NCBI GenBank assembly: GCA_000153745.1
Contig: DS022282.1
Location: 1,656,816-1,720,815 of the forward strand
Direction of reading: 5' to 3'
Length of the DNA stretch: 64,000 nt
From: Rhodobacterales bacterium HTCC2255
Lineage (GTDB): Bacteria; Pseudomonadota; Alphaproteobacteria; Rhodobacterales; Rhodobacteraceae
Shown: positions 1-64,000 of the stretch, piece by piece
How the letters are laid out: each line of letters opens with the position of its first letter
Position numbering within the stretch: the stretch's first letter is position 1
Notes under the pieces: generated by a model
Seen by the model: only the letters and a program-made list of their open reading frames with translations
Databases searched by the model: none
Told to the model about the DNA's origin: nothing
Position numbers and translations under genes: made by a program

Positions 1-1094
1 TGTAATACTTTTTGTAGAACAAATGCAGGCAAGCCAAGGCCATAAATGGCTAATGCATGAGCAGTTGAGATTGAGTCTGTATTTGTGAATGCACCTCTTT
101 CAAATAATACAGAAATTAATGAAAGAGGAATAATTATTAAGGCAATTGCAGATGGTATTGTTAGCAATAAAGAAAACTCTAAAGCTCTATTAAATGCATT
201 TTGCCCATCAGTACTATTTTTATTTATTAAAGTTCTAGATAATTCAGGAAGTAAAACTACACCTATTGCAATTCCAACAACGCCCAACGGAAGCTGATAC
301 AATCGGTCAGCATAATATAACCATGCAAAAGCACCCTCAAAATAGCTAGCAACTTGACGACCTACTAACAAGTTTATTTGTACAACCCCGCCTGTAAAAA
401 TTGCGGGAATGGCTAAGAGAAATAATTTTTTAATATCAGGCGTAAATTTCGGCATCTGTAAGGTTAATTTTACCCCCAACCTTCTGACAGCAATATACAC
501 TAAACCCATCTGGGCAATACCTGCACAAAAAACTCCCCAAGAAAGTGTTACACCTGTATCCCAACCCATTTTTATAGATAAAATCATTGATAAAATTAAT
601 ATGATATTTAGAATTACTGGTGCAGCCGCTGCTGCAATGAAATGTCTATGTGAATTTAATATGCCGCTAAATAAAGCAGTAAGTGATATGAAGATAATAT
701 ATGGAAAAATAATTCGTGATAATTCAACGGCTAATTCAAAACGGTCGTTCCCTTCAAAACCACTTGCCATTGCGTAAACGAAATAAGGCATAAAGAGCTG
801 TGATATTATTGTTAATAAAATCAATATACCCGCAAGCGTTGATAATGCCTGACTAGCAAACTCTTCATTACCATCCTGAGTTGCCAGTTTTTTTGTATAT
901 AAAGGAACAAACGCTAAATTGAATGCACCTTCAGCAAAAAATCTTCGAAATAAATTTGGTAATGAAAAAGCTGCTTGAAAAGCTTCTGCTATTACACCTG
1001 TTCCAAGGTATGCAGCCATCATTAAATCTCTGAATAATCCTGCAAAGCGACTTATTAATGTCCAGCCACTTACAGTTAAAAAAAATTTTATCAT
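1..1094 (-). CDS. murJ: Lipid II flippase MurJ (N-terminal part, cut by window start)
   Basis: Translating the minus strand from the ATG at 1094 gives an uninterrupted, very hydrophobic protein running off the window edge; about 364 residues are present and the C-terminus is missing. The start reads MIKFFLTVSGWTLISRFAG, and further on LPNLFRRFFAEGAFNLAFVP is the hallmark of the MviN/MurJ family of polytopic MOP-superfamily flippases that move lipid II across the inner membrane for peptidoglycan synthesis. The ATG overlaps the stop of glnD (ATGA), so the two are probably translationally coupled. Identification is confident; whether the distal part is intact cannot be seen. Confidence 0.93.
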   Translation of the reverse strand, partial: MIKFFLTVSGWTLISRFAGLFRDLMMAAYLGTGVIAEAFQAAFSLPNLFRRFFAEGAFNLAFVPLYTKKLATQDGNEEFASQALSTLAGILILLTIISQLFMPYFVYAMASGFEGNDRFELAVELSRIIFPYIIFISLTALFSGILNSHRHFIAAAAAPVILNIILILSMILSIKMGWDTGVTLSWGVFCAGIAQMGLVYIAVRRLGVKLTLQMPKFTPDIKKLFLLAIPAIFTGGVVQINLLVGRQVASYFEGAFAWLYYADRLYQLPLGVVGIAIGVVLLPELSRTLINKNSTDGQNAFNRALEFSLLLTIPSAIALIIIPLSLISVLFERGAFTNTDSISTAHALAIYGLGLPAFVLQKVL

Positions 1095-3886
1095 GCCATT
1101 GAAGCCTCTGCACCAACTTCAATTGCTTCTTGGAGTTTTCCTTTAATAATTTGCTGCTTATTTTCAGATGTAATTTTTAATCCTATCATGTCTTTTACAT
1201 AAAATACATCCACGGCTTGCGCTCCATAGGTCGCTATGACTGCACTTGCTATTTGAATGTTTGCATTAGCCAGCGTGCGCGTTAAATCAAATAATAAACT
1301 ATGACGATCCCGGGTGTCTACTTCAATAATCGTGTATATGTCTGATCCTTGATTATCAAATGTAATATCGGTTGGAACTTTGAAGTTTCGCTCTCTGGGT
1401 TTATATTTATTTCGAACTTTCAAAACATCTCTGGCGATAACATCTCCTGCAAGGGTTTGATCAATTAATTTTTTCAGTTTTCCTAATTTTGAAAAATCAA
1501 AGGGTTTTCCATCGTTATCTTGTATCCAAAATACTGGAGTAGCGTAGCCATCTGACGTGGTGTAAGTCCGAGCATCGATTACATTGGCATTTGCGAGCGC
1601 TATGGCTCCAGTAAGTCTCGAAAAAATACCTGGGTGATCTTGCATTACAAATTGAGCTCGAGTTGCATCACGGTCTTGGTCAACTTCAAAGTGGCTTTCA
1701 ATTTTTTTACTGCCAAGGTTTTTAAATAAATTTGCAAATATAAATTGTGTATTAGTGTCTAGCCCTTGCCAATAAGCTGGGTAATGGCGCTTAATTTCTT
1801 CTTGAATAGATAATTCATCCCAATTTTCCAATAATACCTTTAAGGAATTTCTAGCAATTAAATAAGGTTTATTTTTTCCTTGTGTATCAAGACCGCCTTT
1901 AATTAAGCTTCGAGTATTAGTATAAAGTTCACGTAATAGTTGAGCTTTCCAATTATTCAGTGCGCCTGGACCGACTCCCATTATATCACAAACTGTCAAA
2001 ACAGTAAGTAAGTTTAAATTTGAAGTTGTTTTAACTATTTTTCCGAAGTTACTTACAGTTTTTGGATCTGATAAATCACGTTTTTGTGCAAAGTCAGACA
2101 TCACTAAATGGTTTTCAATTAACCAAACAACTCTGTCAGTTTCTGAAGTATTTAATCCCAACTCAGGAGCTATTTTTTTTGCGAGATTAGCGCCTGCAAT
2201 TGAATGATCTTCGGGAAGCCCTTTGCCAATATCATGCAAAAGCATAGCAATGTATAAAACTCTTCTATCTACTCCAGATTTAAGTATTTTGGATGCAATT
2301 GGAAGTTCTTCTTTTAAGGTACCTTGTTCAATTCTTGCTAAAAAAGATATACATTGAATGGTATGCTCATCCACAGTGAAGCTGTGATAAAAGTTAAATT
2401 GCATTAAAGCAATTATACGCTTAAATTCAGGAATAATTGCGCCTAAAACACCAAGCTCATTCATACGCCTCAACGCACGTTCAGGATTTCCATAATCTAA
2501 AAGAAGTGACATAAATATTCGCTGTGTTTCAGGATTTTTTCTTACTTTAGCAGTTATTTTTTTAAGATTTGCTGTAACAACTCTCATTGCATCTTGATGT
2601 ATAAGAAGGCCAGTTTTTAAACCCTCTTCAAACAAGCGTAAGATATTTATTGGATCTTTAAGGAATGTAATAGGATCAACAAGATTAATTCTTCCATGCT
2701 CTAATTGAAAACCATCAGATACATTGCCATCTATATTTAACGTCCGCCAAAGTATATTTCTAAATCTATCGCCTAGAGATAAGGTTGATTTTAGTTGCTT
2801 AGCTTCAAGTGCAGTTAAGAATACACGAGTTAATTCCCCCACATGCGTAGCTTGGCGGAAATAGTCTTGCATAAACCGCTCGACACCACGCATTCCTTTG
2901 CCCCCTTTGTATCCAAACCTTTTGGCAACTTCCACTTGGTGGTCAAAAGTCAATTTTTCAGATGCTCTATTAGCGCAAAGATGAAGGTGACATCTTACTG
3001 CCCATAAAAAATTATGAGCTACAAGAAAACTATTATATTCTTGTTGCGTAAAATAACCCTGGTCTATCATTTCTTTATGCGTTGAAGCATGGGCTACGTA
3101 TTTAGTGATCCAGAAAAGAGATTGTAAATCGCGAAGACCTCCTTTGCCTTCTTTAACATTAGGTTCGACCATATATCGCTGTCCGCCTTGACGTTCATGA
3201 CGATTTGCACGTTCTTCTAATTTTTCTTCAACATATTCTGTTGCGCTAGCCTTAAATAAGTTTCTACGAAGTTTTCTATCAAAATCATCATATAAATTTT
3301 TATTACCACAAAGATAACGATGTTCTAATAAAGCAGTCTTGATAGTTTGATCTGTTTTTCCCAATTGTATGCATTGATTTATGCTTCGTGTTGAGTATCC
3401 AATTTTTAAACGCATATCCCATAAAATATATAGCATATCTTCGATTATTTTTTGAATTCTGTTAGATGGTTTTGTGCGAGTTAAAAATAAAAGATCAACA
3501 TCAGAATGTGGAGCCATTTCTGCACGACCATAACCACCTACCGCAATTATTGAGATGTAATCCAAAACAGTTTCGTTGCTTTTTGGGGATTGTAAAATGG
3601 TTTGAACCACATCAAAGGCAAAAGAAATTAAGCTATCTTTTAAAAAGCTATATGTTGCAATTGTTCTAGCTGATTCAAATGGTAACTTTTCAAATTGTTT
3701 TTGAATTTCTAAGCGTCCATTAACATTTGCTTCACTTAAGATAGTTGCTATTGAAGAACGTAAATTATCCTTTGCCATTGTCTTAATGGCCGTATTAATT
3801 TTAGCGTTTAATTCAATCTTATTAAACAATACTTTTTCTGAACAAATTAACTTATCCGATTGGATAATTTCACTTTGTAATTTCAT
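1091..3886 (-). CDS. glnD: Bifunctional uridylyltransferase/uridylyl-removing enzyme GlnD
   Basis: GlnD senses glutamine and uridylylates or deuridylylates PII proteins, setting nitrogen control. The 931-residue product has the family order: a nucleotidyltransferase domain with GGYGRAEMAPHSDVDLLFL near residue 116, a central GlnD/PII-UTase region, an HD hydrolase domain with HDIGKG near residue 555, and two C-terminal ACT domains (beginning near FVMQDHPGIFSRLTG and IIEVDTRDRHSLLFDLTRTL). I chose the ATG at 3886, not the longer frame opening at 3910, because AGGAG lies 9-10 nt upstream of it. The gene overlaps the end of the upstream lipoprotein gene by 17 bp and its stop overlaps the murJ start, suggesting one operon. 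Confidence 0.95.
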   Translation of the reverse strand: MKLQSEIIQSDKLICSEKVLFNKIELNAKINTAIKTMAKDNLRSSIATILSEANVNGRLEIQKQFEKLPFESARTIATYSFLKDSLISFAFDVVQTILQSPKSNETVLDYISIIAVGGYGRAEMAPHSDVDLLFLTRTKPSNRIQKIIEDMLYILWDMRLKIGYSTRSINQCIQLGKTDQTIKTALLEHRYLCGNKNLYDDFDRKLRRNLFKASATEYVEEKLEERANRHERQGGQRYMVEPNVKEGKGGLRDLQSLFWITKYVAHASTHKEMIDQGYFTQQEYNSFLVAHNFLWAVRCHLHLCANRASEKLTFDHQVEVAKRFGYKGGKGMRGVERFMQDYFRQATHVGELTRVFLTALEAKQLKSTLSLGDRFRNILWRTLNIDGNVSDGFQLEHGRINLVDPITFLKDPINILRLFEEGLKTGLLIHQDAMRVVTANLKKITAKVRKNPETQRIFMSLLLDYGNPERALRRMNELGVLGAIIPEFKRIIALMQFNFYHSFTVDEHTIQCISFLARIEQGTLKEELPIASKILKSGVDRRVLYIAMLLHDIGKGLPEDHSIAGANLAKKIAPELGLNTSETDRVVWLIENHLVMSDFAQKRDLSDPKTVSNFGKIVKTTSNLNLLTVLTVCDIMGVGPGALNNWKAQLLRELYTNTRSLIKGGLDTQGKNKPYLIARNSLKVLLENWDELSIQEEIKRHYPAYWQGLDTNTQFIFANLFKNLGSKKIESHFEVDQDRDATRAQFVMQDHPGIFSRLTGAIALANANVIDARTYTTSDGYATPVFWIQDNDGKPFDFSKLGKLKKLIDQTLAGDVIARDVLKVRNKYKPRERNFKVPTDITFDNQGSDIYTIIEVDTRDRHSLLFDLTRTLANANIQIASAVIATYGAQAVDVFYVKDMIGLKITSENKQQIIKGKLQEAIEVGAEASMA

Positions 3887-5069
3887 ACAGAAAAGCTCCT
3901 GATCCACCAAATCTAGTAGGCGCTGGAGAAATAATCCTTAATGCACCTGCAGATGCCTCTGCAACAGAAAGTGCACGTTGTGCAGAACCATTGTTCAACA
4001 ATCTAAAGGCGCCACTTGCACCTTTAAAACCTTGAGGTCGTGTGATCTGTGATCGCTGTGCTGCATTTATATTTCCTTCACTTAGAAGTGTTGCTAATAT
4101 CTTCATTCCATCATAAGCAAATCCTGCTAATGGATGTGGAGGATTTCCATAAACCTTTTTATAACGTTTGTTGAAACTGTTTATTGCTGCCCCGTCAGGT
4201 ACCGTGAACCAACCATTTCTGAGCCCAGGAGTATTAAGTGTTGTTTGTGGGATATCCCACCTGGATAAGCCTAATACTTTTATATCTTTTATTGGTAAAC
4301 CTTTAGCCAATAAAAATTCTGCTAAGAGAGGTAAACCTGATGCACTATCTGCAGTTAAAACCACTGTATCAGAACCAGATCTTCTTATTTTTCTTGTTAT
4401 TTTGCGTGCATTATTTGCAATACCATCTGCTGAAAAAGGGTAATTATATGAACCTACTAAATCCAAATCATTTGATTTTGCTGATAATCTAACTGCGTTA
4501 GCTGCAATACTTCCTGCCGTAGTATCAGGAGAAACAACTGATACTTTATTGTAACCTTTTTGAGATGCAAAACCTAATAATCGGTCTGCAGTATTTTGGA
4601 ATGAATTTCCTAGAATAAAAACATTATTTCCTGCAATGCTAGAAGTATTTGAAAAGCTTAAAACGTTTATATTACTAGCAGCGGCAATTTTCCCAACAGA
4701 TTTAGCAGATTCTGCAAATAAGGGACCTATTATTAGTTTGACGTTTTGTGAAATAGCTTTTTTTGCGGCAGCCTCTGCTCTGAGTGGATCTCCAGCGGTT
4801 CCAAATATTAACATCTCAATTTTAGCTTTTGGATGATCATTAATTGCCATTCTTGCTGCACGAATAAGATTTTGTGCTAGATCTTCCTGATTATCATCAG
4901 ATGAACCAGATGGAACAAGTAAGGCTACTTTGATAGTTGCTGAAGGATTTACAATTGGGCCATCATTAGCTTTTTGAACACTTAAATCCTGACAGGCTGT
5001 AATTGTTAAAGTCAAAATGCAAATTATAACAATACGGGTAAGCTCTAATATTGATTTTTTTTTAATCAT
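3870..5069 (-). CDS. LpoA-like lipoprotein (penicillin-binding protein activator family, periplasmic-binding fold)
   Basis: The 399-residue protein starts with a lipoprotein signal peptide: a basic N-terminus, a hydrophobic core and a lipobox ending LTITAC near residue 26. The rest resembles type I periplasmic binding proteins of the branched-chain amino acid receptor class: IKVALLVPSG at the start of the mature domain, then LIIGPLFAESAKSVGKIA and a VSVVSPDTTAGS-like second-lobe strand. In Proteobacteria this architecture is annotated as penicillin-binding protein activator (LpoA/LppC). It probably sits in the outer membrane facing the periplasm. It is divergent from rsmI, which commonly neighbours lpoA. 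The activator role is inferred from family; the organism may lack the classical PBP1a partner interaction. Confidence 0.8.
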   Translation of the reverse strand: MIKKKSILELTRIVIICILTLTITACQDLSVQKANDGPIVNPSATIKVALLVPSGSSDDNQEDLAQNLIRAARMAINDHPKAKIEMLIFGTAGDPLRAEAAAKKAISQNVKLIIGPLFAESAKSVGKIAAASNINVLSFSNTSSIAGNNVFILGNSFQNTADRLLGFASQKGYNKVSVVSPDTTAGSIAANAVRLSAKSNDLDLVGSYNYPFSADGIANNARKITRKIRRSGSDTVVLTADSASGLPLLAEFLLAKGLPIKDIKVLGLSRWDIPQTTLNTPGLRNGWFTVPDGAAINSFNKRYKKVYGNPPHPLAGFAYDGMKILATLLSEGNINAAQRSQITRPQGFKGASGAFRLLNNGSAQRALSVAEASAGALRIISPAPTRFGGSGAFLYEITK

Positions 5070-5177
5070 TCTTACTTCCTGTTAAAACAAGTGGTAACTT
5101 AGGTTAGCAATAGTCAAAAGATATTCTAAAGGCTATTAGATTACAACGGGTGGCAATAACAATGAAAGAAAAATCTC

Positions 5178-6047
5178 ATGATTGTTAAGAAACTTGATTC
5201 GGGGCTACATATATTAGCTACACCTATTGGCACAGCAAATGATATTACAATTCGTGCTTTGAATATCTTACGTGATGCTGACATTTTAGTTGCGGAAGAT
5301 ACTAGAGTTCTTCGTAAATTGATGGAGATACATGGAATTAATCTCAATGGAAGAAAAGTTCTTTCTTATCATGATCACAATGGTGAAGCGCAAAGACCTA
5401 AAATAATTGCACTTCTGACTGAGGGTAAAGCTGTGGCCTATGCTTCAGATGCGGGAACTCCACTTATAGCTGACCCGGGATTTTCGCTTGCAAAAATTGC
5501 CATTCAAAATAATATTCGGGTTCATGCTGCTCCAGGCGCTAGCGCTGTATTAACGGCATTATGTTTGGCGGGATTGCCAACAGATAATTTTTTCTTTGGT
5601 GGTTTTTTAGGTTCAAAGTCTTCACAAAGATTGAAGAATTTAGAAAAAATACAAGATCTAGATGCAACCCTAGTATATTACGAATCTCCTAAAAGAACAC
5701 TATCAACATTAAGGGATATTTCAAAAATTTTTGGAAATGGTAGGTCTATATCAGTATGCAGGGAAATGACAAAGAAATTTGAAGAGGTAATAAGGGGGAA
5801 TGTAGATGAGGTAATTAATGAAATTGAGTCACGCAACACTTTCAAAGGCGAAGTTGTAATTGTTATGGGTCCTCCATCAAAAAAAGAAATAAGTGATGAT
5901 GACATAAGTTCTGCATTGAAAATTGCATTACAAGAATATCGCATAAAAGACGCTGCTTCGCAGATATCTGAGCAATTTGGTGTATCAAAAAAACGAACCT
6001 ACGAAATAGCTTTAAAAATAAAAACAGAATTTAATAAATCTAATTAA
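5178..6047 (+). CDS. rsmI: 16S rRNA (cytidine-1402-2'-O)-methyltransferase
   Basis: RsmI uses SAM to 2'-O-methylate C1402 in the ribosomal P site. The 289-residue product has the tetrapyrrole-methylase fold signatures: LHILATPIGTANDITIRAL at the N-terminus, VAEDTRVLRKLM, ASDAGTPLIADPG and APGASAVLTALCLAGLPTD. A short C-terminal extension resembles the helical tail of the family. Length is normal. It is divergent from the LpoA-like gene, the usual proteobacterial arrangement; yraN, often found just downstream, is absent and gshB follows after about 100 bp. Confidence 0.95.
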   Translation: MIVKKLDSGLHILATPIGTANDITIRALNILRDADILVAEDTRVLRKLMEIHGINLNGRKVLSYHDHNGEAQRPKIIALLTEGKAVAYASDAGTPLIADPGFSLAKIAIQNNIRVHAAPGASAVLTALCLAGLPTDNFFFGGFLGSKSSQRLKNLEKIQDLDATLVYYESPKRTLSTLRDISKIFGNGRSISVCREMTKKFEEVIRGNVDEVINEIESRNTFKGEVVIVMGPPSKKEISDDDISSALKIALQEYRIKDAASQISEQFGVSKKRTYEIALKIKTEFNKSN

Positions 6048-6146
6048 TAATTACAGAACTTTATGACAGTAAATTCAAACAAGAAAGCTTGCATCATTTT
6101 TGTCTATGCTTCATTTAGTTAAAATGTTTACTTTTTGGAGAATGCC

Positions 6147-7085
6147 ATGCACCTAAGAATTGCTATTCAGATGGATCCAATAGAATTGGTTGATATTAAT
6201 GCTGATAGCACCTTTCGAATAATGGAAGAAGCGCAATTGCGAGGGCATGAACTCTATTATTATAATCCTGAACAACTTGCTTTTGAAGAAGGTGAAATCA
6301 CCGCTCATGGTTGGCCTATTAGCGTAGATCGCGTTAAAGGTAAGCATTTTACTAAGGGTGAATTTACAAAGGTATATCTTAAAAATTTTGATGTGGTATG
6401 GCTTCGTCAAGATCCTCCGTTTGATATGGGATACATAACAAATACTCATTTGCTCGAAATGGTTCATCCCGATACCCTAGTGGTTAATGACCCAAAATGG
6501 GTGCGTAATTATCCTGAAAAATTATTAGTATTAAATTTTCCAGATTTAACACCCCCAACGACAATCGCCCGAGACATAGAAATTCTAAAGACATTCAAGA
6601 ATAAATATAAAGATATTATATTGAAGCCATTATACGGAAATGGTGGTGCTGGTGTTTTTCGATTAGATGAAAATGATAGAAATTTAAATTCATTACATGA
6701 ACTTTTTAGCTCTATAAATACGGAACCTTTAATTGCTCAAAAGTTTTTAGCTGCGGTTTCTAAGGGAGATAAACGTATTATACTAGTTGATGGTGAACCT
6801 GTAGGAGCTATCAATCGCGTACCTGCAAAAGGAGAAACACGGTCAAATATGCATGTAGGTGGAAGGCCTGAAAAAGTTGAGCTAGATGAACGCGATTTAG
6901 AAATATGTGAAAAAATTGGACCTCTATTAAGAAAAAAAGGTCAAATATTTGTTGGAATTGATGTTATTGGCGGCTTCCTCACCGAAATAAATGTTACATC
7001 ACCAACGGGCATTCAAGAACTAGAACGATTTAATGAAATTAATGTTGCAGAAAAAATTTGGCTTTCAATAGAATCTAAATTTTAA
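6147..7085 (+). CDS. gshB: Glutathione synthetase
   Basis: GshB ligates glycine to gamma-glutamylcysteine with ATP. The 312-residue product begins MHLRIAIQMDPIELVDINAD and contains the ATP-grasp pattern: VVWLRQDPPFDMGYI, LKPLYGNGGAGVFR (glycine-rich ATP loop) and GIDVIGGFLTEINVTSPTG (metal and phosphate ligands). The reading frame is open from a TTG at 6135, but TTGGAG at 6135-6140 is a good ribosome binding site for the ATG at 6147, so that start is chosen. The stop codon overlaps the convergent cobC-like stop inside the palindrome TTAA at 7082-7085. Confidence 0.96.
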   Translation: MHLRIAIQMDPIELVDINADSTFRIMEEAQLRGHELYYYNPEQLAFEEGEITAHGWPISVDRVKGKHFTKGEFTKVYLKNFDVVWLRQDPPFDMGYITNTHLLEMVHPDTLVVNDPKWVRNYPEKLLVLNFPDLTPPTTIARDIEILKTFKNKYKDIILKPLYGNGGAGVFRLDENDRNLNSLHELFSSINTEPLIAQKFLAAVSKGDKRIILVDGEPVGAINRVPAKGETRSNMHVGGRPEKVELDERDLEICEKIGPLLRKKGQIFVGIDVIGGFLTEINVTSPTGIQELERFNEINVAEKIWLSIESKF

Positions 7086-7663
7086 AATATATTGTTAACA
7101 CTTAATATTCTCCAATTTTTGTCTCCAAGATGTTCTAAATGTGTTATACTGAGATTATCAATTTGGAAGCTAATTGCACTTTGAGGTTGTATTTTTGCAG
7201 CACGCTGTAACTGTGTTAAAATAACACCAAAATGACCAACAGCAATTATGTTTTTTCCTTTATATCGCTCATTTATATTATCAACTTCTGCATTTATTCT
7301 TTTTGCAGCTTGGTTCCAACTTTCTCCATTTGGTGGTGCTGTATCACCAGGGCTAGACCAATAATCTTTTGATAGCTTAGGGTATTTTGCTGCTATTTCA
7401 GATGATTTTTTAAGTTCCCATTCGCCAAAGTTAAATTCACGTAAGTTCTTATTGTTTGGTAAACGTTCACGCATGTTTTGAATTTCTGTTGCCGTTTTTA
7501 TTGTGCGCTTTAAGTCAGATGATATTATTAAACTATCATTTGGCAAATAATCATCTAATTTTTTAAGTCTGTTAACATTTGACAAATCTACATCTACATC
7601 AGACCATCCAACTAAGCTTTTCAAATGAGTTGGCCCATGTCTTATCCAGTACCAATTTGTCAT
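7082..7663 (-). CDS. cobC: Histidine phosphatase family protein, probable alpha-ribazole phosphatase
   Basis: The 193-residue protein opens with WYWIRHGPTHLKSL, the RHG catalytic histidine motif of the phosphoglycerate-mutase-like histidine phosphatases, and has the second catalytic histidine in AVGHFGVIL. It overlaps the upstream cobP/cobU gene by 4 bp, and that context suggests it removes the 5' phosphate from alpha-ribazole phosphate in cobalamin nucleotide-loop assembly. Without that neighbour only a general phosphatase call would be justified, so the gene symbol is an inference. Confidence 0.75.
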   Translation of the reverse strand: MTNWYWIRHGPTHLKSLVGWSDVDVDLSNVNRLKKLDDYLPNDSLIISSDLKRTIKTATEIQNMRERLPNNKNLREFNFGEWELKKSSEIAAKYPKLSKDYWSSPGDTAPPNGESWNQAAKRINAEVDNINERYKGKNIIAVGHFGVILTQLQRAAKIQPQSAISFQIDNLSITHLEHLGDKNWRILSVNNIF

Positions 7664-8193
7664 GAGAAATCCTCAGGTAATTTACCCTTTAAAACTAACG
7701 GTATGCCAGCAATAACTTGCACAACAAGATCTGATTGTGCTGCTACTTTTTGATTTAACTGTCCTTGAGCGGTTCTGAATTTTCGGGCTAAATAATTATC
7801 GGGAACAACACCAAGACCTGTTTCATTAGAGACGCAGACAACGTGATTTGCATCATGGCATGCATTAATGAAACTTTCAGTATTTATGTCTTTGTTAGCT
7901 AATAAATTATTACTTAGCCATAAAGTTAGGCAATCAATTAAAATTATACCTTTCTCGGGTAGTGGAAGTATTTCCAGTGGTGATTCAATTGTATTCCAAT
8001 CATTTCCACGATCTTTTTGATGCTTGTTGATCTTATATTGCATTTCATCATCAAATGCCTGAGCAGTTGCTATATAATTCTTATACATCCCTGTAGAACA
8101 TACTAATTTTTCAGCAAAAGCGGATTTCCCAGAGTTAGCTCCTCCAAGAATCAAAGATAGTTTAGGGAATTTTTTTGACACGATTTTCCTCAA
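7660..8193 (-). CDS. cobU: Adenosylcobinamide kinase / adenosylcobinamide-phosphate guanylyltransferase
   Basis: The 177-residue protein has a Walker A loop, LILGGANSGKSAFAEKLV, close to the N-terminus, the KHQKDRGNDWNTIESP segment typical of CobU/CobP, and ILIDCLTLWLSN as Walker B region. The enzyme phosphorylates adenosylcobinamide and transfers GMP to it before attachment of alpha-ribazole. Length matches the family. It is divergent from rpoH and overlaps the downstream histidine phosphatase, so the pair is likely one transcript. No other cobalamin genes are visible here, so these two could serve corrinoid salvage as well as synthesis. Confidence 0.93.
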   Translation of the reverse strand: MRKIVSKKFPKLSLILGGANSGKSAFAEKLVCSTGMYKNYIATAQAFDDEMQYKINKHQKDRGNDWNTIESPLEILPLPEKGIILIDCLTLWLSNNLLANKDINTESFINACHDANHVVCVSNETGLGVVPDNYLARKFRTAQGQLNQKVAAQSDLVVQVIAGIPLVLKGKLPEDFS

Positions 8194-8264
8194 AGTGATC
8201 CAATTATCTGTTTCTCACGTAATAATTATACAAACCGAAACATTAGATAAAGAAAAATAAAATA

Positions 8265-9149
8265 ATGACACTTGATACATCCTATGAAAAACGTTTGCAA
8301 AAAACTGCTATGAAAGCAGAAATGTTAGACGTTGATACAGAATACAAACTCGCAATAGCATGGCGTGATCACAAAGATGAAGACGCACTACACAGACTAA
8401 TAAATGCTTACATGCGTCTAGCAATATCTATGGCTTCGAAATTTCGAAGATACGGTGTGTCACAACAAGATTTAATACAAGAAGCAGGCATGGGGCTAAT
8501 GAAGGCTGCAGATAAATTTGATCCAGATAAAGGTGTGCGTTTTTCAACTTATGCTCAATGGTGGGTTAAAGCATCAATTCAAGATTTCGTGATGCGCAAT
8601 TATTCGATGGTACGAACAGGTAGTACAACAAATCAAAAATCACTTTTTTTTAATATAAAAAGAGTAAAAGCTCAATTAGAGCGTGATGCTGTACAAAACA
8701 ACCAAACAGTCACACCAGCTCAGATATTAGAGCAAGTTAGTACAGAACTTGGTGTCCCTATGCGTGATGTGATGATGATGAATGGACGTATGTCTGGTGG
8801 TGATATGTCATTGAATGCGATCCAATCAAATGATGATGAAGGGCGTGAGTGGATTGAGACCTTAGCAGATGAAGCACCAGGTGGTGCTGAGATTGTTGAA
8901 CAGAGTTTTGATGAGGAAAAATTAAAAATATGGATCGGTCAGTCAATGGAAGTGTTAAATGAACGTGAAAAGTATATTGTTATTCAACGCAAAATGATTG
9001 ATTCACCCAGAACACTTGAAAGCATCGGTGTTGAATTAAAGTTATCAAAAGAGCGTATTAGACAGATAGAAAATGCGGCTTTAGAGAAGCTAAAGAAACG
9101 GATGGGATCAGATGGTCATCATGCTGCAAGGCATATTGAATTAGCATAA
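8265..9149 (+). CDS. rpoH: RNA polymerase heat-shock sigma factor sigma-32
   Basis: RpoH directs RNA polymerase to heat-shock promoters. The 294-residue sequence has sigma-70 region 2 (LINAYMRLAISMASKFRRYG, QDLIQEAGMGLMKAADKFDP, STYAQWWVKASIQDFVMRNY), the RpoH box region with NQKSLFFNIKR near residue 126, and region 4 with LESIGVELKLSKERIRQIE. Alphaproteobacteria often carry two rpoH paralogues; which of these this is cannot be decided from the window. It is divergent from cobU, and a 64-bp gap separates it from coaBC. Confidence 0.95.
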   Translation: MTLDTSYEKRLQKTAMKAEMLDVDTEYKLAIAWRDHKDEDALHRLINAYMRLAISMASKFRRYGVSQQDLIQEAGMGLMKAADKFDPDKGVRFSTYAQWWVKASIQDFVMRNYSMVRTGSTTNQKSLFFNIKRVKAQLERDAVQNNQTVTPAQILEQVSTELGVPMRDVMMMNGRMSGGDMSLNAIQSNDDEGREWIETLADEAPGGAEIVEQSFDEEKLKIWIGQSMEVLNEREKYIVIQRKMIDSPRTLESIGVELKLSKERIRQIENAALEKLKKRMGSDGHHAARHIELA

Positions 9150-9213
9150 CTTGACTTGCCAGTAGGCCAGTTCAGGATTAAACAGATTATCACTGAACAA
9201 TTGGTGATCTAAA

Positions 9214-10410
9214 ATGCTTAACGGAAGAAGAATATTATTAATTATAGGTGGCGGTATCGCTGCCTATAAATCACTTCAGTTAATCAGAGAACTACAAAAA
9301 AAAGGCGCCGAGGTTTTGCCAGTCATGACCAAAAGCGCAGCTGAATTTGTTACCCCGCTGTCGGTTTCAGCTCTGTCCAAAAATAAAGTCTTCAGCGATT
9401 TATTTGATTTAAATGATGAAGCTGAGATGGGGCATATTGAGCTATCAAGATCTTCCGATTTGATTATAGTAGCACCAGCAACGGCTAATTTAATGGCAAA
9501 AATGGCGTTTGGTTTGGCAACTGATTTGCCTTCTACACTTTTACTTGCAACAGATACGCCTGTTCTTATCGCTCCGGCAATGAACGTACGTATGTGGGAG
9601 CACCCAGCAACACAAAATAACTGTAAGACTTTAATTAATAATGGTGTTCACTTTAGTGGCCCTGATGAAGGGGATATGGCTTGTGGTGAATTTGGATTTG
9701 GACGGATGTCAGAGCCTGAGATAATTGTTAAAGCTGCATCTGATATATTATTCAATGGGCCTCTCAAGGGTAAACATATTGTAATTACATCCGGTCCTAC
9801 GCATGAACCAATTGATCCTGTACGTTATATTGCAAATAGATCATCTGGGCACCAAGGCTGTGAGATAGCTAATGCATTAACTTCTTTAGGTGCAAAGGTT
9901 ACATTTATAACTGGTCCCTCCAATTATAAATTTCCTGAAAGCTGTGAAATCGTCACAGTTGAAACTGCTATCGAAATGTTGGACGCTGTTGAAGCAAACA
10001 TGCCGTGTGATATAGCTATTTTTTCTGCAGCAGTTTCTGATTGGCGTGTGGAGAAAAAAAATACTAATAAAATTAAAAAAAACCAATCAAAAGATGTTCT
10101 GAAAATCAATTTTATTGAAAATCCCGATATCTTAAAAACTATCTCTAAAATGAAAATGAACCGTCCCAAATTAGTTATTGGGTTCGCTGCGGAAACAAAC
10201 AATTTGATTGAGAATGCAACTGAAAAAAGAATACGTAAAGGGTGTGACTGGATTCTTTTAAATGATGTTTCTCCAGGTACAGGCATAATGGGTGGTAACG
10301 AAAACCACATAACATTAATTTCTGCTGATGAAATACAAGAATGGCCACGAATGTCAAAAACAGCAGTTGCTAAAAAATTAGGCCAAAAAATAGTGGATTA
10401 TAGTAAATGA
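9214..10410 (+). CDS. coaBC: Bifunctional phosphopantothenoylcysteine decarboxylase/phosphopantothenate-cysteine ligase
   Basis: CoaBC carries out two consecutive steps of coenzyme A synthesis. Of 398 residues, the first half is the flavoprotein CoaC domain (LLIIGGGIAAYKSLQLIREL, APAMNVRMWEHPATQNN with the PXMNXXMW-like motif, and GDMACGEFGFGRM carrying the catalytic cysteine). The second half is CoaB (ITSGPTHEPIDPVRYIANRS, then IFSAAVSDWRV and GFAAETNN). Length is normal. The stop codon overlaps the dut start (ATGA), and the coaBC-dut pairing is widespread in Proteobacteria. Confidence 0.96.
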   Translation: MLNGRRILLIIGGGIAAYKSLQLIRELQKKGAEVLPVMTKSAAEFVTPLSVSALSKNKVFSDLFDLNDEAEMGHIELSRSSDLIIVAPATANLMAKMAFGLATDLPSTLLLATDTPVLIAPAMNVRMWEHPATQNNCKTLINNGVHFSGPDEGDMACGEFGFGRMSEPEIIVKAASDILFNGPLKGKHIVITSGPTHEPIDPVRYIANRSSGHQGCEIANALTSLGAKVTFITGPSNYKFPESCEIVTVETAIEMLDAVEANMPCDIAIFSAAVSDWRVEKKNTNKIKKNQSKDVLKINFIENPDILKTISKMKMNRPKLVIGFAAETNNLIENATEKRIRKGCDWILLNDVSPGTGIMGGNENHITLISADEIQEWPRMSKTAVAKKLGQKIVDYSK

Positions 10411-10877
10411 AAAATTTAGACATAAAGATAACTTATGTTCAATTTGCTGATCAGAACATTCCTCTTCCTGTATATGAAACATCTCAATCTGCTGGAATGG
10501 ATTTAAGAGCCAATTTTAATGTAGATAACCGTGAAAATGGAATGGCTATACAAGCTAAAAAATGGCTACTTATTCCTACAGGATTAGCAATATCTATACC
10601 TATTGGCTATGAAGCACAAATTAGGCCTCGTTCAGGATTAGCACTAAAATATGGTATAAGTGTTTTAAATTCACCAGGAACAATTGATGCAGATTATCGT
10701 GGACAGCTTGGAGTAGTATTAATCAACCATGGTGTAGATGATTTTCATATAAATCATGGTGATAGGATTGCACAAATTATTTTTGCACCAATAGTACAGG
10801 CAGTTTGGAAACAAGTGACGGATCTTGATGTATCATCACGAGATGTGGATGGATTTGGATCAACTGGTATTAACTGA
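10407..10877 (+). CDS. dut: dUTP diphosphatase
   Basis: Dut hydrolyses dUTP to dUMP, keeping uracil out of DNA and feeding dTMP synthesis. The 156-residue trimer-type enzyme shows the five conserved motifs: SAGMDLRA, RPRSGLALKYGI, LNSPGTIDADYRGQLGVVL, HGDRIAQIIFAP and the C-terminal RDVDGFGSTG, which closes over the active site. It overlaps coaBC by 4 bp and moeB by 1 bp, so translation of the run is probably coupled. Confidence 0.97.
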   Translation: MKNLDIKITYVQFADQNIPLPVYETSQSAGMDLRANFNVDNRENGMAIQAKKWLLIPTGLAISIPIGYEAQIRPRSGLALKYGISVLNSPGTIDADYRGQLGVVLINHGVDDFHINHGDRIAQIIFAPIVQAVWKQVTDLDVSSRDVDGFGSTGIN

Positions 10878-11791
10878 TGGATGTTACGTTTAGTCAAATT
10901 ATATCACCACAAGGAGCGTTCTTAGTTGGCTTAATCTGTGCAATTTTTTTGTATATCAGGATGCTACGACGGATGTCTGCTAAAAGTAGAATTAAACTTG
11001 CGACACCAACTGAAGAAATCTCAAGCGCAAGAATGTCAGAAACTGAATTAGATAGATATTCCCGACACATCATGTTGAGAGAAATTGGTGGCCAAGGGCA
11101 GTCTAAGTTACGTAATGCAAAAGTTTTAGTTATTGGTGCAGGTGGACTTGGATCACCAGTTTTATCATATTTGTCAGCTGCTGGTGTAGGTACTATTGGA
11201 GTGATTGATGATGATTTAGTAAGCTTATCAAATTTACAAAGACAAGTGCTATTTGATGAAGACCATTTAGATTACCCCAAGGTGTTTGCTGTAAAAGACA
11301 AAATTAAAAAATTAAATCCTTTTATAGAAATATTACCATTTAATAGACGGCTAACTGAAGCTGAAGCGGAAGTGTTGTTTATTGAGTTCGATTTGATAAT
11401 TGATGGGTGTGATAATTTTTTAACCAGACAAATCGCTAACTTGGCATGTGTAAAGTTAAAAAAACCATTAATCTCAGGAGCCATAAGTCAATGGGAAGGG
11501 CAAGTTAGTTTGTTTAATGAAACAAAAAAATCAGCGTGTTATTCTTGTATTTTTCCAGTTCAACCTGCTGATGGTTTAGCGCCGAATTGTGCTGAAGGGG
11601 GCGTTATGGGGGCACTACCTGGAATTATTGGATCAGTAATGGCCTCTGAAGCTATAAAAAATATAACTGGAGTGGGTGAAAACCTTAATGATAAATTATT
11701 AATCTTTGACGCCCTAAATAGTGAATTTAATAAAATAAATGTATCAAAAAACCCTAATTGTGAAATATGTAAGGTGCACCATGAAACCTAA
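10877..11791 (+). CDS. moeB: HesA/MoeB/ThiF-family adenylyltransferase with N-terminal membrane helix
   Basis: This E1-like enzyme activates the C-terminus of a MoaD- or ThiS-type sulfur carrier with ATP. Domains: a hydrophobic segment at about residues 14-32 (GAFLVGLICAIFLYI), then the ThiF fold from about residue 50 with RYSRHIMLREIGGQGQSKL, the ATP loop VIGAGGLGSPVLSYLSAAGV, LSNLQRQVLFDEDHL, and GLAPNCAEGGVMGALPGIIG. Two CXXC pairs (CYSC and, near the C-terminus, CEIC) are the expected zinc ligands. The 304-residue length exceeds a plain MoeB because of the membrane anchor. MoeB or ThiF function cannot be separated here; the downstream MOSC gene favours molybdenum or sulfur chemistry. Confidence 0.85.
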   Translation: MDVTFSQIISPQGAFLVGLICAIFLYIRMLRRMSAKSRIKLATPTEEISSARMSETELDRYSRHIMLREIGGQGQSKLRNAKVLVIGAGGLGSPVLSYLSAAGVGTIGVIDDDLVSLSNLQRQVLFDEDHLDYPKVFAVKDKIKKLNPFIEILPFNRRLTEAEAEVLFIEFDLIIDGCDNFLTRQIANLACVKLKKPLISGAISQWEGQVSLFNETKKSACYSCIFPVQPADGLAPNCAEGGVMGALPGIIGSVMASEAIKNITGVGENLNDKLLIFDALNSEFNKINVSKNPNCEICKVHHET

Positions 11792-12326
11792 TAGAAAAAA
11801 ATTAGATAATGCAATTCCATCAATTTTGTCTGCACCTAAAAATGATGCCCAAATTGAACAACTTTGTTACCGCCCAGAATTTGGGGAGAGAAATTTTGTT
11901 GATATGCTACCTGTGAGTGTTAATGGCGGTGTTCAAGGCTGCAGGTGGTCTCATAGTCCTTGGTTAAAGAAAAAGGATGGTTCTGGTGATCCCCGAATTC
12001 AAGTTAGTATTTTGCAAAAAAGAGTTTTAGATTTAGTATATGTCCCTGGCGATGATGAAATACACCCGGGGGATACGTTTATCGTGGATATGGATTTATC
12101 CCATGATAATCTGCCAATAGGATCGGTAATCCAAGCTGGATCCGCACTTTTACGGGTGAGCGATCATTGGAACAATGCATGTGTAAAATGGAAAGTACGA
12201 TATGGATCTGATGCTCTTGACTGGGTTAGAAAAGATGAAAATATTAAATTCCGTTTAAGAGGAGTGCTTTGTGAAATCATCAAAGACGGTACGATTATAA
12301 ACGGTGAATTACTGCAAAAAGTTTAA
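11781..12326 (+). CDS. MOSC-domain-like protein
   Basis: The 181-residue product looks like a small stand-alone MOSC protein: GGVQGCRW early, a GDTFIVDMDLSHDNLPIGS stretch matching the family's DxxLSxxNLPxG segment, and ACVKWKVRYGSDALDWV, which resembles the conserved cysteine-containing end of MOSC domains. MOSC proteins bind sulfur or molybdenum cofactor. The frame is open further upstream, but the ATG at 11781, preceded by AAGGTG, is the natural start and overlaps the end of moeB by 11 bp. Catalytic role is unknown. The convergent dehydrogenase gene overlaps its stop. Confidence 0.72.
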   Translation: MKPNRKKLDNAIPSILSAPKNDAQIEQLCYRPEFGERNFVDMLPVSVNGGVQGCRWSHSPWLKKKDGSGDPRIQVSILQKRVLDLVYVPGDDEIHPGDTFIVDMDLSHDNLPIGSVIQAGSALLRVSDHWNNACVKWKVRYGSDALDWVRKDENIKFRLRGVLCEIIKDGTIINGELLQKV

Positions 12327-13306
12327 AATTTCGGGATGCACATATTAGGAGGCCGATGACCATCTTGGTGCATTTTTATATTTAATATTACTGTTTCCCC
12401 CATTTCGTGGCGTGCTTCCTGTGTTGCTGATCCCATATGAGGTAGCAACATTACATTAGGTAATTCACAAAGTGTTTTATTTACATTTTTTCCTGTAGCC
12501 AGAACATCTAATCCAGCTGCAGCTAGTCTTCCATTTAAGAGAGCAGCCTCTAAAGCTTCTTCTTCTATTAAAGCTCCCCGGGCTGTATTTACAACTACTG
12601 CTGTTGGTTTCATTAAACTTAATGCTTTTGTATCTAAAATATGATGTGTTTCATCACTTAGTGGACAACATGTGGCAAGAATATCAATCTCTGGGAGCAT
12701 TGTATGAAAATCTTTGAAGTACTTTGCATTGAGACGAGTTTCTGTATCAGGATGGACTTTTTTTCTATTGTGATAATGAACATTCAAGCCAAAAGCTCTT
12801 GCTCTTTCGGCCAATGCTGTTCCAATACGACCCATACCTAAGATACCCATTGTTTTCCCTGATACCCTGGTTCCTAAAAATGCAGAAGGTGCCCATCCTT
12901 GCCAATCACCAGACTCCATTACATTTGAGCCTTCCTTAAAACGTCTCATCACAGCTAGTATGAGAGCAATTGTCATATCCGCCGTATCAGAAGAGCTTAT
13001 TGTTGGTGAATTTGAAACTAAAATCCCCTGTTTATGGGCAGCTTCAACATCTATGTGGTCAACTCCAGAGCCATAGTTTGCTAATAATTTTAACCTATTA
13101 CCCGCTTCGGCTAATAAAGATGCATCAATATTATCATTGAGCGTAGGAACTAATACATCAGCACGTTTCATAGCCTCGAGTAATTCGTTTCGACTTAGAG
13201 GAATATCATTTTGGCTAAATTCTACATCAAACAATTCTTTAAGCCTTGATTGAACTGTATCAGGCAACTTTCGTGTTACAATAACTTTGAAACCAGAATT
13301 TGGCAT
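12323..13306 (-). CDS. D-isomer-specific 2-hydroxyacid dehydrogenase (glyoxylate/hydroxypyruvate reductase-like)
   Basis: The 327-residue protein has the two-lobed NAD-dependent dehydrogenase layout. The nucleotide fold is marked by TMGILGMGRIGTALAERARA, the catalytic arginine lies in NTARGALIEEEAL, and the catalytic histidine is in LLPHMGSATQEARHEMG. The motif LANYGSGVDHIDVEAA is typical of the glyoxylate/hydroxypyruvate reductase branch. Substrate cannot be set from sequence reading alone. Convergent with the MOSC gene. Confidence 0.9.
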   Translation of the reverse strand: MPNSGFKVIVTRKLPDTVQSRLKELFDVEFSQNDIPLSRNELLEAMKRADVLVPTLNDNIDASLLAEAGNRLKLLANYGSGVDHIDVEAAHKQGILVSNSPTISSSDTADMTIALILAVMRRFKEGSNVMESGDWQGWAPSAFLGTRVSGKTMGILGMGRIGTALAERARAFGLNVHYHNRKKVHPDTETRLNAKYFKDFHTMLPEIDILATCCPLSDETHHILDTKALSLMKPTAVVVNTARGALIEEEALEAALLNGRLAAAGLDVLATGKNVNKTLCELPNVMLLPHMGSATQEARHEMGETVILNIKMHQDGHRPPNMCIPKF

Positions 13307-13414
13307 TTGATAGATTCTCCTACTGGATTTCTTGACTGTATTCTGGCAAATTATAAGCCATTGTGGAAGATCAAAAAATTAAACTCTGATAAGAATGTAA
13401 AATTAAGGTTAACG

Positions 13415-13912
13415 ATGCTTAAATTAGGCAAAATTATTGCAATTACAATAGTATTATCATGGGTGTCTGCGGTTAAAGCCAACGAAAGAGGGCCAGTAAC
13501 TAATCTACCAATTCCAAGATTTGTATCGATGAAAGTAAATGAAGGTTTTGTTAGAAGGGGACCATCAAAATTACATAGAATTGACTGGGTATATAAACAC
13601 CGTAATACGCCCTTAATGATCACTGGAGAATATGAGCATTGGAGAAGAGTTCAGGATGTTGATGGACAAGGTGGTTGGATGCATTTTAGATTATTATCTG
13701 GAACAAGAACCGTAGTCTTCAAATCAGCAAAAAGCCCAGTAAAGCGAAGAAACTATGAAGGAGCTGATATAGTCTTCTTCGCTGAAAAAGGTGTTATTGG
13801 TAATTTAGATGAATGTAATCTTAGCTGGTGCAAGGTATTTGTTAATAAGAAAAAAGGTTGGGTGTCCAAGTCACATATCTGGGGTGTCTTTGAAAATGAA
13901 TTGAGGGACTAA
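13415..13912 (+). CDS. Secreted SH3-like domain protein
   Basis: The 165-residue product has a signal peptide (MLKLGKIIAITIVLSWVSAVKA, cleavage probably after AKA-like VKA) followed by two SH3-like repeats: VRRGPSKLHRIDWVY with GGWMHFRLLSG, then KKGWVSKSHIWGVF at the end. This matches the SH3_4/DUF1058 family of periplasmic proteins common in alphaproteobacteria, whose molecular role is not established; binding to cell-wall components is a guess. The frame is open upstream to 13250, but a secretion signal begins precisely at the ATG at 13415, which has AAGG upstream. Confidence 0.8.
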   Translation: MLKLGKIIAITIVLSWVSAVKANERGPVTNLPIPRFVSMKVNEGFVRRGPSKLHRIDWVYKHRNTPLMITGEYEHWRRVQDVDGQGGWMHFRLLSGTRTVVFKSAKSPVKRRNYEGADIVFFAEKGVIGNLDECNLSWCKVFVNKKKGWVSKSHIWGVFENELRD

Positions 13913-13953
13913 TATATAAAACTTTTATTTTTTATTTGAAATATATCTCTAAC

Positions 13954-15984
13954 TTAAGCTTTTAAAAATCCACGTCCTTTGAGTAATGCTTCTACCTTAG
14001 GCATTGAGCCACGGAAATTCATGTATAGCTCTTCAGCTGGTAATGAACCACCAGCAGAGTAGATATGCTTTTCTAAAGAATGAGCAATTTCGGGATCGAA
14101 TGGGTCATTTATTTCATTGAAAGCTTCAAAGGCGTCCGCGTCCATCACTTCAGACCACATATAGCTATAATAACCACTAGAATAGCCATCACCAGAGAAA
14201 ATATGAGCAAAATGTGGTGTCGCATGGCGCATAGTTATTTCAGCAGGCATTTTTATACGATCAAGAACTTCTCTTTGTTTTTGCATCGGATCTTTTGTTG
14301 GAATTTCGTTGTGAAAGGCTAAGTCAACCAATGCGCTTGAAACATATTCAACTGTTGAAAAGCCTTGGTCGTAATTTTCTGCATCTAACAATTTTTTTAA
14401 TAAATCTTTTGGAATAGGTTCATTAGTCTCAGCGTGGATTGCAAATTTTTCTAATACTGAAGGTACAGAAAGCCAATGCTCATATAACTGGCTAGGCAAT
14501 TCAACAAAATCTCTAGCAACGGATGTGCCAGAGATATATGCATATTTTACATTAGACAACATTGAATGTAACGCGTGACCAAATTCGTGAAATAAAGTGC
14601 GAGCATCATCAAAATTTAGTAGGCATTTCTGACCTTCTGGAGCTTTAGCAAAATTACAAACATTTACTGTGATGGGGCGTTGGTCTTTATCCATTGAAGA
14701 CTGACTTCGAAATCTAGAGCACCATGCTCCTGATCTTTTTGAAGGCCTTGCAAAGTAATCACCAATGAATATGGCTATATGTTTGTTTTCCCGAGTTACT
14801 TCCCAAGCCATAACATCAGAATGATACATTGGTGCATCTATTTGACGAAAGTCTAAATTAAACAGTTTTTTAGCACAATGAAATGAAGCTTTAATCATCT
14901 GATTTAATTGGAAATAAGGTTTGAGCTCAGTTTCATTCAAGTCATGTTCAGCTACTCGCCGCTTCTCTGAATAATACCGCCAATCTGAAGGTAAAAACTT
15001 TTCATCAAAACCATCAGTCTTCATCATTTCAGTTAATATTTTTGCATCCCTATTGGCCATTAGCTTTGCTGGCTCCCATACTGCCATTAAAAGTTCAGTA
15101 ACTCTTTCTGGACTCCTTGCCATTTCAGTTTCCAGCTTAAAGTCTGCGAAAGAATTGTACCCAAGTAGATTTGCACGTTCTTGACGTAAGATGAGGGTCT
15201 CTTGGACAATATCTAAATTATTTGTCTTGCCTTGGTTTGCGCCACGAAGTTCCCACGCGCTAAATGCTTTTTGGCGTAGATCTCTACGGGGTGAAAATTG
15301 CAAAAAAGGAACAATTAAGCTCCGTGAAAGAGTGATTATATATCCATCTATGCCTCTATCTTTGGCAGCTTCACTGGCAGCATCTTTAATGAATTTAGGG
15401 CATCCAAGTAAATCTTTTTTGGTTACATTCATAGACCACTCACGTTCATCTTTTAATAAATTTTGAGTAAAGAGAGTACCTAACTCAGCTAAACGTTGTA
15501 ATATCTTTTTCAATTTTTGTTGCTCAGAACCTTTTAATTCTGCACCTGATCGAACAAATGAAAGATGATATAGTTCCAAAACTCTTAATTGCTCTTTTGA
15601 TAAGTTCAAATTCATTCTATTTTTAAATAGAGTATCAATTCGAAAAAATAATTTACTATTAAGTTTAATATCGGAATCTACTTTTGCCCATTTAGGAGCT
15701 AATTTGCGTTGCAAGGCTTCAAGTGTTGAGTTTGAATTAGAACTTGCTAGATTTGCAAATATACTTGCAACTTTTTCCATCAATTCATCTGAACGTTCTA
15801 GTTTCTCGACTGTATTTTGAAAAGTTGGAGCATGAGACTGATCGGATATTTTATTAATCGCCAATTCAATTTGTGAAAAGGCTTCTTCAAAGGCTTCATC
15901 AAAATGATGATCTTTTATCAAATCAAAAGGTGGGATTTGAAAAGTATCTTCCCAATCGGAAAGAAGAGGATTTGAAGTTTGCAT
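13954..15984 (-). CDS. M3-family oligopeptidase (Dcp/OpdA type)
   Basis: The 676-residue zinc metallopeptidase carries TLFHEFGHALHSMLS, the HEXXH active site with two zinc histidines and the catalytic glutamate, near residue 470, with a further zinc glutamate expected about 25 residues on in the ARDFVELPSQLYEHW region. Length, absence of a signal peptide and the opening NPLLSDWEDTFQIPPFDLI fit cytoplasmic peptidyl-dipeptidase Dcp or oligopeptidase A, which finish degradation of peptides. The exact specificity is not decided. Transcribed away from the DMGDH-like gene. Confidence 0.92.
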   Translation of the reverse strand: MQTSNPLLSDWEDTFQIPPFDLIKDHHFDEAFEEAFSQIELAINKISDQSHAPTFQNTVEKLERSDELMEKVASIFANLASSNSNSTLEALQRKLAPKWAKVDSDIKLNSKLFFRIDTLFKNRMNLNLSKEQLRVLELYHLSFVRSGAELKGSEQQKLKKILQRLAELGTLFTQNLLKDEREWSMNVTKKDLLGCPKFIKDAASEAAKDRGIDGYIITLSRSLIVPFLQFSPRRDLRQKAFSAWELRGANQGKTNNLDIVQETLILRQERANLLGYNSFADFKLETEMARSPERVTELLMAVWEPAKLMANRDAKILTEMMKTDGFDEKFLPSDWRYYSEKRRVAEHDLNETELKPYFQLNQMIKASFHCAKKLFNLDFRQIDAPMYHSDVMAWEVTRENKHIAIFIGDYFARPSKRSGAWCSRFRSQSSMDKDQRPITVNVCNFAKAPEGQKCLLNFDDARTLFHEFGHALHSMLSNVKYAYISGTSVARDFVELPSQLYEHWLSVPSVLEKFAIHAETNEPIPKDLLKKLLDAENYDQGFSTVEYVSSALVDLAFHNEIPTKDPMQKQREVLDRIKMPAEITMRHATPHFAHIFSGDGYSSGYYSYMWSEVMDADAFEAFNEINDPFDPEIAHSLEKHIYSAGGSLPAEELYMNFRGSMPKVEALLKGRGFLKA

Positions 15985-16147
15985 AAAAAATTCCTTAATG
16001 ATTTACTTTATTTAGGGCGCATGTTGGTACTAATCCAGTGCCAAATACAAACATTGTCGTTTTTTGAAAAAAACAGTCGGCACGTTGACTGCTATTGCTG
16101 ATTTTTCTGCGATTCTGCATATTATTTTTTCATTTGGAGATTCGAAG

Positions 16148-18649
16148 ATGAAAACTCACGTAAAAGCTCTTGTAGTCGGTGGTGGCGCAGTTGGAACAGG
16201 CATAGCCTACCATTTAGCGAAGTATGGCTGGAAGGATGTTATGTTGCTTGAACGTGATGAATTGACATCGGGATCAACATGGCATGCAGCTGGGTTATTA
16301 CCTTTGTTTAATATGGGTTATGCCACTACGCACTTACATGATTACTCAGTTGAATTTTATAAATCATTAGAAGCAGAAACAGGATTAAATGCAGGTTTTT
16401 CCGTTGTTGGGAATCTTCGTATGGCTCAAACTAAAGAGCGTATGGATGAATATATGTTATATGGCTCTACTGCTGAAACTCTAGGAATTGAGTATCAAAA
16501 GCTCACACCTAATCAAATAAAAGAACGATGGCCACTAATTAGAACTGATGATTTAGCAGGCGCTATTTATCATCCAACTGATGGATATATTAATCCTGCA
16601 GATGTAACTATGGCGATGGCTAAAGGCGCACGCCAGATGGGTGTCTCTATTGAAAGAAAGTGGCAGGTAGATGGTTACCAATGGAATGGTGATGAGTGGA
16701 AAGTTACATGCACTAAAATGATTGAAAAAGGTGGGAATTTAATTCCATCTGACGAACAAATCATAATTACTGCAGAACATGTAGTAACGGCTACAGGTAA
16801 TCATGCACAAAGAACCGCAAAGCTTCTTGGAATTAAAATACCGGCAATACCTGTCGAGCATCAGTTTATAGTTACAGATGTTGATCCAATGTTACAAAAA
16901 TGGCGAGCTGATGGTAATCCTGAACATCCAGTAATACGTGATGCTGATGCACAATCATACGTTCGTGAAGAAAGAGGTGGTTGGATATTAGGTGTTTATG
17001 AAAAAAATGCTCCTGCAAGATTTGAATATGGAGTTCCTGATAGCTTTAGGGCAGATTTATTTCCATTGAATCTGGAAAGAATAGAAGATCAATATATGGC
17101 AATGATTCATCGCATGCCTTCATGTGAAGAAAGTGGCTTAAAAGATGATTTCAACGGCCCAATATGTTACACGCCTGATGGCAACCCTTTAGTTGGGCCA
17201 GCACCAGGTCTGCGTAATATGTGGTTAGCTGAAGGCTTTAGTTTTGGAATTACTGCGGCAGGTGGTGTTGGAAACTATATGGCGCAAATGATGGTTAATG
17301 GAGAAGCTGAAATTGACATGGCATCGTTAGATCCTAAGCGATACGGATCATGGATGACTACAGAATATGCTGCTCGAAAAAATGAAGAATGTTATGAGCA
17401 TGTTTATATATTGCACCATCCTGATGAAGAACGACCTGCATGTGCTGCATTACGGACATCTCCGGCTTATGACCGCCAAAAAGCTGCAGGTGCACAATTT
17501 GGTAGGGTAAATGGCTGGGATAGGCCAAACTATTATGGACCTTTGGATGCTGATGAGAATTTTGACCATGACAGTAGATCTTTTCGCCGTGGAAAATGGT
17601 GGAAATATGCGGTTGATGAAGCAATAGCAATTCGTGAGGGAGTAGGCTTAATTGATGCAACTGCCTTTACTAAACATGTTGTTAAAGGACCTGGAGCAAC
17701 ACAGTTTTTAGACTGGTTTACATGTAATAAGTTGCCAAAAGTAGGTCGAATAAACCTTACATATGCACTAACTGGTTCTGGTACCACACGGACAGAATAT
17801 ACAATTGTTAGAAACGGTGAAAATGATTATTATTTAGTCTCTGCAGGAGCTTGGACTGCGTATGACTCGGACTACTTGCGAAAAGCTGCAGAAGATAAAG
17901 CTGCTGAATTTGGTTATATAGAAATACATGACGTGACAAACCAATGGGGTGTTTTTGCAATAGCAGGACCAAAAACAAGATCTGTATTATCAAAAATAAT
18001 TAAAGACTCAGATCCATCAACAGCACTTTCTAACAAACGGTTTCCTTGGTTGTCAGCACAAAAAATTGAATTGGGGATGTGTCCTGTGAATGCAATAAGG
18101 GTTGCATACACTGGTGAATTAGGTTGGGAATTACATCACCCCATTGAAATGCAAAACTATTTGTTTGATTTAATTATGGAAGCTGGATCTGATGTAGGGA
18201 TTAAACTTGTTGGAGGACGTGCGCAGAATTGGTTACGTCAAGAAAAATCATATCGTGCATTCGGAACTGAATTAGGTCGAGATGCAACACCGCAAGAGGC
18301 CGATTTGCCAAGATTTATTGATTTAGAAAAAGATTTTTATGGTAAAGAGGAAATGTTAAAAACTGGGATAAGATCAAAGTGTGTAACTCTCTTGATTGAT
18401 GGTCCACCTGATGCAGATCCGTGGGGTAGAGAAGCTTTATATAATGATGAACGAAAAATAGGGCGTTTAACATCTGGAGGATACTCTGTTGCTTTCAAAA
18501 AATCTATTGGTATGGGTTATGTTGAGCCAGATTTAGCTAATATTGGACAAAAACTAACTGTGAATATTTTAGGCGAACGTTATGATTGTGAAATAGTTGA
18601 AGATAGTCCCTATGACTCAAAGAATATAACTATCAGAGTGGATGCTTGA
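16148..18649 (+). CDS. FAD-dependent dimethylglycine/sarcosine dehydrogenase-like protein with GcvT domain
   Basis: The 833-residue enzyme combines an N-terminal FAD oxidase fold (ALVVGGGAVGTGIAYHLAKY; GSTWHAAGLLP, where the histidine aligns with the covalent FAD site of dimethylglycine dehydrogenase) with a C-terminal GcvT-like tetrahydrofolate-binding half (YTGELGWELHHPIEMQNYL and SKCVTLLIDG toward the end). Such proteins demethylate N-methylated glycines and pass the one-carbon unit to folate; several marine paralogues act on other substrates, so the precise substrate is open. The frame is open from 16064, but TTGGAGA at 16134-16140 places the start at the ATG 16148. A bidirectional terminator follows. 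Confidence 0.88.
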   Translation: MKTHVKALVVGGGAVGTGIAYHLAKYGWKDVMLLERDELTSGSTWHAAGLLPLFNMGYATTHLHDYSVEFYKSLEAETGLNAGFSVVGNLRMAQTKERMDEYMLYGSTAETLGIEYQKLTPNQIKERWPLIRTDDLAGAIYHPTDGYINPADVTMAMAKGARQMGVSIERKWQVDGYQWNGDEWKVTCTKMIEKGGNLIPSDEQIIITAEHVVTATGNHAQRTAKLLGIKIPAIPVEHQFIVTDVDPMLQKWRADGNPEHPVIRDADAQSYVREERGGWILGVYEKNAPARFEYGVPDSFRADLFPLNLERIEDQYMAMIHRMPSCEESGLKDDFNGPICYTPDGNPLVGPAPGLRNMWLAEGFSFGITAAGGVGNYMAQMMVNGEAEIDMASLDPKRYGSWMTTEYAARKNEECYEHVYILHHPDEERPACAALRTSPAYDRQKAAGAQFGRVNGWDRPNYYGPLDADENFDHDSRSFRRGKWWKYAVDEAIAIREGVGLIDATAFTKHVVKGPGATQFLDWFTCNKLPKVGRINLTYALTGSGTTRTEYTIVRNGENDYYLVSAGAWTAYDSDYLRKAAEDKAAEFGYIEIHDVTNQWGVFAIAGPKTRSVLSKIIKDSDPSTALSNKRFPWLSAQKIELGMCPVNAIRVAYTGELGWELHHPIEMQNYLFDLIMEAGSDVGIKLVGGRAQNWLRQEKSYRAFGTELGRDATPQEADLPRFIDLEKDFYGKEEMLKTGIRSKCVTLLIDGPPDADPWGREALYNDERKIGRLTSGGYSVAFKKSIGMGYVEPDLANIGQKLTVNILGERYDCEIVEDSPYDSKNITIRVDA

Positions 18650-18661
18650 AATAAATAAATC

Positions 18662-18688
18662 TTAAGCAGCATTAATTTTGCTGCTTAA
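18662..18688. terminator. Bidirectional hairpin terminator between convergent genes
   Basis: TTAAGCAGCA at 18662-18671 pairs perfectly with TGCTGCTTAA at 18679-18688 across a 7-nt loop. It lies between the stop of the DMGDH-like gene and the stop of the convergent dehydratase gene and could serve both; T-runs are short, so efficiency is uncertain. Confidence 0.7.
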
Positions 18689-18705
18689 TGAAGCATTGAA
18701 AATAA

Positions 18706-19683
18706 TTATTTTGCATATTTCATTAATGCATTTTGAAATATTGTAGTATCAACATTACCTCCGGTTGCTACTACAATAACATCTTCATTATTTAATTTTT
18801 CTCCATAAAATAATGCTGCGGCCAATGCTACTGCGCCACCAGGTTCAACAACAATTCGTAAATGTTCATATGCTAAAACCATTGCTTTTATTGCTTCATC
18901 ATCTGAAACGCTAAAACCTTCACCACAAAGTTTTTTTAAAATTGGAAATGTTATTTCCCCCGGGCATAGAGTTAAAACTGCATCACAAACTGAACCACTC
19001 GTTTTTGTGTTACGTTCAATTTTTCCACTTTTTAACGATCTTTTTATATCGTCAAAATTATCAGGTTCGGCAGTTCTAACAATCATCTTGGGATTAAGCT
19101 TCTCTAAACTTAAAGCAATGCCAGATGCCAATCCTCCGCCACCCGCACAAACTATTACTTCAGCATCTTTTATGCCTTTCTTGTTAGATTGCTTAGAGAT
19201 TTCAATACCAACAGATCCTTGTCCTGCGATCACATGATGGTTGTCATAAGGTTTTATTAAAACGAGTGATTTATCAAAATTAACTTCTCTTTCTACTTTG
19301 CCTCGATCTTCGGTTTCACGGTCATATAAAATAACTTTTGCACCTAAAGATTTAGTATTTTTTATTTTTACACCCGGTGAGTCACTAGGCATAATAATAG
19401 TTGCTGGAACATCATGATATGCTGCTGCAGCTGCAATTCCTTGAGCGTGGTTTCCTGATGAAAACGTTATGACACCTCTTGATTTTTCATCAGCTGAGAG
19501 GGCTGAAATAGCAGACCATCCACCTCGATACTTAAACGAACCAGTATGTTGCAAACACTCTGCTTTAACCCATATTTTGCGCTGAGCAATTTTGTTTAAA
19601 GAGTGTGATGATAATAATGGTGTATTGATAGTATGGGGAGCTATTCTGTCATAAGCTTCCATTATCATTTTGAAGTTACTCAT
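18706..19683 (-). CDS. Threonine/serine dehydratase family (PLP fold type II)
   Basis: The 325-residue protein has the PLP lysine in HTGSFKYRGGWSAI near residue 53 and the phosphate-binding glycine loop in VCAGGGGLASGIALSLEKL. It lacks the C-terminal ACT regulatory domain of biosynthetic IlvA, so it resembles catabolic threonine dehydratase, serine racemase or threo-3-hydroxyaspartate dehydratase. These cannot be separated by eye. It overlaps the upstream HAD gene by 8 bp, suggesting the two are co-transcribed. Confidence 0.88.
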   Translation of the reverse strand: MSNFKMIMEAYDRIAPHTINTPLLSSHSLNKIAQRKIWVKAECLQHTGSFKYRGGWSAISALSADEKSRGVITFSSGNHAQGIAAAAAYHDVPATIIMPSDSPGVKIKNTKSLGAKVILYDRETEDRGKVEREVNFDKSLVLIKPYDNHHVIAGQGSVGIEISKQSNKKGIKDAEVIVCAGGGGLASGIALSLEKLNPKMIVRTAEPDNFDDIKRSLKSGKIERNTKTSGSVCDAVLTLCPGEITFPILKKLCGEGFSVSDDEAIKAMVLAYEHLRIVVEPGGAVALAAALFYGEKLNNEDVIVVATGGNVDTTIFQNALMKYAK

Positions 19684-20365
19684 TTAATTCTTTCAAGATA
19701 TTTGGAATGGTTGATAAATTATTTGTTATTTTATTTGGCATAAAGGTAAGGCGATCTTTTGGAATAAGATTGTGATTAATCCAAAGAGTTGTGAAGCCAA
19801 ATTTACTTGCACCTGCAATATCCCAGCCATTCGAAGATATAAATAACACTTCCTCTTTTTTACAATTAAATTGATCTAAAACCATTTCATAGACTTTTGG
19901 GTCTGGTTTATAAATTTCGATACAATCTATAGATATTATTTTGTCTAAATAATTTTTTAAATTAGCTGACACAACTGCACTATTTAGCATCTCTTTTGAC
20001 CCATTTGATAATATGCCAGTCTGAATATTATTTGCTTTTAGTGTTGTTAAAACATCTTGAGCTTCCGGGTATGCAGATAAGTTCCAATATACATCTAGCA
20101 ATCGTTGCCTGAGATTTTCATTTTTGATCTGATTTTCTTCTAATGCGAAGTCTAATGCATCTTTTGTAATTTGCCAAAAATCTATATATTCGTGCATAAT
20201 GTTACGTAGCCAACTATATTCGAGCTGCTTAATACGCCAAGTATTTGAAACCATGACAGAATGATTGGGAAAGTTGCTGTATTCTTCTTCATTAGCCACC
20301 ATTCTGGTCGCTGAAGTTACATCGAAAAGAGTTCCGTATGCATCAAAAATACAAATGTTTACCAT
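19676..20365 (-). CDS. Haloacid dehalogenase type II (HAD superfamily)
   Basis: The 229-residue product begins with the nucleophile motif ICIFDAYGTLFDV, has TGILSNGSKEML as motif II and ends with a motif containing FISSNGWDIAGASKFGFTT, where the SSNGWD pattern is characteristic of L-2-haloacid dehalogenases. It may remove halogen from 2-haloalkanoates or act as a phosphatase; the SSNxWD pattern favours dehalogenase. It sits directly upstream of the threonine dehydratase-like gene. Confidence 0.85.
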   Translation of the reverse strand: MVNICIFDAYGTLFDVTSATRMVANEEEYSNFPNHSVMVSNTWRIKQLEYSWLRNIMHEYIDFWQITKDALDFALEENQIKNENLRQRLLDVYWNLSAYPEAQDVLTTLKANNIQTGILSNGSKEMLNSAVVSANLKNYLDKIISIDCIEIYKPDPKVYEMVLDQFNCKKEEVLFISSNGWDIAGASKFGFTTLWINHNLIPKDRLTFMPNKITNNLSTIPNILKELNE

Positions 20366-20418
20366 ATTAACCCCTTTTATTTATAGCATTTAATAAATGG
20401 AGTGTTGCGTCAATCGAA

Positions 20419-21207
20419 TTACAGGTTTTCAGATTGTGCCATGCCTAAAACATGATACCCACCATCAACACAAATAATTTCACCTGTTGTGCATTGACCA
20501 TAATCTGATGCGAGATAAACAGCAGTACCACCAACACTCTCTAATGTAGCATTAGCACGCATTGGTGAGTTTGCTTCAGTTGTGCGAAACGTTTTTCTTG
20601 CACCACCAATGGCTGCACCTGCAAGAGTTCTCATTGGGCCAGGACTTATAGCATTTACTCTAATTCCTTGTGGGCCAAGATCATTTGCCAAATACCGAAC
20701 TGCACTTTCTAATGCAGCCTTAGCTACACCCATTACATTATAAAACGGAGTAACGCGGTTTGAGCCTTGATATGTGAGTGTTAAAATCGTCCCACCATCA
20801 GGCATTAATTCTGAAGCTCTACGGGAAACTTCAATTAAAGAATAACATGAAATATCTAAAGAATTTTTGAAATTTGCACGAGTAGTATCTACAAATCGAC
20901 CCACCAATTCATTTTTATCAGAATATGCAACAGCATGTACAATAAAGTCTAGCTTCCCCCACTTTTCTTTAAGTTCAGAAAAGGCAGTATCTAAGGAATT
21001 ATCATCAGTTACATCTGCATCCACCAAAATATTAGAACCAACACTTGCGGCTAGAGGTTGTACACGTTTTCCAAATGCTTCGCCTTGATAAGTAAATGCA
21101 AGTTCAGCGCCTTGTGCAGCCATTTCACGTGCAATACCCCAAGCAATCGATTTTTCATTTGCAACGCCCATTATAAGGCCGCGTTTGCCCTTCATTAAAT
21201 CAGACAT
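20419..21207 (-). CDS. fabI: Enoyl-[acyl-carrier-protein] reductase (NADH)
   Basis: FabI performs the last reduction of each fatty acid elongation cycle. The 262-residue short-chain dehydrogenase relative opens with LMKGKRGLIMGVANEKSIAW and carries the FabI active site with tyrosines in LTYQGSNRVTPFYNVMGVAK and the catalytic lysine in that MGVAK. The C-terminal substrate-loop sequence RVNAISPGPMRTLA is typical. It lies 5 bp downstream of fabB in the cluster fabA-fabB-fabI, the standard alphaproteobacterial unsaturated fatty acid locus. Confidence 0.96.
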   Translation of the reverse strand: MSDLMKGKRGLIMGVANEKSIAWGIAREMAAQGAELAFTYQGEAFGKRVQPLAASVGSNILVDADVTDDNSLDTAFSELKEKWGKLDFIVHAVAYSDKNELVGRFVDTTRANFKNSLDISCYSLIEVSRRASELMPDGGTILTLTYQGSNRVTPFYNVMGVAKAALESAVRYLANDLGPQGIRVNAISPGPMRTLAGAAIGGARKTFRTTEANSPMRANATLESVGGTAVYLASDYGQCTTGEIICVDGGYHVLGMAQSENL

Positions 21208-21212
21208 ATCTT

Positions 21213-22439
21213 TTATCCATTATATTTGCTCATTGCTAAACTGGCGTTAGTGCCACCAAAACCAAAGCTGTTTGATAAAACTGTATCCAAACCTGCATTA
21301 TCGATACGTTTTGTAGCTATCTCATTTGCATTTAAAGCTGGGTCTAATTCAGAAATATTTGATGATGCTGTAATAAAATCTCTATCAAGCATGATTAAAG
21401 AATAGATTGCTTCTTGAACTCCAGTAGCCCCAAGGGAATGACCAGTTAGTGATTTTGTTGAGCTAATTACAGGTTGATGTTTATCTAAAAATACTCTTCG
21501 TACAGCTTCAACCTCAGTAACATCTCCTGCTGGAGTTGAGGTTCCGTGTGCGTTTATATAATTTACGCTGCGTTCACCAATTGTTGATACAGCAAGTTTC
21601 ATCGAACGTTCGCCACCTTCACCTGAAGGTGCTACCATATCGTGACCATCTGATGTTGCTCCATACCCGGTTACTTCTGCATAAATTTTTGCACCACGTG
21701 CCACTGCATGGCTTAGTTCTTCAAGAACAACAACGCCACCACCTCCTGCTATTACAAACCCATCACGATTTGCATCAAAAGCTCGGGAAGCTTTTTCTGG
21801 TGTATCATTATATTTTGATGACATGGCTCCCATCGCATCAAATAAGCATGACATAGACCAATCTAATTCTTCTCCTCCACCAGCAAAAACAATATCTTGT
21901 TTGCCCATTTGAATTTGTTCAACTCCGTTCCCAATACAATGCGCAGATGTTGAGCAAGCAGAAGTTATAGAATAGTTAACCCCTTTGATTTTAAATGGAG
22001 TAGCTAAGCAAGCCGAATTTGTTGAAGACATGCACCGAGTGACCATGAAGGGTCCCATACGTTTTGGAGCACCTTTTGCAAGTGTAATTTGGTGCGCATT
22101 AAATAAATTAATAGTTGAAGGACCGCCAGATCCCATGACCATGCCAGTACGTTCATTGGAAACGTCACTATCTTCAAGGCCACTATCAGCAATGGCTTGT
22201 TCCATTGCTAAATAATTATATGCAGCTCCCTGTCCCATAAATCGCATTTGACGTTTGTCTATATGCTCTGTGACATCAATTTTTGGCAATCCATGAATTT
22301 GAGACCTAAAGCCTTTCTCAGTATAATCAGGTGCTGCTACAATCCCTGAGCGACCTGTTTTTAAACTTTCTGTCACTTCATTAATATCATTTCCTATAGA
22401 TGAAATGATGCCCATTCCTGTTACTACTACTCGACGCAT
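21213..22439 (-). CDS. fabB: 3-oxoacyl-[acyl-carrier-protein] synthase I
   Basis: FabB elongates the cis-3-decenoyl product of FabA and is required for unsaturated fatty acids. The 408-residue thiolase-fold protein has the Cys-His-His triad: [28 protein letters not shown] and [14 protein letters not shown]. The placement directly after fabA supports FabB over FabF. A ribosome binding site (GGAG) precedes the ATG at 22439. Confidence 0.96.
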
Positions 22440-22466
22440 TTAAATCTCCTTACAATTTTATTAGGA

Positions 22467-22979
22467 TTAATTTTCTTGGTTGGCTAAGCCAACTTTCATA
22501 TCTTTTACGGCATAAATTAATTCTCCATCGGCGTGTACAGTCCCATTTGCAACACCAATTTTTAGTTTTCGATCAATTACACGTGTAAATTCTACATTAT
22601 AAGTTAACATTTTGCGTGCTGGGGTCACCATGCCTGTTAATTTAACTTCTCCAACACCTAATGCCATTCCTTTACCTAGCATTCCGCGCCACCCAAGATT
22701 AAAGCCTGTTAATTGCCATAATCCATCTAGTCCAAGGCAGCCTGGCATTATAGGATTACCCGGAAAGTGACACTCAAAAAACCATAAATCAGGTTTAATA
22801 TCGAATTCAGCTACCACATGGCCTTTCCCAAATTCGCCGCCATCAGTAGATAATTCGGTTATTCTATCCATCATTAACATCGGTGGAGCTGGTAATTGTG
22901 CATTAGCAGCTCCAAATAATTCTCCACGTGAACATTTTAATAAATCTTCATAGTTATAACTTGTTGGTCTTTCAGTCAT
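22467..22979 (-). CDS. fabA: 3-hydroxydecanoyl-ACP dehydratase/isomerase
   Basis: FabA dehydrates 3-hydroxyacyl-ACP and isomerises the C10 intermediate to the cis-3 form, the branch point to unsaturated fatty acids. The 170-residue hotdog-fold protein has the active-site histidine in [20 protein letters not shown] and the aspartate in the same segment (LGLD). First gene of fabA-fabB-fabI, divergent from irr over 152 bp. Confidence 0.97.
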
Positions 22980-23131
22980 CTTTTTTGCTCCGTGTCTTTA
23001 TTTTTTTTATACTTACCATCTCAATGCATTTGCTTGCAATAGAAGCTTGCATAGAGAAATTTTATAGTTTGTTTGAAGTGGATTGTATTTTAGTTAAATT
23101 AGGATCATAATAATTTTAAATAGAGGTTTTA

Positions 23132-23548
23132 ATGTCAAGCATTCAGGAAAACAGAAGCCGTAAATGGCTATTAAGTGCAGGGGTTCGACCAACGCGACAA
23201 CGCCTAACCTTGGCTGCTTTGTTAATTGGAGATGGATTAAACCGACATGTTTGTGCTGAAAGCTTACATGAGACTGTTTGCAGTAATTCCTTGAATGTTT
23301 CACTAGCAACAATTTATAATACTCTTCGGATATTTTGTGACGCCGGTCTTATGCATGAAATCCATGTAGATGGGCATAAATCATATTTTGACACACGCAC
23401 TGACGATCACCCACATTTTTATTGGGAAAATACTGGAAAGCTGACTGATGCACCAAAAGAGTCTATAAAATTTGAAAAATTGCCCAATGCTCCTGAAGGT
23501 TATGATGTATCAAGAGTTGATGTAGTTATTCGCTTAAAAGACAAATAA
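23132..23548 (+). CDS. irr: Iron response regulator Irr (Fur family)
   Basis: The 138-residue protein has the Fur winged-helix start RPTRQRLTLAALLI and the recognition-helix region VSLATIYNTLRIFCDAGL, followed by KSYFDTRTDDHPHFYWE and a conserved tail EGYDVSRVDVVIRL typical of Irr. In alphaproteobacteria Irr represses iron-using pathways under iron limitation and is degraded upon binding heme. The histidine cluster that in rhizobial Irr reads HHH is HPH here, so the second heme/metal site may differ. Divergence from fabA is conserved in many alphaproteobacteria. There are no CXXC pairs, unlike Zur at 60.6-61.1 kb. Confidence 0.9.
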   Translation: MSSIQENRSRKWLLSAGVRPTRQRLTLAALLIGDGLNRHVCAESLHETVCSNSLNVSLATIYNTLRIFCDAGLMHEIHVDGHKSYFDTRTDDHPHFYWENTGKLTDAPKESIKFEKLPNAPEGYDVSRVDVVIRLKDK

Positions 23549-23692
23549 TGAATTAGCGAGATTTATTATTGATCTGTATCATTTTTAACTTTTATCCTTA
23601 AAATTCTTACAATTTCTATTCTTGGGTAGCATTGAATAGATATTCAATGCAGTGTAAGGGCTAAAAACTAGCATATATTTAAGGTCTTAATA

Positions 23693-25021
23693 ATGTCCAA
23701 ATCTAAAAATTTATATATCAAAACATTTGGTTGTCAGATGAATGTGTATGATTCTGAAAGAATGGCTACATCACTTGGTGCAGATGGATATAACGAAGTC
23801 TCGTCACCTGAAGAGGCAGATATGATATTATTAAATACATGCCATATTCGAGAAAAAGCTGCAGAAAAAATTTACTCTGATTTGGGTCGCTTTAAATCGC
23901 TTAAAGCAAAAAATCCAGATCTTAAAATTGGTGTTACAGGTTGTGTTGCTCAAGCCGAAGGTGAAGAAATCATAAAAAGGCAACCATTGGTTGATATTGT
24001 GGTTGGACCGCAAGCCTACCATAGGCTTCCTGCAATGGCAAAATCTATAGAAAATGGTAAGAAAGTGGTAGATACAGATTTTCCAGAAGAGGATAAATTT
24101 GAGCATCTACCAGCTGCGCCCAAGACTAAAAGAGCACCTTCAGCTTTTTTAACTGTCCAAGAGGGATGTGATAAATTCTGCGCATTTTGTGTGGTACCTT
24201 TTACGCGTGGTGCGGAAGTTTCTAGGCCAGTTTTGCAAATAATTAATGAGGCTCGTGACTTGGTCGAACGTGGTGTTAGGGATATAACCTTACTTGGTCA
24301 AAATGTTAATGCATATCATGGAGCAATGAAAAGTGGCGATGCTAATTTACCCCAATTAATTAAAGAGTTATCCAAGATTGAGGAGTTAAAACGTATTAGA
24401 TTTACGACCTCTCATCCAAATGACATGACGCAAGAATTGATAGATGCGCATGGTGAAATGGAGAAGTTGATGCCATATTTGCATTTGCCCGTTCAATCAG
24501 GTTCAGACAAAATACTTAAAGGTATGAACCGTAAACATACCGCAAAGAGTTATTTGGAAGTTATAGAAAACCTTCGAGTTGCAAGGCCTGACATAGCTTT
24601 GTCAGGAGATTTCATTGTAGGGTTTCCAGGAGAAACTGACGAAGACTTTGAGCAAACTCTAGAATTAGTTCGTGAAGTAAAATATGCACAAGCCTATTCA
24701 TTCAAATACTCTACACGACCAGGAACTCCTGCAGCTGAAAACAAAAATCAAGTTCCTGAGGAAATTAAATCTGAAAGATTATCACGCCTTCAAGCTTTAC
24801 TTTCTCAACATCAAAAAGAATTTATGGGCACAATGGTTGGCAAAGTTTTACCTGTTTTACTGGAGCGACCTGGGCGTTTAGATGGTCAATTAGTCGGAAG
24901 ATCAGAATACTTACATGGTGTTCATGCAAGTATTGATCAAGCACAAATAGGTGATATTGTAAATTTGCGCATTCTTGGTGCCGATACAAATTCATTACGT
25001 GCTGAATTTGTAAGTAAGTAA
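23693..25021 (+). CDS. miaB: tRNA-2-methylthio-N6-dimethylallyladenosine synthase
   Basis: MiaB is a radical-SAM methylthiotransferase that modifies A37 of tRNAs reading UNN codons. The 442-residue protein has the N-terminal cluster ligands ([35 protein letters not shown]), the radical-SAM CXXXCXXC in [16 protein letters not shown], and a C-terminal TRAM domain. First gene of the conserved run miaB-ybeZ-ybeY-corC-lnt. Confidence 0.97.
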
Positions 25022-25111
25022 ATAATTTAAAATTTATGGTGTAATACACTTGCGGGGTTCTACTTGATACTGCATCATGATATCAAACTTACTTGATTGG
25101 AGTATTAAGAA

Positions 25112-26131
25112 TTGACAATAAAGGCGAGCAGCCCGGCATTAGTTTCTGGCGCCACCCAAGAACTAGTAATTTCCTTCCCTGATAATAGGTTACTCATAGA
25201 CCTATGTGGTGAATTCGATAAAAATCTCTCTCAAGTAGAAGAAAATACAAACATTCAAATAGTGAGGCGTGGCAATGAGTTGACACTTATTGGTGAACAG
25301 CAACGTACATTAAGCGCTCAAAATACATTAAAGATTATGTATGATCGGTTAGAGCATGGCAAAGCGTTATTAACCCCGGACATTGATGCAATATTTCGTT
25401 TTTCAAGCTCTAAAGAAAACTCTGAAATTCACAACGGTGATCAAATTGAAATGTTCTCAGCGGGTGGAGTAGAAATTCGAACTCGAAAAAAAACTGTAGA
25501 ACCTCGCACGCCAACCCAGAAAAAATATATGGAACAGCTGTTTAAGCATGAGCTAGTTTTTGGGTTGGGACCTGCGGGGACTGGGAAAACTTACATGGCA
25601 GTTGCTGCAGCTGTATCAATGTTTATTGAAGGTCAAGTTGATCGAATTGTTTTATCACGCCCAGCTGTGGAAGCTGGGGAGCGTTTGGGTTTTTTGCCTG
25701 GAGATATGAAAGATAAAATAGACCCATATATGCAACCGCTATATGATGCATTAAATGATTTTTTACCATCAAATCAGTTAGGAAAGCTTATAGAGGAAAA
25801 GAAAATTGAAATAGCTCCTTTGGCTTTCATGCGTGGGCGAACTTTAGCGAATGCATTTGTAGTACTTGATGAAGCCCAAAATGCCACAACTATGCAAATG
25901 AAAATGTTCTTAACTCGCATGGGTGAAGGTTCGAGAATGGCTATTACTGGAGATACTAGCCAAATTGATTTACCAAGAGGAGTACCGTCTGGTTTGGTTG
26001 AGGCTAAACATGTACTTAGAAATGTAAAAGGTATTGGTTTTATTGAATTTGATGCATCCGATGTAGTGCGCCATCCTATGGTCGCAAAAATTATTCGTGC
26101 ATATGATGCAAATAAAAAGAAAAATGATTAA
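25112..26131 (+). CDS. ybeZ: PhoH-like ATPase YbeZ
   Basis: The 339-residue protein carries Walker A in GLGPAGTGKTYMAVAAAV and Walker B in FVVLDEAQNATTMQMKMFL, with GDTSQIDLPRG following, all typical of PhoH/YbeZ, a predicted RNA-linked ATPase that partners YbeY in ribosome maturation. The start is a TTG at 25112: TTGGAG lies at 25097-25102 with 9 nt spacing and no ATG is available before the KH-like N-terminal region. Its stop overlaps the ybeY start. Confidence 0.92.
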   Translation: MTIKASSPALVSGATQELVISFPDNRLLIDLCGEFDKNLSQVEENTNIQIVRRGNELTLIGEQQRTLSAQNTLKIMYDRLEHGKALLTPDIDAIFRFSSSKENSEIHNGDQIEMFSAGGVEIRTRKKTVEPRTPTQKKYMEQLFKHELVFGLGPAGTGKTYMAVAAAVSMFIEGQVDRIVLSRPAVEAGERLGFLPGDMKDKIDPYMQPLYDALNDFLPSNQLGKLIEEKKIEIAPLAFMRGRTLANAFVVLDEAQNATTMQMKMFLTRMGEGSRMAITGDTSQIDLPRGVPSGLVEAKHVLRNVKGIGFIEFDASDVVRHPMVAKIIRAYDANKKKND

Positions 26132-26621
26132 CATTGCAGATATAGTAATTGAAGACAAACGATGGTCTGATTTTGGCATACAAGATCTTGCAGATCGTAC
26201 ATTTAGTATTGTTTTTGATGTTTTAAACTTATCTAAAAAATGGGAAATAAGTATACTTGCATGTAATGATGCAAAAATAATTGAGTTAAATTCTACATTT
26301 AGGGACAAACCTATCGCAACTAATGTGCTTTCATGGCCTGCTCATAACCTAAAATCCGATTTTATTGGTAAAACACCAAATAAACCTATACTAAGTAATA
26401 TCGAAGAAAATCTTCTAGGAGATATAGCTATTTCTTTTGATACATGCGAACGCGAAGCAGTTGAGAGCAATCTTCATTTCAAAGATCACACCACGCATTT
26501 ATTAGTGCATGGTTGTTTGCATTTGTTAAATTATGATCATATTAATGATTTAGATGCATTGATAATGGAAAAACTGGAAACGCAATTACTAAAAGTAATG
26601 GGAATAGCTGACCCTTATTAA
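26124..26621 (+). CDS. ybeY: Endoribonuclease YbeY (rRNA maturation factor)
   Basis: YbeY is a zinc-dependent endoribonuclease needed for 16S rRNA 3'-end processing. The 165-residue product has the signature HLLVHGCLHLLNYDH, with three zinc histidines, near the C-terminus. The frame extends upstream to a GTG at 26097, but the ATG at 26124, overlapping the ybeZ stop (ATGATTAA), is the conserved coupling start. The usual GD(I/V)AIS motif appears as LLGDIAISFDT. Confidence 0.95.
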   Translation: MINIADIVIEDKRWSDFGIQDLADRTFSIVFDVLNLSKKWEISILACNDAKIIELNSTFRDKPIATNVLSWPAHNLKSDFIGKTPNKPILSNIEENLLGDIAISFDTCEREAVESNLHFKDHTTHLLVHGCLHLLNYDHINDLDALIMEKLETQLLKVMGIADPY

Positions 26622-26658
26622 GAGAATGAATGAATTGCCATAATTTTGGAAAGGACCA

Positions 26659-27516
26659 ATGGGCGAGATAAAAAAAGGGAGTTTAAATGTGACGCAAGGC
26701 GCACAAATATCCCAGAAAAATGTTCAAAGTGGATTTTTTAAACGCTTATTAAGTGGCCTTGAAACATCTAAAGATTTGATTAATCAAAATGAAACGTCTC
26801 TCCCTGATGAAGGTATTTCAAAGCTAAAGACTTTGAGGGTGGAAGATGTAGCTATTCCACGAGCTGACATAGTAAGTGTTTCATCGGAACTTAATTCAGA
26901 TGTTCTAATAAAAGAATTTCGTGAAAGTGGGTATTCAAGATTACCAGTTTTTGAAGACACTTTAGATAACCCGATAGGGATGGTTCATTTAAAAGATTTG
27001 GCTCTCAAATATATATTTGATGATAAATCGGAAGCTTTTAATTTTGTTGAATTAGTACGACCAGTATTATTTGTTCCTCCATCAATGCCTTTAGATGTAC
27101 TATTACAAAAAATGCAGACTGAACGTACCCATATGGCATTAGTTGTTGATGAATATGGTGGCGTTGATGGTTTGGCCACAATTGAAGATTTGGTTGAACA
27201 GCTTGTTGGCAATATTTCAGATGAGCATGATACAGATGATGATGCTACTTGGTTTAAAGTAAAAACTGGTGTTTATATTTGCCAATCAAGAGCACCATTG
27301 GAAGAATTTGAAAAAGTTTTGGGGGTTGATTTAGCCTCTGATACTGATGATGAGGAAATTGAAACTATGGGAGGGCTAGTTTTTATGATGACTGGTCGAG
27401 TTCCAGTTAGAGGTGAAGTAATATCTCATCCCTCAGGATATGATTTCGAAGTTATCGAGGCAGATCCACGGCGCATTAAAAGGTTGCGGGTTTATCAAAA
27501 ATTACAAAAAAAATAG
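26659..27516 (+). CDS. corC: CorC/HlyC-type CBS-domain protein
   Basis: The 285-residue cytoplasmic protein has two CBS domains (RVEDVAIPRADIVSVS onward and HMALVVDEYGGVDGLATIED) and a C-terminal transporter-associated CorC_HlyC domain (ETMGGLVFMMTGRVPVRGE). The family is linked to magnesium and cobalt efflux in enterobacteria. The position between ybeY and lnt is conserved across Proteobacteria. There are no membrane segments, so it is the soluble type. Confidence 0.93.
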   Translation: MGEIKKGSLNVTQGAQISQKNVQSGFFKRLLSGLETSKDLINQNETSLPDEGISKLKTLRVEDVAIPRADIVSVSSELNSDVLIKEFRESGYSRLPVFEDTLDNPIGMVHLKDLALKYIFDDKSEAFNFVELVRPVLFVPPSMPLDVLLQKMQTERTHMALVVDEYGGVDGLATIEDLVEQLVGNISDEHDTDDDATWFKVKTGVYICQSRAPLEEFEKVLGVDLASDTDDEEIETMGGLVFMMTGRVPVRGEVISHPSGYDFEVIEADPRRIKRLRVYQKLQKK

Positions 27517-27526
27517 GTAATAATTT

Positions 27527-29044
27527 ATGTTAGAAGCCTATTTAATGTCTCGCAAAAAGTGGATGCGTTGCTTTGTTTTTTTCTTGCTTGGCTTTATTAT
27601 GGCTTTAGCTCAAGCACCCTTTGATTTCAGCTTAGTTTATTTTTTTGTATTACCATTTTTGGGTTTCTTTATACGGGATTTAAAAGATAAAAAAACTGCT
27701 TTTAAGATTGGCTGGTGGACAGGTTTTGGATATTTCGGATTTACTATAATATGGATCATTGAACCTTTCTTGGTTGAGCCAAAAATAACTGGATGGATTG
27801 CACCATTTGCCTTATTAATGATGGCTGGTGGTTTGGCTATATTCTGGGCATTGTCATTTTATGTTGCTACTTGGTTAACAACAGAAGGTAAAATTCGTAT
27901 TATTTTATTGGCATTATCATGGACATTTTTTGAATATTTAAGGTCATTTATTTTTACTGGTTTTCCATGGGGACATTTAAGTTATGGATTGCTTGGAATA
28001 CCTATGATTCAAATGGTTGCTTGGGTCGGCGCTCATGGATTAGGTGCTATACTATTAGTAGTTTGTTTTATCCCAGTAATTTGTGTTCCTAAAATAAAAA
28101 TCGGTTATGCAATAATGTTAAGTATTTTATTTGGTCTTAATATTATTGGGGCTTGGAGATCCAATAATATAATTTTGGACAATCCTGAAAATATTATTGT
28201 TCGAGTTATTCAACCCAATGCCACACAAAATTTAAAGTGGCGCACTGATATGAAACATGTTTTCTACCAAAGGCAATTAAACTTTACCGGATCTAAAAAT
28301 ACTAAATCCCCTAATGTAGTTATTTGGCCTGAGACAGCAATATCTAAATTACTAAAAGATAGTGATGTCATGATTGAAGAAATTTCAAATACAGCGGGTT
28401 CTAAAGCGTCTGTAATTTTGGGAATTGTTCGTAAGGAAAATAATAAATCTAGAAATTCATTAGTACTAATAAATGAACAAGGAGATTTAAGTGCAATATT
28501 TGATAAGCAACATTTAGTTCCATTTGGGGAGTATATGCCAATGGCTAATCTTTTAAAAAATATTGGCCTATCAAATCTAATTGGTCTTGCTGGTAATTTT
28601 GAGCCTGGGAATCGTTCAAGAATCATTAATGCAAAAAATATTCCAAAATTTTTAGCTTTGATTTGTTATGAAGCAATATTTCCAAATTATTCAAATGAGA
28701 TTAAAAACCGACCTGATTGGATTGTTCAAATAACAAATGATGCTTGGTTTGGAAATTTTTCAGGACCATACCAACACTTGGCACAAGCTAGAATTAGAGC
28801 AATTGAACAAGGATTACCATTTGTTCGATCTGCAAACACTGGAATAAGTGCAATGATAGATCCTTATGGGCGTGTTTTAAATAAAATAGAACTGGAGGCT
28901 TCTGGATATTTTGATGCCGCACTTCCATCTAAAATACAACCAACTCCGTACTCAAAATTTGGAGAATTATTTTTAGCTTTGTTTTGTGGATTATTACTAT
29001 TGGCTTGTTTTGCAAACATGTATAAAAAAAGTAGTATAGAATAA
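27527..29044 (+). CDS. lnt: Apolipoprotein N-acyltransferase
   Basis: Lnt adds the third acyl chain to lipoproteins in the inner membrane. The 505-residue protein has several N-terminal membrane helices (about residues 10-200), then a nitrilase-like periplasmic domain with the catalytic Glu-Lys-Cys triad visible in VVIWPETAISK, DKQHLVPFGEYMP and FLALICYEAIFPN, and a last helix near the C-terminus. The start could also be the ATG 18 bp further in (MSRKKW). Its action fits the LpoA-like lipoprotein at 3.9-5.1 kb. Confidence 0.95.
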   Translation: MLEAYLMSRKKWMRCFVFFLLGFIMALAQAPFDFSLVYFFVLPFLGFFIRDLKDKKTAFKIGWWTGFGYFGFTIIWIIEPFLVEPKITGWIAPFALLMMAGGLAIFWALSFYVATWLTTEGKIRIILLALSWTFFEYLRSFIFTGFPWGHLSYGLLGIPMIQMVAWVGAHGLGAILLVVCFIPVICVPKIKIGYAIMLSILFGLNIIGAWRSNNIILDNPENIIVRVIQPNATQNLKWRTDMKHVFYQRQLNFTGSKNTKSPNVVIWPETAISKLLKDSDVMIEEISNTAGSKASVILGIVRKENNKSRNSLVLINEQGDLSAIFDKQHLVPFGEYMPMANLLKNIGLSNLIGLAGNFEPGNRSRIINAKNIPKFLALICYEAIFPNYSNEIKNRPDWIVQITNDAWFGNFSGPYQHLAQARIRAIEQGLPFVRSANTGISAMIDPYGRVLNKIELEASGYFDAALPSKIQPTPYSKFGELFLALFCGLLLLACFANMYKKSSIE

Positions 29045-29069
29045 TAATATCATAATGATATTAATTTAA

Positions 29070-29114
29070 GGCTTACAACGGCTACCTGAAGTAAGTTGAC
29101 ATAAAAACGGAGCA
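29070..29114 (+). promoter_or_regulatory. SAM/SAH riboswitch in the metK leader
   Basis: CTTAC at 29072-29076 pairs with GTAAG at 29091-29095, enclosing AACGGCTACCTGAA, and GGAGCA follows at 29109-29114 just before the metK ATG. This matches, from memory, the SAM/SAH riboswitch consensus: a short stem, an ACGGCUNCCUG loop, and a GGAGCA element. In that class the 3' element pairs with GCUNCC of the loop as an H-type pseudoknot, and here that element is the metK Shine-Dalgarno. Ligand binding would hide it and shut off translation, giving feedback on SAM synthesis. Structure is inferred by eye; SAM-II was considered and fits less well. Confidence 0.85.
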
Positions 29115-29118
29115 AATT

Positions 29119-30285
29119 ATGTCAAGAAAAGATTACCTATTTACCTCTGAGTCAGTTTCAGAAGGGCATCCAGATAAAATATGCGACAGAATTTCTGATG
29201 CAGTACTAGATGCGTTCTTAAGTGAGGAAGAAATGGCTCGTGTTGCCTGTGAAACTTTTGCAACAACAAATCGTGTTGTAATTGGAGGAGAGGTTGGGCT
29301 AGCAGATCAGTCAAAATTAAAATTAGTAAAATCAAATGTAGATTCTATAGTTCGAGAATGTGTAAAAGACATTGGATACGAACAAGATGGTTTCCATTGG
29401 GAAACATTACATATTGATAATTTACTACATGACCAATCAGCTCATATCGCCCAAGGTGTTGATAATGATGGTGCAGGTGACCAAGGCATAATGTTTGGTT
29501 ATGCTACCAATGAAACACCAGAATTAATGCCAGCGCCAATACAATATTCACATGCGATTTTAAGTAATTTAGCTGAAGCTAGGCATTCTGGGGCACTATC
29601 GCAACTAGGGCCAGATGCAAAATCTCAAATATCTGTAAAGTATGAAGCTGGTAAGCCAGTCGGTGTTACATCTATTGTATTATCAACACAGCATTTAGAT
29701 GAAAATCTATCATCTGCTGATGTTCGAGAACTAGTTGAGCCATATATTCGCAAAACATTACCAACTGATTGGATTTCAAAAGATACCGAATGGCACGTGA
29801 ACCCTACTGGCAAATTTGTTATTGGTGGTCCTGATGGAGATGCAGGATTAACGGGGCGTAAAATTATTGTTGATACTTATGGTGGTGCTGCTCCACATGG
29901 CGGCGGCGCATTTTCTGGAAAAGACCCAACAAAAGTAGATCGTTCAGCTGCGTATGCTGCACGCTATTTAGCAAAAAATGTTGTAGCAGCATGCCTTGCC
30001 GATAAGTGCACAATTCAATTATCATATGCAATTGGTGTTTCAAAGCCACTTTCAATATATTGTGATACTCATGGAACTGGCCAGGTATCAGATGAAAATA
30101 TTGAAAAAGCTGTATCGCTTGCAATGGATTTAACACCTGTAGGTATAATCAAACATTTAAGCCTTCGAAAGCCGATATATGCTAGAACTGCATCATATGG
30201 ACACTTTGGACGTGCACCAATGAATGATGGTGGTTTCTCTTGGGAAAAAACAGATTTGATGAATGCATTAAAGAAGTCTGTTTGA
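29119..30285 (+). CDS. metK: S-adenosylmethionine synthetase
   Basis: MetK makes SAM from methionine and ATP. The 388-residue protein shows [20 protein letters not shown] at the N-terminus, [12 protein letters not shown] in the middle and [19 protein letters not shown], the phosphate-binding GGGAFSGKD loop. The ATG at 29119 is preceded at the right distance by GGAG inside the riboswitch element. A strong terminator follows. Confidence 0.98.
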
Positions 30286-30306
30286 CGTATCATACCAATC
30301 AAAGTT

Positions 30307-30336
30307 AAAAAGCCTCAATTTATTGAGGCTTTTTTA
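30307..30336 (+). terminator. Rho-independent terminator after metK
   Basis: AGCCTCAA at 30311-30318 pairs with TTGAGGCT at 30323-30330 around a TTTA loop, and is flanked by A-run and six-T tract so that it is nearly symmetrical. It ends only 11 bp before the trmB ATG, so trmB either relies on read-through or on a promoter overlapping metK. Confidence 0.88.
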
Positions 30337-30347
30337 GGATAAATATT

Positions 30348-31070
30348 ATGACGAAACGCGAAAAACATGTTTCTGGTGCGCCTCGGAGGAATTTTTATGG
30401 CCGAATTAAAGGTAAATCCCTTCAAAAATCACAAGAAAGATACATGTCTGAAGATCTTGAGGCTCTCAAACCTAAGAATGTCACTTGGGCAGATAATCCT
30501 GATAGAAATTTAATTCATCCGCGTGAGTGGTTTGAAGATGATCGTGAAATATGGCTTGAAATTGGATTTGGGGGAGGTGAGCATCTTGTTCATCAGGCAA
30601 GCTCCAACCCTGATAAAGGTATAATTGGTTGTGAGCCATATATCAACGGAGTTGCCATGTTATTGGGTAAAATTCGATCTGCAAAAGTTAATAATATTAT
30701 AGTTCATCCTGGTGATGCTAGAGACATGATGGATATATTGCCAAAAGAGACCATATCGCGTGCATTTTTATTATATCCCGATCCATGGCCTAAAACGCGC
30801 CATCATAGAAGGCGCTTTGTAACACCAGAACATCTTGAACCTTTAGCTGCATGCTTAAAATCAGGTGCAATTTTTAGAGTTGCTACAGATATTGAGGACT
30901 ACGTAAGGCAAACACTTGAAGAGGTTCATTTAAATGGAAATTTTGAATGGCTTGCTGAAAGTGCAAGTGATTGGAAGCAGCCATGGGATGATTGGATTTC
31001 TACAAGATATGAACTTAAAGCTTTGCGTGAAAATCGTACGCCACATTATTTAACGTTCAGAAAAATATAA
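30348..31070 (+). CDS. trmB: tRNA (guanine-46-N7-)-methyltransferase
   Basis: TrmB methylates G46 of tRNA. The 240-residue SAM-dependent enzyme has WLEIGFGGGEHLVHQA as SAM motif I and the family signature LLYPDPWPKTRHHRRRFV, with TRYELKALRENRTPHYLTF at the C-terminus. It follows the metK terminator closely and lacks an obvious Shine-Dalgarno sequence. The metK-trmB order is widespread in Rhodobacterales and their relatives. Confidence 0.95.
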   Translation: MTKREKHVSGAPRRNFYGRIKGKSLQKSQERYMSEDLEALKPKNVTWADNPDRNLIHPREWFEDDREIWLEIGFGGGEHLVHQASSNPDKGIIGCEPYINGVAMLLGKIRSAKVNNIIVHPGDARDMMDILPKETISRAFLLYPDPWPKTRHHRRRFVTPEHLEPLAACLKSGAIFRVATDIEDYVRQTLEEVHLNGNFEWLAESASDWKQPWDDWISTRYELKALRENRTPHYLTFRKI

Positions 31071-31176
31071 CTTAGCCATTAAATATTATAACGCAGTAAA
31101 TACTTTTATATTAATTTCTTAATGGACGCTTTAAGAGATCTGGATTAATACAAAAGCCTTAATTAGGAGATAATTT

Positions 31177-32514
31177 ATGTCAGGCCATCCAACACCCATT
31201 CCTATGGCATCTCAGTCTGCTGGTCCATTAAAGGGAACTGCAGTTATTCCTGGTGATAAATCGGTTTCTCATAGGTCACTTATATTAGGTGCATTGTCAG
31301 TGGGCGAAACCAAGATATCAGGATTATTGTTAGGCCAAGATGTATTAGACACTGCTCGAGCAATGGCTGCTTTTGGGGCCAGAGTCATTGACCATGGTGA
31401 GGGAAATTGGTCAGTAAATGGTGTTGGAGTCGGTGGATTTTCTGAACCCGAAGATATTATTGATTGTGGTAATGCTGGCACAGGTGTTCGGCTAATTATG
31501 GGTGCAATGTCTACAAGCCCTATTAATGCTACTTTTACTGGTGATGCTAGTTTGCGATCAAGACCAATGGGGAGGATTACAGATCCATTAGAATTATTTG
31601 GAGCTAAATCGTATGGAAGATCCAAAGGATTTTTACCCTTAACTATGGTTGGTGCTAGAGATGCGCATGGTATAAACTATACTTCTCCGCATCCATCTGC
31701 ACAAATTAAATCTGCCATATTACTTGCGGGTTTAAATTCATTAGGAGAAACTACATTAATTGAACCAGAAAAAACACGTGACCATTCTGAACGAATGTTA
31801 AGAGGATTTGGTGCTAATATTGAGACAGTTGAAACTAAAAATGGTTTTGAAATTACGTTGGAAGGTCGTCCAGAATTGATTGCTCAAAACATTGCCGTTC
31901 CGTGTGATCCGTCCTCTGCGGCATTTCCTGTATGCGCGGCATTAATAGTAGAAGGATCTGAAATATTTCTTCCTAATATTGGTTTAAATCCTACTCGTTC
32001 AGGTTTGTTTACAACACTTGTTGAGATGGGGGCTGATATTGTATTTGAAAATAATCGCCTAGAGGGTGGTGAGCCAGTCGCTGACTTACGTGTAAGGGCA
32101 TCAAGTCTAGATGGTATTGAAGTTCCCTCAGACAGAGCGCCTTCGATGATTGATGAATATCCCATACTATCTGTTGTTGCTGCTTTTGCTTCAGGCAAAA
32201 CAATAATGCGCGGAATTAAGGAATTGCGTGTTAAAGAGTGTGATCGAATAGACGCTATGGCTCGTGGCCTTGAGGCTATGGGTGTTAAAATTGAAGAAGG
32301 TGAAGATTATTTAATAGTACATGGCCAGAACGGTGAAGTTGAAGGAGGTGGTATAGCGCAGACTCATCTTGACCATCGCATTGCTATGTCATTTTTATGT
32401 ATGGGTTTAGCCTCAAAAAAATCTGTAAAAGTTGATGATGGACACGCTATTGCAACATCATTCCCAATTTTTACAAATTTAATGAGTGATTTAGGTGCTC
32501 ATATTACTAGTTAA
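31177..32514 (+). CDS. aroA: 3-phosphoshikimate 1-carboxyvinyltransferase, class II type
   Basis: AroA joins shikimate-3-phosphate and PEP to make EPSP in aromatic amino acid synthesis. The 445-residue protein has all four motifs described for class II EPSP synthases: GDKS, SAQIK, RDHSE and NPTR, and is visibly similar in layout to the CP4 enzyme (for example [14 protein letters not shown]-like [13 protein letters not shown] and [14 protein letters not shown]). At the position of the CP4 alanine linked to glyphosate insensitivity the sequence reads CGNAGTGVR, with glycine. TAGGAG precedes the ATG. Followed after 16 bp by cmk. Confidence 0.95.
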
Positions 32515-32530
32515 TTTCAAAGGATTTTAG

Positions 32531-33178
32531 ATGAAATTTGTAGTAGCAATAGATGGGCCAGCCGCAGCAGGCAAAGGTACTATAGCAAAAGCGATAGCAA
32601 ATCACTTTAAGCTTTCCCACCTTGATACTGGATTATTGTATCGTGGTGTAGGGAGAAAGGCTTTGGCTTATTCAAGAACTTCATACTACCCTGAAGTTGC
32701 CAAACAATTAGCACTGGATTTAAAGTCATCAGATTTAGAATCGAGTGAATTGCGTACACCTGAAATAGCAGAAGCAGCAAGTAAAGTTGCATTAATTCCA
32801 GAAGTTCGAGAGGTCCTATTGGATTTTCAACGCAGTTTTGCAAATCAAGATGGTGGAGCCATATTAGATGGAAGAGATATAGGTACAGTTATATGTCCTA
32901 ATGCAGATGTTAAATTATTTGTGACTGCTAGTGCAGAAGTTCGAGCTCAGCGTAGATATCAAGAATTAATAAGTAGTGGACATGAGATTGGTTTAGAAAA
33001 TGTATTAAAGGATGTAGTTTCACGGGATAAGAGAGATGCAGAACGAACTTCATCCCCATTAATTATCGCTCATGATGCAATAAAAATAGACACGTCTTCT
33101 CTGTCAATTAAAGATGCTGTTTGGGTTGCAATTAATTGCATAAATGAGAAATACAAGGCTGCATTTTTATTAAAATAA
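32531..33178 (+). CDS. cmk: Cytidylate kinase
   Basis: Cmk phosphorylates CMP and dCMP. The 215-residue P-loop kinase has [19 protein letters not shown] at the N-terminus, [12 protein letters not shown] for nucleotide binding and [20 protein letters not shown] in the middle, with a lid region [13 protein letters not shown]. The aroA-cmk-rpsA-ihfB order is conserved in alphaproteobacteria; here a secreted hypothetical protein lies between cmk and rpsA. Confidence 0.96.
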
Positions 33179-33247
33179 ATTTGAAAATAATATACAATCT
33201 TGCTAAGCAAAGTGAACATGATTTTTGCATTACTTGGGAGGGTGAGA

Positions 33248-33757
33248 TTGAAAGTTCTGTATTTTCTTTTTTCATTTCTGATATCAATACTTCCGTTAAA
33301 AGCTGAGGAAATTCATCAAAGCCCTATGGTTTTTGAGGAATGCTCTAACAAAACCAATATTTTGATAAGTTTTCAACTATCACTAGAAAAATATAAATTA
33401 GATGGTGAAAAGTATAACGATGAATATAAATCTCACATATTTGAATTAAATCACTTGGAACAAAGAGTAAAAAAACTTGAAAAAGAGGTAATAGCAAACC
33501 CATCAAATGCAGAATTCTGGGATAATTATGATGCTATTTATGAAACTTATAAAGGTGCAGTAATAAAAATAAACCAATTCGAAGAATATGGTGATCAATT
33601 GCAGTTAGACTCTAATCAATTGATGTCTAAGTTTGTAAACTTGAGGGACGAGATTTCAGAGAATTGTGATGGTAAATGGCAAATTGGGATCATTAGGAAA
33701 TATTGTAAAAATGGTAATGATCAATTTTTACAATTTTGCAAACAATTTGATAAGTAA
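33248..33757 (+). CDS. Secreted hypothetical protein with a coiled-coil stretch
   Basis: I do not recognise this gene. The frame is open from 33200, but GGGAGG at 33236-33241, 6 nt upstream of the TTG at 33248, gives the best start and leaves a clean signal peptide (MKVLYFLFSFLISILPLKAEE). An ATG at 33218 is an alternative and also yields a signal sequence. The mature part, about 150 residues, is charged and helical-looking, with a possible coiled coil around FELNHLEQRVKKLEKEV, and has cysteines near its start and end (EECSNK, NCDGK, KYCKNG, QFCKQF) that could form disulfides in the periplasm. It lies between cmk and rpsA, probably as an insertion in a conserved operon. Function unknown. Confidence 0.6.
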   Translation: MKVLYFLFSFLISILPLKAEEIHQSPMVFEECSNKTNILISFQLSLEKYKLDGEKYNDEYKSHIFELNHLEQRVKKLEKEVIANPSNAEFWDNYDAIYETYKGAVIKINQFEEYGDQLQLDSNQLMSKFVNLRDEISENCDGKWQIGIIRKYCKNGNDQFLQFCKQFDK

Positions 33758-34062
33758 CAATTTATGATTAGTTAACTATTAGAAATACATTTAATTCAAC
33801 TATATTTTAAAATCTTGAGATGAGTTTATAACGAGGCTGAATTTAAAGCGTAATCACTTTACCTTATGTACAAAATACCCTATACGCACGCCAGATTGTG
33901 CTAAGTTAAGATGTTATAAAGCATCAATAGGCGAAGCAAGGCTGGGTATTTCCAGCCTTTTGTGTGTTTGTAGCTGACCCTTGTTAAGTATGATTTTAAT
34001 TTTAACCCAAAGACCCGTGGGAAAAACCGCGTGGCCCGAAAAATGTATGAAGGAACTTATAT
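33758..34062 (+). other. 305-bp intergenic leader of rpsA
   Basis: This gap has no credible ORF. It contains a GC-richer block after about 33830 than the surrounding AT-rich spacer, a hairpin terminator at 33938-33961 and about 100 nt of further leader before the rpsA ATG. The size and the hairpin suggest either a small transcript ending at 33961 or attenuation upstream of rpsA. No recognised RNA family was identified. Confidence 0.45.
33938..33961 (+). terminator. Hairpin terminator or attenuator upstream of rpsA
   Basis: AAGGCTGG at 33938-33945 pairs perfectly with CCAGCCTT at 33952-33959 across a 6-nt loop, followed by TTTGTGTG. It lies about 100 nt before the rpsA start and 180 nt after the preceding gene, so it could end the cmk transcript, end a small RNA, or act as an attenuator. 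Confidence 0.65.
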
Positions 34063-35742
34063 ATGTGCGCAAAAGCGACAATGGAGGAATTCGAAGCCCT
34101 CTTGAATGAAAGCTTCGATATAGACACACCTGATGAAGGGTCTGTCGTAAAAGGTAAAGTAATCGCAATCGAATCTGGCCAAGCCATAATTGATGTTGGT
34201 TATAAAATGGAAGGTCGAATTGACCTTAAAGAATTTGCAAACCCTGGCCAAGCACCTGAGATTGAAGTTGGAGATACTGTAGAAGTATTCCTCGATCGTG
34301 TTGAAAATCAACGTGGTGAAGCTGTAATCTCGCGTGAAAAAGCTCGCCGCGAGGAAGCTTGGGACAGATTGGAAAAAGCACATGCTTCAGAAGAGCGTGT
34401 TGATGGCGCAATATTTGGTCGCGTAAAAGGTGGTTTCACAGTGGATTTAGGTGGTGCAGTTGCATTCTTGCCAGGATCACAAGTGGATGTACGCCCAGTA
34501 AGAGACGCTGGTCCATTAATGGGTATGGCACAGCCATTTATCGTTTTGAAAATGGATCGTCGTCGTGGCAACATCGTTGTATCACGTCGAGCAATACTAG
34601 AAGAATCTCGTGCTGAACAACGTGCTGAAATAGTAGGTAAATTAGCTGAAGGTGATGCCGTAGATGGTGTGGTTAAGAACATCACTGATTATGGTGCATT
34701 CGTTGATCTAGGTGGCGTCGATGGATTGCTTCACGTGACAGATATGGCATGGTCAAGAGTTAATCATCCTTCAGAAGTTCTAACAATTGGTGAAACAATT
34801 AAAGTTCAAGTGATTAAAATCAACAAAGATACACATCGTATATCTTTGGGAATGAAACAATTGCAGGATGATCCTTGGGGTGATGTTGCTGGTCGCTTCC
34901 CATTAGAATCACTACATACAGGTAGAGTAACAAATATTACTGATTATGGTGCATTTGTTGAGCTTGAGCCTGGTGTTGAAGGCTTAGTGCATGTTTCAGA
35001 AATGTCTTGGACAAAGAAAAATGTACACCCTGGTAAAATTGTTTCAACTTCACAAGAAGTTGAAGTAATGGTCCTAGAAATTGAAACAGATAAACGTCGA
35101 GTTTCATTGGGTCTGAAACAAACACAAGGTAACCCGTGGGAAGGCTTTGCAAAGAACTTCCCTGAAGGAGCTGAAGTAGAAGGTGAAGTTAAGAACATCA
35201 CTGAATTTGGTTTGTTTATTGGGCTTGAAGGTGAAATAGACGGTATGGTTCATTTGTCAGATTTGGCATGGGATCAATCAGGTGAAGAAGCTTTAGCTAA
35301 CTACAAAAAAGGTGACATAGTTAAAGCAGTAGTTATTGATGTGGATGCAGAAAAAGAACGCATTTCACTATCAGTCAAAAACCTAGGCCAAGATCCATTT
35401 GCTGAAGCTGTTTCAGGTGTAAAGCGCGGTGCAGTTGTAACAGTAGAAGTGACATCAATTGAAGAAGGTGGCATTGAAGTTGAATACGATGGTATGAAAG
35501 CATTCATTCGTAGATCAGACTTATCACGTGACCGAGCAGAACAACGCCCAGAGCGCTTCAGTGTTGGAAATAAACTAGATGCGCGTGTAACATCAATTGA
35601 TGCCAAAACACGTAAACTTGGTTTATCAATTAAAGCACGAGAAATTGCAGAAGAAAAAGAAGCTGTTGAACAGTATGGCTCTTCAGATTCAGGTGCATCA
35701 TTGGGAGATATCCTAGGTGCAGCTTTAAAAAGCAACGATTAA
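34063..35742 (+). CDS. rpsA: 30S ribosomal protein S1
   Basis: S1 helps mRNA bind to the 30S subunit. The 559-residue protein is a chain of six S1/OB-fold repeats; repeats 3-6 show the recognisable VKNITDYGAFVDLGGVDGLL, VTNITDYGAFVELEPGVEGL and VKNITEFGLFIGLEGEIDGM cores. The N-terminal EEFEALLNESF region is typical of alphaproteobacterial S1. GAAGGA lies upstream of the ATG. The gene uses slightly more GC-rich codons than neighbouring genes, as expected for a highly expressed gene. Confidence 0.98.
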   Translation: MCAKATMEEFEALLNESFDIDTPDEGSVVKGKVIAIESGQAIIDVGYKMEGRIDLKEFANPGQAPEIEVGDTVEVFLDRVENQRGEAVISREKARREEAWDRLEKAHASEERVDGAIFGRVKGGFTVDLGGAVAFLPGSQVDVRPVRDAGPLMGMAQPFIVLKMDRRRGNIVVSRRAILEESRAEQRAEIVGKLAEGDAVDGVVKNITDYGAFVDLGGVDGLLHVTDMAWSRVNHPSEVLTIGETIKVQVIKINKDTHRISLGMKQLQDDPWGDVAGRFPLESLHTGRVTNITDYGAFVELEPGVEGLVHVSEMSWTKKNVHPGKIVSTSQEVEVMVLEIETDKRRVSLGLKQTQGNPWEGFAKNFPEGAEVEGEVKNITEFGLFIGLEGEIDGMVHLSDLAWDQSGEEALANYKKGDIVKAVVIDVDAEKERISLSVKNLGQDPFAEAVSGVKRGAVVTVEVTSIEEGGIEVEYDGMKAFIRRSDLSRDRAEQRPERFSVGNKLDARVTSIDAKTRKLGLSIKAREIAEEKEAVEQYGSSDSGASLGDILGAALKSND

Positions 35743-35755
35743 TAAATAAATATGA

Positions 35756-35787
35756 AAATAGCGCTGATTATTCAGCGCTATTTTTTT
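35756..35787 (+). terminator. Rho-independent terminator after rpsA
   Basis: AAATAGCGCTGA at 35756-35767 pairs perfectly with TCAGCGCTATTT at 35772-35783 across a TTAT loop, and the stem runs into a seven-T tract. It isolates rpsA from ihfB, which must have its own promoter in the following 200 bp. Confidence 0.93.
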
Positions 35788-35988
35788 GCCTACGATTCGA
35801 AATTATACAGATATTAAGAACAATTACTGATTATTTGATGGCGAAATCAAAAAATAATAACTAATTTATTAAAAAATAGTACCTAAATAAGGTTTTCTAG
35901 GACTTTTTTAGTTCAGGGACTTTGCACAATGATTAAAATCTGCAACTATATTTTCAGTTTCATGTAATGGTTTCAGGGAGATGCAATA

Positions 35989-36270
35989 ATGATACGTTCT
36001 GAATTGGTGGAAAAAATAGCTGCTGAGAACCCACATTTATTCCAACGCGATATAGAGCGAATTATTGGAACTGTTTTTGACGAAATTATTGATGCAATGT
36101 CTAATGGTAATCGTGTGGAGCTGCGTGGTTTTGGTTCTTTTTCTGTTAAACAGAGAGAAGCCCGTAGAGGTAGAAATCCGAGAACAGGTGAAACTGTTGA
36201 TGTTGAAGAAAAACATGTCCCCTTTTTTAAGACTGGTAAGCTTTTACGTGACCGTTTAAATGATAGTTAA
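35989..36270 (+). CDS. ihfB: Integration host factor subunit beta
   Basis: IhfB pairs with IhfA to bend DNA at specific sites in transcription and replication. The 93-residue product is a full-length member of the HU/IHF family, with [20 protein letters not shown] and [19 protein letters not shown]; the proline-tipped arm RNPRTGE inserts in the minor groove. It lies downstream of rpsA as in most Proteobacteria. A Shine-Dalgarno GGGAGA precedes the ATG. Confidence 0.96.
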
Positions 36271-36303
36271 ATATTTATAAGCCATTTATTATAAAAGGCA
36301 TTC

Positions 36304-36645
36304 ATGCGCATTATTCGATTAAGTATAATTTTTTTCATATCGGTTTTTTTATTGATTTTAGCATTATTAAATCGCCAATATGTAGATTTTCGTTTTTTTC
36401 CAGTTAACCTATCGGATCAGATGGGTATATTAGGCGGTGCATCTATCCCTCTTTTCTTACTAATATTAGGCAGTGTTTTATTAGGCTTACTTCTTGGTTT
36501 TTTTGGAGAGTATTTACGTGAACATAAACATCGCAAAGCTCTCTCACAAAAAACAAAAAAAGTTAAAGTTTTAGAAAATGAAATCAAAAAATTAAAAAAC
36601 ATTAATAACAATGAAGCAGATCAAATTCTTGAATTACTTGAATAA
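36304..36645 (+). CDS. LapA-domain inner membrane protein
   Basis: The 113-residue protein has two membrane helices (about residues 5-23 and 45-66) and a basic, coiled-coil-like cytoplasmic tail (KKVKVLENEIKKLKN). Together with the position after ihfB it fits LapA (DUF1049), a small membrane protein that in E. coli works with LapB in LPS assembly. No lapB follows; trpF does. Confidence 0.8.
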   Translation: MRIIRLSIIFFISVFLLILALLNRQYVDFRFFPVNLSDQMGILGGASIPLFLLILGSVLLGLLLGFFGEYLREHKHRKALSQKTKKVKVLENEIKKLKNINNNEADQILELLE

Positions 36646-36715
36646 ATTCTGCATTTAGTTATTTCAATTATAATAATCCTAACGAATTCAACTTAAAGTA
36701 TGAAAAGATAAATTA

Positions 36716-37354
36716 ATGCGTGTAAAAATATGTGGATTAACAACGCTTGATACGCTCAGTGGGGCTATTAATGCTGGTGCAGCATATGTTGGCTTTGTGT
36801 TTTATGAAAAGTCACCTCGACACCTCAGTATTGAAAAAGCAAGTCAGATGGCGAAAGCTGTACCAGAAGGTATATGTAAAACTGCGTTGGTGGTTGATCC
36901 TACTGATAATGATCTGGATTTATTGTTAGATAAGATCCCAGTGGACATGATACAACTTCATGGCCACGAAAGCGCTGAGCGTGTATCAGAAGTCAAAGAT
37001 AAATTTGGCTTACCAGTAATGAAAGCAGTTGGGATTTCTGATGAGTCAGATTTAATTCATTTAAATGAATATAGTAGAATCTCCGATCAAATATTAGTTG
37101 ATGCAAAGCCATCCAAAAATTCAATTCTTCCTGGAGGCAATGGTTTATCGTTTGATTGGCGACTTTTGGCTGGACGAAGATGGGCAACGCCATGGATGCT
37201 TGCTGGAGGATTAAATCCAGATAATTTAATTGAAGCAGCTAAACTTACTGGTGCAACGCAATTTGATGTTTCCTCTGGTGTTGAGACATCAAGTGGGGTT
37301 AAAGATATAAAACTAATTTCAGATTTTATCCAAGCGGCTAACGGAGAACTATAA
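36716..37354 (+). CDS. trpF: Phosphoribosylanthranilate isomerase
   Basis: TrpF catalyses the Amadori rearrangement in tryptophan synthesis. The 212-residue TIM barrel begins with [20 protein letters not shown], containing the catalytic cysteine, has [13 protein letters not shown] in the middle and [20 protein letters not shown] near the end, followed by [15 protein letters not shown]. Its stop overlaps the trpB start by 1 bp. Confidence 0.96.
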
Positions 37355-38583
37355 TGGCAAATGATATGTTTAATTCTTTCATGAACGTACCTGATGAAAA
37401 GGGTAGATTTGGTCAGTTTGGTGGTCGATTTGTTTCAGAAACACTTATGCCTCTTATTTTGGATCTTGAAGCAGAGTATGAAAAAGCAAAGACGGATGAA
37501 TCATTTTGGGATGAAATGAATTATTTATGGAAATACTATGTTGGTAGGCCATCCCCATTATACTTTGCTGACCGGGTAACTTCTGAACTTGGTGGTGCAA
37601 AAATATATTATAAGCGTGATGAGTTAAATCATACGGGCGCTCATAAAATTAATAATGTTTTAGGCCAAATTCTCCTTGCGCGAAGAATGGGAAAAACACG
37701 AATAATAGCAGAAACTGGTGCAGGGCAACATGGTGTGGCCACAGCAACTGTTTGTGCAAAATTTGGTTTAAAATGTATTATTTATATGGGGGCTCATGAT
37801 GTTGAGCGCCAAGCACCAAACGTATTTAGAATGAAGCTTTTAGGCGCAGAAGTTGTGCCGGTAACGAGTGGTCGTGGCACCTTGAAAGATGCAATGAACG
37901 ATGCTTTGCGAGATTGGGTAACTTATGTTGATGAAACATTTTATTGTATTGGAACGGTCGCTGGACCACATCCATATCCCGCAATGGTTCGCGACTTTCA
38001 ATCAATCATAGGAAAAGAAACAAAAGAACAAATGATGGAAGCTGAAGGCCGCCTTCCAGATAGTGTGATTGCGTGTATTGGTGGCGGTTCAAATGCTATT
38101 GGGCTCTTTCATCCATTTCTGGATGAAAGAGATGTTCGAATTATTGGTGTTGAAGCTGGCGGTAAAGGTGTTAACGAAAAAATGGAACATTGTGCCTCAC
38201 TAACGGGTGGAAGGCCAGGCGTTCTTCATGGAAATCGCACCTATTTATTGCAAGACGATGATGGGCAAATATTAGAAGGCCATTCAATCTCTGCAGGATT
38301 GGATTATCCAGGTATAGGGCCAGAGCATAGTTGGTTGCATGAAACTGGTCGTGCAGAATATGTTTCTGTAACTGATCAAGAAGCATTGGATGCATTTCAA
38401 TTTTCATGCCGAACAGAGGGTATAATCCCAGCACTTGAGCCAGCCCATGCTTTAGCACATGTTAGAAAAATAGCTGGAGATTTACCAAAAGATCATATCA
38501 TGGTTATGAATATGTGTGGACGAGGTGATAAAGATATATTCACAGTTGCAAGAGCACTTGGGTGGGATATGAACGAAGACTAA
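37354..38583 (+). CDS. trpB: Tryptophan synthase beta chain
   Basis: TrpB condenses indole with serine. The 409-residue PLP enzyme has [17 protein letters not shown] at the N-terminus, the PLP lysine in [19 protein letters not shown] and the phosphate loop in [15 protein letters not shown]. The usual downstream partner trpA is missing from this window; a hydantoinase-like gene follows instead. In Rhodobacterales trpA is often elsewhere, so this is not a defect. Confidence 0.97.
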
Positions 38584-38637
38584 AAACGAATTATTTGTTA
38601 GATTTTTTATATCTTAATGTAAGTGTTGAGGTGAAGC

Positions 38638-40629
38638 ATGGCAATCATGTTGGGTGTAGATACAGGTGGAACTTATACTGACGCTGTATTGATCAAAAAT
38701 GATCATGAAATAATAGCAAGTGCAAAATCCTTAACTACTAGGGCGAATTTAGCAGAAGGTGTTGGAAAGGCTGTTTCTGCAGTTTTAAAAGAGAGTTCTA
38801 TAAACGCAAAAGATATTGTGATGACCTCACTTTCTACAACACTTGCAACAAATGCCCTTGTCGAAGGAAAGGGTGGCAAAGTATGTTTAGTATATATTGG
38901 ATTCAGCGCTAAAGATATTGAACGCCAAGGATTAGCTGATGCCTTGAGAGGTGATCCAGTAATAATAATATCTGGTGGGCACAATCATTCTGGAAATGAA
39001 ATAGCTCAACTAGATCTAGGAACTCTACGAAGAGAGCTGTCAAAGATAGGCACTGTTACTGGTTTTGCCATTGCGGGTCAATTCGCTACTCGCAATCCAT
39101 CTCATGAAAAAGTTGTCCGAGATGTCATTCGAGATCATACAGGAATTCCTGTATCATGTTCTTATGAACTATCTGCAAAATTAGGTGGCCCAAAACGTGC
39201 AATGACTGCTGTGTTAAATGCACGCCTAATTGGAATGATCGATCACTTAATTGGAGCAACTGAGGATTACCTTAGGAGTATTGGCATAAACTCACAAATG
39301 ATGGTTGTGCGAGGAGATGGAGCATTAATTAGTTCGGATCAGGCAAGAGAAAAGCCTATAGAAACAATACTTTCTGGCCCTGCGGCTAGTATTGTAGGTG
39401 CTAGTTGGTTAACTGATGAAAAAAATGCACTTATTTCTGATATCGGTGGCACAACAACAGATGTTGCAATTTTAAAAGAAGGTAAACCCAAAATTGACCC
39501 TGATGGTGCATTAGTAGGTGGACTTAGGACAATGGTTGAGGCTGTTGCAATGCGTACATTTGGGCTGGGCGGAGATAGTCAAGTACATTTGAATCGTGAG
39601 GGTCTTATGGGAGAATTATCTCTTGGTCCACGTCGAGTTATGCCAGTTTCATTATTAGCTGTTGATCATAATAAAATAGTTCATGATGCATTAGATAGTG
39701 CATTAAATTCTAATAAAACCAATGAATTTGCCGGTCAATTTTTAGTTCCAGTTAGTGATAATGCATCGGAACTAAGTGATCGTGATAACATTGTTTTTAG
39801 TAGAATTAAAAATGGCCCAGTTCCAATGTCTGAAGCAATTAAGACAAGAGTAGACTTGGGTTCAGTGAGCAGATTACTAGAACGCGGAATTATTATGCAT
39901 TCAGCATTGACCCCATCTGATGCAAGTCATGTTTTAGGGAATCTTGATACCTGGGATGTGATTGCTGCACAAAAAACATTATTAATTTTTGGACGAAAGC
40001 GAACTGGTTCAGGAGAAATTTTATCAAAAGATTCTGAGGAATTAGCTCAAAGAATAATTGATCAGTTAACTGATCAAACCTCAGAAGTAATATTGGAAAC
40101 TGCTTTTGGAGAGGAAGATATAGATGGTAGAGCAAGAGACTTAGCGCGCCATACATTGATAAAAAAAGGGCTGAAGCATCATAGAAATATTGTTTCACTT
40201 GATGCAGCGATAAATCTACCACTCATTGGACTAGGTGCATCTGCAAGGACATATTATGGTGAAGTTGGTAAAAGGCTATCAACAAATACGATACTACCAA
40301 AGCATGGTGGTGTTGCTAATGCTATTGGAGCGGTTGTTGGTCAAATAACAATGCGTAAATCTGGTAAAATTATGAGTGGTGGCGAAGGAGTATGGCGGAT
40401 TTTTACTGATAATGGACCAATTGATTACAATGAACAAAAAGTTGCATATGATGTACTTCGGGAAGGTTTGCTACATAAAGTAAAAAAAGCCGCAAAAAAT
40501 GCAGGAGCAGATGATATTCGTATTCAATTTGAAGATAGTGAGCAAGTTGCTACTATTGAAGGTAGAAAAGTTTTTGTTGAAGGGTCAATATTAGCTATTG
40601 CTACTGGACGCCCAAGGATTAGTGAATAA
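38638..40629 (+). CDS. Hydantoinase/oxoprolinase family protein, HyuA-like subunit
   Basis: The 663-residue protein opens with MLGVDTGGTYTDAVLI, the actin-like ATPase phosphate loop of the HyuA half of 5-oxoprolinases and N-methylhydantoinases, and has SDIGGTTTDVAILKEGKP as the second phosphate motif. Length agrees with a HyuA subunit but no HyuB subunit lies next to it. Only the family can be assigned; the substrate could be a hydantoin, 5-oxoproline or an acetone-carboxylase-like compound. Its stop overlaps the start of the following HAD gene (TAATG). Confidence 0.82.
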   Translation: MAIMLGVDTGGTYTDAVLIKNDHEIIASAKSLTTRANLAEGVGKAVSAVLKESSINAKDIVMTSLSTTLATNALVEGKGGKVCLVYIGFSAKDIERQGLADALRGDPVIIISGGHNHSGNEIAQLDLGTLRRELSKIGTVTGFAIAGQFATRNPSHEKVVRDVIRDHTGIPVSCSYELSAKLGGPKRAMTAVLNARLIGMIDHLIGATEDYLRSIGINSQMMVVRGDGALISSDQAREKPIETILSGPAASIVGASWLTDEKNALISDIGGTTTDVAILKEGKPKIDPDGALVGGLRTMVEAVAMRTFGLGGDSQVHLNREGLMGELSLGPRRVMPVSLLAVDHNKIVHDALDSALNSNKTNEFAGQFLVPVSDNASELSDRDNIVFSRIKNGPVPMSEAIKTRVDLGSVSRLLERGIIMHSALTPSDASHVLGNLDTWDVIAAQKTLLIFGRKRTGSGEILSKDSEELAQRIIDQLTDQTSEVILETAFGEEDIDGRARDLARHTLIKKGLKHHRNIVSLDAAINLPLIGLGASARTYYGEVGKRLSTNTILPKHGGVANAIGAVVGQITMRKSGKIMSGGEGVWRIFTDNGPIDYNEQKVAYDVLREGLLHKVKKAAKNAGADDIRIQFEDSEQVATIEGRKVFVEGSILAIATGRPRISE

Positions 40630-41321
40630 TGGGTTTTATAAAAACTATTGGATTTGATGCGGATGACACACTTTGGCATAATGAGCGATTTTTTGGTGAA
40701 GCTCAAATTGCATTAAAAGATCTTTTAAGCGAATACGCAGATGGTGAAACCATTTCAAAAGCCATATTGGAAATGCAAAGGCAAAATGTAGAAACTTTAG
40801 GATATGGCATAAAATCATTTACTATTGCTATGATGCAGGTTGCTTTAGATTTAAGTAACGATGAACTAGATGCCCAATCAATGAGGAGTATCATTAATAT
40901 TGGTAAAGAAATGATGGCACATCCAGTTAATTTTATAGATGGTGTTGTAGAAGTCTTAGATAATTTAAGTGAAACTTATGAACTTGTTTTGATCACAAAA
41001 GGTGATTTAATGGATCAAGAAAGAAAAGTCTCTCTTTCTAAGATTGATAAATGGATAAAAAATATAGAAATTGTAAGTGAAAAGCACTCAAGTACTTATA
41101 AAAATATCTTTAGTCGTTTGGGAAACGTTGATGAAAGTGTAATGGTTGGAAATTCTATAAAATCTGATGCGGTTCCAGCAGTTCAAGCAGGTGCATGGGG
41201 TATCCATGTTCCATATCCTATTACATGGGAACTTGAATTGGCTGAACCAATGACTGATCATGAGCGTTATTTTGAAGCAAATAGCTTATCAAACGCTGTA
41301 GATATTATAGGTTCTATTTAA
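40629..41321 (+). CDS. HAD-superfamily hydrolase
   Basis: The 230-residue protein has the nucleophile motif IGFDADDTLWHNERFF at residues 7-22, ELVLITKGDLMDQERK as motif II, and VMVGNSIKSDAVPAVQAGAW as motif IV. The DADDTLWHNE start defines a subgroup of HAD hydrolases of uncertain substrate, often annotated as phosphatase. Coupling to the HyuA-like gene by a 1-bp overlap suggests co-expression. No specific reaction is claimed. Confidence 0.87.
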   Translation: MGFIKTIGFDADDTLWHNERFFGEAQIALKDLLSEYADGETISKAILEMQRQNVETLGYGIKSFTIAMMQVALDLSNDELDAQSMRSIINIGKEMMAHPVNFIDGVVEVLDNLSETYELVLITKGDLMDQERKVSLSKIDKWIKNIEIVSEKHSSTYKNIFSRLGNVDESVMVGNSIKSDAVPAVQAGAWGIHVPYPITWELELAEPMTDHERYFEANSLSNAVDIIGSI

Positions 41322-41362
41322 CTAATTATAAATATTTTAAGTAAGGAAATAAAAGTTTAAAA

Positions 41363-42238
41363 ATGCCCCAATATAAAAAATCACACATATACCGTGCTGT
41401 TGAATTTGCACCAATTTGGGTGGTTTTGGCTATTGGCCGTATCCTTCCTTTCTGGTTACGTGGAAAAATGTTTGGCTTATTGGGTGAGCTGATTGTAATG
41501 TATTTGCCCAAAGCGAAAAAAAGGGTGCATAGAGGTCTGATTACTGTGTTTCCAGGTTTATCTAAAAAAGAAATAAATTCGATTACTAAAAAAGTTGGAT
41601 GCAATACTGCGCTTACATTATCTGAACTTTTGATGAATGATGATTATAAGAAACGTAAAAAATTAATTTCAGCAGATGGCGAAGGGTTTGAAACTTTAAA
41701 AGAAGCAAAGTCTAATGGGCAAGGTGCTATAATCGTATCAGCACATTTTGGACAATGGGAAGCTATTCGTCATCATTTAGCAGAAAATAATATGGAAACT
41801 GGCGCTGTATATCGTAAAAATAATAACCCTTTCTATGAACGCTTATTTCTTAAATCAATAAAATATGGTGGGCTTCCAATAATTGCTCGAGGTGGCAAGG
41901 GAAATATTAATATGATTAGGCACCTTAAAAAAGGGGGCTTTTTTGCACTATTGGTTGATCAAGATAGTCATTCAGGAAAGCAAATTAAGTTTTTAGGTCA
42001 AGATGCACGTACAACAACTGCTCCGGCAGAAATGGCCTTAAGATATGATTTGCCATTAGTGCCAGTATTCGCTGTTCGTCAAGCAAATGGTCAAAATATT
42101 AAGTTGGAGTATGAAGAAGCAATTATTCATACTGATGCTATAACAATGACAAATGAAATCAATGACCGCATTAGCGCCCGTATTCAAAAAAATCCTGAAC
42201 AATGGTATTGGCTGCATAACAGGTGGAACAAAGAGTAA
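41363..42238 (+). CDS. LpxL/HtrB-family lysophospholipid or lipid A acyltransferase
   Basis: The 291-residue protein has an N-terminal hydrophobic segment (APIWVVLAIGRILPFWL) and the HX4E acyltransferase motif in AHFGQWEA near residue 130. LLVDQDSHSGKQIKFLG further on is typical of the lipid A late acyltransferase family. It most likely acylates lipid A, supported by the KDO transferase gene waaA next to it on the other strand. Confidence 0.87.
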   Translation: MPQYKKSHIYRAVEFAPIWVVLAIGRILPFWLRGKMFGLLGELIVMYLPKAKKRVHRGLITVFPGLSKKEINSITKKVGCNTALTLSELLMNDDYKKRKKLISADGEGFETLKEAKSNGQGAIIVSAHFGQWEAIRHHLAENNMETGAVYRKNNNPFYERLFLKSIKYGGLPIIARGGKGNINMIRHLKKGGFFALLVDQDSHSGKQIKFLGQDARTTTAPAEMALRYDLPLVPVFAVRQANGQNIKLEYEEAIIHTDAITMTNEINDRISARIQKNPEQWYWLHNRWNKE

Positions 42239-42250
42239 AGTAAATAAAAT

Positions 42251-43507
42251 TTAGATTGATACTTTTTCAAAAATCAATTTTAGCAAGATATCTTTTTCAT
42301 TAGATCCATAGAAAATATTTTTCGCATTTAAAATTGTCACATCTCTGAAGTCTTTGTTCCTTAATTTTTCCCAAGCAGCGGATATTTGACTAGGATTAAT
42401 GGCTTTTATGGCGCCCTGATTTTTGTTTAACTTACCATATGCTTCTTCAAAGTTTGAAAAATATTGGCCGTGAATAATTGCTGATGAGTAAAAAGTTGGT
42501 TCATAGGGTGTATGACCACCGATAGGTAAAAGCGAACCTGCAACAAATGTTATTGGTGAGGAGGAATACCAAAGAGGCAGCTCGCCAATTGTATCTGCTA
42601 GATATATTTGATCATTAATTGAAGGAAACTCATTTTTCGATCGTACAGAATATTTGAAGTTATACTTTTTAATAAGATTTATAATTTCCTGCATTCGCTT
42701 GGGATGCCTAGGAACTATTATCATTTTTAAATTAGAATTTCCCTGCAAGGCTAGTTTAAAGGCATCTAAGATTATTATTTCTTCACCCGGGTGAGATGAA
42801 GCGATGCAAATGGTATTTTCATATGCAAAAGATTTATTAATTTTTTTTATATAATTTTTTTTGACTTTTGGGGAAGCGCGAAATTTCTTTAAATTCTCAG
42901 TTTGGGTTAATTTTGGTGAACTAAGTCCAAGTTTTTTAAATCTTTGATATGTAAGTTTATCTTGAGCAAATACGTGGTCAATATTTTTTATAACCTCATT
43001 TTTTAAATTTAAATTTCTATTCCAAAAATTAGTGCTTTTTTCAGAAATTCTAGCATTTATCCAAACCACTTTACATCCAGCCTTTTTCAAGAGAGCAATG
43101 CGATTAGGAAAGATTTCATTTTCCATCGTTAATAAAGCTGCCGGTCTCCAATGCTTGATAAACCGTTTCACTATTATTGGAAAATCAAGAGGTGCTATTG
43201 ATACGTGTATTTGTTTGTCTGACCATTGCCTTGCTTGTTCATAGGCAATAATATTTGAAACAGTCAAAATAATTTCATGGTTTTTGAAATTTTCTTTTAA
43301 ATAAGGTATTAATGTTTCTAATGTATTAAATTCACCAACGCTCGCTGCATGGCACCAAATTGTGTTTTTCTGGGGTTTTGAATTTGTAAAAAAAGCTAAT
43401 CTATTTTTAAGTGTATGGAGGGTATCCTTTTTGGTGCATAAACGTATCAGTGCTGCCGGAATGACAATTAGCCAAAGAACAAAAAGAAATAAGTTGTATT
43501 TAACCAA
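42251..43507 (-). CDS. waaA: 3-deoxy-D-manno-octulosonic acid transferase
   Basis: WaaA adds KDO to lipid IVA at the inner membrane. The 418-residue GT-B protein has an N-terminal membrane anchor (FLFVLWLIVIPAALIRL), TIWCHAASVGEFNTLETLI with the family's ASVGE motif and catalytic glutamate, CIASSHPGEEIIILDAF in the second lobe and FVAGSLLPIGGHTPYEPT near the C-terminus. Convergent with the LpxL-like gene. Confidence 0.93.
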   Translation of the reverse strand: MVKYNLFLFVLWLIVIPAALIRLCTKKDTLHTLKNRLAFFTNSKPQKNTIWCHAASVGEFNTLETLIPYLKENFKNHEIILTVSNIIAYEQARQWSDKQIHVSIAPLDFPIIVKRFIKHWRPAALLTMENEIFPNRIALLKKAGCKVVWINARISEKSTNFWNRNLNLKNEVIKNIDHVFAQDKLTYQRFKKLGLSSPKLTQTENLKKFRASPKVKKNYIKKINKSFAYENTICIASSHPGEEIIILDAFKLALQGNSNLKMIIVPRHPKRMQEIINLIKKYNFKYSVRSKNEFPSINDQIYLADTIGELPLWYSSSPITFVAGSLLPIGGHTPYEPTFYSSAIIHGQYFSNFEEAYGKLNKNQGAIKAINPSQISAAWEKLRNKDFRDVTILNAKNIFYGSNEKDILLKLIFEKVSI

Positions 43508-43630
43508 TGCGCTCCACTCCGTTTCTTGAGGTATACTAGATCATTTAAGGCAATGGAAACTGTGATTTCCATTAGTGCAATTTAAATTTTTGCATATTAT
43601 AGTATTATATGAAATTAAAGGAACGTATGT

Positions 43631-44683
43631 ATGCCATTACCTAAAGTTTTAGTTACTAATTTTAACAAGAATTTTACGGGTGTTTCAGCTACAGCTGCTG
43701 CAGTTATTGCTGTCCAGAAGAATTTACTAGATATCCATTTAGTAGGTGAGCCTTTACCTAATTGTCCAGTCCCAATTTCAAGAAAGAAAGCAACATTAAT
43801 TTCATCTGAAGTAGATAAATATACTGGTTTTACAATTTGGCATGTTAGAAGAAATGAAGAAATGCGAACCGCTATCTGGGTCCGTGATGTGTTAAAGAAG
43901 CCCATTAAGATAGTGTTTACTTCTGCTGCGCAGAGGCGCCATTCTGCTTATCCAAGGTGGTTAATTTCAAAGATGGATCTTTTAATTGCTACGTCAAAAG
44001 AAGCTGCAAATTTTATAGATAACGTTCATTCAGTTGTGCCTCATGGTGTATCAACAGATAATTTTTTTCCTGTTTTAGATCGAACTCAAGCTTGGAAAAA
44101 TCTTAAATATGGTGGTAGTTTTGGTGTGGCTTGTGTTGGCAGAATTCGCCCAGAAAAAGGTACAGATCTCTTTGTTCAATCAATGTTAAACATACTGCCT
44201 AAAAATCCAAATATGGTTGCATTGATAATTGGTAAAGTTGAAAATAAGCATAAAAGATTTAAAGAAAAACTAGTTAATAAAATTTCAAATGCAAATTTAT
44301 CTGATCGAATAATATTTACAGGTGAAATTAAAGCTGACTTTATGCCAAAAGTTATGTCAGCTATTTCATTATTAATCACACTTCCCCGATATGAAGGGTA
44401 TGGCATGACACCATTGGAATCTTTAGCGTCTGGAACGCCATTCGTTGCAACAAAGACGGGTTATTTTGAAGAATTTTCTTCGTATGGAAAATATGGCTCA
44501 GTTGTTGCTTTAGGGGATGTAGATGGTGCATCTGATGCCATTATAAGCTGGTTATCAAAAAATAATAAACTAGGTGATTTTTCAAAAAGCGCGCGGCAGT
44601 ATATATTAAATAATTATTCGATTGAGAAAGAAGTTAATGGAATAATTGAAGCATATAAAAGTCTTTTAAATAATAAAGAATAG
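43631..44683 (+). CDS. Glycosyltransferase family 4
   Basis: The 350-residue GT-B enzyme has a donor-binding domain from about residue 160 with GVACVGRIRPEKGTDLFVQS and the EX7E-type motif in PRYEGYGMTPLESLASGTPF. With waaA and the acyltransferase nearby, a role in LPS core or other surface sugar synthesis is likely. Donor and acceptor are not predictable. Ends in a bidirectional terminator shared with ettA. Confidence 0.88.
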   Translation: MPLPKVLVTNFNKNFTGVSATAAAVIAVQKNLLDIHLVGEPLPNCPVPISRKKATLISSEVDKYTGFTIWHVRRNEEMRTAIWVRDVLKKPIKIVFTSAAQRRHSAYPRWLISKMDLLIATSKEAANFIDNVHSVVPHGVSTDNFFPVLDRTQAWKNLKYGGSFGVACVGRIRPEKGTDLFVQSMLNILPKNPNMVALIIGKVENKHKRFKEKLVNKISNANLSDRIIFTGEIKADFMPKVMSAISLLITLPRYEGYGMTPLESLASGTPFVATKTGYFEEFSSYGKYGSVVALGDVDGASDAIISWLSKNNKLGDFSKSARQYILNNYSIEKEVNGIIEAYKSLLNNKE

Positions 44684-44699
44684 AATTTTTTGAAAAATA

Positions 44700-44730
44700 A
44701 AAGCCCCTAATTTTTAGTATTAGGGGCTTT
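44700..44730. terminator. Bidirectional terminator between glycosyltransferase and ettA
   Basis: AAAGCCCCTAAT at 44700-44711 pairs perfectly with ATTAGGGGCTTT at 44719-44730 across a 7-nt loop. A-rich and T-rich flanks on both sides let it serve both convergent genes. Confidence 0.92.
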
Positions 44731-44743
44731 AAGTGTTGGTAAA

Positions 44744-46399
44744 TTAACGTGTAAACTTTTTATATTTAACACGTGTTGGTTCTAATGCGTCAGGGCCTAA
44801 TCGACGCTTTTTATCTTCTTCATATTCTTCAAAGTTTCCTTCAAACCACTCTACATGGCTATCACCTTCAAAAGCTAACATATGAGTACATAAGCGGTCT
44901 AAGAAAAATCTATCGTGAGAAATAATAACGGCACAGCCAGCAAAATCTTCGATTGCGTCTTCTAATGCACGCAATGTCTCAACATCTAAATCATTTGTTG
45001 GTTCGTCAAGGAGTAGAACGTTACCACCTTCACGTAATAGTTTAGCCATATGAACTCTATTACGTTCACCGCCAGACAAAAGGTTTAGCGGTTTCTGTTG
45101 ATCGCCACCTTTAAAATTAAATGCACCACAATATGCACGGCTGTTCATTTCAGCATCGCCTAATTCAATAATCTCTTGACCACCTGATATTTCTTCCCAG
45201 ACAGTTTTTTTACCATCAAGATCGGCGCGTGACTGATCTACATATGATAGTTGAACTGTATCACCAAATTCTACAGCTCCACTGTCAGGGGTTTCTTGAC
45301 CTGTTAGCATGCGAAATAAAGTAGATTTACCTGCACCATTTGGCCCAATTACTCCAACAATTCCACCTGGTGGTAAGCTAAAGGATAAATCATCTATCAA
45401 TAAGTTATCACCAAATGCTTTTGAAATATTATTTACTTCAATTACTTTGGATCCTAGTCTTGGGCCGTTTGGAATAACAATTTGAGCTGTGCCAACTTTT
45501 TCGCGCTCTGATTGATCTGCCATTTCGTTATAAGCAGATATACGTGCTTTTGATTTAGCTTGCCGTGCTTTTGCACCTTGACGCATCCACTTCAATTCGC
45601 GTTCGAGTGTTTTTTGCCGTGTTTTATCATCTTTTGCTTCGTGAGCTAGACGTTTGGCTTTTTGTTCAACCCAAGCAGAATAATTACCTTCATAAGGTAT
45701 TCCTCGCCCACGATCCAATTCAAGAATCCAAGTTGTAATATCATCCAAAAAGTATCTATCGTGAGTAACAATTAAGATTGTGCCTTTGTAATCTTTAAGA
45801 TGGTTTTGCAGCCATGCGATAGTTTCGGCATCCAAATGGTTTGTTGGTTCGTCAAGTAATAACATATCTGGTTTTTGTAAAAGGAGTTTACAAAGTGCTA
45901 CTCGGCGAGATTCACCACCTGACAATGTTGTAACATCTGCATCGTCTGCGGGGCAGCGTAAAGCTTCCATTGCTATATCGATTGAGGCATCCAAATTCCA
46001 AAGATCATCAGCATCAATTTGATCTTGCAGTGATGCCATTTCATCTGCTGTTTCCTCAGAATAATTCATTGCTAATTCATTGTATTTATCCAAGATTGCT
46101 TTTTTTTCAGAGACGGCTAGCATCACGTTATCGCGAACTGATAAAGTTGGGTCTAAAATAGGTTCCTGCTCTAAGTATCCAACAGTTGCACCTTCAGCGT
46201 GCCAGGCTTCACCAGTAAAATCTTTATCAATACCTGCCATGATCCGCATTAAAGTTGATTTACCAGTGCCGTTGACACCTACTACTCCAATTTTCACACC
46301 TGGGAGGAATGAAAGACGCACATTTTCAAAGCATTTTTTTCCACCAGGATATGTTTTAGACACTCCGTCCATATGATATACGTATTGGTATGCGGCCAT
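44744..46399 (-). CDS. ettA: Energy-dependent translational throttle protein EttA (ABC-F)
   Basis: EttA is an ABC-F ATPase that binds the ribosomal E site and gates entry into elongation according to ATP/ADP ratio. The 551-residue protein has two ATPase cassettes: Walker A in GVNGTGKSTLMRIMAGID and GPNGAGKSTLFRMLTGQE, ABC signatures LSGGESRRVALCKLLL and LSGGERNRVHMAKLLR, and Walker B with LLLDEPTNHLD and LLLDEPTNDLD. The basic linker between them (ELKWMRQGAKARQAKSKARI) is the P-site tRNA interaction motif. No membrane domain. Confidence 0.96.
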   Translation of the reverse strand: MAAYQYVYHMDGVSKTYPGGKKCFENVRLSFLPGVKIGVVGVNGTGKSTLMRIMAGIDKDFTGEAWHAEGATVGYLEQEPILDPTLSVRDNVMLAVSEKKAILDKYNELAMNYSEETADEMASLQDQIDADDLWNLDASIDIAMEALRCPADDADVTTLSGGESRRVALCKLLLQKPDMLLLDEPTNHLDAETIAWLQNHLKDYKGTILIVTHDRYFLDDITTWILELDRGRGIPYEGNYSAWVEQKAKRLAHEAKDDKTRQKTLERELKWMRQGAKARQAKSKARISAYNEMADQSEREKVGTAQIVIPNGPRLGSKVIEVNNISKAFGDNLLIDDLSFSLPPGGIVGVIGPNGAGKSTLFRMLTGQETPDSGAVEFGDTVQLSYVDQSRADLDGKKTVWEEISGGQEIIELGDAEMNSRAYCGAFNFKGGDQQKPLNLLSGGERNRVHMAKLLREGGNVLLLDEPTNDLDVETLRALEDAIEDFAGCAVIISHDRFFLDRLCTHMLAFEGDSHVEWFEGNFEEYEEDKKRRLGPDALEPTRVKYKKFTR

Positions 46400-46581
46400 T
46401 TTTTGACTCCAAGAAATTAATAATTTGTTGCGTTTTATCTGAGCTAGTCCAAGGGTGCAATCGATGAGTGTAAAATTAAGATAATGATGTTAATTTTATA
46501 TGTATGTTGGCTTGTTTAATATATTGAGATACTAATCCATAGTTCGTGCGATTTTATATTAAGAATATCCAGGGTAATAAA

Positions 46582-47364
46582 ATGCTTAAGAAGCCTAAAC
46601 CAGTGCCATGTATTTTAACTGTTAAAGATGTATTCTCTTTATCACCACATATGGTTCGAGTAGTTTTTACGGCTCCGGAATTGGAAAGCAGACCATTAGG
46701 GTGTGAGGGGGCAAATTGTAAGATCTTCATTCCAAATAAAAAGCAAAACCCTGAAGATTTAATAGAGCAAATTTTAAATGGACCAAGGCCGACTGTAAGG
46801 ACTTATACAGTAAGAAATTTTCGAAAAGATGTTTTGGAATTAGATATTGATTTTGTTATTCATAGCAATGGTGGTCCAGCATCAAATTTTGCTATGAATG
46901 CAAAGCCAGGGGATTTTTTAGGTTTTAGAGGCCCAAGTGACGTAAAAATAAAAGATTATTATGCTGATTGGTACCTATTGGCTGCAGACATGTCTGCAAT
47001 TCCAGTTGTGGCTGCAACATTAGAAAAGCTTCCCAGAAATGCTATGGGAATGGCAATAATAGAAGTTCAATCTGAAGATGATATTCAAAACATAGACGCT
47101 CCAATGGGTATTAATATGAATTGGTTAATACATTCCAATCCTCACAAGCAATCACGTGCACAAGAGGCAATGATAAGAGCAAAAAAATTTCCTGAAGGTA
47201 TCATACAAACATGCATTGCTGGTGAAAGCGGAGTTATAAAATCTTTACGCAAATTTTTTAAAGATGAAACGCAAATACCAAATGATGATATCTATATAAG
47301 TGGATATTGGAAGATTGGTTTAATTGAAGATGAACACCAAGCTCAAAAAAGGTTGGAAAAATGA
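46582..47364 (+). CDS. Siderophore-interacting protein (FAD-dependent ferric-siderophore reductase)
   Basis: The 260-residue protein resembles the ViuB/SIP family: FAD binding in RPTVRTYTVRNFRKDVLELD (the RXYTXR pattern), a PASNFAMNAKPGDFLGFRGP loop, and WYLLAADMSAIPVVAATLE in the NAD(P)H domain. SIPs release iron by reducing ferric siderophores. The frame opens with a GTG at 46546, but the ATG at 46582 with AGGG upstream is more likely. Overlaps nadD by 4 bp. No siderophore transporter is visible in the window. Confidence 0.88.
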   Translation: MLKKPKPVPCILTVKDVFSLSPHMVRVVFTAPELESRPLGCEGANCKIFIPNKKQNPEDLIEQILNGPRPTVRTYTVRNFRKDVLELDIDFVIHSNGGPASNFAMNAKPGDFLGFRGPSDVKIKDYYADWYLLAADMSAIPVVAATLEKLPRNAMGMAIIEVQSEDDIQNIDAPMGINMNWLIHSNPHKQSRAQEAMIRAKKFPEGIIQTCIAGESGVIKSLRKFFKDETQIPNDDIYISGYWKIGLIEDEHQAQKRLEK

Positions 47365-47963
47365 AAAATGGATTGCCTTTAGCAACACATGGATTGCGAA
47401 TAGGTCTTCTTGGAGGATCTTTTGATCCACCTCACTCTGGACATCTGCATATCAGTAAATGGGCAATGAAAGAATTCAGTCTTGATCGCGTTTGGTGGTT
47501 GGTTAGTCCAGGAAACCCATTAAAAAAGGACGCACCTGTTGATTTAGACAGACGATTATCTGCATGTAAGGAGCTGGTTAATCATCCCAATATTATTGTT
47601 ACAGATTTAGAGAGAACTTTTAATACACGTTATACCGCTCAAACTTTAACTTTATTAAAATCAAAATACAAAGGTGTGAGATTTGTTTGGTTGATGGGGG
47701 CGGACAACTTAGCAACATTTCACAACTGGGATAGATGGCAAGATATAATGCATATGCTTCCAGTAGGGGTGATGGCTAGACCAAATCAACAGCTTGCGGC
47801 TAATTGTTCGCCTGCAGCTAGAATGTTTAGAGAAAGCCGACTTTCTTCACAGTCATCTACAGCTCTACCTTTTAAAGACGCCCCATCTTGGAGCCTTCTA
47901 ACAGGACCTATGGATGATTCATCTTCTTCAAAAATCAGAGAAAAAGGTAAATGGTCAAAGTGA
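47361..47963 (+). CDS. nadD: Nicotinate-nucleotide adenylyltransferase
   Basis: NadD adenylates nicotinate mononucleotide in NAD synthesis. The 200-residue protein has RIGLLGGSFDPPHSGHLHIS with the GXFXPXHXGH nucleotidyltransferase motif at the N-terminus, FVWLMGADNLATFHNWDRW in the middle, and a terminal SSSKIRE in place of the usual ISSTXIR. It is not followed by rsfS or rlmH, the common neighbours, but by a convergent TerB-like gene whose stop is directly adjacent. Confidence 0.94.
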   Translation: MKNGLPLATHGLRIGLLGGSFDPPHSGHLHISKWAMKEFSLDRVWWLVSPGNPLKKDAPVDLDRRLSACKELVNHPNIIVTDLERTFNTRYTAQTLTLLKSKYKGVRFVWLMGADNLATFHNWDRWQDIMHMLPVGVMARPNQQLAANCSPAARMFRESRLSSQSSTALPFKDAPSWSLLTGPMDDSSSSKIREKGKWSK

Positions 47964-48389
47964 TTAAAGAACCATGTGCCTAGCTCTTGCGCCGCGCTCA
48001 ATGGCTGCGGTATTAAGGCGAGAAATATTTAGCACATATCGGGTTTCTTGTAGAAAGCGTAATTCTTCTTCTCTTAAACGCCCATCTGTAGCTGCTAAAT
48101 CACAGCACAGTGCATATGCTGTTTCATATAGTCTTTCAGGTAATGCTGCAGTGACCAACCCAAAAAGTGCGTCTAAACCTTCTTCCTCTGATAGTAGGTC
48201 AAAAACTGTGTTACTTACAATTTTTAAATTATCCAGATCATAGTGTGCGAAAATTGGCAAATGATTGACGGTTCTTTCGATTGAAAGAAGTTCTAATGTC
48301 TTAATATTCTGGTCAGAAACAGATATTGCTACCATCATTGCTATTAGAGCATCTTGAGGTGACCATGGGGTTGTTTCATCTTGTATCAT
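47964..48389 (-). CDS. TerB-like tellurite-resistance family protein
   Basis: The 141-residue, largely helical protein has LIAMMVAISVSDQNIKTLEL near the start and CCDLAATDGRLREEELRFL toward the end, two repeats of the acidic helix pattern that defines the TerB/DjlA-like metal-binding fold. The family is widespread in alphaproteobacteria as a single-domain protein. There are no other ter genes, so tellurite resistance should not be assumed; general stress or metal sensing is a guess. Confidence 0.75.
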   Translation of the reverse strand: MIQDETTPWSPQDALIAMMVAISVSDQNIKTLELLSIERTVNHLPIFAHYDLDNLKIVSNTVFDLLSEEEGLDALFGLVTAALPERLYETAYALCCDLAATDGRLREEELRFLQETRYVLNISRLNTAAIERGARARHMVL

Positions 48390-48482
48390 TTGGAATCTTA
48401 CTTTTTGTTGTTAACAGAATATTGACCAACTGGCTTGGGGGCAATAGGGAGTAATGGAATAACCATTTTTATTGGAAAAAAT

Positions 48483-50132
48483 ATGTCTAATTTGCATGAA
48501 GAAGCCCTAAAATCTAAAGCTTGGCCGTTTGATGAAGCGCGAAAAGTATTAAAACGTTTAAAAGGTAAGCTCCCAGAAAAAGGATATGTTCTTTTTGAAA
48601 CTGGATATGGCCCTTCTGGGCTGCCTCATATTGGTACCTTTGGTGAAGTGGCTAGAACAGCAATGATCCAAAATGCTTTTGAAGTTATAAGTGGTATGCC
48701 AACAAAATTAGTTTCATTTTCCGATGATCTTGATGGAATGCGCAAGGTACCAGGAAATGTTCCTAATCAAGAAATGATGCAAGATTTTTTACAAAAACCT
48801 TTAACAGATGTTCCAGATCCATTCGGTACTCATGATAGTTTTGGGGCTCATAATAACGCAATGCTGTGCCGGTTCTTAGATACATTTGGTTTTGAATATG
48901 ATTTTTATTCGTCTACTGAATATTATCGATCTGGGGCTTTTGATAAAGTATTATTACGTGCTGTTGAAAAATATGATGAAATTATGGAAGTTATGTTGGC
49001 TTCCTTGCGTGAAGAGCGTCAAAAAAGTTATTCAATATTTTTACCAATTTCACCAAAAACAGGTCGGGTACTGTATGTGCCTATGAAGTCTGTAAATAAA
49101 GTAGATGGCACTATTACATTTGATGATGAAGATGGAACTGAAACAACTCTGAGCGTGACTGGTGGAAATGTTAAATTACAATGGAAGCCAGATTTTGGTG
49201 CGCGGTGGTCAGCTTTAAATGTTGATTTTGAAATGTATGGTAAAGATCACTCAACAAATACCCATATATATGATAAAATATGCCGTATATTAGGTGCACC
49301 AGCACCCTCACATTTTTTCTATGAGCTATTTTTAGATGAGAATGGAGAAAAAATTTCTAAATCAAAAGGTAATGGTGTGTCGATAGATCAATGGCTCACG
49401 TATGCAAGCTCTGAAAGTTTATCATATTTTATGTATCAAAAGCCTGGGACGGCAAAGCGTATGCACTTTGATGTAATACCAAAAGCAGTTGATGAATATC
49501 ACCAACAACTACGCGCTTTCCATACTCAAGATGTTAAAGCACAGCTTAATAATCCAGTTTATCATATTCACAAAGGTAATGTACCAGTTTCAGATATGGT
49601 GATTCCATTTGCGATGCTTTTAAATTTAGCTTCTGTTTCAAGTGCTGAGACTAAAGATGCTATGTGGGGCTTTATTAATAAATATGCGCCTGATGCATCA
49701 CCAGAAACAAACCCTGTTATGGATAATGCTGCTGGTTTTGCTGTGCGATATTATCATGATTTTGTGAAGCCATCTAAAGTATTTAGATCACCTTCGGATC
49801 AGGAGCGTGCTGCTTTAAATGATCTAGCTGCAGGACTTGTGTCCATTGAAACTGCAAAAAGTATGATTGATAAAAAGAATTTAGATATGGGAAAAGACCC
49901 GGTGGATTTGACAAATTACTCACTTTCAGATGGCGATGATTTGCAGTCGTTGGTCTTTGCTGTTGGTAAAAATCACAATTTTGAGAATCTTCGTGATTGG
50001 TTCCAAGCTATCTATGAAGTTTTACTAGGGGCGTCTCAAGGACCAAGATTTGGTGGATTTATATCACTTTACGGAGTTGATGAAACAATAGAGCTTATTA
50101 ATCAGGGTTTGAATGGTGAGCTTATTAATTAA
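48483..50132 (+). CDS. lysS: Lysyl-tRNA synthetase, class I
   Basis: This is the class I (archaeal/alphaproteobacterial) form of LysRS, unrelated to the class II enzyme of most bacteria. The 549-residue protein has the HIGH-like motif in [19 protein letters not shown], and KISKSKGNG as the KMSKS loop. The N-terminus begins [19 protein letters not shown] at the ATG 48483, preceded by TTGGAAA; the longer frame from 48435 is not needed. Ends in a hairpin shared with chrA. Confidence 0.96.
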
Positions 50133-50141
50133 GATCGTAAT

Positions 50142-50179
50142 TTACCTGGCCAAATAATAATTGTTAATTGGTCAGGTAA
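50142..50179. terminator. Bidirectional hairpin between lysS and chrA
   Basis: TTACCTGGCCAA at 50142-50153 pairs with TTGGTCAGGTAA at 50168-50179 with a single G-T wobble, across a 14-nt AT-rich loop. It lies between two convergent stop codons. No strong T-run follows on either side, so termination strength is uncertain. Confidence 0.7.
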
Positions 50180-50182
50180 CAC

Positions 50183-51454
50183 TTAAAAAATCAAACTGTA
50201 TAATAGAGCTAAAATTGCATTAATTGTTAACACTAGTGCTACATTCCATTTTAGTTTTATGATTAATAAAATACTTACAATAGTTAAAAAAATTGCAGTA
50301 ACATTTAGATTATTAAAATCTGGCCAGAGTAGGCTTAGTGGACCAAGTTTAGTTTCATAAATTTTTTCAAAAAATACATGGGATGTAAACCAAACAGATA
50401 GATTTAGTATTACCCCCACAACTGCTGCTGTTATGGCTGATAATGCTCCATGTAGACGTGGTTGAGAACCTATCCAGTCGATATAGGGTGCACCTGCAAA
50501 TATCCACAGAAAGCAAGGGACAAAGGTGACCCACAGGGTTAAGGCTGCAGCTTGCAGTGCTAACAAAATTCCAGCTTCCTTAAAGCCTGCAAGAAACCCA
50601 ACAAATTCTGTAACTAAAATTAGGGGTCCAGGGGTTGTTTCTGCAAGGCCTAATCCATCCATCATTTGTCCTGCTGTTAACCATTCCTTTGTCGTTACAA
50701 CATCTTGAGCCATATAACTTAATACTGCATATGCACCACCAAATGTCACAACTGCTAACTTTGAGAAAAAGATTGTTATTTTAGTAAGTATTTCATGTTC
50801 AGAAAATAGATACACGAATAGAATAGGCGCCCACCATATTAATAACCAGATAAGTATTGTTTTTAACGTTTTGGTAAGAGTATGCGTGTGCGTGTGCGAT
50901 ATTTTTGAAGCAGTTTGTTTATTGGGCAATATTAAATATCCCAATGCAGCAGAAATGAAAATAATAATTGGGTATGGGATGTTCAAGAAAAATATTCCTA
51001 TAAAAGCGAAGACTGCAATTAGTGTATGAATATGTGTTTTCAGGGCTTTTGGGGTTATTTTAAGTAGCGCTTGTAGAACGATAACCACAACAGTCGCTTT
51101 AACACCCGTGAATAAAGTGTTTATAAGCGGTATATCGCCATAGAAGGCGTAAATGGTTGCCAAAAAAGCTATTAAAATTGCCCCTGGTAAAATAAAAAAT
51201 AAACCAGCAATTAAACCACCATATATGCCATTAATACGCCACCCAGAATAAGTAGCTAATTGCATTGCTTCTGGACCAGGAAGAAGCATGCAGAAATTAA
51301 GTGCATTTAAAAATTGTTCTTCAGTTAACCATTTTTTGTTTTCTACGATTTCTCGGTGCATCAGGGCTATTTGAGCTGCAGGACCACCAAAAGATAAAAG
51401 TCCAATTTTACACCAAGTTGGTGCACATTGGCGTAATTTTGGACTGGATTGCAT
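50183..51454 (-). CDS. chrA: Chromate transporter ChrA (long, two-domain type)
   Basis: The 423-residue membrane protein contains two homologous halves, each beginning with the family's G-rich pattern: LLSFGGPAAQIALMHREIVE near the N-terminus and AVVTFGGAYAVLSYMAQDVV in the second half, and each with LPGPEAMQLATYSGWRING-like or TTPGPLILVTEFVGFLAGF sequences. This is the CHR family that extrudes chromate. About ten to twelve membrane helices are predicted by eye. In marine bacteria ChrA homologues without a chrB regulator may carry other anions. Confidence 0.9.
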   Translation of the reverse strand: MQSSPKLRQCAPTWCKIGLLSFGGPAAQIALMHREIVENKKWLTEEQFLNALNFCMLLPGPEAMQLATYSGWRINGIYGGLIAGLFFILPGAILIAFLATIYAFYGDIPLINTLFTGVKATVVVIVLQALLKITPKALKTHIHTLIAVFAFIGIFFLNIPYPIIIFISAALGYLILPNKQTASKISHTHTHTLTKTLKTILIWLLIWWAPILFVYLFSEHEILTKITIFFSKLAVVTFGGAYAVLSYMAQDVVTTKEWLTAGQMMDGLGLAETTPGPLILVTEFVGFLAGFKEAGILLALQAAALTLWVTFVPCFLWIFAGAPYIDWIGSQPRLHGALSAITAAVVGVILNLSVWFTSHVFFEKIYETKLGPLSLLWPDFNNLNVTAIFLTIVSILLIIKLKWNVALVLTINAILALLYSLIF

Positions 51455-51589
51455 TTTAATTGTTACTCTAAAATTAAGAAGATTAATTACTCATTAAAGG
51501 AATACAATGCTATTGCTATGGGATACAAGTGATGAAGAAATTTCTAATTAATATAATCAGCCTATGAGCTGATTTTGGGAACTGATAAT

Positions 51590-53773
51590 ATGCCTGACTT
51601 TCAATATGAAATTAATGATGGGGTTGCTGTTATTTCTTGGAACACTCCAACAAGAAATATGAATATAATGGATCTTCAATCTTTGTCAGATTTAGAGATT
51701 AAAATTGACAAAGCTTTGTCTGATAATGATGTCATTGGAGTTATAATAACCTCTGGAAAGAGCAATTTTTCAGGGGGTTTAGATCTAGGCTGTATTAGCA
51801 AAATACCTGGAATAATTTCAGAGAATTATCAGGAAAATTTATTCAAGGGACTGAAGGTATTTACTAATTTAACACGCAAAATTGAACTTGCAGGAATAAA
51901 TAATAAAGATACTGGTGGTAAACCAATTGTTTGTACTTTGGATGGCGATGCATTGGGAGTAGGTTTTGGGATTGCACTTTCTTGTCACAAAATATTTGTA
52001 AGTGATAATCCAAAAGGAAAGATTGGTTTTCCTGATATTTTAATTGGTATGCCACCTGTGGCGGGATCTATTTCTAGACTTATCCGTAAAATAAACAAAG
52101 AACTATGCATATCTTTGTTACAAAATGGTGAGTACATAAATTTTGAAAATGCAATAAAACATGGCTTGGTTGATGAGATGAAATCATCAGACGAGCTAAT
52201 ACCATTTGCAATGCAATGGATAAAATCCAACCTGAAAAAAAATATTATCAAACCATGGGACATGGAAAGATATTCTAGTGAAGATAAAATACCTAAAAAG
52301 TTTTCAAGTTTGGAAGATGAGATAAAACAAGCCAATAAAAAATCTAGTTTAAAGGGTATACATCCAAGCTTTCGGGCAATGTTTGAAGATTTATATAAAA
52401 ATAAAAATATTAATTTTGATGAAGCGCTTTGGTCTGAGTTAAATTGGCTTGTAAATATTCTTACACATTCAACTCAAAATTCTATGATAAAAACGCTTCA
52501 TGTTCATAAACCAGCCCTTGATAAAGGAGCTTCAAGGCCCCCCGGTGTTGAGTGTGAGCCCATTAAAAAAATAGGTATTTTAGGAGCAGGTATGATGGGT
52601 GCTGGAATAGCTTTTGTATCAGCAAAAGTTGGTGTTGATGTAGTACTCTTAGATCAAAATCAAGAAGGTGTTGATAGAGGACTGCACTCGGTTAAGCGTA
52701 TGTTGGATCAAGGTTTAAAGCGGAGTAAATTTTCAGCAGAGGACGCAAAAAATATTTTTGAGCGCATTTTACCAACCGTAAAATATGAAGATCTCAATGG
52801 GTGTGACTTAATAATTGAGGCAGTGTTTGAAGATCCAAAAATTAAATCGTTGGTTACTCAATCTGCAGAAGCTGAGATTTCTAAGGGCGTGATTTTTGCT
52901 ACAAACACCTCAACATTACCTATTTCAGAATTGGCTAAAGCTAGCTGTAATCAAAGTCAATATATTGGAATTCATTTTTTTAGCCCAGTCCATTTGATGA
53001 ATTTAGTTGAAATTATTAAGGGTAAGAATACTGGTAATAAAGCTGTTGCAGTTGCTTTAGATTTTGTGAAGCAAATTAAGAAAACTCCAATAGTAGTAAA
53101 CGACGAGCGATATTTTTATGCCAATCGCTGCATTTTACCTTACATCAATGAGGGCATTCGAATGCTTGATGAGGGTTTTGAGCCAGGTTTAATCGACGAT
53201 GCTGCAAAATTAATGGGCATGCCAGTTGGTCCATTGCAATTGGCAGATGAAATATCAATTGAGTTATGTTTTAAAATTATGAAAGCAACCCGCGCCGCAA
53301 TGGGAGATTCATATCCCATCAGTGCAGCTGACACTATTGTTGAAAAGATGTGTAGTGAAGGACGCATGGGACGCAAAAATTTAAAAGGTTTTTATGTTTA
53401 TGATGAAAACGGAAAAAGGTCAGGTTTTTGGGAAGGATTAAGCGCCCAATGGTCAGTATCAAGTAATCAACCTGATATTACGGAAGTAAAATGCAGGCTT
53501 GCAATGACACAAACCTTGGAAGCCTTGAGAGCTCTTGAAGAAGGCGTTCTTGAAGACATACGCGAAGGAGACGTTGGTGCTGTTTTAGGTTGGGGTTTTC
53601 AGCCTTGGTCTGGAGGTCCATTTGGTTGGGTTGATATGATAGGAACTGAACGCGCTATAAATATTTGTGAAAATTTAACTGAAAAATTTGGCCCACGATT
53701 TATTGCGCCAAAATTACTTTATAATTTGGACAGACTTGGTGAAGGGTTTTATATAAAAGAAAAAAATAATTAA
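51590..53773 (+). CDS. FadJ/FadB-like 3-hydroxyacyl-CoA dehydrogenase fused to an enoyl-CoA hydratase-like domain
   Basis: The 727-residue protein has a crotonase-fold N-terminal half and a dehydrogenase half with KIGILGAGMMGAGIAFVSAK as NAD loop near residue 325, GIHFFSPVHLMNLVEIIKG containing the catalytic histidine, and two 3HCDH C-terminal domains. Both catalytic glutamates of the hydratase appear changed: the FadB Glu119 position reads GVGFGIALSC (Gly) and the Glu139 position reads IGFPDILIGMPP (Asp). The oxyanion glycines and the general crotonase outline remain. Hydratase activity may be lost while the dehydrogenase stays functional. GGGAAC lies upstream of ATG 51590. No thiolase neighbour is present. 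Confidence 0.88.
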   Translation: MPDFQYEINDGVAVISWNTPTRNMNIMDLQSLSDLEIKIDKALSDNDVIGVIITSGKSNFSGGLDLGCISKIPGIISENYQENLFKGLKVFTNLTRKIELAGINNKDTGGKPIVCTLDGDALGVGFGIALSCHKIFVSDNPKGKIGFPDILIGMPPVAGSISRLIRKINKELCISLLQNGEYINFENAIKHGLVDEMKSSDELIPFAMQWIKSNLKKNIIKPWDMERYSSEDKIPKKFSSLEDEIKQANKKSSLKGIHPSFRAMFEDLYKNKNINFDEALWSELNWLVNILTHSTQNSMIKTLHVHKPALDKGASRPPGVECEPIKKIGILGAGMMGAGIAFVSAKVGVDVVLLDQNQEGVDRGLHSVKRMLDQGLKRSKFSAEDAKNIFERILPTVKYEDLNGCDLIIEAVFEDPKIKSLVTQSAEAEISKGVIFATNTSTLPISELAKASCNQSQYIGIHFFSPVHLMNLVEIIKGKNTGNKAVAVALDFVKQIKKTPIVVNDERYFYANRCILPYINEGIRMLDEGFEPGLIDDAAKLMGMPVGPLQLADEISIELCFKIMKATRAAMGDSYPISAADTIVEKMCSEGRMGRKNLKGFYVYDENGKRSGFWEGLSAQWSVSSNQPDITEVKCRLAMTQTLEALRALEEGVLEDIREGDVGAVLGWGFQPWSGGPFGWVDMIGTERAINICENLTEKFGPRFIAPKLLYNLDRLGEGFYIKEKNN

Positions 53774-53786
53774 TACTTAATTATAA

Positions 53787-54095
53787 TTATGCGTCTTCAT
53801 TAGAAACATCATCGTCTGCATCTGTTCTGAAAGTTTTATATTGGTCTCTGCAGATATCCCATAAGTATTTGTGGAAATAACCTATGCTAGCTCCAAAAAT
53901 AAGAGCAAATGGCAAACCATCTCTGCCTCCCAAGCTTATAAGAATTGATGCACCAAGTAATAAGATAGCAAATGCTAAAACATGCTGCTCAGGTTTTGAC
54001 ATCTTATATTTACCAACTAAAATTGTATTTGGAAAATTTTCAAAATAACGAGTGGCAAAGCCCGCAATTGCCCCAACAATTAAATTAAATAACAC
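53787..54095 (-). CDS. Small membrane protein, hypothetical
   Basis: I do not recognise this 102-residue protein. It has three hydrophobic segments (about residues 1-16, 37-55 and 58-72) separated by charged loops, and an acidic C-terminus (TDADDDVSNEDA). It is convergent with the FadJ-like gene with stops 13 bp apart. Its own promoter would lie in the 129-bp gap shared with the DUF4864 gene on the other strand. Coding potential is supported by an uninterrupted frame and sensible composition; function unknown. Confidence 0.7.
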   Translation of the reverse strand: MLFNLIVGAIAGFATRYFENFPNTILVGKYKMSKPEQHVLAFAILLLGASILISLGGRDGLPFALIFGASIGYFHKYLWDICRDQYKTFRTDADDDVSNEDA

Positions 54096-54224
54096 AGCAA
54101 TTCCTTTTGTATAAACTCTATATATACAACTACTAAATTTTACTAAATTTACAAGTCTTTCATATATGTAAATATTTTTTATGCATGAATTTGACGTATT
54201 TTATAAAAAAACTAGCTTTAACGT

Positions 54225-54626
54225 ATGAAAAAAATACTCGCAGCCTTTCTTATTATAATGCTATCCACCGCTTCAGTCTCATCAAACGAAACTGAGTACC
54301 AGAAAGTCATTAGAAGCCAGATTGAAGCCTTCAGTAACGATGATATGGAGACTGCATTCGAGTTTGCGTCTCCGTCTATAAAAAGTATTTTTGGTAATTA
54401 TATCCGTTTTGGTTCAATGGTGCGCCAAGGATATCCAATGGTGTTTCGCCAAAAAAATCTCACTTTCAAAGAAACAAAAAGTAAAAACTCTGTAGCATTT
54501 CAAAATGTATTGATTGAAGATTTGTCTGGTGACTTACACTTACTACGCTATCGCTTAATATTGCTCAAAGGCAGTTGGAAAATTGCTGGTGTTGAATTTC
54601 TTAGAACAGAAATCATGGCAATATAA
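54225..54626 (+). CDS. Secreted DUF4864-family protein
   Basis: The 133-residue product has a signal peptide (KKILAAFLIIMLSTASVSS) and a body matching the DUF4864 pattern: VIRSQIEAFSNDDMETAFEF, ASPSIKSIFGNYIRFGSMVR, and the terminal GSWKIAGVEF. The fold resembles NTF2/SnoaL-like proteins. The family is common in Rhodobacteraceae; role unknown. Convergent with uvrB, with only 4 bp between stops. Confidence 0.82.
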   Translation: MKKILAAFLIIMLSTASVSSNETEYQKVIRSQIEAFSNDDMETAFEFASPSIKSIFGNYIRFGSMVRQGYPMVFRQKNLTFKETKSKNSVAFQNVLIEDLSGDLHLLRYRLILLKGSWKIAGVEFLRTEIMAI

Positions 54627-54630
54627 ATAT

Positions 54631-56814
54631 TTAAAATTTTGGGCTACTTTTTCCACGCCATGTTCTTGTTCCACCTCTACCTGCAGTACTGCGACCTCCA
54701 CCTTTGACGGCCTTCTCTACGGCTTGTTCAACTGCTGATTGTCTTGCAAGTGGATCATCAGCTATTGCCAGCTCCACCGCTTCAAGCCTCTTCACTTCGT
54801 CGCGAATGCGCGCTGCATCTTCAAATTCTAGGTTCTCAGCAGCTTTAATCATATCTTTTCTCAAGCTGTCTAAATGGGCTTGTAAGTTTGCGCCAACGAG
54901 TGGTTTTTTATCAATTTTGGCAGTTATACGACTTTCATCTGTATCGCCTTCAAATGTACCACCCATAATATCTTCAACATTCTTTTTGATAGTTTCGGGT
55001 GTAATATTATTCTTTATGTTATATTTAATTTGTCGCTCGCGACGTCTATTTGTTTCGCTAATAGCGCGCTCCATAGAGCCCGTTACTTTATCACCATACA
55101 TTATCACTCTGCCTTCAGAGTTTCTTGCAGCCCGTCCAATAGTTTGTACTAAGGATGTTTCAGATCTTAGAAATCCTTCTTTGTCCGCATCAAGTATGGC
55201 AACAAGTGAACATTCAGGAATATCTAATCCTTCTCTTAATAAGTTAATTCCAATTAGAACGTCAAAAGCCCCAAGCCTTAAATCACGTAAAATCTCAATA
55301 CGCTCAAGGGTATCAATGTCTGAGTGCATGTAGCGAACTCTAATACCTTGCTCATGTAGATATTCTGTTAAGTCTTCAGACATTCGTTTTGTTAATGTCG
55401 TAACCAGAACTCTATTACCTTGCTCAATCACTATTCTTATTTCTGAAAGTAAATCATCAACTTGAGTATCTACTGGCCTAATTTCGATAGGTGGATCTAG
55501 CAATCCAGTTGGTCTAATTATTTGCTCTGCAAAGATACCTCCTGATTGTTCTAGTTCCCATTTTTGGGGTGTTGCGGAAACGAAGACTGATTGCGGTCTC
55601 ATTGCATCCCACTCTTCAAATTTTAATGGTCGATTATCTGTACATGATGGCAATCGAAAGCCGTGTTCAGAAAGTGTAATTTTGCGACGGTAGTCTCCCC
55701 GGTACATTCCACCAATCTGTGGAACTGCAACGTGACTTTCGTCTGCAAAAACTATTGCGTTATCTGGAATATACTCAAAGAGTGTAGGAGGTGGCTCGCC
55801 TGGAGCGCGTCCCGTTAAGTATCGCGAGTAGTTTTCAATGCCATTGCATACACCTGTCGCTTCGAGCATTTCTAAATCAAAATTAGTCCTTTGCTCCAAG
55901 CGTTGTGCTTCTAATAGTTTACCTTCGTCATTGAGTTGTTTTAGTCGTGTAACAAGTTCTGCTTTTATGCCCTTCATGGCTTGTTGCATTGTTGGCCGAG
56001 GTGTGACGTAGTGTGAATTAGCATATACGCGTACAGACTCTAACAGAGCTGATTTTTCACCTGTAAGTGTATCAAACTCTTGAATGGCTTCCAATTCATC
56101 TCCAAAAAAGGACAACCTCCAACCTCGGTCATCAAGGTGAGCTGGCCAAATTTCTAGAGTATCGCCTCTTACTCTGAACGAGCCTCGCGAAAATCCAGTA
56201 TCATTTCTTTTATATTGTTGTGCAACCAAATCAGCCATCACTTGACGTTGATTATATTCATTGCCTGAAATTAAATCTTGGGTCATTGCGCCGTAAGTTT
56301 CCACGGATCCAATGCCGTAAATGCATGATACAGATGCTACAATTATAACGTCATCACGCTCCAAAAGTGAGCGAGTTGCTGCGTGGCGCATGCGATCTAT
56401 CTGTTCGTTTATCTGACTTTCTTTTTCAATGTAGGTATCAGATCGTGCTACATAAGCTTCTGGTTGGTAATAGTCGTAAAAGCTTACAAAATATTGAACT
56501 GAATTATCTGGAAAAAAATTCTTAAATTCACCAAACAATTGTGCGGCTAGGGTTTTATTTGGTGCTAGTATTATCGCAGGGCGCTGGGTCTGTTCAATAA
56601 TTTTTGCCATCGTAAAGGTTTTGCCAGTTCCAGTGGCACCCAGTAAAACTTGATTTTGCTCACCATCAGCCAAACCCTGTACGAGTTCGTTAATTGCAAC
56701 AGGCTGATCTCCAGCAGGTTCAAAAGGGCTTTTTAAAACAAATTTCTGGCCACCTTCAAGTTTTTTACGTGAGGCAACTTCAGGTGCTTTATTTAAGAGA
56801 GATGGTTCAGACAT
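54631..56814 (-). CDS. uvrB: UvrABC excinuclease subunit B
   Basis: UvrB loads with UvrA on damaged DNA and prepares the incision. The 727-residue protein has Walker A in [19 protein letters not shown], the beta-hairpin region [20 protein letters not shown] that inserts between strands, helicase motifs including [17 protein letters not shown] and [19 protein letters not shown], and a C-terminal UVR domain ([20 protein letters not shown]) for UvrC contact. A glycine/arginine-rich tail ([18 protein letters not shown]) follows the UVR domain. Confidence 0.97.
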
Positions 56815-56964
56815 ATTTACGATTCGTTATTTGCTCTAATTTTGCATATGCTCACACTAGGGGACAAGTACTCTAAGTGATTATGATACGAATTGCCGCT
56901 TCATAAGGACTTGAGTTTTTCTTTAATAATAGCAATAAGAAGCTTAATAGAAGTGGAGTTCCAA

Positions 56965-57276
56965 ATGTCAGCACGTATATATCAGCCAACTCGTAATGCT
57001 ATGCAGTCAGGCCAAGGTAAAACAAAGAAATGGGTACTAGAGTTTTCACAAAGTGAAGTGAGAAATATTGATCCCTTGATGGGTTGGACGAGTTCTGGTG
57101 ACATGGATAGTCAGGTAAAATTATCTTTTGAATCAAAAGATGAGGCAATTTCTTACGCTGATCAAAAAGGAATTACATATACTCTGCAAGAACCAAAAGA
57201 ACGCAAACATGTTATTCGAAATGGTGGATATGGTGATAACTTTGCCACTAATAGAAAAGAAACATGGACACATTGA
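56965..57276 (+). CDS. NDUFS4-like complex I accessory subunit (ETC complex I subunit family)
   Basis: The 103-residue protein contains ARIYQPTRNAMQSGQGKTKK and WVLEF, then SFESKDEAISYADQKGITY and the terminal YGDNFATNRKETWTH, all characteristic of the ETC_C1_NDUFS4 family. In alphaproteobacteria and mitochondria this subunit sits on the hydrophilic arm of NADH dehydrogenase. The frame is open further upstream, but TGGAG before the ATG at 56965 and family length favour this start. Transcribed divergently from uvrB and followed by tRNA-Arg. Confidence 0.92.
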   Translation: MSARIYQPTRNAMQSGQGKTKKWVLEFSQSEVRNIDPLMGWTSSGDMDSQVKLSFESKDEAISYADQKGITYTLQEPKERKHVIRNGGYGDNFATNRKETWTH

Positions 57277-57316
57277 GCTTGCCCTATTTGTTCTCTCGAT
57301 TTAAGAGGTGTTTAAC

Positions 57317-57393
<77 letters not shown>

Positions 57394-57434
57394 TTTAAAT
57401 TTATTTCAGTTTCTGTTTAATAAAAAAAATCTAA

Positions 57435-58118
57435 CTATCCTAATTTTATATTATTTTTAGAGCTAGTAATCTGATATCCTTTAGATGGAACATGCCTGAT
57501 AAACTTTGAAGCTATAATTTGCCCACCTAGATTATCTCGAAGACGTTTTATTCGCATAGCACCCGCATTGTCATCACAATCAATCTCATTTTTACCACTA
57601 AGTATACTCTCTAGTGCTGTCCCTGTAATATACTCGTCATCAAGCCCGCATTCTAATAGCACACTCAGTGTTTCGATATTACTTGTGGTTAATTGAAACC
57701 AATCACCATTAATTTGAACAGAATTTTCTGAACGTAATAATTCAATAGATTGTGCATTGAATGAACTATCCTGCAATAAATCAAATTGTTTACGTAATTC
57801 TATATTAGAAAAAATTAAAGCGACACAAATCATCATCACAGTCAGTACAACAAAAAATAATGTGAAAATAATCTTCGAATAAAGTGCAACAGAATTTTCA
57901 AATAAGCTGCCCGATTGAGCTAAAACTTCTAAAAGTTTTATTTCTGTTTGTTTGGTAAAATCATTTTCAATAAATATGCCTTCAATTTTTTTATTAAAAA
58001 TTTGTGGATCAGGGACTGTAAAATATAACAATCCAAATGCAATAAATGTTAAAATCAGACCAATAATAATTACAGTTAAAAAGAACTTATCACGTTTAAT
58101 ATTTAAGAAAGTAATCAC
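57435..58118 (-). CDS. Membrane-anchored transcription regulator with C-terminal OmpR-type winged helix
   Basis: The 227-residue protein has two membrane helices (about residues 13-33 and 82-104) bracketing a periplasmic loop of some 48 residues. A cytoplasmic part follows whose end, from about residue 135, fits the OmpR/PhoB winged helix: ENSVQINGDWFQLTTSNIET as the platform strands, AMRIKRLRDNLGGQIIASK as recognition helix, and IRHVPSKGYQITS as the wing. ToxR and CadC have the DNA-binding domain first; here it is last. It overlaps the small secreted gene upstream by 23 bp, starting with a GTG. There is no receiver domain or phosphorylation site. The function as regulator is inferred from the wing motif. 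Confidence 0.75.
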   Translation of the reverse strand: MITFLNIKRDKFFLTVIIIGLILTFIAFGLLYFTVPDPQIFNKKIEGIFIENDFTKQTEIKLLEVLAQSGSLFENSVALYSKIIFTLFFVVLTVMMICVALIFSNIELRKQFDLLQDSSFNAQSIELLRSENSVQINGDWFQLTTSNIETLSVLLECGLDDEYITGTALESILSGKNEIDCDDNAGAMRIKRLRDNLGGQIIASKFIRHVPSKGYQITSSKNNIKLG

Positions 58119-58389
58119 CTAAATCTTTCTCCATTTTTTCTACTTCAATTTTGCCGGTAAACTTAACAATTTTAAGTAATTTCCAACCTGATGAATTTAA
58201 TCGCTGAATAGTTATTCCTTCAATATCATGGCTGGCACATTGACCATTTATTTGTATTAATCCTAGATGTAGTTTTAGTGGATTATCTTTTTTTGCTTTG
58301 TATAACACAAAACATTCATTTGCATAAGCAGCAGAAAAAAGAGTTGTAAAGCACAATACTAATGAAAACTTTATTAGTTTAAAAAGCAT
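58096..58389 (-). CDS. Small secreted protein upstream of and overlapping the membrane regulator
   Basis: The 97-residue product has a signal peptide (LIKFSLVLCFTTLFSAAYA, cleavage after AYA) and a mature domain of about 73 residues with two cysteines (ECFVLY and GQCASH) that could form a disulfide. No known family is recognised. The overlap with the regulator gene suggests coupled translation and a partner role comparable to ToxS for ToxR, but this is inference from context. Confidence 0.65.
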   Translation of the reverse strand: MLFKLIKFSLVLCFTTLFSAAYANECFVLYKAKKDNPLKLHLGLIQINGQCASHDIEGITIQRLNSSGWKLLKIVKFTGKIEVEKMEKDLGDYFLKY

Positions 58390-58422
58390 AATTTATCCAA
58401 TTAAATTTATCTCATTAATCAC

Positions 58423-58468
58423 AATAACCCAAATGTTATTCAATAACAAAGCAATGTTTTTGAATAAC
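58423..58468. promoter_or_regulatory. Candidate operator with repeated AATAAC half-sites
   Basis: In the 132-bp gap between two divergent genes AATAAC occurs at 58423-58428, 58442-58447 and 58463-58468, spaced 19 and 21 bp, close to two helical turns. GTTATT-C-AATAAC at 58435-58447 is a perfect palindrome, and GTTATTCAA at 58435-58443 also pairs with TTGAATAAC at 58460-58468. This suits a dimeric winged-helix regulator such as the one encoded alongside; binding is not shown. Confidence 0.5.
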
Positions 58469-58521
58469 TTAAGGTTTTGAATTTATAAAATATAAAGATT
58501 CAAAAACGATGGAGAAAGATT

Positions 58522-59022
58522 ATGATAAAAAAAGTATTAGTTATTTGTTTAACAGCATATTTTCCAGTTACTGCTAATGCAGAAACTTATGCTAAAATAA
58601 CAAAAATAACACCTAATTATACTTATTCTAAAGCCTACAAAAAAGAAAAGTCTTGCTATACGGTAGACACCCCAATTTATGGAAAAACTTTGAATAGGGG
58701 TACTACTGGTGGGGATGTTTTTGCAGGTATGTTATTGGGAAGTTTGTTAGGAAAAGGTGCCACAGGAAAAGACAAGGGTGCTGCGGTAGGGGCAGTATTG
58801 GGAGGTATTATTGCAGCAGAAAAAAATAATACAACAACTTCTATTATAGGTTACGAGCCAATAAGAAACTGTGAAATAATTCAAATCCCTGAAACAATAG
58901 AAACAATAAAAAATTATAAAATTGATTATGAATGGGGCGATGTAATGGGATCATCGTATACATATAATAGATATCATGTAGGTCAACATATACCTATCTC
59001 GATAAGTATTATTGCAAATTAA
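58522..59022 (+). CDS. Secreted glycine-zipper protein (17-kDa surface antigen-like)
   Basis: The 166-residue protein has a signal peptide (IKKVLVICLTAYFPVTANA) and a central glycine-zipper region of about residues 66-97 (FAGMLLGSLLGKGATGKDKG and AAVGAVLGGIIAAE), which in the 17-kDa antigen/Rick_17kDa_Anti family inserts in the outer membrane. Two cysteines (SCYTVD and RNCEII) flank the zipper. It has no lipobox, so it is not a lipoprotein. It is divergent from the regulator pair and preceded by GGAG, 7 nt before the ATG. Likely an envelope stress or surface protein controlled by the neighbouring regulator, which is inference. Confidence 0.8.
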   Translation: MIKKVLVICLTAYFPVTANAETYAKITKITPNYTYSKAYKKEKSCYTVDTPIYGKTLNRGTTGGDVFAGMLLGSLLGKGATGKDKGAAVGAVLGGIIAAEKNNTTTSIIGYEPIRNCEIIQIPETIETIKNYKIDYEWGDVMGSSYTYNRYHVGQHIPISISIIAN

Positions 59023-59051
59023 TTAAAGTTATTAAAATTAGTGTGCTTGTC

Positions 59052-59852
59052 TCACTGTCTTATACTTTTATAAATAAAGCTTAATATGTTAAATGTGACA
59101 AATGAAATTGCGGCTATACAAACTATGGTAGGGCCCGCAGGTGTATCAAAAATATATGCCGCCTCAAGTCCTCCAAATGCAGAAAGGCATCCTATAATTG
59201 CTGCAATTATAGCCATTGATTCTGGAGTCCGTGCGAAAATTCTAGCACTAGCGGCTGGTATAATTAACATTGCAATTATCAATAAAACACCCACAACTTT
59301 TATTGCGACTGCTACTGTTATGGCTAAAGAGAGTGTTAATATAATCTTATCGCGTTTGGGGTTTAATCCAGAGGCGTATGCCATTTCCTCATTTAATGTG
59401 CTTATTAAAAGCGCAGACCATCTCCAATACATAAGTAAGAGAACTAGGATCACGCCAAGCCAAATTACAGCGAGATCATATTGCGATACTGCTAGAATAT
59501 CACCAAATAAATAGGCCATTAGATCAATTCTAATTCCTGATAGAAAGGAAACAAACACAAGCCCAAATGCTAGTGATGAGTGGGCTAAAACACCAAGAAG
59601 TGTATCCATGGCATAATTTTTTCCAGATAGAAGAGTGACAATCCATGCCATTAAGAGTGCAACCATTAATGCACCAGCAAAAACTGAAATTTGCAACATG
59701 AGTGATATTGCAACTCCCAGAATAGCGGCATGGGCAATAGCTTCACCAAAATATGCCATTCTTCTCCAGACTACAAAACAACCAAGAGGTGCCGCTGCTA
59801 ACGCCACACCAATTCCAGCCAGCACTGCTCTTGTCATGAAATCATCAAGCAT
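59052..59852 (-). CDS. znuB: Zinc ABC transporter permease
   Basis: ZnuB is the membrane subunit of the high-affinity zinc importer. The 266-residue protein has at least seven hydrophobic helices and the ABC-3 family sequences APLGCFVVWRRMAYFGEAIA-like CFVVWRRMAYFGEAIAHAAI near the N-terminus, where the GEAIAHA turn contacts the ATPase. It overlaps znuC by 8 bp. Confidence 0.94.
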   Translation of the reverse strand: MLDDFMTRAVLAGIGVALAAAPLGCFVVWRRMAYFGEAIAHAAILGVAISLMLQISVFAGALMVALLMAWIVTLLSGKNYAMDTLLGVLAHSSLAFGLVFVSFLSGIRIDLMAYLFGDILAVSQYDLAVIWLGVILVLLLMYWRWSALLISTLNEEMAYASGLNPKRDKIILTLSLAITVAVAIKVVGVLLIIAMLIIPAASARIFARTPESMAIIAAIIGCLSAFGGLEAAYIFDTPAGPTIVCIAAISFVTFNILSFIYKSIRQ

Positions 59853-60585
59853 TTGGCTCTACCTCTTTGTTTGAGTGATCGTGGTCATGATCATGGTGAT
59901 GCTGGTATAGTGCCAAAGTTCCTGCAGTACCTGCACCAAACATTGCCTTGTACTCTGGATCAGAGGCAACACTAGCGGGAGTGCCGGAACAGCATACATG
60001 TCCGTTTAGGCAAATTACGCGGTCAGAAGTGCTCATTACAACATGAAGATCGTGACTAATCATTAAAATAGCGCAGTTTGTTTCTCGCCTGACATCTTCT
60101 ATGTGTTTATAAAATAATGCAGAGCCTGGCTGATCAAGTCCTTGTGTTGCTTCATCAAGCAATAAGATGTCTGGTTTATTTAATATTGCGCGTGCAAGGA
60201 GTACACGCTGAAATTGCCCACCTGAGATTTGAGATATTTGACTTTTAAAAATATCTGGCGCTCCAGCTTTTTCCAGAGCGGTAAAACATTCTTTTTTGTT
60301 AATATTGTTTGATAGGTGCATAAAGCGCTCCACAGTCATTGGTAGACTAGAGTCAAAATTTAATCTCTGGGGTACATATCCTATTTTTAGATTATCTTTT
60401 AATGTTATCTTTCCTTTTTGCGGCGAGGTTGCGCCAATTATTGCTCGAAGGAGACTTGTTTTCCCTGATCCATTAGGGCCGACAACCGTAACGATTTCGC
60501 CTGCGTTAACATTAAGGTCAACGCCATGCAGTACTGCCTTTGCGCCATAATTTACGCAAAGATTTTCTATTCTAATTAAATTCAT
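59845..60585 (-). CDS. znuC: Zinc ABC transporter ATP-binding protein
   Basis: The 246-residue ATPase has Walker A in VVGPNGSGKTSLLRAIIG, the signature ISGGQFQRVLLARAIL, and Walker B LLLDEATQGLD. The C-terminus is histidine-rich (YQHHHDHDHDHSNKE), as in other zinc importers. The start at the ATG 60585 is chosen because it overlaps the zur stop (ATGA); the frame extends upstream to 60615 inside zur. Confidence 0.95.
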   Translation of the reverse strand: MNLIRIENLCVNYGAKAVLHGVDLNVNAGEIVTVVGPNGSGKTSLLRAIIGATSPQKGKITLKDNLKIGYVPQRLNFDSSLPMTVERFMHLSNNINKKECFTALEKAGAPDIFKSQISQISGGQFQRVLLARAILNKPDILLLDEATQGLDQPGSALFYKHIEDVRRETNCAILMISHDLHVVMSTSDRVICLNGHVCCSGTPASVASDPEYKAMFGAGTAGTLALYQHHHDHDHDHSNKEVEPNA

Positions 60586-61079
60586 ACTTGATTTGTTTCC
60601 ACACATGACTGGCAAATACCTTGGGCTTCTATAATCGTATGTTCAATTTGGAACCCAGTGGCGTTTGCTGTCTCTTTAAATGAAATATTGTGTGGGGAGG
60701 ATTGTGTTTCAGCTACCATATTGCATTTTTTACATATCAAAAATGCTGGTGAGTGATTTGCGCCAGGAAGAGAGCAGGCAACAAATGCATTTAATTTTTC
60801 TATTTTGTGGGCAAAGCCATGTTCTACAAGGAAATCTAATGCACGATATGCCACTGGTGGCTGATTGCTAAAACCTTGTTCGCGCAGCATTGCAAGTATT
60901 GCATAGGCACCGAGGGCTCTATGTTCGTGAAGTAATAATTCTAAAACCTTCTTACGTATTGGCGTTAAATTTAAGTTATTTTTGATGCAATACTCTTCGG
61001 CTGTATTAATTGCATTTTCTAGGCAATCGCCATGATTATGCTGTTTGAAACCAACCAAAGTTGAAGTTTTTTTATTCAC
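60582..61079 (-). CDS. zur: Zinc uptake regulator Zur (Fur family)
   Basis: Zur represses zinc uptake genes when zinc is plentiful. The 165-residue protein has the Fur winged helix (LTPIRKKVLELLLHEHRAL, VAYRALDFLVEHGFAHKIE), a histidine site in ANHSPAF, and two structural-zinc CXXC pairs (ICKKC and ICQSC). I place the start at the GTG 61079, with AGGAG 8 nt upstream; the longer frame from the TTG at 61130 would run through the operator region. Co-transcribed with znuC and znuB and divergent from znuA. Confidence 0.93.
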   Translation of the reverse strand: MNKKTSTLVGFKQHNHGDCLENAINTAEEYCIKNNLNLTPIRKKVLELLLHEHRALGAYAILAMLREQGFSNQPPVAYRALDFLVEHGFAHKIEKLNAFVACSLPGANHSPAFLICKKCNMVAETQSSPHNISFKETANATGFQIEHTIIEAQGICQSCVETNQV

Positions 61080-61098
61080 GGGGAAATCTCCTATTGCA

Positions 61099-61146
61099 AT
61101 GTTATAACATATTATATTAGTAACACTCAATGTAATAATATAACAT
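61099..61146. promoter_or_regulatory. Paired Zur operators between zur and znuA
   Basis: ATGTTATAACAT at 61099-61110 is a perfect 12-bp palindrome and ATGTAATAATATAACAT at 61130-61146 is a near-perfect 17-nt one (one mismatch in eight). Both resemble the alphaproteobacterial Zur box built on ATGTTATA half-sites. The first sits before the zur start and the second ends directly before the znuA ribosome binding site, so each could govern one of the divergent transcripts. Confidence 0.75.
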
Positions 61147-61156
61147 GGAGAAAGTA

Positions 61157-62284
61157 ATGTCCAGAAAGCTTATAACAATATCAACAATTATGACCCTAAT
61201 GAGTACAAGTGTCATAGCTGATGTACCCAATGTTGCGGCAGATATTGCGCCAATTCACTCTTTAGTTTCGAGAGTGATGGATGGCGTAGGAGCCCCAAAG
61301 TTAATTGTACAGTCTGGAGCATCCCCACATGGATACAGGCTACGGCCATCTGAAGCGAAGGCGCTTCAAGATGCTGATCATGTTTTTTGGATGGGTGAAG
61401 AATTAACACCGTGGTTAGATAGTGCAATTGGTACGCTTGCATCTAATGCATCTGTAACAACACTTTTAGATCAACAGGGTGTCATATTACATGATTTCCG
61501 TGAGGGTGCTCTTTTTGAGGCACATGATCATTCCGCGCATGGTGATGACGACCACGACGACCACGACGATCATAAAGACCATGACGACCACGATGATCAT
61601 GATGACCACGACGATCATAAAGACCATGACGACCACGATGATCATGATGACCACGACGATCATAAAGACCATGACGACCACGATGATCATGACGACCACG
61701 ACGATCATGACGACCACGATGATCATGATGACCACGACGATCATAAAGACCATGATGACCACGATGATCATGGTAGTCACGACCCTCACGCATGGTTATC
61801 ACCAGAGAATGCGAAATTATGGTTGAATATCATCGCATCTAAATTGTCTGTCTCAGATCCAGAAAATGCAGCAACTTACTTTATGAATGCGGCAGCGGGT
61901 CAGGCGGAAATTGAGGCAATGATTGCTGAAGTCAAGGCTACCTTGAAGCCAGTTCAGGGTGGTAAATTTGTTGTGTTCCATGACGCATACCAATATTTTG
62001 AAAACGATTTTGATTTTTATGCATCAGGAGCAATCTCCTTAGGTGACTCCTCAGATCCAAGTCCTGCTCGAATTGAAAAAGTTCAGAAGAGAATACGTGA
62101 TGAGGGTATTCAGTGTGTATTGGCTGAGCCACAATTTAAAAAGGGTTTAGTGGCTACAGTTATGGAGGGGAGTGATGCTACTGCAAGTGTCATAGATCCG
62201 CTTGGTACTGAATTAGAGATGGGACCAAAACTATATACACAGCTCATTAAAAATATGGCTAAAACATTGAGAAATTGTCTCTGA
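61157..62284 (+). CDS. znuA: Zinc ABC transporter substrate-binding protein with long His/Asp repeat
   Basis: ZnuA captures zinc in the periplasm and delivers it to ZnuB. The 375-residue product has a signal peptide (MSRKLITISTIMTLMSTSVIA), the first metal site in PHGYRLRPSEAKALQDAD, HDPHAWLSPENAKLWL after the repeat, and a further site in FVVFHDAYQYFENDF. Residues 130-205 consist only of Asp, His and Lys in units of DDH with occasional HKDH, a much longer insert than the usual histidine-rich loop. The ATG at 61157 follows GGAGAAAG; an in-frame ATG at 61145 lies in the operator. It is probably a zinc-buffering arm. Confidence 0.95.
   Translation: MSRKLITISTIMTLMSTSVIADVPNVAADIAPIHSLVSRVMDGVGAPKLIVQSGASPHGYRLRPSEAKALQDADHVFWMGEELTPWLDSAIGTLASNASVTTLLDQQGVILHDFREGALFEAHDHSAHGDDDHDDHDDHKDHDDHDDHDDHDDHKDHDDHDDHDDHDDHKDHDDHDDHDDHDDHDDHDDHDDHDDHKDHDDHDDHGSHDPHAWLSPENAKLWLNIIASKLSVSDPENAATYFMNAAAGQAEIEAMIAEVKATLKPVQGGKFVVFHDAYQYFENDFDFYASGAISLGDSSDPSPARIEKVQKRIRDEGIQCVLAEPQFKKGLVATVMEGSDATASVIDPLGTELEMGPKLYTQLIKNMAKTLRNCL
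61544..61771 (+). repeat. Tandem repeat encoding the ZnuA His/Asp insert
   Basis: This 228-bp stretch is built from GAT/GAC and CAT/CAC codons. A 45-bp unit beginning CATAAAGACCATGAC starts at 61571, 61616 and 61661 almost identically, with a fourth copy of the CATAAAGACCAT segment at 61742 after an 81-bp interval. The structure is typical of slippage-prone coding repeats and is likely to vary in copy number between strains. Confidence 0.95.
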
Positions 62285-62305
62285 AATATGTAAAATTATA
62301 AAGAA

Positions 62306-62360
62306 TTTCTCCAACATAAATATTTGATTAAAATTTAATTTTAAATTCTTGTTGGAGAAA
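62306..62360. terminator. Long inverted repeat downstream of znuA
   Basis: TTTCTCCAACA at 62306-62316 pairs perfectly with TGTTGGAGAAA at 62350-62360. The 33-nt loop contains a second palindrome (TTAAAAT-TTA-ATTTTAA). It lies 22 bp past the znuA stop and may end that transcript, though no T-run follows on the plus strand. Confidence 0.5.
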
Positions 62361-62538
62361 CACAAAATAACATATCTAGAGATTGATAATGTGATGGTAA
62401 ATTTTTATGTTACACTCTGAAAATTAATATAATCATTTGGTATATGAGCCATACATAATATTTATGTTTACTCACTGGATATCAATTTAATAATTAAGTT
62501 CTTTAATGGATTTAAAAAATGCAAAATGGGAATATAAA

Positions 62539-62769
62539 ATGTCGGATAATGTAACAGACGAAAATTTTGATAAAATTCATGAAGCCATAGACACAACTAT
62601 CACCAGTCTTGAAGATGCTGGAAGTGATTTGGGTGACATTGCACTCTGCATGTTTGTGGAGGGCGCCAATATACTTGAGCAAATGGGTTTATCCAAAGAG
62701 GAGATTAGTGCCATGGCCTTGGATTTCTTATCATCAGATGAGACTAATATAGAAATTCCCAACGAATAA
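62539..62769 (+). CDS. Small acidic hypothetical protein
   Basis: I do not recognise this 76-residue protein. It is strongly acidic and helical in appearance (FDKIHEAIDTTITSLEDAG, then MGLSKEEISAMALDFL), with one cysteine and no signal or membrane segment. The frame is open from an ATG at 62506, but GGGAA 6-7 nt before the ATG at 62539 favours the shorter form. About 250 bp separates it from znuA and 177 bp from the next gene, so it is probably transcribed alone. Confidence 0.6.
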   Translation: MSDNVTDENFDKIHEAIDTTITSLEDAGSDLGDIALCMFVEGANILEQMGLSKEEISAMALDFLSSDETNIEIPNE

Positions 62770-62946
62770 ATTCTGTACCAAATTTGAATCTTTATGATAT
62801 AAAAATTTTCAATTATTTATATATATATCAAAAAAGCCCATATAAATTTATAGTATTGGTACTATTTTGATAATAAAGCATTAAATAGGTGTTGCAATAT
62901 ATATCTGTTTCCTTAGTCTCATTAGGATTCTTAATGGAGATTTATA

Positions 62947-63537
62947 ATGAAACAATTAATTAAGTATATTTTATCAATTACGCTATTTATCATACCCTCA
63001 TTCAGTTTTGCTGGAGATCTAAATTGGGGTGACACCCTAATTGAAGATGCTAAAGACGTTAAGCAAGAAGCTTTTTGTCGCCTTGTAGAGACTTATAAAA
63101 CAAGAGCAAATGAGGCTAAGAATTCTATGAATCAAATTAAGATGATGGCAGTTTCCCAAGAACAGGCCGATGATCTTAAAGCTTTAATCAAAGATAAGAA
63201 ATATGAGAATTGGATTGCTCAAGTAAAAAGAGTGGATTTAGTTAAAGCAGGCGGAGCTGCCGAAAATAAATACAATGTAAAACTTTCAGCTGATCTTGGT
63301 TGTGGAGTTACAATTCATTCATCAGTAGAAGTAGATGATAAAAAAATTGGTGAAGTAAGCTCACCAATTCTTTTTAAACAATTAGAAAAAGTGTCATCTG
63401 GCGATTTTGTTCTAATCTCGGGTGAGTTTAAGAATGATTTTGTTGCAACGGAATTCTGTCTTGAATGTTCCATTGAAAATAAAGCAAAAAATACATCATT
63501 TGCTTCAACATACGATACTCTAGTGATGTTTAAATAA
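62947..63537 (+). CDS. Secreted hypothetical protein
   Basis: The 196-residue protein has a clear signal peptide (KYILSITLFIIPSFSFAG, cleavage near FSFA-G) and a mature domain rich in charged residues, with a helical first half (EAFCRLVETYKTRANEAKNS) and a strand-rich second half. Cysteines at AFCRL, LGCGV and EFCLECS could form disulfides. GGAG lies 9 nt before the ATG. No family is recognised. The next secreted gene follows 6 bp downstream, so the two are likely co-transcribed. Confidence 0.7.
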   Translation: MKQLIKYILSITLFIIPSFSFAGDLNWGDTLIEDAKDVKQEAFCRLVETYKTRANEAKNSMNQIKMMAVSQEQADDLKALIKDKKYENWIAQVKRVDLVKAGGAAENKYNVKLSADLGCGVTIHSSVEVDDKKIGEVSSPILFKQLEKVSSGDFVLISGEFKNDFVATEFCLECSIENKAKNTSFASTYDTLVMFK

Positions 63538-63543
63538 CGATAA

Positions 63544-64000
63544 ATGATTTTCGATACTCCATTAATAAAAAAATACATACACAGATTTCTGATCTGTGTA
63601 TGTGTGCTTATGCCTGTTGGAGTGCAGGCTGATATATTAACATTTGATAAAGTATCCTTTATAAGAGAAAACAATGGTGGCGCTGCAAATTCATATTCAC
63701 AACTGCTTTTCAAGGTAGATTATCCAGTTATTGGAACAAAAAAATATCTCAACAGAAATAGTATCATGTTCACATTTGATACCGATAAAAATCTAAACAG
63801 AGTAAGAACTGACATTAGGTTTAAAAGAGATTGGTTGAAACCCAGAAAGTTTAAAAGTTCAAATAAACAATACAATGATTTCTATATTGGAAGCTATAAT
63901 CTTAATAGAAACCACATATCTGATTTGGGAACTTTAAGCCAAGAAGAAAAGACTGTTTTGGCGTGGATGATTGTAAATAGTGATGAATTAATTAATTATG
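63544..64000 (+). CDS. Secreted hypothetical protein, 3' part cut by window end
   Basis: From the ATG at 63544 the frame is open to the end of the window, about 152 residues. It begins with a basic, hydrophobic signal sequence (IHRFLICVCVLMPVGVQA, cleavage after VQA), then TFDKVSFIRENNGGAANSYS and a region rich in aromatic, basic and Asn residues. No family is recognised. A perfect 12-bp hairpin lies across the signal-sequence codons. Start 6 bp after the preceding stop suggests one transcript. Confidence 0.65.
   Translation, partial: MIFDTPLIKKYIHRFLICVCVLMPVGVQADILTFDKVSFIRENNGGAANSYSQLLFKVDYPVIGTKKYLNRNSIMFTFDTDKNLNRVRTDIRFKRDWLKPRKFKSSNKQYNDFYIGSYNLNRNHISDLGTLSQEEKTVLAWMIVNSDELINY
63575..63603 (+). 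repeat. Perfect inverted repeat within a signal-sequence coding region
   Basis: ACATACACAGAT at 63575-63586 pairs with ATCTGTGTATGT at 63592-63603 around a 5-nt loop TTCTG. It lies 38 bp after the stop of the preceding gene and within the coding frame starting at 63544. It has no T-tract, so it is not a classical terminator; it could shape mRNA stability or translation. Confidence 0.75.

Follow-up and report, generated by a model that had tools for sequence, protein, structure and literature searches.

The leader of metK in the window (the whole 64,000-nucleotide stretch of Rhodobacterales bacterium HTCC2255 DNA that was analysed) is, judged on its sequence, a genuine and ordinary member of the SAM/SAH riboswitch family RF01727 in an AT-rich relative. 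It is very probably (about 0.93) a functional riboswitch controlling metK translation by feedback. When no ligand is bound, the leader would be folded as the P1 stem-loop and the GGAG would be free for the ribosome. When SAM or SAH is plentiful, a ligand-stabilised pseudoknot would form over the Shine-Dalgarno and metK would be switched off. Repression of translation by such a pseudoknot is the published model (PMC7367207), and the same ligand pocket is described for env9b in a simulation paper (PMC10390503). The sequence, a covariance-model match, the gene context and conserved P1 pairing are established here. Ligand binding, pseudoknot formation, the off-switch and the dual sensitivity to SAM and SAH are expected by analogy with published members.

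The site scores 45.2 bits for RF01727 (SAM-SAH; Rfam cmscan, positions 29067-29114, + strand), above the gathering score of 40, which bears out the assignment to the SAM/SAH class made in a preliminary description of this DNA. The bases named there are also found as noted: CTTAC (29072-29076), the loop (29077-29090), GTAAG (29091-29095), GGAGCA (29109-29114) and the ATG (29119). R1, a covariance model of our own, was built from 54 leaders, the AT-rich genus copies L001 (window), L019, L025 and L029 being left out. It gives the window site 32.9 bits (E 3.8e-7 in 162,978 bases), against only 12.5 bits for the runner-up place in the window; the other AT-rich genus leaders score 30.6-36.6 bits. 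A single RF01727 copy was found in the genome from which the window comes.

Features of the metK leader region, with positions counted from the first base of the window
Feature	Positions	Strand	Evidence or remark
Palindrome, AT-rich, TAATATCAT-A-ATGATATTA	29045..29063	+	just past the lnt stop
SAM/SAH aptamer RF01727, whole match	29067..29114	+	cmscan 45.2 bits; R1 32.9 bits
P1, 5' strand, GGCTTAC	29070..29076	+	sequence; pairs counted in the genus alignment
Loop AACGGCTACCTGAA, conserved, holds the P1 extension	29077..29090	+	numbering of PMC7367207
Pseudoknot, 5' strand, GCU.CC	29081-29083, 29085-29086	+	within the loop AACGGCTACCTGAA
Extruded base 20, A	29084	+	within the loop AACGGCTACCTGAA
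Ligand-pairing U23	29087	+	within the loop AACGGCTACCTGAA
P1, 3' strand, GTAAGTT	29091..29097	+	sequence; genus alignment
Linker of 11 nt, GACATAAAAAC	29098..29108	+	sequence
Possible start-codon hairpin, TTGACATAA / TTATGTCAA	29096..29125 (29096-29104 with 29117-29125)	+	folding; chance possible
GGAGC, pseudoknot 3' strand (G46 G47 A48 G49 C50)	29109..29113	+	published pseudoknot pairing (PMC7367207)
metK, methionine adenosyltransferase, 388 aa	29119..30285	+	NCBIfam TIGR01034, 494.1 bits, cut-off 309.4

The aptamer is found between lnt, the gene upstream (TIGR00546, 283.5 bits, cut-off 132.9), and metK; 4 nt separate the RF01727 match from the metK ATG. P1 had been described as a 5-bp stem, CTTAC/GTAAG. 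This core is present, but with the two G-U pairs on its outer side the full P1 comes to seven pairs (29070-29076 with 29091-29097). The motif had been placed in the 50 nt before metK; its start and end are corrected to 29067-29114. The proposal that it is smaller than known ones is not upheld: it has 48 nt for the 49 positions of the model and is therefore not a shortened motif. After P1 the loop order is A13 A14 C15 G16 G17 C18 U19 A20 C21 C22 U23 G24 A25 A26. The pseudoknot strand includes the Shine-Dalgarno of metK, GGAG, at a distance of 6 nt from the ATG. The place of this GGAG inside the last element of the motif had been pointed out before, and agrees with the published translational mechanism (PMC7367207). 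A terminator-like hairpin is found past metK (30307-30334). It is listed for the - strand; a T run likewise follows it on the + strand. Apart from the riboswitch, one Rfam match of the window reaches its gathering score, a tRNA gene (57317-57390; RF00005, 69.5 bits).

The genus has RF01727 matches in 29 of 33 genomes (27 over the cut-off), and in all 22 genomes with a completeness of 90% or more and a contamination of 5% or less. Three of the four others are without a metK hit (G019, G020, G030), and the last (G029) has an N run directly upstream of metK (L146); these four are no evidence of loss. With stricter filters, by which some weak matches are lost, the family was matched in 342 of 394 genomes (337 over the cut-off), the 61 relatives in 31 (29 over) and the class in 5 of 385, all five within the same family. 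Among the 52 unmatched family genomes, the leaders of G033 and G036 have no motif by inspection, with R1 or at gathering score. This distribution agrees with published accounts: the motif is reported only in Rhodobacterales, before metK (PMC2864571), and it precedes metK in 13 of 15 genomes in PMC4239095. The host belongs to the Rhodobacterales, and the occurrence of the riboswitch in it is taxonomically unsurprising. Phage-borne copies were rejected. A pattern scan gave 112 viral-contig stretches; all 112 were scored with R1, the best reaching 21.4 bits against 32.9 for the window, and they are therefore regarded as chance hits of the pattern.

Conservation of pairing was assessed in 27 genus leaders. 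For the 13-pair structure, 96.0% of cells are standard pairs, against 28.5-54.9% when it is slid by 1-3 columns; the result is similar in the 54-leader set (98.0% and 29.1-59.6%, respectively). In the genus alignment, 47 cells are changed on both sides, against 15.2 in shuffles; neither this number nor the covariation score was reached by any of 500 shuffles. The pairs changed on both sides are 6 of 13, all in P1 (6 of the 8 helix-1 pairs); 55 of the 500 shuffles and two of the slid versions get as far on this count by itself. The five pseudoknot pairs are invariant in both the genus and the 54-leader alignments, and C15-G24 is invariant in the genus alignment. Since the pseudoknot pairs never vary, covariation is silent on the pseudoknot, for or against.

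U23, C15-G24, G46 and all five possible pseudoknot pairs are present in the window sequence, and so are the bases that form a pair with the ligand or stack against it in the crystal structure. The departures from the majority are A20 (extruded in the crystal), A26 and C45. Bases were counted in 66 distinct leaders (loci L001-L035, L111-L140, L273, L274), 30 of them the best-scoring of the 342 family matches; constancy of the loop and pseudoknot in this set is partly by choice, because the selection pattern fixes most of those positions. Base 20 is U in 60, A in 5 and C in 1; base 25 is A in 43 and G in 23; base 26 is C in 59 and A in 7; base 44 is A in 37, U in 15 and C in 14; base 45 is U in 53 and C in 13. 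A44 of the window is the commonest state. The 2' oxygen of base 44 is reported to touch the ligand, and base 26 to be in a non-Watson-Crick pair with A13 (PMC7367207).

A Cy3 dye has been attached to the 2' oxygen of base 20 in published work (PMC7367207), and the same group reports that Cy3 in the loop leaves folding unperturbed (PMC10516623); A20 should therefore be tolerated. Tolerance of base 26 is less certain, though A26 occurs naturally (7/66 leaders). In single-molecule work the wild type had a Kd of 11 uM; C26Z raised it only to 42 uM, which speaks for tolerance at base 26, whereas the double change A14C/C26U raised it to 593 uM and a broken pseudoknot to over 1 mM (PMC10516623). Given the value for A14C/C26U, tolerance of A26 is not assured. 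A20 is also found in another genus (G191), and C20 in G187. Pattern hits with a base 20 other than U were obtained in 8 of the 394 family genomes and are riboswitches in three (G000, G191, G187), so that a non-U base 20 in an otherwise standard core is found in 3 of 394. The hits in G390, G365, G430, G277 and G108 score at most 11.4 bits with R1. In a separate case, G002 (L276 / L145; 88% MetK identity), U is in place of G24, beside the ligand site. Its leader has 29.6 bits for RF01727, under the cut-off, and is outside the 66-leader set; this U24 would reflect either decay or an altered pocket.

The linker and the metK start region can form nine perfect pairs around GGAGC (-6.9 kcal/mol). The perfect 9-bp form is found in the window only, among the 66 leaders; in L123 the linker also pairs with the start region, less firmly. 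The hairpin might be an added local lock: linker-start codon pairing would hold GGAGC in a hairpin loop, and two structures would set initiation. This is unlikely. Of 20000 shuffled linkers only 45 match the stability of the nine-pair hairpin, the AUG is paired at 0.998 or more between 10 and 37 C when folding is modelled with pseudoknots left out, and the 91-nt fold has z = -3.40. However, the resulting p of about 0.002 is weak given that 66 leaders were looked at, 325 of 20000 random linkers with a similar GC content match this stability, L019 and L025, the closest relatives, do not have the hairpin, and 3 of the 66 leaders, L123 among them, reach p 0.05, which is the chance expectation. On this last count, a family-wide start-codon hairpin was also rejected. 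The hairpin ranks second when 60 crudely defined ORF starts of the window are compared. Also improbable is a second layer gained by the species, in which the linker would be a start-codon clamp and the loop of the AUG hairpin would present the Shine-Dalgarno to the ribosome or to the pseudoknot. If the clamp were true, the weak P1 would be offset by a locally closed start site. The possible hairpin could also blunt the switch.

Farther upstream, 61 of the 66 leaders have a TTGAC that begins 45-53 nt before A13; of equally wide stretches still further upstream, 13 of 3168 contain it. This TTGAC may be the -35 box of a promoter for metK, with the mRNA starting close to where the aptamer begins. 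The box is absent in five of the 66 leaders: those of the window, of L019 and L025 (its closest relatives, with 95 and 94% MetK identity) and of the GC-rich L124 and L129. L019 and L025 have TATGAT 24 nt before A13; the window has TAATGAT at the same place, inside the palindrome, whose right half is where the relatives have this -10-like element. The palindrome may have a promoter role. A similar AT-rich palindrome is found in the leader of G027. A scan of 28800-30400 for the sigma-70 consensus found 7 against 6.0 expected, none of them on the + strand of 28900-29119.

The AT-rich genus copies L001 (window), L019, L025 and L029 are in loci of 35-39% GC (window locus: 35%). The four have an identical loop, an 11-nt linker, 7/7 P1 pairs and P1 energies of -1.9 to -6.0 kcal/mol. 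P1 of the window has 7/7 pairs (two G-U, 2 G-C) and a predicted -3.6 kcal/mol. The weak A/T-rich stem claimed for it is indeed weak but not exceptional, P1 being weaker in 6 of 28 genus leaders. Five of these six come from loci with 49-54% GC, so that stem weakness is no peculiarity of AT-rich genomes. Among GC-rich family members, those with the highest scores mostly have a P1 of about -9 to -11 kcal/mol, but score was how they were chosen. For P1 energy against locus GC, Spearman is -0.68 in the 66 leaders (no kinship correction; the 30 best-scoring family matches included) and -0.34 in the 28 genus leaders (p 0.07; no kinship correction); the free-energy minimum of the hairpin gives -0.47 in the latter (p 0.01). 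A clear link between P1 strength and genome GC was dropped as a claim, since the set with -0.68 holds the 30 best-scoring matches and the genus alone gives -0.34.

It is very improbable that the AT-rich branch is losing the motif by drift and that the window copy binds too weakly to matter. The AT-rich genus copies are at the low end of the scores (45.2, 49.9, 47, 40, 29.6 bits), one of them, G002, has the U replacing G24, and P1 energy tracks locus GC with the coefficients given above, kinship being ignored. Against this, the four AT-rich copies all keep 7/7 P1 pairs despite substitutions, where 17 of the 28 genus leaders do so; drift would break pairs. In the loop and the pseudoknot strands these four copies also depart from the consensus at no base other than 20 and 26.

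That the site belongs to a different SAM riboswitch class, or matches by chance, can be dismissed at the sequence level on the Rfam scans and R1: nothing was found in favour, no other Rfam family comes near the RF01727 score of the site (28700-29500 scanned alone with E up to 10 gave this match and one other, far under the threshold of its family), E is 1.2e-6 across the window (64 kb, both strands, 4227 families) and the site is directly before metK.

The leader is therefore best classed as a new RF01727 member and not as a reduced form of the motif. With it, a small and well-studied riboswitch gains a natural variant that is AT-rich; in other respects a known pattern is confirmed. The variant raises the possibility that bases other than U are acceptable at position 20, that A13 may be paired with A26 instead of C26 in the P1 extension and that a P1 as weak as about -2 to -4 kcal/mol may be enough. 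Other pseudoknot-based SAM riboswitches are likewise built on a pseudoknot but are separate classes with their own fold; no other SAM family was matched here. With its AT-rich relatives G027, G022 and G007 (L019, L025, L029), the window copy shares the loop, the linker length and the 7-pair P1; its linker sequence differs, and only the window has the 9-bp start-codon hairpin. With the RF01727 members of Roseobacter sp. SK209-2-6 and env9b, it shares P1, the P1 extension, the H-type pseudoknot, the Shine-Dalgarno in the 3' strand, the position immediately before metK and the ligand-contact bases. It differs from known members in its 35% GC locus, A20, A26, C45, a P1 with 2 G-C pairs and the possible extra start-codon hairpin.
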